DNA of 20,143 nucleotides, from positions 1 to 20,143 of the IMG/VR virus record IMGVR_UViG_3300033153_008732; one strand, 5' to 3'. Below the pieces are notes generated by a model that was given only the letters and a program-made list of their open reading frames with translations, was not told where the DNA came from and made no database searches. The position numbers and the translations under genes were made by a program. Below, piece by piece: positions 1 through 20,143 of this stretch. Each line of letters begins with the position of its first letter. The first letter of the stretch is position 1. Origin of the DNA: a virus.

Positions 1-110
1 TTAAAGTGAAACTTCCCATAACCCCCTTTACATATTTGGGCAGTCCAAATCCAGCAACCGTCTGTATTGATTACAAACTTATCTTTAAATCTCTGTGGTA
101 ATTTATCCAT
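1..110 (-). CDS. HNH homing-type endonuclease, N-terminal part (cut by window edge)
   Basis: Reading the minus strand from the ATG at 110-108 gives 36 codons that stay open to the left edge. The peptide starts MDKLPQRFKDKFVINTDG, then has CWIWTA and GGYGKF. It matches, position for position, the start of the complete HNH protein at 8531-8848 (KLPDNFIAKFDIDNQGCWNWTA...GYGRF). This N-terminal module (small residues, CW.W, GYG.F) precedes the catalytic HNH core in many phage-encoded free-standing endonucleases. The catalytic core lies outside the window, so activity cannot be judged. No strong ribosome binding site is visible upstream. The family assignment rests on similarity to two other proteins in this window (3763-4230 and 8531-8848) and is fairly secure despite the short length. 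Confidence 0.72.
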   Translation of the reverse strand, partial: MDKLPQRFKDKFVINTDGCWIWTAQICKGGYGKFHF

Positions 111-161
111 AGTATTATTATAACTACTTTACCTAACAATATCAACACTGATAACTTAACC

Positions 162-257
162 TCCCCTGAACTTTAGGGGAAATCTAACCGCCTGATAAAA
201 AAACCGAAAAAGGTTTAAGGCATTTAACCACACCTTTGGTGTACTTAGGAGAATCTT
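162..257 (+). promoter_or_regulatory. Hairpin-rich leader before the split gene
   Basis: Short inverted repeats are packed together: TCCCCT/AGGGGA (162-167 with 175-180), AAACC/GGTTT (201-205 with 212-216), GGTT/AACC (212-215 with 226-229, which excludes the previous one) and ACACC/GGTGT (230-234 with 238-242). A ribosome binding site TAGGAG follows at 246-251, before the ATG at 258. The first hairpin has no T-tract, so it is a poor terminator. Two helices compete for the same GGTT, which is attenuator-like, but there is no direct evidence of regulation. Confidence 0.35.
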
Positions 258-628
258 ATGAGTAAACGGAATGTTAACAAAACCCTTATCAGCCGACAAA
301 CTTTAGCCGTCGGGGTCAATACCTCTAAACCTCTATATATTGGAGAGAGTACAGCCAGAGTACAGCCCTGTCTCTTCAAGTTATTTGGGAAGGCAGCCCC
401 GCAGCAGAAATGGTTCTACAGACCAGCAACGATAGTCGTATAACCCCCGAAGACCCTGACGCGGGTACTTGGTTCACAGAGCCAACAACCATTAGTGGCT
501 GTGACGCAGGCGTAGCTGATGGAAGCATCGTTCAACACTTTGATAGCATCAATACAGCCTACGCAAGACTACAACTTACGGTAACAACTGCAGGAACTAT
601 ATCCGTATACGGCACCTCTAAAGAATAA
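258..628 (+). pseudogene. Phage virion-associated small protein gene split by an 11-bp duplication
   Basis: Two open frames overlap here: 258-443, with a good ribosome binding site (TAGGAG), and 410-628, in the -1 frame. They join into one sensible 119-residue protein if one copy of the perfect 11-bp tandem repeat at 346-367 is removed. The reading then passes from IGESTA straight into LSLQVIWEGSP and continues to the stop at 626-628. The -1 frame upstream of the second ATG is protein-like (SLQVIWEGSP), so a start at 410 is unlikely. The rebuilt protein (NTSKPLYIGES early, an IWEGSP strand, a TWF segment, and a C-terminal LQLTVTTAGTISVYGTSK strand) resembles small beta-rich proteins of phage structural operons; that is recognition by pattern only. 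Present state could be a broken gene, a switchable one, or a sequencing/assembly error. Confidence 0.62.
346..367 (+). repeat. Perfect 11-bp tandem duplication (AGAGTACAGCC x2)
   Basis: AGAGTACAGCC occupies 346-356 and is repeated exactly at 357-367. Eleven is not a multiple of three, so the second copy moves the reading frame of the surrounding gene. Deleting one copy restores a single frame. Confidence 0.93.
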
Positions 629-638
629 AGGCTGTCTA

Positions 639-1295
639 ATGAGATATTTTATACTCGCTTTTTTTATAACTATAGTCGCGTCTCTTGTCACATATACTGG
701 AACTTCCCAGGCTAACACAAGTAAGTCTTACCTGGACTACGCACAGGACAGGACCGTTCTTGTGTACCGTACCTGTGAGGACGGAGTAGGTGATGGGTGG
801 GGAAGCGGTGTTATATGGGAAGGCAATAAAGTAGTAACTGCGGAACATCTAGTAGATGATAGAGAAGGGTGTACCTTTGCTGTAAGCAGGGCTGGGGAGG
901 ATAGTTATCCTGCCACTGTTGCTAAAGAAGATACAAGAACAGACCTGGCTCTTCTTAATGTGGCACACGATTATGGAGTGACGGTTTCTTTTGCTCGGTC
1001 AAAATTAGGTGAAGCTATAGTGGTAGTAGGTTACCCAGCCCAGCTATTAGATAGGGGTAATCAATACCTATCTATACTATATGGTTACATAAGTACTAAG
1101 AATGTTCTTATTGAAAGTGAAAAAAGATACGTAGATAGGATTAGCGCCCCTATATATTTTGGTAACTCGGGAGGTCCCGTGTTTAATTCAGTAGGACAAG
1201 TAGTTGGTATTGTTAGTGCAGGACATATGCATGTGCAAGGGTATTTCTACACCGCAAGGGGGCACGACATATTGAAGTTCCTCGGGGCACGGTAG
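639..1295 (+). CDS. Exported trypsin/HtrA-like serine protease
   Basis: The 218-residue protein has a signal peptide or signal anchor (hydrophobic residues 3-18, possible cleavage after SQA at 23-25). A chymotrypsin-fold protease follows, with the triad visible in order: His70 in VVTAEHLV, Asp102 in RTDLALL, and Ser177 in GNSGGPVF. The oxyanion-loop glycines are intact, so it is probably active. Cys46 and Cys78 flank the first barrel and could form a disulphide outside the cytoplasm. There is no PDZ domain; length fits a lone protease domain. It starts 10 bp after the split gene, with a modest AAAGG site upstream, and its TAG abuts the GTG of the next gene. Such exported proteases are not core phage functions. 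A role in lysis, virion processing or modifying the host envelope is possible but inferred. Confidence 0.82.
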   Translation: MRYFILAFFITIVASLVTYTGTSQANTSKSYLDYAQDRTVLVYRTCEDGVGDGWGSGVIWEGNKVVTAEHLVDDREGCTFAVSRAGEDSYPATVAKEDTRTDLALLNVAHDYGVTVSFARSKLGEAIVVVGYPAQLLDRGNQYLSILYGYISTKNVLIESEKRYVDRISAPIYFGNSGGPVFNSVGQVVGIVSAGHMHVQGYFYTARGHDILKFLGAR

Positions 1296-1559
1296 GTGTC
1301 CATCAAGGATAGTGAGAAACTCGATGAGCTTTTAGTTATGACTGCGGTAATAAAGGAACAAGTATCCGGCATGTCAGAGGATGTTACTCGGCTTAATAAA
1401 TTTGTATTTGTAGGCAACGGCAAACCCAGCTTAGTAGCCAGGGTTAGCTTAAATGAGTCTGTGTTAGAAGAGCTAGTGTGGTTCAAGAGAGCAGCAATAG
1501 CCGGGTTCTTTACCAGCGTTGTCAGTGTAGGAATACTAGTAGTTTCACTGTTAACATAA
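1296..1559 (+). CDS. Small tail-anchored membrane protein, XhlA/holin-accessory-like
   Basis: GTG start directly after the protease stop (TAG then GTG), 87 residues. The N-terminal half is charged and helical (residues 3-35, potentially coiled coil), and the C-terminus is one hydrophobic segment (about 66-87, AAIAGFFTSVVSVGILVVSLL). A coiled-coil head with a C-terminal membrane anchor is the layout of haemolysin XhlA-type phage proteins, which act with holins, but no diagnostic motif is visible. The TAA overlaps the next ATG as TAATG, so it is translationally coupled. Its position after an exported protease suggests a membrane or lysis-related module. The start could lie further downstream, but the tight spacing favours the GTG. 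Confidence 0.6.
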   Translation: MSIKDSEKLDELLVMTAVIKEQVSGMSEDVTRLNKFVFVGNGKPSLVARVSLNESVLEELVWFKRAAIAGFFTSVVSVGILVVSLLT

Positions 1560-1732
1560 TGTTACCTATTTTTTTAGCGACGAAAGATAAATACAACATC
1601 TTGATAATGCTAAAAGATAATTTAGACACAGGAAAAATAGACATGAATACATTTAATGCAGGTATAGAAATACTCTTCTCCTCTAAAGAAGAGATGAACA
1701 GAGTATGTAAGATAGAAGGGGGAATATTATAA
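1559..1732 (+). CDS. Small coupled protein of unknown function (57 aa)
   Basis: A longer frame begins at 1478, but the ATG at 1559 overlaps the upstream stop (TAATG) and gives a compact 57-residue protein beginning MLPIFLATKDKYNIL. Its own stop overlaps the next ATG (1732) in the same TAATG manner. It is sandwiched in a three-gene coupled chain, which is good evidence that it is translated. The sequence is mixed-charge and probably helical; FNAGIEILFSSKEEM has the feel of a short EF-hand-less helix pair. No family is recognised. Confidence 0.58.
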   Translation: MLPIFLATKDKYNILIMLKDNLDTGKIDMNTFNAGIEILFSSKEEMNRVCKIEGGIL

Positions 1733-2538
1733 TGTCTAAAGGACCATACGCAGACAGGGTAAGTAAGTGGAGGGCGGATAATGTTGATTTCTCTGTAGCC
1801 CTTGCCGCTGGTAAGTTTCCAGGCTGGTCTGTCCTCCACAAGTTTGGGTCTAACCCGGCAGTCGGAACAGTTATTGAAGATGTTTGGGCTATAGGAGGGG
1901 CTTATGTATTTCCCTCAACTGCTTCTTTGTTAGAGGTTTTTAGTACTGAGGCTGGCGATACCATACTGGGCACAGGAGCCAGGACAATAGAAATTCAAGG
2001 CTTAGATGCTACTGGCGCGGAGCAAAGTGAGATTATAGAGTTGGATGGGGTTGGAGTTGTGTCTTCAGCCAAAAGCTACCTAAGAGTATCTAGAGCTTTT
2101 ATCTTAACGGCAGGAACCTACTCTGGCGGAGCCGCCGGAGATATTGAAATACGTATAACAGGGGCTGGCGCCAGCCAGGGTATTATATTACACACTTACG
2201 ACGCAGCGGCTTGGAACCTAGGACAGACTACGCTTGGTAGATATAGTGTACCTTTAGGTAAGACCGCTTTCTTAAGAAGATTAGAGGTTGAGAATGAGGC
2301 AAGTAAAGATGCAGATATATTTGTTTATCAGAAAAAAGACATACTTAATGTTACAGACTTTACTGCTCCTAGAGTGTTCAAAATATTCGCCGGTGTATCA
2401 GGAGGAATAAATGTGGTCTTCGAGGCTCCGGTTAAGCTCGACCAATTGACTGACATCTTCGCCAAGGCGGCTATTTCTAGTGGTAGTGGGAAGATAACCC
2501 TTACTATGGAGATACTTTTATATGACGGCGTGATATAG
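1732..2538 (+). CDS. Phage virion structural protein (beta-rich, 268 aa)
   Basis: The 268-residue protein lacks signal or membrane segments and is rich in Gly, Ala, Ser and Thr with alternating hydrophobics, as in beta-sandwich virion proteins. The segment GKFPGWSVLHKFGSNPAVGT (residues 28-47), followed by W..GG.Y.FP and GTGARTIEIQGLD, is a pattern I associate with a conserved structural protein of short-tailed and related environmental phages. The exact place in the virion (capsid decoration, tail or fibre) is not shown by the sequence. It is the last gene of the left plus-strand cluster, coupled to the gene before it by TAATG, and followed by a bidirectional terminator. Ribosome binding site GGGGG/AAGG lies at about 1717-1724. 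Confidence 0.68.
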   Translation: MSKGPYADRVSKWRADNVDFSVALAAGKFPGWSVLHKFGSNPAVGTVIEDVWAIGGAYVFPSTASLLEVFSTEAGDTILGTGARTIEIQGLDATGAEQSEIIELDGVGVVSSAKSYLRVSRAFILTAGTYSGGAAGDIEIRITGAGASQGIILHTYDAAAWNLGQTTLGRYSVPLGKTAFLRRLEVENEASKDADIFVYQKKDILNVTDFTAPRVFKIFAGVSGGINVVFEAPVKLDQLTDIFAKAAISSGSGKITLTMEILLYDGVI

Positions 2539-2586
2539 CGTATTAGCCGCTCAGCAAAAATATTGAAAAACCGTTTAGGACAAATA

Positions 2587-2627
2587 AATACCCCGGTAGA
2601 CCTATGAGTCCATCGGGGTATTGTTTT
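2587..2627. terminator. Bidirectional intrinsic terminator between converging operons
   Basis: A 9-bp stem AATACCCCG/CGGGGTATT (2587-2595 with 2614-2622) with an 18-nt loop is followed on the plus strand by TTGTTTT. On the minus strand the same stem runs into TATTTATTTG. It sits between the plus gene ending at 2538 and the minus gene ending at 2675, where both operons need to stop. Confidence 0.82.
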
Positions 2628-2674
2628 CCAAACTTATTTTATTTTAATCTATAATTACAACAGCTTACAGCTTT

Positions 2675-3244
2675 CTACTGTTCCGAAGATTCGGAAACTA
2701 TTCCCATCTCCTCAATCAACTGTTCGATGGGGTGCATGTCTTCATGCTTAATATCGTAATTAACACACGCCGTAGTGAATTTCTTTCGCGGTGGAACAAG
2801 TTCTAACTTACTAATTTCCTCCCTAGTTAAATAACCAACAACTACTATTGAAGCTCTATGAGCTATTCTGTCTTCTCCATCAAGATATGCAAAGATGTAT
2901 ATGTCAGATTTGAGTGATGAACGTCCACTTCCATACACACCTTTGAAAACTGCTGCACCATAATTTCTCATGCTGCATTTAATATCTACCTTCAGACCAC
3001 AAATCTCAAGGTCACTGCCCCTATCCCCGCCGTGCCTATACTCGTAGTCAGGCTCCTCTACTTTAAACATCTCTGACACTACCAACTCTGAAATCTTACT
3101 AACCCTCTCAATCCTGTTAGGGTCATTTCTATCATTGCCAATGCCCTTTCCGTAAGCACCTGGTTTCTTTGAGCCCCAGGTATTTTTAGAATAATCAACA
3201 CACTTTAAGTAATCGGAAACACTCACCTCTTTCCGTATAGACAT
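2675..3244 (-). CDS. PD-(D/E)XK nuclease-like protein
   Basis: The 189-residue soluble protein has a helix ISELVVSEMF (51-60), then GSDLE (Asp78) and a hydrophobic strand ending VDIK (Asp87, Lys89). The order helix with Glu, D, about 9 residues, DxK is the catalytic signature of the restriction-endonuclease-like fold. In full families this cleaves DNA using Mg2+; here I see only the motif. Later hydrophobic strands (DIYIFAYLDG; ASIVVVGYL) fit the core sheet. A good AGGAGAG site precedes the ATG and overlaps the stop of the upstream gene (TAG at 3255-3253), so it is the last gene of a coupled minus-strand operon. Candidate roles are host-DNA degradation, recombination or a restriction-type activity; none is proven. 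Confidence 0.6.
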   Translation of the reverse strand: MSIRKEVSVSDYLKCVDYSKNTWGSKKPGAYGKGIGNDRNDPNRIERVSKISELVVSEMFKVEEPDYEYRHGGDRGSDLEICGLKVDIKCSMRNYGAAVFKGVYGSGRSSLKSDIYIFAYLDGEDRIAHRASIVVVGYLTREEISKLELVPPRKKFTTACVNYDIKHEDMHPIEQLIEEMGIVSESSEQ

Positions 3245-3252
3245 TTTCTCTC

Positions 3253-3495
3253 CTAGTTATATGGTTTTATTGAAAGCTTTTTAATTGCTGATTCTCTGAG
3301 TAGGGCGACTTCGTCACCATCCATACCCATCATCTTTGCCGCTGCATCAATACCTTTACCACACGCTGCTAAGCAGATGTACTGCTTCTCAAGACCGTTA
3401 AGTACTTTAATCCTCTTCAACACTGCTTCAGGAAGGGGCTTGTCCCTCTTCACTGCCTGGTTGCTCTTGACACTGGTTCTTGTAGTTGTTGCCAT
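3253..3495 (-). CDS. Small LuxR/sigma-region-4-type HTH protein
   Basis: This 80-residue protein has a basic N-terminus (residues 1-27) and a helical domain, LNGLEKQYICLAACGKGIDAA, continuing through AKMMGMDGDEVALLRES to AIKKL. The spacing (L..LE...I.L.A.G, then A..MGM....V......A..KL) is that of LuxR-type or sigma-region-4 helix-turn-helix domains, with DEVALLRESAIKKL as the recognition and following helix. It therefore probably binds DNA. The start is preceded by AAAGAGGAAC, and its ATG overlaps the stop of the upstream gene (TAATG). A natural target would be the divergent promoter region at 4236-4365, which contains a 14-bp palindrome; that is inference. It could also be a structural helical protein without DNA binding. 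Confidence 0.52.
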   Translation of the reverse strand: MATTTRTSVKSNQAVKRDKPLPEAVLKRIKVLNGLEKQYICLAACGKGIDAAAKMMGMDGDEVALLRESAIKKLSIKPYN

Positions 3496-3749
3496 TATTT
3501 GTTCCTCTTTAGGTTCTCTACGGTTGCTAGGAATTCATCCTCATTGTTTATTCGCTCGTACATTCTGATTTGAAGTAATCTAGAAGATAAGTAGATACTT
3601 AAATCTAAAGCTTCTTCGAGGGCTTCTGTTACTAAGTCCCTAGAATCTAATGCTAGGTCTAAGCTACCATACTGGTTGTAGCCTCCCTCTAGTCGTTCTC
3701 TCATAAGTCTCATGACCTTAGGCTCGTCCTTGTAATCTTTGCTATCCAT
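3495..3749 (-). CDS. MazG-like all-alpha NTP-pyrophosphatase-type protein
   Basis: This 84-residue all-helical protein has the pattern MRERLEGGYNQYG (15-27) and then RDLVTEALEEALDLSIYLS. The EALEEALD block (E..EE..D on one helix face) resembles the Mg2+-binding motif of the MazG/dUTPase-like all-alpha pyrophosphohydrolases that clean or bias nucleotide pools. It is shorter than typical MazG proteins and may be a minimal version or a non-catalytic relative. AAGGATAG lies about 8 nt before the ATG. It sits 13 bp after the HNH gene, and its stop overlaps the start of the HTH gene. Confidence is moderate because only one motif block is visible. Confidence 0.48.
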   Translation of the reverse strand: MDSKDYKDEPKVMRLMRERLEGGYNQYGSLDLALDSRDLVTEALEEALDLSIYLSSRLLQIRMYERINNEDEFLATVENLKRNK

Positions 3750-3762
3750 AATGCTATCCTTG

Positions 3763-4230
3763 CTATATTGTTATAAACATCTTCGCTATTGTTGCTTTAT
3801 CTTCTTCAATCTCGTCTGTTGTAATTCCATCAAAGTCAGTATCATACTGTTCACATATGCTTTCTAATCTAGCTCGATGCTCTTCTCTATACCTATTTAA
3901 CTTTGTCCATCGTTTCCTTCCCCGCCTAATATTTTCAGCGTTTGTAACTTCTTCGAGGTGGAGAGGGTTACAGCATGCCTTAGAGCACGGAGCGTTCCTA
4001 GGACCAGGGTTCATTAAGTAATGGTCCATGACTAGCCCCTCAGTTAGAGGCGCCTTTAGGAGGCTGTACGTAAGTCTATGGGTTAACCATTCCTGGCTGT
4101 TGAAATAAACTCTACCATAACCATTTTCTTTACGTGCATCCCAAATCCAGCAGCCGTGCTCATTTATAGAGATTGAGGCTTTCAGCTTCTCAGGGAGTTG
4201 TGAAAAATCTCTTTGTTTCGTTGCTTTCAT
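3763..4230 (-). CDS. HNH endonuclease (free-standing homing type)
   Basis: The 155-residue protein has the N-terminal CWIWDARKENGYGRVYF module, then THRLTYSLL and EGLVMDH, then CCNPLHLEEVT and ENIRRG. The catalytic core (His of MDH, Asn of CNP, His of PLHL) is present. Compared with the copy at 8531, the loop between DH and CNP is longer (YLMNPGPRNAPCSKAC) and there is an extra acidic C-terminal tail of about 45 residues. HNH nucleases of this type cut DNA and often spread between phages. It is the first gene of the minus-strand operon. The promoter at 4236-4265 would start transcription about at its ATG, implying a leaderless or very short-leader transcript. Confidence 0.87.
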   Translation of the reverse strand: MKATKQRDFSQLPEKLKASISINEHGCWIWDARKENGYGRVYFNSQEWLTHRLTYSLLKAPLTEGLVMDHYLMNPGPRNAPCSKACCNPLHLEEVTNAENIRRGRKRWTKLNRYREEHRARLESICEQYDTDFDGITTDEIEEDKATIAKMFITI

Positions 4231-4235
4231 AGTGT

Positions 4236-4265
4236 ATTATGCATATAACTATCACTATTTGTAAA
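4236..4265 (-). promoter_or_regulatory. Minus-strand sigma70-like promoter for the 4230-2675 operon
   Basis: Read on the minus strand: -35 TTTACA (4265-4260, 5/6), an 18-bp spacer, and -10 CATAAT (4241-4236, 5/6). The expected start is near 4229, essentially on the ATG of the HNH gene. Confidence 0.55.
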
Positions 4266-4312
4266 GGTAAATGTAGGAATATATATTTATTTTGTTTATT
4301 TGCAAATAATAC

Positions 4313-4341
4313 TTGACAAACCCTTACTTTGGCATTACTAT
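4313..4341 (+). promoter_or_regulatory. Strong sigma70-type promoter driving the structured RNA and sigma gene
   Basis: A perfect -35 TTGACA (4313-4318), a 17-bp spacer and -10 TACTAT (4336-4341, 4/6). The predicted start is at about 4348. It is divergent from the promoter at 4236-4265 and is the best consensus promoter I see in the window. Confidence 0.75.
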
Positions 4342-4347
4342 TAAAAA

Positions 4348-4820
4348 GTAGACTATTTAAATAGTACTGGGTTTATTGAGGACACACCTTCACCAGTATC
4401 AGCCCAAAGAAGGGAACGGCGTTAGCGAGAGCGAGTCAAGTAAAGACAAGGAAGAGTGTTATATGTGAACATCATCATATACTTCCGGGAGCAGGCAACT
4501 AAATGTGGACCCCGAGCAATGTGCAGGACAACATAGATAGTGTAAGCCCAATAACCGACGATGCAAGGGTTATTAAAGGTTAACGAAGATTAGTACCTTT
4601 CAGGTTGAACTGATAAAACAAAAACTATAAGTTTAGTACACTTATAGTTCGTCTAGGCTAAGGGGATAGGATGGATAAATACTAATTATGGTATATACCC
4701 CTCTTAAACCGATGTTTAATCCTTAATCTTCGTAAGAAGATACTTTAACCCTAGGCAGTGAAACGGACGACGGGCAGTACCGATTCTACCTTGTGTATCT
4801 AAACTAGTCTAAATACACTG
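4348..4820 (+). ncRNA. Large structured RNA or leader of unknown family (about 470 nt)
   Basis: No convincing reading frame exists here, but helices are dense. Those I can pair by eye: 4364-4370 with 4393-4399; GGAAG/CTTCC 4450-4454 with 4482-4486, continued by TATATG/CATATA 4460-4465 with 4476-4481; 4550-4556 with 4568-4574; AAAGGT/ACCTTT 4575-4580 with 4595-4600; a 10-bp hairpin 4623-4632 with 4640-4649; AGGGG/CCCCT 4661-4665 with 4698-4702, enclosing 4679-4684 with 4689-4694; TTAAAC/GTTTAA 4704-4709 with 4714-4719; GTGTAT/ATACAC 4793-4798 with 4813-4818. The loop ACGAAGATTA (4583-4592) is perfectly complementary to TAATCTTCGT (4724-4733), a 10-bp pseudoknot. A consensus promoter lies just upstream. 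I could not match it to RNase P, tmRNA, a group I or group II core, or any riboswitch. It may be an independent RNA or the leader of the sigma gene. Confidence 0.68.
4352..4365. promoter_or_regulatory. 14-bp perfect palindrome at the start site (candidate operator)
   Basis: ACTATTTAAATAGT is self-complementary over 14 bp and lies at about +4 to +17 of the predicted transcript. A dimeric repressor bound there would block the plus promoter. It could instead form the very first hairpin of the RNA. The small HTH protein encoded divergently (3253-3495) is a candidate binder. Confidence 0.45.
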
Positions 4821-4987
4821 TGTGGATATAGTGGTGCTCTTCCTCCGCTACGCTGCGTCGAGTGAAGGAATTCTTTACAAGAATTTAAATCGGGTAGAAA
4901 TAGAACTTAGGCTCTTTCATAATATAGGTATTGTTATATACTATCTTTTGCCAGAGCTACGTGCACAGTCTTTAACCAGGGAAAACC
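4821..4987 (+). other. Gene-free stretch between the structured RNA and the sigma gene
   Basis: This segment holds a perfect 7-bp inverted repeat with a 3-nt loop (AATTCTT/AAGAATT, 4869-4875 with 4879-4885) and AT-rich sequence with a TATACT box near 4938 lacking a convincing -35. A 67-codon GTG frame (4822-5025) crosses it but has no ribosome binding site and overlaps the sigma start. I see no T-tract terminator, so the upstream promoter can plausibly read through into the sigma gene. Confidence 0.4.
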
Positions 4988-5716
4988 ATGGAAAACCAGA
5001 AAAGAAAAACCTTATTCAACGATAACAAGGAGTTAGCGGAATCACTAGCGTCCCGTTTTACAAACAATTCTGTCGAACTCGACGACCTGAAGCAAGAATC
5101 TCTACTCGCCTTGTGGGTAGCTACAGACAAATTTGACGAGACCCGCAGCACAAACTTCTCTATGTATGCGTACTATGTAATCCTCAGCGCCATCAAAGAT
5201 TATATGTACCAGAATAAAAGCATAGTGTCTACTCCTCAATGGATAGGCAGAATTCAACATTATCTAAAACAAATCAAAACTCTTGTTGAAAGTGCTGGAA
5301 TCCTGGAGGACCAGGACTGTTGTATAGAAGAGTTTCTAGCAACACCATCACACCCCTTAGAGGAGCTTCTAAGCTTCGAAGACAGGGATAAGTTGCACGA
5401 GCTTAAGAGCTACATAAGAACCTATGCAGCGTCCGACGAAGCCTACACGGCTGCTGTAGAGAAGGCTAAGGAAGTACCCTACGTCAGGAGCCTTAAGGAG
5501 GAGGACATTACCTATAAGATAGAGTTGCCCCTCTCCGTAGACATCCACGAAGCATTAAATTCACTGGGAATTACATCGTCAGCAATATATAGACTTAAGC
5601 TGGCAGGGTATACCTACAAAGAAATCAGTGAAAAAACTGGAATTAGTAAGACAAAAGTGTATGATTTATTGAAAGAAGCGAAGCAAACCCTTATAAGCAA
5701 ATATGGAGAAGAGTAA
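4988..5716 (+). CDS. Phage RNA polymerase sigma-70-family factor
   Basis: The 242-residue protein carries a region-2-like segment at residues 28-83 (ELDDLKQESLLALWVATDKF, then F.MYAYYVILSAIKDYM) that would bind host core polymerase and the -10 element. A variable linker (about 90-185) follows, and then a region-4 helix-turn-helix at about 187-238 (YTYKEISEKTGISKTKVYDL) for -35 contact. Regions 1.1 and 3 are not evident, as in small alternative sigma factors. A CCAGGGAAAACC leader gives a weak AGGGA site before the ATG. It lies downstream of the strong promoter at 4313 and the structured RNA. The next gene starts 2 bp after its stop. The likely role is redirecting host polymerase to phage middle or late promoters; candidate targets are the recurring boxes at 6180, 7337, 7708 and 8159. 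Confidence 0.82.
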   Translation: MENQKRKTLFNDNKELAESLASRFTNNSVELDDLKQESLLALWVATDKFDETRSTNFSMYAYYVILSAIKDYMYQNKSIVSTPQWIGRIQHYLKQIKTLVESAGILEDQDCCIEEFLATPSHPLEELLSFEDRDKLHELKSYIRTYAASDEAYTAAVEKAKEVPYVRSLKEEDITYKIELPLSVDIHEALNSLGITSSAIYRLKLAGYTYKEISEKTGISKTKVYDLLKEAKQTLISKYGEE

Positions 5717-5717
5717 T

Positions 5718-5978
5718 ATGTCTAACTACAGTCGCGCAATAAGAAAAAAGATAACCAAAGATAGCAGCGATGAAGAGAAAAGAGTACTCGCCGTGAGTGA
5801 ATGGGCAGACACTTACCTACATAACTACCCAAACTTCCAAGCATTGTCTAAAGAGCCTGTAGAAACCTTGTTAGGTTTGATGAAAGACCATGATATCAGT
5901 GTGAAAATGGCAGCCCAAGTGGCTGAGAAGTTTGCCTTGGAATTTTTAAACAACAGAGAACTGCCCGAAACCGACTAA
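5718..5978 (+). CDS. Small helical protein of unknown function (86 aa)
   Basis: Two starts are possible: ATG 5703 (inside the sigma gene) and ATG 5718, just after its stop. I prefer 5718 because GGAGAAGAG lies 8-14 nt upstream. The product has a basic N-terminus (SRAIRKKITKDSSDEEKR) and then amphipathic helices (VETLLGLMKDHDISVKMAAQ, VAEKFALEFL). It may partner with or modulate the sigma factor, because the two genes are adjacent and probably co-translated. No family is recognised. Confidence 0.62.
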   Translation: MSNYSRAIRKKITKDSSDEEKRVLAVSEWADTYLHNYPNFQALSKEPVETLLGLMKDHDISVKMAAQVAEKFALEFLNNRELPETD

Positions 5979-6028
5979 AAAGCGAGAGATTGCTTTACAA
6001 ACACGTAACCTCGCATTACATATAGACC

Positions 6029-6178
6029 ATGAAAGAAACAGAAGAGAACCAATGTATACGAGGAACGTGTGACTTTGAGGACTCAGAGTGGTTCTGCCAA
6101 GAATGCCACTATTACTATATGTTCTGCACCTGCACCGTAGTATCTGAAATCATTAGAAAAGCCACAGAAAGAAGTTAA
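6029..6178 (+). CDS. Cys-rich mini-protein, zinc-ribbon-like (49 aa)
   Basis: ATG at 6029 opens a 49-residue frame starting MKETEENQCIRGTCDFEDSE, then WFCQECHYYYMFCTCTVVSE. Six cysteines (9, 14, 23, 26, 34, 36) and His27, with CxxC and CxC pairs, suggest one small metal-binding site. The gene is compact between its neighbours and its composition is clearly non-random. There is no classical Shine-Dalgarno site (TATAGACC precedes the ATG). It probably acts as a small regulator or inhibitor of a host protein, as many early phage zinc-ribbon peptides do; that is inference. Confidence 0.55.
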   Translation: MKETEENQCIRGTCDFEDSEWFCQECHYYYMFCTCTVVSEIIRKATERS

Positions 6179-6179
6179 A

Positions 6180-6193
6180 TTTTTATTCGCGCC
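6180..6193 (+). repeat. T-rich/CGCG box, copy 1
   Basis: TTTTTATTCGCGCC, 16 bp upstream of the ATG at 6210. It belongs to a set of four similar boxes (also 7337, 7708 and 8159), all in the small-gene region after the sigma factor. Confidence 0.5.
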
Positions 6194-6209
6194 AAATAAA
6201 GGACCAACC

Positions 6210-6386
6210 ATGAGTGACCAACCAATGACTAAAGAAGAACTATTAAGTCTTAATGAAGAAGTAATGAAAGTAATAGAGGAGATGAAACACCTACTAGAGA
6301 ACATGAAAGAGGTAGAGTGTGAAGAGCCTCCCTTCTCTCTACCACACCCTAACTTAGCTACCCTAACCAAGAAACCAAAGGAATAG
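6210..6386 (+). CDS. Small acidic coiled-coil protein (58 aa)
   Basis: AAAGGA (6198-6203) lies 6 nt before the ATG, a good initiation site. The protein begins MSDQPMTKEELLSLNEEVMK. Residues 6-37 form one strongly helical, heptad-like stretch (LL.LNEEV..VIEEM..LLENM), followed by a proline-containing tail (EEPPFSLPHPNLATLTKKP). It probably forms a helical hairpin or coiled-coil dimer. No function is recognised. It lies 5 bp before the structural-protein paralogue at 6392, which has its own AAAGGA inside this gene's end. Confidence 0.58.
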   Translation: MSDQPMTKEELLSLNEEVMKVIEEMKHLLENMKEVECEEPPFSLPHPNLATLTKKPKE

Positions 6387-6391
6387 TACTA

Positions 6392-6850
6392 ATGACTATT
6401 GAATTTATATCCGCACCCCTACATAAGATGTCTAATAAGTATATCACTAGAATTAAAGTCCAACCTCCAGTGCTTGTAGCTGATATTACTGATAAAACAG
6501 CAGAAACAAAGGAAGCCACAAAGACTCTATGGGTAGCTCTGTACTCTACCACGAGTGAAGACGGTAAGAATATTGAAGAGGGCACAGGCAAGGACTATCT
6601 AAGGCAGGAAGTAGCCTTCCAACGTGTGAAGGAGGGCGGGAACATATTTCATAACTGTACTCCAGTAATATTCAAGACTTGTAGCTCCCGAGTAGTATAC
6701 ATGGTTAGGAATATCTCTCTTTGGGACGCTTCTGTAGGAGGTAATAAGGTTATGGGTCCTTCTAAGATAGAGAACGAGCTATATGTATGTGCCAATGATG
6801 ACTTCGGATTCAGAGCTGGTGACCTCAAGATAGAGATAAGTAATGAGTAA
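6392..6850 (+). CDS. Diverged paralogue of the virion protein at 17081
   Basis: AAAGGA 10 nt before the ATG; 152 residues. It aligns by eye with the protein at 17081-17470: TLWVALYSTTSEDG against TVYVSLHTSSPTET, then YLRQEVAFQ against YAREAVTFG, and ISLWDASVGGN against FAVWDASSAGN, with a final hydrophobic strand after a GD turn (FRAGDLKIEIS against VNDGDSLEFAI). The fold is therefore probably the same small beta-sandwich found in phage tail-fibre or virion-surface proteins. Unlike the 17081 copy it lies beside the sigma gene, away from the structural block, and has an extra N-terminal 40 residues. It could be a virion protein expressed early or a repurposed copy. The next gene starts inside it (ATG 6843). 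Confidence 0.6.
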   Translation: MTIEFISAPLHKMSNKYITRIKVQPPVLVADITDKTAETKEATKTLWVALYSTTSEDGKNIEEGTGKDYLRQEVAFQRVKEGGNIFHNCTPVIFKTCSSRVVYMVRNISLWDASVGGNKVMGPSKIENELYVCANDDFGFRAGDLKIEISNE

Positions 6851-7238
6851 TAACACTTCTGTATATCTAGCTATTCACACTACAGAGAAAAATAATTCTG
6901 TTACGAGCACCCCTATCTTAGAGGAGCGTTGGGCAGCTAGAAAGGAAGTGTTATTTGAAGATTATAGCGCACCAGGTCAATCAGGCAGTAAATCTCTCTA
7001 TCTTACTAACAAGGAGAAGATATCCTTCACTAGAAATGGTGGAGGAGATATCAAGGTAACTCACTTCTCTTTGTGGACAGACACTAAAGAAGGCTCCAGA
7101 CTTGCGTTCAGTGAGCTAAGTACTGCACGTACTCTTAATGGTCAAGACATACTGGAGTTCAACCCCGGCAGTGTATTGCTTCCTATTAATAAAAAGAAAG
7201 AGCACCTGTGTTCAAGATGCAAGAAGGAGCTAACCTAG
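6843..7238 (+). CDS. Second diverged paralogue, with C-terminal CxxC tail
   Basis: It overlaps the previous gene by 8 bp and has 131 residues. It shares the family pattern with 6392 and 17081: SVYLAIHTTEKNNS, then WAARKEVLFE, THFSLWTDTKEGSRLAFSEL and TARTLNGQDILEF. It matches the 17081 protein especially at the SARTLNDGD.LEF-type end (there SRTVNDGDSLEF). It ends with a short added tail, HLCSRCKKELT, whose CxxC could bind metal or form a disulphide. Tandem placement with 6392 suggests an old duplication followed by divergence. Role inferred only from the family. Confidence 0.6.
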   Translation: MSNNTSVYLAIHTTEKNNSVTSTPILEERWAARKEVLFEDYSAPGQSGSKSLYLTNKEKISFTRNGGGDIKVTHFSLWTDTKEGSRLAFSELSTARTLNGQDILEFNPGSVLLPINKKKEHLCSRCKKELT

Positions 7239-7333
7239 TGGGAGAACCTGAGCCCTCAGAAGAGGACAATGGTATCTTATTTGTAATCATAATCGTGTGT
7301 CTTATGTGCTTTTTCAGTACGTTTGGCTGCTAG
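7238..7333 (+). CDS. 31-aa membrane mini-protein
   Basis: GTG at 7238 overlaps the previous stop (TAGTG) and is preceded by a strong AAGGAG (7224-7229) at ideal spacing. The product has an acidic N-terminus (GEPEPSEEDNG), one hydrophobic segment (ILFVIIIVCLMCFF, residues 13-26) and a short tail ending in Cys. The negative N-terminal side would tend to stay outside, giving an N-out single-pass topology. The initiation site and coupling make translation likely. Function unknown: a small holin/pinholin-like or superinfection-exclusion peptide are options. Confidence 0.62.
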   Translation: MGEPEPSEEDNGILFVIIIVCLMCFFSTFGC

Positions 7334-7336
7334 AAA

Positions 7337-7370
7337 TTTTTATTTCGCGGCTAAGAAGATAGATTATCTT
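7337..7370 (+). promoter_or_regulatory. T-rich/CGCG box, copy 2, with adjacent inverted repeat
   Basis: TTTTTATTTCGCGGC (7337-7351) is followed by the perfect inverted repeat AAGATA-GAT-TATCTT (7356-7370). GACCCTACTATATACAT then precedes the ATG at 7404. The combination looks like a promoter/operator region, but no sigma70 -35 matches. Confidence 0.42.
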
Positions 7371-7403
7371 GCATCACCAGACAAATGACCCTACTATATA
7401 CAT

Positions 7404-7610
7404 ATGAATAACAATAAAAGCATAGATAGTTTGAATAAGATAGATACAGTGGAAGTTAAAGTTAGAAAGAGAGGTAAAAAGCGTCACCCTATTACACATT
7501 GTAAGTATGGGCATGAGTATAATGACGAGAATACCTACCTATATCCATACGGAAGAAGGTGTAAAGCTTGTACATTAGTGCGAACAATAGCAGACAGAAC
7601 AGCCTGTTAA
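7404..7610 (+). CDS. Zinc-finger-like protein related to the accessory module of HNH endonucleases
   Basis: The 68-residue basic protein has a lysine-rich N-terminus (VKVRKRGKKRH) and a compact motif THCKYGHEYNDENTYLYPYG, then RRCKACTLVR. The C.(3)H...C.(2)C arrangement with N-T-Y and R-C-x-A-C is the small metal-binding module often attached to phage HNH endonucleases. Here it stands alone with no HNH core, so it may be a remnant or a free DNA-binding protein. There is no Shine-Dalgarno site before the ATG: only an AT-rich TATATACAT. A clear terminator follows at 7643. Confidence 0.55.
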   Translation: MNNNKSIDSLNKIDTVEVKVRKRGKKRHPITHCKYGHEYNDENTYLYPYGRRCKACTLVRTIADRTAC

Positions 7611-7642
7611 CGCTCTTTTTCTCTACATAATCAAACCATTAT

Positions 7643-7677
7643 AGCCGCCTAGCCCCCAAAGCTAGAGCGGCTTTCTT
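7643..7677 (+). terminator. Intrinsic terminator after the zinc-finger gene
   Basis: Stem AGCCGC/GCGGCT (7643-7648 with 7667-7672) extended by CTAGC/GCTAG (7649-7653 with 7661-7665) with one bulged A, loop CCCCAAA, followed by TTCTT. Eleven base pairs, GC-rich, with a T-rich exit. Confidence 0.85.
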
Positions 7678-7707
7678 ACGTCTAAAATACAACTATATCA
7701 CCCCAAG

Positions 7708-7746
7708 TTTTTTTTCGCGGCGAGAAAGAAACCCTTATGTTATCAT
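7708..7746 (+). promoter_or_regulatory. T-rich/CGCG box, copy 3, with downstream TATCAT
   Basis: TTTTTTTTCGCGGC (7708-7721), then ACCCTT (7731-7736) and TATCATACAT (7741-7750). The order T-tract/CGCGGC, ACCCTT, TAT-A-CAT recurs at 8159-8198 and more loosely at 7337-7403. It could be a promoter read by the phage sigma factor. No convincing gene starts here. Confidence 0.4.
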
Positions 7747-8160
7747 ACATTTAAGTAACACATCTTATATATACAGTATAGAGAGTATAACAACCAGATA
7801 CTAAGTTTATGAAGGAGCATATTTATCAATATCTAGCCTATATAGATATACATATAGTTTTACCAGCACACCAGAGGATATTAGCCCCCAAGCTTAAATA
7901 TCCCTCACCACCAACCAATATCAATCATTATCAACACACGTTGTTGCTTCTACACAGACGTTGTAACTACCAACAGCACTAAATTCAACGAAAAACATAT
8001 ATTTAGAGAGAAAAGAAGGTAATATATACATATACTTAGCCCTAGCAAGTACAATATTGAATAATTACACCCCAATAACCTATATACACAGTTGTAACCC
8101 CCTAGATTGTATACCTACACCCCTAGAACTACACAGAACCCCACAGAACTCCACAGAATT
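7740..8160. other. AT-rich, repeat-bearing segment with no convincing gene
   Basis: About 420 bp rich in AT runs such as ATATATAC and ATAGATATACATATAG. Short direct repeats occur: ACGTTGT near 7938 and 7959, GTTGTAAC near 7961 and 8090, CCCCTAGA near 8100 and 8120, and a 10-bp array at 8121-8160. A 57-codon frame (7809-7982) has no good start site and an improbable composition. This could be a replication origin, a cluster of promoters or a degraded gene; the evidence is compositional only. Confidence 0.4.
8121..8160. repeat. Four 10-bp direct repeats (consensus CCACAGAACT)
   Basis: The units, head to tail and in exact 10-bp phase, are CCCTAGAACT, ACACAGAACC, CCACAGAACT and CCACAGAATT. A 10-bp period places every copy on the same face of the helix, as in iteron-type protein-binding arrays. 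Confidence 0.7.
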
Positions 8161-8198
8161 TTATTGCGCGCTTAAAAAAGATACCCCTTCATTATACT
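8159..8198 (+). promoter_or_regulatory. T-rich/GCGC box, copy 4, with downstream TATACT
   Basis: TTTTATTGCGCGC (8159-8171), then ACCCCTT (8183-8189) and TATACT (8193-8198). It would initiate close to 8205, just before the small gene at 8219. The TATACT matches a -10 well, but no TTGACA stands at normal spacing, so the upstream box may replace it. Confidence 0.45.
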
Positions 8199-8218
8199 TA
8201 TGAAAGAGACTAATAACA

Positions 8219-8368
8219 GTGATACAATACCCTTCTAGTAAATATGTAGCATGTACCCTATCATATGCCACACCGGTTGGTCAACTACCTGATATTGCTG
8301 TACTAGACATGCTAGCAGACATAATAGAGTATGAAAGAGACGAAGAGGAACCAGAGATACTCAACTAA
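8219..8368 (+). CDS. Small acidic protein of unknown function (49 aa, GTG start)
   Basis: The frame from GTG 8219 to TAA 8368 reads MIQYPSSKYVACTLSYATPV, then GQLPDIAVLDMLADIIEYER and an acidic tail DEEEPEILN. The composition is protein-like, with an amphipathic helix (IAVLDMLADIIEYERDEEE) and an acidic end. An in-frame stop lies shortly upstream (8201-8203), so GTG is the only usual start. A competing ATG at 8200 in another frame yields only 12 codons. The site AAAGAG (8203-8208) is a weak ribosome binding site. Function unrecognised. Confidence 0.42.
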   Translation: MIQYPSSKYVACTLSYATPVGQLPDIAVLDMLADIIEYERDEEEPEILN

Positions 8369-8376
8369 ATCTATAA

Positions 8377-8445
8377 AAGGGGGTCCAAAACCGCACTTGG
8401 CTCTTGCAAGTATATAGATTCATTAGAGCATTGACTTTCCCCCTT
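8377..8445. other. Nested hairpin element between small gene and HNH gene
   Basis: AAGGGGG/CCCCCTT (8377-8383 with 8439-8445) encloses ACTTG/CAAGT (8395-8399 with 8407-8411). In the minus direction the stem runs into TTTTATAG, in the plus direction into CTTGACTTT, so it may serve as a terminator in either direction. From 8446 to 8530 there is an AAAAAACCGTTTTAG segment (8492-8506), similar to ones near 198 and 2566, and nothing else recognisable. Confidence 0.4.
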
Positions 8446-8530
8446 CTTGACTTTATGTGAAAAGGCGTTACACCCCTCTCGGTAAATTAGTAAAAAACCG
8501 TTTTAGCAACAACAGAATATAAGAGCAAAT

Positions 8531-8848
8531 ATGAAAACAGATTTAAATAAGCTACCAGATAACTTTATAGCCAAGTTTGATATAGACAACCAAGGGTGCT
8601 GGAATTGGACTGCATGTAAGTCCCGAGGCTACGGAAGATTCGGGAGCACAAAGAGTAATAAAGGTAAGTCACACAGAGCACACAGATATGCTTACCAAAC
8701 TATAATAGGGGAGATTCCAGAAGGGCTAGTCTTAGACCACCTCTGTAGAAACCCCGGATGTGTAAACCCCCAACACCTTGAACCTGTTACCCAGAAAGAA
8801 AATATTCGCCGGGGAGATACAGGGAAGTATCAACAAAGGAAAGAATAA
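8531..8848 (+). CDS. HNH endonuclease (compact, 105 aa)
   Basis: The most canonical HNH protein in the window. N-terminal module CWNWTA (23-28) and GYGRFG (33-37), HRAHRYAYQ (48-56), then the catalytic stretch EGLVLDHLCRNPGC (64-76) and VNPQHLEPVTQKENIRRG (77-94). His70, Asn79 and His81 are the expected metal/catalytic residues, and Cys72/Cys76 may help hold zinc. It would nick or cut DNA at specific sites. It sits upstream of the holin and packaging genes; HNH proteins near terminases can assist packaging in some phages, but homing is equally likely. AAGAG precedes the ATG weakly. It is homologous to the copies at 3763-4230 and 1-110 but clearly diverged from both. Confidence 0.9.
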   Translation: MKTDLNKLPDNFIAKFDIDNQGCWNWTACKSRGYGRFGSTKSNKGKSHRAHRYAYQTIIGEIPEGLVLDHLCRNPGCVNPQHLEPVTQKENIRRGDTGKYQQRKE

Positions 8849-8852
8849 TATT

Positions 8853-9047
8853 ATGAGTTCAATAACATGGATACTAAGTAACTGGCAATTAGTAGTTACT
8901 ACAGCACTAGCAATTATAGGCGGCGCATCTGTAATAGTTGCTGCAATTGCCCCACTCACTAAGAGTGACAAAGATGACAAAGCCGCATCATGGCTTAAGA
9001 AGATACACGGCTGGTTATCAAAAGTAGCCATCAACCCTAAACCCTAA
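8853..9047 (+). CDS. Holin-like small membrane protein (64 aa)
   Basis: The frame extends upstream to 8778, but ATG 8853, which directly follows the HNH stop (8848) and has AAGGA at 8836-8840, is the sensible start. Layout: short N-terminus MSSITWILSNWQ, one transmembrane helix (about 13-36, LVVTTALAIIGGASVIVAAIAPL), then a charged tail (KSDKDDKAASWLKKIHGWLSK). This matches small phage holins or holin-like proteins whose single helix is followed by TKSDxD and a short amphipathic helix. A holin would form membrane holes for lysis; no endolysin is visible nearby. A strong terminator follows at 9062. Confidence 0.68.
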   Translation: MSSITWILSNWQLVVTTALAIIGGASVIVAAIAPLTKSDKDDKAASWLKKIHGWLSKVAINPKP

Positions 9048-9061
9048 TTTAGGAATGAGCC

Positions 9062-9108
9062 AGCCCGCCCCTTAAGAAGTACGACGACATTACTCTTGGG
9101 GCGGGGCT
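9062..9108 (+). terminator. Strong GC-rich hairpin after the holin-like gene
   Basis: AGCCCGCCCC (9062-9071) pairs with GGGGCGGG-CT (9098-9108, one bulged G), extended by AAG/CTT and AGT/ACT inside (9074-9080 with 9092-9097). It is followed by ATCTCTTCCTTT. Separates the holin unit from the packaging/virion operon. Confidence 0.78.
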
Positions 9109-9144
9109 ATCTCTTCCTTTAGCTAATAACGAGGAGCCAAGCAA

Positions 9145-9480
9145 ATGGCAGATAAGAAGACGGGCAGTATATTAGACAGAAGTTACACCGATGTGCCCAA
9201 GTTGGTACAGAAGTACCTTAAGCAGTTGAAATGGCTTGAGACCAGATTCAGACAGTCTCGCCCCAAAGAAGGTATTCCTGACGATAAATGGATGGCAGGG
9301 TTCTGCAGAGCTACCAAGCTTATGACAGACCTCCAACGAGAGGATAGACAAACTAAGGCTGCTAACAGAGCGGAAGAGCTGAGTGACGTTGAACTTATCT
9401 CGGAATTAACACCCATCTTATTAAAGGCAGGATGGTCCCCGCCCCAATTGGAGACGCCCTCTCCTAAAGCAGGTAAATAA
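9145..9480 (+). CDS. Packaging-region protein, candidate small terminase subunit
   Basis: The 111-residue protein has a GAGGAG ribosome binding site about 9 nt before the ATG. It is mostly helical and basic in the middle (LVQKYLKQLKWLETRFRQ, then LMTDLQREDRQTKAANRAEEL), with a proline-rich end (SPPQLETPSPKAGK). It is the first gene after a terminator and starts the run to the large terminase, the usual position of a small terminase subunit, which recognises DNA for packaging. Length is short for that family and I see no clear N-terminal HTH, so the assignment is positional. Its stop overlaps the next ATG (TAATG). Confidence 0.4.
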   Translation: MADKKTGSILDRSYTDVPKLVQKYLKQLKWLETRFRQSRPKEGIPDDKWMAGFCRATKLMTDLQREDRQTKAANRAEELSDVELISELTPILLKAGWSPPQLETPSPKAGK

Positions 9481-9938
9481 TGGGTTCTGACGTAGCTTAC
9501 AGAGACATGGTGGACGGAGATATACCTTATATCAAGTCTACATTCCTTAGAAGCTTTAGAAATAGCCCTATGGCGAACCTAACTTCTAATTCCGCGTACT
9601 ATGACTTCTTTTCACCATTGTTTGAAGATATCATGATGAGGGAAGACACAATAGTCCATTTAGCGGTTAGTCCACGCGATTCTAACCATATATATGCCTG
9701 GTGTGTATGGGAGAAGCGCGGACCAGTTCAAATCCTGCATTATACATACACAAAGGTCTCTTACAGGAAATTCGGTATTGCATATTCTATGTTAGGGGAT
9801 TCGGGCTTCAAAGTGGAAGACCCTTTCTTCTATACTTTCTATTCTAGAGAATGTGACACACTGAGACGGCACTATAAGCAAGCAGTTTACAACCCATATT
9901 TGAACATACAAGCGAAGGATAGCAATGACCAATCTTAA
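9480..9938 (+). CDS. GNAT-fold-like phage protein of the terminase cluster
   Basis: 152 residues. The N-terminus VAYRDMVDGDIPYIKSTFLR resembles the GNAT opening (RDM..GD.P.I...FL.S), and ILHYTYTKVSYRKFGIAYSML resembles the central strand plus the pyrophosphate-binding turn R-x-x-G-I-A, although the normal GNAT R/Q-x-x-G-x-G/A is slightly altered (RKFGIA). Similar proteins lie just before terL in many podovirus-like phages. It may acetylate a target or only retain the fold. Translation is coupled to the upstream gene by TAATG, and the next gene starts 14 bp inside it. Confidence 0.62.
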   Translation: MGSDVAYRDMVDGDIPYIKSTFLRSFRNSPMANLTSNSAYYDFFSPLFEDIMMREDTIVHLAVSPRDSNHIYAWCVWEKRGPVQILHYTYTKVSYRKFGIAYSMLGDSGFKVEDPFFYTFYSRECDTLRRHYKQAVYNPYLNIQAKDSNDQS

Positions 9939-10197
9939 AGTTACATCAGCCACATTAGTAAAGCAAATCACCGGCGACCGAAAAAAAGCCACCAGCCGCA
10001 TTAACTCCACCCACCCCAACACCCTAGACTGGGAACTTAACCTAACAGACGACGGTCTTCTTTGCAGGAGCAAACATGGCAGGTTGTTACTCATACCTCT
10101 CACCAATATTATTGAGATGGAAGTAGAGTATGTAGAGGGAGCAGCTTCAAAGGTGCCTAAAGCGAAGGTTAAGAAAGCAGCCAAGACTGTTAAGTAA
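9925..10197 (+). CDS. Small conserved-type protein before terL (90 aa)
   Basis: Starts within the previous gene and ends with a stop that overlaps terL as TAATGG. It has a mixed alpha/beta N-terminal part (KVTSATLVKQITGD; NTLDWELNLTDDGLLCRSKH; GRLLLIPLTNIIEMEVEY) and a highly basic C-terminal tail (KVPKAKVKKAAKTVK) suited to binding DNA or RNA. I recall similar small proteins next to phage terminases, but no function. A DNA-binding accessory of packaging is the simplest reading and is inferred. Confidence 0.6.
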   Translation: MTNLKVTSATLVKQITGDRKKATSRINSTHPNTLDWELNLTDDGLLCRSKHGRLLLIPLTNIIEMEVEYVEGAASKVPKAKVKKAAKTVK

Positions 10198-11744
10198 TGG
10201 CGAGCCGAGCAAAAAAAGGGGTAAGCCACATACGGCGCAGGAAACTATTAGAGGCAGCTGTAAGCCGTTCTAAGGGAGAGAACGTAGACCTATATGCCAA
10301 GGTGGCTAAGGACTTAATAGACTCTCTAACGGACGTACAACGCGCTTTCGTGCTAGACCCCGATACACAGAAAGCTGCCTTATGCAGTAGGCGCGCAGGC
10401 AAAACGCACGCTTGTAAGATAGCGTTACTTTATGTAGCCCTCACACAGCCAGGTAGTAGCAGTATCTACATCAACACCTCTAGGGGCGAGTGTAGAGATA
10501 TTATCTGGAAGGGGGTAGATGGCATTAAGACCATTTGTAAGAAGGCTGGGTTACTACCAACTAAGACACAGGCTAAGGCAGGTGCAGAAGTACATGTTAA
10601 GGCTAATGAGCAATATTTAGAACTGGAGTTTTTGAACGGTTCTTACATCCGTCTTATAGGGGTAGATGATTCCTCAGAGATGGAAAAACGTCGTGGTAAT
10701 GCATATGACCTGATTGTCATTGATGAGTCAGCTAAGGTGGATTCGCTACAGTACTTCGTAGATGATATTCTGATGGCGACCCTTGCAGATAGGATGGGAA
10801 CCATTGCTTTAATTGGGACCCCTTCAGCAGTGTGTGCCGGCTATTTTCATGCGGTCACAAAAGAGAATCCTACAGAGCTTGGGTGGAGTGTCCATAAGTG
10901 GACGCACTATGAAAACACCGCGATGCCTCACTTTGTTGAATACTTCTTAAAGGTTAAGAAGAAAAACAACTGGGCAGACGATAACCCCACATGGCTTAGA
11001 GAGAATTGTGCTGTTTGGGTTAAATCCACTGAGTTACTTGTTTATGCTTTTAACGGTATTCCAGAGGAGAATAGATACTATGATGAACTACCTGACATTA
11101 CAGATTCTGCAGGGAATATCCTAAGTGTTGAGTGGGACTATATTCTCGGGGTTGACCTCGGATATTCTGACGCTTTTGCTTATTCTATTTGGGCTTATAA
11201 CGATAATCATCCAGTAGCTTATGAAATAAAATCCTTTAAGGAAGCTAAACTCCATGAAGGAAAACAAGGTGATATATTGGTAGAGCTTTGTAAGCTATAT
11301 AATTTCAGTAAGATAGTAGTAGATGGCAGCCCCGCAACAATTGAGTCTTGGAAAGAGAGACGAGGTGTAATGTGTGAGAGAGCGGAGAAGCAACACAAAC
11401 ATGCCTACATAGCTCAGTGGAATGCTGCAATGCTTCAAAGTAAGGTATGCTTCCGTAAGGGTTCAGCCTTAGCAACAGAGATGGCTTCCCTTCAGTGGAA
11501 AGAGAGTACTATTAACTCTCCCAAACCTAAAGAGAACAAAAGTAAAGAAACACCTAATGATATTGCCGATGCTGCACTCTACGCCTGGAAGGAATTGATT
11601 AACTGGGCGTGGGAACCTGTTAGAGCCAAGGCAATGCCAGGCACTGATGAATACTTTGATGAGCAAGAACGCCGCGATGAAGAATATGCCTGCCAACAAG
11701 CTACTGGAGGCGACCACGATAACTATTATGACCTATTCGGTTAA
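10197..11744 (+). CDS. terL: Terminase large subunit (ATPase-nuclease packaging motor)
   Basis: 515 residues, normal length for TerL. ATPase domain: adenine/Q-type segment LTDVQRAFVLDP (44-55), Walker A SRRAGKTHA (64-72), Walker B LIVIDES (172-178, Asp176/Glu177), coupling motif GTPS (207-210). RNase H-like nuclease domain: GVDLGYSDA (Asp320), VVDGSPATIES (Asp376), and NDIADAALYAW (Asp458), the three acidic metal ligands. It translocates DNA into the prohead through the portal and cuts the concatemer. The start overlaps the previous stop (TAATGG). No intein, intron or truncation is visible. The next gene begins 7 bp after the stop. Confidence 0.95.
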   Translation: MASRAKKGVSHIRRRKLLEAAVSRSKGENVDLYAKVAKDLIDSLTDVQRAFVLDPDTQKAALCSRRAGKTHACKIALLYVALTQPGSSSIYINTSRGECRDIIWKGVDGIKTICKKAGLLPTKTQAKAGAEVHVKANEQYLELEFLNGSYIRLIGVDDSSEMEKRRGNAYDLIVIDESAKVDSLQYFVDDILMATLADRMGTIALIGTPSAVCAGYFHAVTKENPTELGWSVHKWTHYENTAMPHFVEYFLKVKKKNNWADDNPTWLRENCAVWVKSTELLVYAFNGIPEENRYYDELPDITDSAGNILSVEWDYILGVDLGYSDAFAYSIWAYNDNHPVAYEIKSFKEAKLHEGKQGDILVELCKLYNFSKIVVDGSPATIESWKERRGVMCERAEKQHKHAYIAQWNAAMLQSKVCFRKGSALATEMASLQWKESTINSPKPKENKSKETPNDIADAALYAWKELINWAWEPVRAKAMPGTDEYFDEQERRDEEYACQQATGGDHDNYYDLFG

Positions 11745-11751
11745 GGAAAAC

Positions 11752-12003
11752 ATGGACAATACTAACACTGCACCTACTGCTGCCGAACTTAATAGATTGA
11801 AGAAATTTCTTTTGTGGGCTAAAGAAAATGAGATACAGCTACATGATGTAACTTTTGGTGATATCAATATTACCATGACAGACCTAGATTTGATAGAGGG
11901 TCAAGAAGAAGTTAAACAATATGATGGCAAGGTTACTGCCCCAGAGCCTAAATCTATGTACGACCACCTAGCTAGAGCCAGAGGAATAATGCCAAATGGA
12001 TAA
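11752..12003 (+). CDS. Small protein between terL and portal (83 aa)
   Basis: A longer frame begins inside terL (11647), but the AAGGA at 11743-11747 directs initiation at ATG 11752. The N-terminus TAAELNRLKKFLLWAKENEI is helical; IQLHDVTFGDINITMTDLDL looks like a beta hairpin; the end LARARGIMPNG overlaps the portal start by 8 bp, giving tight coupling. Phages often carry a similar small protein here; no function recognised. Confidence 0.68.
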   Translation: MDNTNTAPTAAELNRLKKFLLWAKENEIQLHDVTFGDINITMTDLDLIEGQEEVKQYDGKVTAPEPKSMYDHLARARGIMPNG

Positions 12004-13963
12004 TCGAAAAGACGCCAACTTCTGGTGGAAGTCCAAACTGGGCTCACAGATTCATGACACTATCAATGGTTATGTGGAACACCTTAGGGATGTAAGTTTA
12101 GGCGATAGAAACAAAGACGCAGTACACTCAGTCCTTTACCACAATGACCAAGTTTTCTCTGGTCCATATGCTTCCGCACTAAGAATTATGTCAGCCCGAG
12201 GTTTTTCGGCGGTGAGATTAAATATTAGTAAGAACATAGTTGATACTCTAACAGCGAAGATAAGCAAGAATCACCCCTCTATTAAGATAGCTACTGATGG
12301 AGCTGATTGGTCTTCTAGACTTAAAGGTCGGAAGATGGGTAAATTCATTAATGCTAAACTTGATATAACTGAGTTTAAGAGGATTGCGCCGCAGATTTTT
12401 CGTGACTGCCTAATTAGAGGTACCGGCATTGTTAAGATAACCTCTGAGAATGGAGAGCTTTGCCCAGAACGAGTAAGTAAGGATGACCTTCTTATAGACC
12501 CTCTTGAGGCTCGTTATGGAAAGCCGCGCCAGATGCACCAGGTGTATATCATTGCAAGAGAAGTACTAATTGATATGTTCCCAGAGGACACTAAAGATAT
12601 TATGGCTGCCTCCAGCCACAACGAAGACGACTCCGGCTACATGATGAACTCCGAGATTAACAACTCCAACATGATTAGAGTTGTAGAATCTTGGCATCTT
12701 CCTTCAGGACCCGACGCCGGTGATGGTCGTCACGCAATTTGTATACAAAATAAAACACTCTTACATGATACATGGGATAGGGATACTTTCCCCTTCGCTT
12801 TCATTCACTGGTCGGCACCGGACAAGGGCTTCTGGGGCACAGGCTTAATTGAAGAGCTTGCTCCTATTCAATGGGAGATTGATAATACAATACAAACTAT
12901 TGGCGACAGCCTTCAGGTTGGTGGTAAACTTAAGGTCTTCATACCGCGAGGCTCCAAGATAAACCCACAACACTTAAAGAGCAATAAGATTGGTACCTTT
13001 ATTGAGTACTCAGGTCAGCTTCCTCACTTTGTAACTCCTGAACCAGTATCAGAGCAAGTGTTTAGATACTTGGATTTACTGTTTAATAAGGCTTCACAAA
13101 TTTCTGGCGTTTCAGAAATGTCTTCACAATCTAAGATTCCATCAAGGCTTGGAGATTCTAAACCAGCCATTCAAGCAATCTATGATATTGAAACAGAAAG
13201 ATTTAGCCCCCAGGCAATGGCGTATGGTGATTTTTACCTAGACGTAGCTGCCCAGTTCCTACACACTTTTAAAGAGCTTCACGAAAACGATAGTGAGTAC
13301 TCCGGTAAGTGGGTAGACAAGGATACTGTAGAATGCATTAAGTGGTCAGAAGTTGATATGGACAAAGACCAGTATAAACTTAAAGTAGAGCTTCTTAATA
13401 AGCTTCCAGATACCCGCGCAGGAAAATTAGCGACCATTAAGGAGCTGACAGAGATTGGTTTACTTCCACAACAGCTTCTAGGCACTGCGCTACAGTCCCC
13501 AGACCTGGAGAAGATTTACTCTATCATCAATGCTGCTCACGATAATATTCAGTGGGTCATTGGTCAACTAGAAGATGTTGATGCTGACTTCCCAGAACCG
13601 GAGCCTTACCAAGACTTACAATTAGGCATCAATCTAGTTAAAGCTACTTACAATGAGAACATGGCAATTGGTGCGCCAGAAGAAGTTCAGGAGAGACTGC
13701 AAGAGTGGATTCAGAATGCAGCATCAGTCCTAAAGATTGCCAAGGGCGCACAAGGACCACAAACTGCCCCAGGCGCTCAAGCACCAAGTAAAGGCGTAGT
13801 TGCCCCAGGCGCTATGCCTCCCGGCGCTGGACCAGAACCCCTTCCCCCAGGACCTATACCAGGATTACCTCCCGGACCATTAGATGACCCCGACGCCCCG
13901 CCACCCAATCCCAACTTACCAGAAGGACCTCCTCCAGGACCTCTCAAGGGACCGCCACAATAA
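11996..13963 (+). CDS. Portal protein (podovirus-type) with proline-rich C-terminus
   Basis: 655 residues directly after terL. It has the expected mixed character: an N-terminal wing (WKSKLGSQIHDTINGYVEHL), then RMHQVYIIAREVLIDMFPED-like crown/stem segments, and FAFIHWSAPDKGFWGTGLIE followed by LAPIQWEIDNTIQTIGDSLQ. This is the stretch that in portals of short-tailed phages precedes the long stem helices (SEQVFRYLDLLFNKASQISG). Twelve copies would form the ring for DNA entry and exit. The last roughly 74 residues are extremely Pro/Gly-rich with repeated PPG steps and are probably disordered or extended; this is not part of the core fold. It starts inside the previous gene, followed 15 bp later by the scaffold-like gene. 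Confidence 0.86.
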   Translation: MDNRKDANFWWKSKLGSQIHDTINGYVEHLRDVSLGDRNKDAVHSVLYHNDQVFSGPYASALRIMSARGFSAVRLNISKNIVDTLTAKISKNHPSIKIATDGADWSSRLKGRKMGKFINAKLDITEFKRIAPQIFRDCLIRGTGIVKITSENGELCPERVSKDDLLIDPLEARYGKPRQMHQVYIIAREVLIDMFPEDTKDIMAASSHNEDDSGYMMNSEINNSNMIRVVESWHLPSGPDAGDGRHAICIQNKTLLHDTWDRDTFPFAFIHWSAPDKGFWGTGLIEELAPIQWEIDNTIQTIGDSLQVGGKLKVFIPRGSKINPQHLKSNKIGTFIEYSGQLPHFVTPEPVSEQVFRYLDLLFNKASQISGVSEMSSQSKIPSRLGDSKPAIQAIYDIETERFSPQAMAYGDFYLDVAAQFLHTFKELHENDSEYSGKWVDKDTVECIKWSEVDMDKDQYKLKVELLNKLPDTRAGKLATIKELTEIGLLPQQLLGTALQSPDLEKIYSIINAAHDNIQWVIGQLEDVDADFPEPEPYQDLQLGINLVKATYNENMAIGAPEEVQERLQEWIQNAASVLKIAKGAQGPQTAPGAQAPSKGVVAPGAMPPGAGPEPLPPGPIPGLPPGPLDDPDAPPPNPNLPEGPPPGPLKGPPQ

Positions 13964-13978
13964 AGCTAAAAGGAAACT

Positions 13979-14998
13979 ATGACAACTGAAAATACAGAAG
14001 CAACTGAAGCTCCAATAGAAGTAGAACAAGAAGCTGTAGAGACTATAGAGACTGTAGAAACGGCAGAGGCTCTTTCTGATGAGCCCACCGCTGAAACGTT
14101 AGCCTTACTTAATAGAGATACCCCTACAGAAGAGGTAACGGAAGAGGTTCAAGAAGCCGCGCCTGTAGTAGAGGAAACAGAAGAGACTATTAAAGAGGAC
14201 ACTCGCTTTAGTAAAGCCTTTACTAAACTTTCTAAGAAAGAGAAGGAACTCGCCCTTAGAGAAGACAAACTTAAAGTTGTCTCAGCCAACGCAGAGAGGC
14301 TCGAAGCCGCCGCCGCTAATTACAGTTCCCAGCCTGTAGACTTTATTAAGGCGCAGCTCACCGCCTTGACAGGAAGCGACGACCCTGGAGTAGTTGAAGG
14401 TGCCTTCCAAGAACTATACGAAGCTATGACCATGCACGTACTAGGTGTAGATGCTCCAGCAGACTTAAAAGAACAGAGCCAGTATAACAAACTACAAAGA
14501 GACTTCGAGAACTACAAAAACGAGCAGCAAACCGAGAAGACCCGCCTCGAAGAGGCTGCCATGGAAGCAGAGAGAGAGACTAAGGTAACTCAAGCACAAT
14601 CGAGAATAGCCTCAGAACTTTCAGAAGCAAAAGAAGAATTCCCTTACCTCTTGGCTCAGAAAGATGAAGACCCGGGAGAATTAGTATTTGAGATAGTTTG
14701 GCAAGATTACAACGCCCAACTACAAGCAGGAACGCCCGGCGCTGTTCCTATGACAATTCAACAAGCCGCTTTGAAAGCGAATACTCACTTTCAAGCGGAA
14801 GCCCAAAAATGGGCAGCACTTATACCCTCAGCACCTACTACCGAAACGCAACCAACAGGTCAACCCGCCACAAACCGACCAGGTAATTCTAAGACGCTGA
14901 ATAATAACAGAGCATCAGTTGCCCCAACTAGAGATGCGTCTACTTATATAGAAGACGATGAAGAATCTAAACTACGCGCAGCAGAACTCTTATTCTAA
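13979..14998 (+). CDS. Scaffold-like protein of the prohead
   Basis: 339 residues with AAAAGGAAACT before the ATG. The N-terminal 80 residues are very rich in Glu and Thr; residues about 75-110 and 165-215 are strongly helical and coiled-coil-like (FTKLSKKEKELALREDKL; ENYKNEQQTEKTRLEEAAM). The C-terminal 50 residues are low-complexity and charged (ASTYIEDDEESKLRAAELLF). Composition and the position between portal and major capsid gene are typical of scaffolding proteins, which guide capsid assembly and then leave. No protease motif is visible, so scaffold removal probably does not rely on this protein cutting itself. Confidence 0.8.
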   Translation: MTTENTEATEAPIEVEQEAVETIETVETAEALSDEPTAETLALLNRDTPTEEVTEEVQEAAPVVEETEETIKEDTRFSKAFTKLSKKEKELALREDKLKVVSANAERLEAAAANYSSQPVDFIKAQLTALTGSDDPGVVEGAFQELYEAMTMHVLGVDAPADLKEQSQYNKLQRDFENYKNEQQTEKTRLEEAAMEAERETKVTQAQSRIASELSEAKEEFPYLLAQKDEDPGELVFEIVWQDYNAQLQAGTPGAVPMTIQQAALKANTHFQAEAQKWAALIPSAPTTETQPTGQPATNRPGNSKTLNNNRASVAPTRDASTYIEDDEESKLRAAELLF

Positions 14999-15026
14999 CC
15001 CTAATAATTAACTGGAGACTAAAATC

Positions 15027-16235
15027 ATGGCTTTAGACCTAACCTCATTTGATGCTGCCCTCAAGCAGCACTATTCCGGCGTCCGTGTTGAAAACATGGC
15101 GCTTCGTGACAACCCAGCTCTTGCAATGGTAAAAAAAGATGCAAGTGCAGGTGGTCGTAACATTCCACAGCCTATTCGCTTCAAAAACCCCCAAGGTGGT
15201 TCTGCGAATATCGCTAACGCAATCACTAACGCTGTAGCCGGCGGTTACGAGGATTTCGTTCTTACCCGTAAGAAGAACTTCGTAATTGCTAATCTTGACA
15301 ACGAGACGATTGAAGCATCTAAGGATGCCAAAGACTCTTTCATGAAAGCAACCGTCGAACTTGACGCTGCTGTTGAAGAGGCTGGAAATCGCCTTGCCCG
15401 CCAACTCTTTAGAGGTGCTGGTGGCGAGATTGGTCAGATTTCGACCGACACTACTATTGGTGGTGCTGTACTTAAGCTTTCTGACCCAGGCGACGTGTTC
15501 GCATTCGCTCCTGGTCAAGTCTGTGTTCTAAGTGCTAACCAAGACGGCAGCTCTCTACGCTCTGGTACTCTTACCGTGCTGGGTGTTGATAGAGGAACTG
15601 GTCAAGTAACTATGACTGGCGCTATCACATCTGGTGTAGCTGCTGCAGCTGTATCTGACTGGGTATTCATCCAAGGCGATGCCGGTGCATGCTTAAGTGG
15701 TTTTGCTGCTTGGCTGCCTGATACTGCCCCAACCGGTGGTGATTCCTTCTTCGGCGTTGACCGTTCTGTTGATTCTTACCTTTACGGTTTGATTCTTGAT
15801 GGTTCTGGTATGACTGTTGAAGAGGCTGCTCAACGTATGGGTTCTGACCTTATCCGCCACGGTGGAAAGCCAGATGTCCTTTTCTGTAACCCTTCTAAAG
15901 TTGCTGACCTTAGCATCTCCCTTGGCTCGAAGCGTGAATACACGAACGTCGATGTCAAAGGAAACGCTGCTATCGGCTTCCGAGGATTCCAGATTGAAAC
16001 TGGTGGACGACCTGTCATGGTTGTTGGAGACCTTAACTGTCCTGAAGAGAGAGGCTACATGCTTACCAGCAAAGACTGGACTCTTTACAGTGCAGGAAAA
16101 GCTCCTCACATCCTTGACCAAGACGGCGTTTACCTTCGTAACGCTACTGCTGATAGCTACCAAGCTCGTGTTGGTAGTTACGCTCAACTTGGTTGTGCGG
16201 CTCCTGGTCACTCTGGAGTTATCAAATTCAGCTAA
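15027..16235 (+). CDS. Major capsid protein
   Basis: 402 residues after GGAG (15013-15016). An N-terminal helical part (LTSFDAALKQHYSGVRVENM) leads to DNPALAMVKKDASAGGRNIP and PIRFKNPQGGSANIANA, patterns I associate with HK97-fold capsid proteins of podovirus-like phages. A peripheral P-domain-like sheet follows, and the core is closed by VLFCNPSKVADLSISLG and VMVVGDLNCPEERGYML. Codon choice shifts towards GGT, GCT, CGT and AAC/GAC compared with the AGA/AGG-rich neighbours, as expected for the most heavily translated gene. A terminator follows immediately. The fold is inferred from context and pattern. Confidence 0.88.
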   Translation: MALDLTSFDAALKQHYSGVRVENMALRDNPALAMVKKDASAGGRNIPQPIRFKNPQGGSANIANAITNAVAGGYEDFVLTRKKNFVIANLDNETIEASKDAKDSFMKATVELDAAVEEAGNRLARQLFRGAGGEIGQISTDTTIGGAVLKLSDPGDVFAFAPGQVCVLSANQDGSSLRSGTLTVLGVDRGTGQVTMTGAITSGVAAAAVSDWVFIQGDAGACLSGFAAWLPDTAPTGGDSFFGVDRSVDSYLYGLILDGSGMTVEEAAQRMGSDLIRHGGKPDVLFCNPSKVADLSISLGSKREYTNVDVKGNAAIGFRGFQIETGGRPVMVVGDLNCPEERGYMLTSKDWTLYSAGKAPHILDQDGVYLRNATADSYQARVGSYAQLGCAAPGHSGVIKFS

Positions 16236-16251
16236 GCTGAACTGACCTGAG

Positions 16252-16283
16252 GGGAGGGGGCTACACGGTCCTCTCCCTTTTAC
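16252..16283 (+). terminator. Intrinsic terminator after the major capsid gene
   Basis: GGGAGGGG (16252-16259) pairs with CCTCTCCC (16270-16277) with one G-T pair; loop GCTACACGGT, exit TTTTACTT. It probably is partial, to set the capsid gene apart from the virion genes further on. A second small hairpin, TGCTC/GAGCA (16298-16302 with 16308-16312), lies before the next gene. Confidence 0.8.
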
Positions 16284-16338
16284 TTAACAACGGGAATTGC
16301 TCAATGGGAGCATCAGAAACCCAAAAGGATACTACAAA

Positions 16339-16722
16339 ATGGCTAAATATAATTTCTCAGATATACAATCTCCAGACACTTGGGGCAAACTCGTTTCGGG
16401 ACACTATGCAGGTAATGGCGCTTCTAGCCCAACTGTAACTAGTGGAACCGGTTGGAGCGTTGCTCGTACAGGAACTGGCGTTCATCAAGTTACTCTTACA
16501 GGCAAGGTTGGTCAGATTATCTCTGTCACAGCCGGTGAACAACACGCAGGAGCAGTAGATACAATTCGTTCTAGTGTTACGGCGGTTGACCACAACTCTG
16601 CTACTTTTGATATCACTACTGTTTCTGGCGCCTCCGGCGCAGCAAGAGCAGCTACTGATGCCGGCAGCGACGTAGCGATTCACTTCTCTTGCTTCTACCG
16701 TTCAACTAAGGTACAACCGTAA
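16339..16722 (+). CDS. Small head-associated protein (decoration/head-completion-type, 127 aa)
   Basis: An upstream ATG at 16297 exists, but AAAAGGA (16323-16329) with good spacing selects ATG 16339. The product is beta-rich and lacks helices: the segment SGTGWSVARTGTGVHQVTLT is like the W-V-R-T-G-T-G-V-Y-x-V-T-L pattern of small phage virion proteins found just after the capsid gene. The end, ATDAGSDVAIHFSCFYR, adds a final strand. A capsid-surface decoration role is inferred from position and fold type. Confidence 0.66.
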   Translation: MAKYNFSDIQSPDTWGKLVSGHYAGNGASSPTVTSGTGWSVARTGTGVHQVTLTGKVGQIISVTAGEQHAGAVDTIRSSVTAVDHNSATFDITTVSGASGAARAATDAGSDVAIHFSCFYRSTKVQP

Positions 16723-16732
16723 GGAATAACAC

Positions 16733-16996
16733 ATGAAGAAACCAGCAATAGGTGTTCTTGTTGAGACTATCCTGGATAAGGAAAGTATGAAAGAAGATAC
16801 CTCCGAAAACAGTGAAGAGATGGAGGAAGAAGAGCAGGGTGGAGAGCGTTATGCTATTGCTCAAGACCTAATCGACGCTGTTAAATCTGAAGATGCTGAA
16901 GGAGTCGTGGCTGCATTAGATGCAACCTATGAATTCTGGGGTTCTGGTTCCGCCATGCCTTACGATGACGACGACAGCGACTGCGGTTGTAAATAA
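16733..16996 (+). CDS. Acidic small protein of the head region (87 aa)
   Basis: AAGGAATAAC precedes the ATG. The N-terminus MKKPAIGVLVETILDKESM is followed by an acidic run (SENSEEMEEEEQGG), a helical domain (YAIAQDLIDAVKSEDAEGVV, AALDATYEFWG) and a terminal DDDDSDCGCK. Small acidic helical proteins with this layout (acidic linker, then A..L..A+K..D..G...AL) are common after phage capsid genes. Function unknown. The CGC pair at the end could bind metal or form a disulphide. A strong terminator follows. Confidence 0.62.
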   Translation: MKKPAIGVLVETILDKESMKEDTSENSEEMEEEEQGGERYAIAQDLIDAVKSEDAEGVVAALDATYEFWGSGSAMPYDDDDSDCGCK

Positions 16997-17006
16997 CTAA
17001 CTAAAT

Positions 17007-17033
17007 AGAGGGGGGTCCTCCCCCTCTGTTTTT
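17007..17033 (+). terminator. Strong intrinsic terminator
   Basis: AGAGGGGG (17007-17014) pairs with CCCCCTCT (17020-17027), loop GTCCT region, then GTTTTT. Textbook shape; ends the head gene block. Confidence 0.9.
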
Positions 17034-17061
17034 AACATATAAACAATTTAAAGTTTATACT
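17032..17061 (+). promoter_or_regulatory. Sigma70-like promoter for the 17081 gene, immediately after the terminator
   Basis: -35 TTAACA (17032-17037, 5/6), 18-bp spacer, -10 TATACT (17056-17061, 5/6). Start expected near 17068, leaving a short leader with AAGGA for the ATG at 17081. The -35 overlaps the terminator T-tract, a compact stop-and-restart unit. Confidence 0.6.
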
Positions 17062-17080
17062 ATATTAAGGAAAAAATATC

Positions 17081-17470
17081 ATGGCTGAAATGACTGACTA
17101 TCTTGAAGGTGCTCTTATCGACCACGTTCTGCGAAATACTTCTATGACAAGTCCAACGACTGTCTATGTTTCTCTGCACACCTCCTCTCCGACTGAAACC
17201 GGAGCTGTTGGTGAGCTTACTGTAACCAATGGCTACGCCCGTGAAGCAGTTACCTTTGGAGCTGACACAGACGGTGTCTCTACAAATAGTGGAGCTATCA
17301 CCTACACTGCCTCTGGCGGAGCTTGGGGCTCTATAACTCACTTCGCTGTCTGGGACGCTTCCAGTGCAGGTAACGCCCTGCTTTGGTCGGCGCTTGACAC
17401 TTCACGTACTGTTAATGACGGAGACTCTCTAGAGTTCGCTATAGCTGCAATCACCGCTACATTTGCTTAA
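17081..17470 (+). CDS. Virion protein of the small tail-fibre/surface type (129 aa)
   Basis: Ribosome binding site AAGG at 17067-17070. The protein follows the pattern of a widespread small phage structural protein: a short helical N-terminus (YLEGALIDHVLRNTSM), TVYVSLHTSSPTETGAVG, GYAREAVTFGADTDG, WGSITHFAVWDASSAGN, LLWSALDTSRTVNDGDSLEF and a last strand. These are often annotated as tail-fibre or minor structural proteins; the exact site in the particle is not settled here. It has its own promoter and lies between two hairpins, so it may be expressed independently of the capsid genes. Two diverged relatives lie at 6392 and 6843. Confidence 0.74.
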   Translation: MAEMTDYLEGALIDHVLRNTSMTSPTTVYVSLHTSSPTETGAVGELTVTNGYAREAVTFGADTDGVSTNSGAITYTASGGAWGSITHFAVWDASSAGNALLWSALDTSRTVNDGDSLEFAIAAITATFA

Positions 17471-17479
17471 TAACTAACT

Positions 17480-17498
17480 CCCCAACTAATACTTGGGG
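17480..17498 (+). terminator. Hairpin after the 17081 gene (weak terminator candidate)
   Basis: CCCCAA/TTGGGG (17480-17485 with 17493-17498), loop CTAATAC, with an outer AACT/AGTT. No T-tract follows on the plus strand, so termination is uncertain. Confidence 0.42.
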
Positions 17499-17555
17499 CA
17501 TAGTTAAAAGGCAGGCACAAGACAAGAAAACGGTTGGACAGCTGGCGGTTTGTTA

Positions 17556-17624
17556 TTGGTTATATACCTGGTAGGTAGCCTTGTTGCGTCTTTTATAGGC
17601 GCACAAGGTACCTTTAACAACCAA
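17556..17624 (+). promoter_or_regulatory. Structured 5' leader of the repeat-rich tail protein gene
   Basis: Nested pairing: outer TTGGTT/AACCAA (17556-17561 with 17619-17624); inner GGTA-CCTTGT-GCG (17574-17588, G17578 and T17585 bulged) against CGC-ACAAGG-TACC (17600-17612). The inner stem has 13 pairs. AGGAGG (17631-17636) follows directly before the ATG at 17643. No T-tract, so it is more likely a stability or translation-control element than a terminator. Confidence 0.5.
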
Positions 17625-17642
17625 ACTTATAGGAGGAATTAA

Positions 17643-19883
17643 ATGGCTACTGGCGATTTCCTAATTAGACGTAATGATGCTGAAACTGATGCCATACTCT
17701 CTTCTAATTTCACAGCGACGTGGGATACGGAGGTACATGACGAGGGGGGTACTATAACATACTCTGCTGGTTTATTTACTGTACCAGACGACGCCCCTTA
17801 CTTTATCCTCTACAGTGAAAGATTTGTTACTGATACTAACTACACTGTTATACAGGCAGAACTACTTATAAACGGAGTAGTTATTGAGGGCGGAAAGGAC
17901 CACACCCACATAACTACAAGCTACGGTTCTTACGACAGCATGGTCAATGGTCATGTAATCTTAGAACTGTCTGCAAATGATACTGTAGCAGTTAGATATC
18001 ACCGTTCAGAAACCAAAACCTTAACCTGTACAAGAGTTCCAGACGATGGCGGCTTCCAAATACTTCAGTTACCTGATAACAATGACTTTGGTTTATACTC
18101 CACTACCGCCGACCACGATATCGCCTTCGCCTACGAGCAACTTCTCTTCAACACTCTTAGAGAGGACAGTGCAACATTCTCCGGCTCCGGCGCCCCCTTA
18201 GACACTATTCAAGTACAGTCTGCAGGAAGGTATGTATATTGCTTTAGTGGTGATACTTCTATTACCTCAGCCTCACCCCCAGCTACAGGCGAATTTAGGC
18301 TTGAAGTAGCCGTAAGTGGTACTAGACTACTTAATACAAGAGGCTCTACCTACGTAACAAACTATATACCCGGCGATGATGAAGGGGCTTTGTCTACCAC
18401 AGGCTTGCTTAATCTCGACTCCGGAGATAATATTAGTCTGTGGGGTAGTTTCGAAAACCACAAAACTAATGTGGGACGAACTGCTACAGTTGCCTCTGGT
18501 TTTACTTTCCAGCTTTGGAAACTGCCAGGCGCTTCTTCCGAGTTTCTCGGCACAGGGCAAGACGCTGAAGATATGCAGGGGACTGCCAACTGGTCTTGGA
18601 ACTCCTCTGATTATATTGATACGGATTCTTTTACTATTTCTCCTTCAGGCGGCGAGTTCTCTGCTGTTGCCGTAGATACCCCAGGTCACTTTTTAGTATT
18701 ACATAATGCTGTACAAGATAACACGCCTTCAGAGACGGTCCGAGAAGCTGTTCCTCAAAACTACATCACAGTTAGTGGCGTAAAAATTCCTTATGGTTCA
18801 GGAGCTACATTAGACTTCGGGGACTCGGCGACAAACCAAGACTCAGGTAAATATGGTATTACCGTCGCAGCTATCTTACCTAACCTTTCTGCAGATGAAG
18901 AAATAAGTGTATACACAGTCCCAATTGGTAACACTGGTAGTATCCCTGGAACCGACGCCAGGCTTGGTATTATCAGCCTGGACTTTTTAGCTTCTACCAC
19001 TCATGTAGGAGCAGGTTCCCTTACTGCTGACGGAACACTGGCAGGCGCCGTCACAGCGACGGCATTAGCAGCTGGTAGTGCAGCCGCCTCAGGAGCGCTT
19101 AGTGGAGCTGCCTTAGTATCTAAGATAGCCGCCGGTGCAATGAACGCTGCCGGAACACTGGCAGGAGCTGTAACTGCGGCAGCATTAGCAACTGGTAGTG
19201 TCGCCGCAACCGGAACACTTTCTGGAGCTTCCCTGGTATCTAAGGATGCTGCGGGCTCTGTAGATGCCTCGGGAACACTCTCTGGAGCTTCCCTGGTATC
19301 TAAGGATGCTGCAGGGTCAATAGGCGCTACCGGAACGTTGGTAGGTGCTGTAACTGCGACAGCATTAACAACTGGTAGCGCAGCTGCTGCCGGAACACTG
19401 GCAGGCGCCATCACAGCGACGGTATTAACTACTGGCGCAGTAAGTGTAACTGGCACCCTAGCTGCTAATGCTTCTTTAGGCGCGCCCGTTACTGGAACAG
19501 TTAGTGCTGTAGGAACATTAGCTGGTGCAGGAATGAGGATAGCTAATGCGGCTGGCTCAGTAAATGCAACAGGCTCTTTATCAGCGTCGGTTACAGTAAC
19601 CCTTATGGCGGCAGGTTCAACTTCAGCCGCAGGAAGCTTGGCTGGAGAGACTGTACACGCTCTAATGGCAACCGGAGCTGTAACTGCCGAAGGCTTCTTA
19701 GACGCAGGTGTAAGGCTGCCGGAAGTGGCATCCGGTACACTTTTAATGACAGGTACCCTTACTGGTGGTTACACCTATTTCCGAGGGAACATAGGAACAG
19801 AAACAACATACACAAAAGAAACGTCTACACTCATACCTTATGATAGTGGAGATAACCACGAACCAGATGGAGGAACCTGTTAA
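17643..19883 (+). CDS. Tail-fibre/adhesin-like protein with 20-residue repeats
   Basis: 746 residues behind a perfect AGGAGG. Residues about 1-140, 145-300 and 305-455 look like three related beta domains: the first has GGTITYSAGLFTVPDDAPYF, reminiscent of C1q/TNF-like jelly rolls, and the first two end in similar GGFQILQLP and FQLWKLP strands. Residues about 460-706 consist of 12 or so 20-residue repeats (pattern AGS..A.GTL.GA........), almost entirely Gly, Ala, Thr, Ser and Val, and likely to form a stiff beta-structured shaft. A unique C-terminus with TYFRGNIGTETTYTKET follows and ends in Cys. The arrangement of globular heads plus shaft is typical of receptor-binding or adhesion fibres; the target is unknown. 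The next gene starts at the stop. Confidence 0.7.
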   Translation: MATGDFLIRRNDAETDAILSSNFTATWDTEVHDEGGTITYSAGLFTVPDDAPYFILYSERFVTDTNYTVIQAELLINGVVIEGGKDHTHITTSYGSYDSMVNGHVILELSANDTVAVRYHRSETKTLTCTRVPDDGGFQILQLPDNNDFGLYSTTADHDIAFAYEQLLFNTLREDSATFSGSGAPLDTIQVQSAGRYVYCFSGDTSITSASPPATGEFRLEVAVSGTRLLNTRGSTYVTNYIPGDDEGALSTTGLLNLDSGDNISLWGSFENHKTNVGRTATVASGFTFQLWKLPGASSEFLGTGQDAEDMQGTANWSWNSSDYIDTDSFTISPSGGEFSAVAVDTPGHFLVLHNAVQDNTPSETVREAVPQNYITVSGVKIPYGSGATLDFGDSATNQDSGKYGITVAAILPNLSADEEISVYTVPIGNTGSIPGTDARLGIISLDFLASTTHVGAGSLTADGTLAGAVTATALAAGSAAASGALSGAALVSKIAAGAMNAAGTLAGAVTAAALATGSVAATGTLSGASLVSKDAAGSVDASGTLSGASLVSKDAAGSIGATGTLVGAVTATALTTGSAAAAGTLAGAITATVLTTGAVSVTGTLAANASLGAPVTGTVSAVGTLAGAGMRIANAAGSVNATGSLSASVTVTLMAAGSTSAAGSLAGETVHALMATGAVTAEGFLDAGVRLPEVASGTLLMTGTLTGGYTYFRGNIGTETTYTKETSTLIPYDSGDNHEPDGGTC
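19021..19760 (+). repeat. 60-bp in-frame tandem repeat array (about 12 copies)
   Basis: Units start near 19021, 19081, 19141 and so on, every 60 bp up to about 19741, each encoding 20 residues. Two flavours recur: GTLAGAVTATALATGS and GTLSGASLVSKDAAGS. The order in the first seven is A, B, A, B, B, A, A; later copies are more diverged. Two neighbouring B units share an identical run (19221-19252 against 19281-19312), a recent duplication. Confidence 0.88.
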
Positions 19884-20143
19884 ATGGCTCGCACATATAC
19901 GGTAGCTGAATTGGTTACAAAAGTTAGACAACGCGGAGATTATGAAAACTCCGAGTTTATCACCGACACAATATTAATAGACTTCATTGACTCTGCTCAT
20001 ACAGAGGTGTATGATTTGCTTGTTAATTCATGGGAAGAGTATTACACAATAGAGGCTACATTTAGCACCGTAGCTAATAGTTGTGCTTATTACCTCCCTT
20101 CTGATTTCTACAAACTAAAAGGTGTTGACTATAAATCAGGCGG
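19884..20143 (+). CDS. Head-tail connector/adaptor-like protein, N-terminal part (cut by window edge)
   Basis: ATG follows the tail-fibre stop (TAAATGG). The 86 visible residues begin MARTYTVAELVTKVRQRGDY, then ITDTILIDFIDSAHTEVYDL and YYLPSDFYKLKGVDYKS. The pattern (A.LV..VRQR.D.EN...ITD......ID.A..EVYDLL, then YLP.DF.KL.GV) matches the small all-helical-plus-strand phage adaptor proteins found after capsid genes in podovirus-like genomes. They join the portal to the tail. Only the N-terminal half lies in the window, so the length cannot be judged. Confidence 0.62.
   Translation, partial: MARTYTVAELVTKVRQRGDYENSEFITDTILIDFIDSAHTEVYDLLVNSWEEYYTIEATFSTVANSCAYYLPSDFYKLKGVDYKSG

Follow-up and report, generated by a model that had tools for sequence, protein, structure and literature searches.

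A gene-free stretch upstream of a phage sigma factor gene: a possible long noncoding leader with one hairpin above chance

Results

The IMG/VR record analysed here (the window, 20,143 bases) comes from a tailed phage and carries genes for a terminase, a portal protein and a capsid. In it, a 757-nt stretch without a credible gene separates an HNH endonuclease gene from a divergently oriented sigma factor gene. We place just under an even chance on this stretch serving the sigma gene as a noncoding 5' leader of about 640 nt, transcribed from a host sigma70 promoter. A sequence-only reading had proposed that positions 4348–4820 encode a large structured RNA, either independent or serving as a leader. 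The folding claimed for it proved mostly ordinary, with the proposal resting on chance-level features together with one hairpin, at 4755–4857, which is the one element above chance. The elements of the region are as follows.

3763–4230, minus strand: HNH endonuclease gene (PHROG 826, 1.2e-21), divergent from the sigma gene
4231–4987, strand not applicable: gene-free stretch, 757 nt, between the divergent HNH and sigma genes, with no open reading frame, codon bias or periodicity
4236–4265, minus strand: predicted sigma70-like promoter TTTACA-18-CATAAT (10/12 consensus positions), putatively serving the leftward HNH gene
4313–4341, plus strand: predicted sigma70-like promoter TTGACA-17-TACTAT (10/12 consensus positions), putative in function
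4348–4987, plus strand: proposed noncoding 5' leader of the sigma gene, about 640 nt, with a promoter at its left end and no terminator-like site
4364–4398, plus strand: local hairpin UACUGG/CCAGUA with inner UGAGG/CCUUCA, of high pairing probability and a z of only −1.23
4583–4733, plus strand: possible domain, closed by a perfect 10-nt complement (4583–4592/4724–4733) and holding a 10-bp hairpin (4623–4649)
4755–4857, plus strand: long symmetric imperfect hairpin, 103 nt and 33 bp, with 1x1, 3x3 and 4x4 internal loops
4805–4811, plus strand: apical loop UAGUCUA of the long hairpin, putatively pairing with its complement UAGACUA at 4349–4355
4895–4923, plus strand: weak promoter-like site TAGAAA-17-CATAAT (9/12, chance level), which could serve the sigma gene alone
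4978–4981, plus strand: probable ribosome-binding site of the sigma gene, AGGG, as read from the sequence
4988–5716, plus strand: gene for a sigma-70 family RNA polymerase sigma factor, 242 aa, with Pfam, PHROG and TIGR matches

Neighbouring genes and source phage

By its profile matches, the product of 4988–5716 clearly falls within the sigma family (Pfam Sigma70_r2 at 1e-13 and Sigma70_r4_2 at 2e-7; PHROG 351 at 1e-23; TIGR02937 at 4e-21). The same protein had two matches in GTDB genomes, both HTH-only and in Saprospiraceae MAGs. Single-protein scans of IMG/VR with the sigma factor, terminase and capsid returned no close relatives, and alignments of the terminase and capsid in IMG/VR gave structural-module relatives at 30–49% identity among the matches listed. 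None of 39 such relatives among the matches listed, several of them 50–57 kb long, had a Sigma70_r2 match above the Pfam cut-off, and it looks as though this phage acquired its sigma gene. The major capsid protein (15027–16235) was at 47–49% to its nearest relatives among the matches listed and roughly equidistant from each. Those relatives were closer to one another than to this phage, which seems from these comparisons to stand alone on its branch within a large group whose genomes measure about 50–57 kb.

HNH homing-type endonuclease genes or fragments were seen at four places in the 20 kb: 1–110 (minus), 3763–4230 (minus), 7404–7610 (plus) and 8531–8848 (plus). The calls at 3763–4230 and 8531–8848 were made with PHROGs and the other two by eye. 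A 189-aa protein encoded at 2675–3244 (minus) had no Pfam or PHROG match; its motif DLEICGLKVDIKCS resembles, by eye, a PD-(D/E)XK nuclease core.

Coding tests and rarity of the gene-free stretch

The earlier statement that about 470 nt lack a credible reading frame was borne out, and the gene-free stretch is longer than that, extending over 4231–4987. Codon-usage scores for 4348–4820 were near or below zero in all six frames, with a maximum of 0.009 bits per codon compared with 0.07–0.36 for the genes of the window, and three-base periodicity was 1.0 compared with 2.3–33 in genes. A six-frame tblastn search of the stretch against 50,697 phage records gave no match. Protein coding in another frame was rejected on these three results.

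Gene-free gaps of such length are rare in related phage DNA. With a gap defined as a stretch without open reading frames of at least 60 codons, and with an open contig end left out of the count, five gaps of at least 587 nt were found when the window was scanned together with 1.88 Mb of DNA from related phages; the window itself accounts for two of them. The G+C content of 4348–4820 was 40%, near the 43.5% of the genome, and that of the preceding promoter stretch was about 23%. The plus strand of the stretch was purine-rich (AT skew 0.15, GC skew 0.09).

A second, longer gene-free stretch (7611–8530, 920 nt) is situated about 1.7–2.6 kb upstream of the terminase gene and runs up to an HNH gene. 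At its start, a GC-rich stem precedes a T-containing tail (about 7643–7677), after which the plus strand is C-rich and G-poor; its portion at 8020–8530 folds less than shuffles (z +2.3). The closest terminase relatives among the matches listed likewise carry long gene-free stretches, rich in short repeats, upstream of the terminase gene (L012:2505–3100, L012:3308–3894 and L011:580–1036), at about the same distance from that gene as 7611–8530 in the window. These stretches in the relatives are perhaps an origin or packaging region.

Folding of the stretch

The folding energy of 4348–4820 (473 nt) corresponded to a z of −2.65, with 1 of 100 shuffles as low. For 4346–4870, the plus strand reached −146.0 kcal/mol (z −2.94) and the complement −135.5 kcal/mol (z −2.38). 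The mean z for 520-nt segments over the whole window was −0.8 (sd 1.4), and the z of −2.63 for the stretch was equalled or beaten by roughly a tenth of these segments, most of which are coding. The folding energy of the stretch is thus marginal, being low but not unusual against segments of its own phage.

The sequence-only reading had noted eight or more local helices of 5–10 bp. With a pair span of up to 120, helices of at least 5 bp in 4348–4870 numbered 15 as compared with 13.0 ± 2.2 in dinucleotide shuffles, 24% of which reached 15. The helix number is at the level of shuffles, and the helices described are therefore what a random sequence of the same composition yields.

The hairpin at 4755–4857 had a z of −3.56 on the plus strand (1 of 500 shuffles) and of −3.50 on the minus strand. 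Given that it is as strong on the minus strand, it could be an inverted repeat in the DNA. Pairing occurs at 34 of 46 ungapped positions, a level that 696 kb of DNA from related phages reaches five times. The end coordinate of 4820 adopted in the sequence-only reading halves this hairpin. The apical loop (4805–4811) overlaps self-complementary ACUAGU. Only 0.3% of shuffled loops bind the segment at 4349–4355 equally well; pairing of the loop with the predicted 5' end, which was noticed post hoc, is possible and provides only a lead. The region 4583–4735 had a z of −3.1 (1 of 200 shuffles), with boundaries set after inspection.

Promoters, terminators and the ribosome-binding site

The promoter-like site at 4313–4341 matches the −35 consensus perfectly and has a spacer of 17 nt, and transcription from it is predicted to start at about 4348. 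This site had been described as the best sigma70 promoter of the window; the match at the left end of the stretch is there, but it ranks second to a site at 145–117 on the minus strand (11/12). Given that promoter-like sites in the window are as numerous as in shuffles (36 compared with 34 ± 6.5), a promoter at 4313–4341 is plausible but unproven. No terminator-like site was found on the plus strand from 4348 to the start of the sigma gene, and there was none before 5301. An 11-nt motif, CTCTTTCATAA, located at about 4911 (plus) and at 8193–8208 (minus), was rejected as a phage promoter, with its fuller pattern having one exact instance.

The ribosome-binding site of the sigma gene was 43% unpaired in the full leader and 46.5 ± 7% unpaired in shuffled leaders (accessibility of 0.43 versus 0.465 ± 0.07). 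It is thus no more hidden than in shuffles, and a simple switch in which the leader masks the start site, one possible leader mechanism only, is unsupported.

Comparison with known RNAs

A cmscan search of the whole window against Rfam 15, with gathering scores and with E up to 1, gave no match. With E up to 10, the region 4200–5050 returned only HSUR and emrB-Lactobacillus (E of 5–9), irrelevant matches far below the cut-offs, and a known RNA family was thereby ruled out. The sequence-only reading, which had matched no known motif and had noted no tRNA genes, was right on both counts: the covariance models revealed no well-known class, and no tRNA gene was found across the whole window. Literature searches likewise found no described RNA of such a kind.

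ROOL and GOLLD, which are large ornate RNAs of phages, often adjoin tRNA genes (PMC12286853). Such adjacency is not strictly defining for either. Like them, the stretch belongs to a phage genome, is noncoding over several hundred nucleotides, and has several predicted domains and a self-complementary loop sequence (PMC12286853), but it differs from them in its lack of an Rfam match, a tRNA island and a terminator as well as in its chance-level helix number. Rfam covariance models did not place either the window or 4200–5050 in GOLLD, ROOL or OLE. Two adjacent tRNA genes were observed upstream of the terminase gene in one related phage (L031:8224–8371).

The stretch also resembles the long leaders that precede regulatory genes in phages, in being noncoding and directly upstream of a transcription regulator on the same strand, with a host-type promoter ahead and no terminator between. 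It differs from the usual leaders of this type in its unusual length (about 640 nt) and in having no known leader motif and no homologue. The 6S RNA is a long imperfect hairpin, as is the element at 4755–4857, which lies beside a sigma gene by happenstance. The hairpin described here is 103 nt long with small symmetric loops, however, and the large central bubble was not identified; the stretch was not matched by the Rfam 6S models.

Searches for relatives of the stretch

No homologue of the stretch was found by blastn against phages and plasmids or by nhmmer over 2.4 Mb of retrieved sequence. Three exact core patterns of the stretch had 2, 11 and 45 matching stretches in IMG/VR, none of which showed any likeness to the gene-free stretch outside the pattern. 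Covariance models for the hairpin at 4755–4857 (R1) and for the domain at 4583–4733 (R2) matched the window alone, both models being weak because each was built from the single window sequence. The 39 structural-module relatives among the matches listed had no counterpart of the stretch, and the sigma gene was also absent from them. The IMG/VR and GTDB searches and the listed relatives yielded no sigma gene that is related to this one and preceded by a comparable leader. The stretch was thus not found in a second genome among the phages, the plasmids, the IMG/VR core-pattern matches or the 39 listed relatives, in searches from which near-identical records may have been withheld. This lack of relatives renders the case for a new giant structured RNA weak.

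Discussion

The reading of the stretch as a leader of the sigma gene is favoured by the absence of a terminator between the two. We infer that transcription by host sigma70 RNA polymerase would start near 4348, in a divergent early control region that would also serve the leftward HNH gene. The transcript would cross the leader, meet no terminator and enter the sigma gene, and the length of the leader together with its stable hairpin may delay or tune sigma production, possibly by means of RNA stability, pausing or anti-termination. The better folding of the plus strand than of its complement, the G+C content near that of the genome and the hairpin above chance are also in favour of such a leader, whereas the nearer weak promoter at 4895–4923 could exclude the stretch from the sigma mRNA. 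Also counting against it are the chance-level number of promoter-like sites, the ribosome-binding site being no more hidden than in shuffled leaders, and the failure to find a comparable leader before a related sigma gene. The earlier suggestion of a very long leader fits the layout with regard to strand, promoter and lack of a terminator, with any regulatory effect being putative.

A less likely reading, although one to be taken seriously, is that the stretch is a little-constrained spacer, or leftover DNA that has no RNA function and whose only other content is the promoters and one palindrome; such a spacer might, for example, derive from genes that have decayed or be a scar left by mobile HNH genes. 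A chance-level number of helices and a folding energy ordinary for segments of this phage are what such DNA would show. The phage also has the second, longer gene-free stretch at 7611–8530, besides two or more other HNH genes or fragments, and the stretch at issue is conserved nowhere among the sequences searched. On the other hand, gaps so long are rare in related phage DNA, the G+C content is gene-like rather than spacer-like, the 103-nt hairpin exceeds chance, and the six frames hold no remnant of a known protein.

We regard as improbable a stand-alone structured phage RNA of about 510–560 nt (4348 to about 4860–4900), composed of three domains and acting apart from the sigma gene, with its 5' end possibly paired with the loop of the 3' hairpin. 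The promoter-like site of its own, the z values for folding (about −2.6 to −2.9 overall, −3.1 for the domain and −3.6 for the hairpin), the purine-rich plus strand and the complementarity of the 5' end to the apical loop are consistent with such a molecule. However, its 3' end has no terminator-like site, its helix count is at chance, its hairpin is equally strong on both strands, and it yielded neither an Rfam match up to an E of 10, except for the two irrelevant ones, nor a homologue in the blastn, nhmmer, core-pattern and covariance-model searches. The independent ornate RNA of the sequence-only reading, with its moderate folding energy, is therefore left with no positive evidence, and a new class of ornate RNA has no support beyond chance. 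We give still less credence to an undescribed structured phage RNA of the same length that lies next to, and perhaps acts with, the phage sigma factor, and whose 3' hairpin loop would pair with its own 5' end or with a second copy.

It is also quite doubtful that the inverted repeat at 4755–4857, together with the palindrome ACTATTTAAATAGT at 4352–4365, acts as DNA, for example as an operator or as a replication or recombination site. In favour of such a role, the arms of the hairpin align without gaps, its mismatches are symmetric, it is equally stable on the two strands, and the stretch is situated between divergent promoters. Against it, the hairpin is about 500 nt away from these promoters and an integrase-like gene was not noticed anywhere in the window; an origin of the iteron type is rejected, given that the stretch has neither iterated repeats nor a DnaA box, the sole match to the latter being at 4199 within the HNH gene.

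The main lesson of this analysis is that counting of helices by eye in a 470-nt sequence cannot distinguish a structured RNA from a shuffled sequence. A discrete RNA, for which the present evidence falls short, would be a new phage RNA linked to transcription control. As no more than a long leader or a spacer, the stretch would add to the control regions of uncultivated phages that have yet to be examined.
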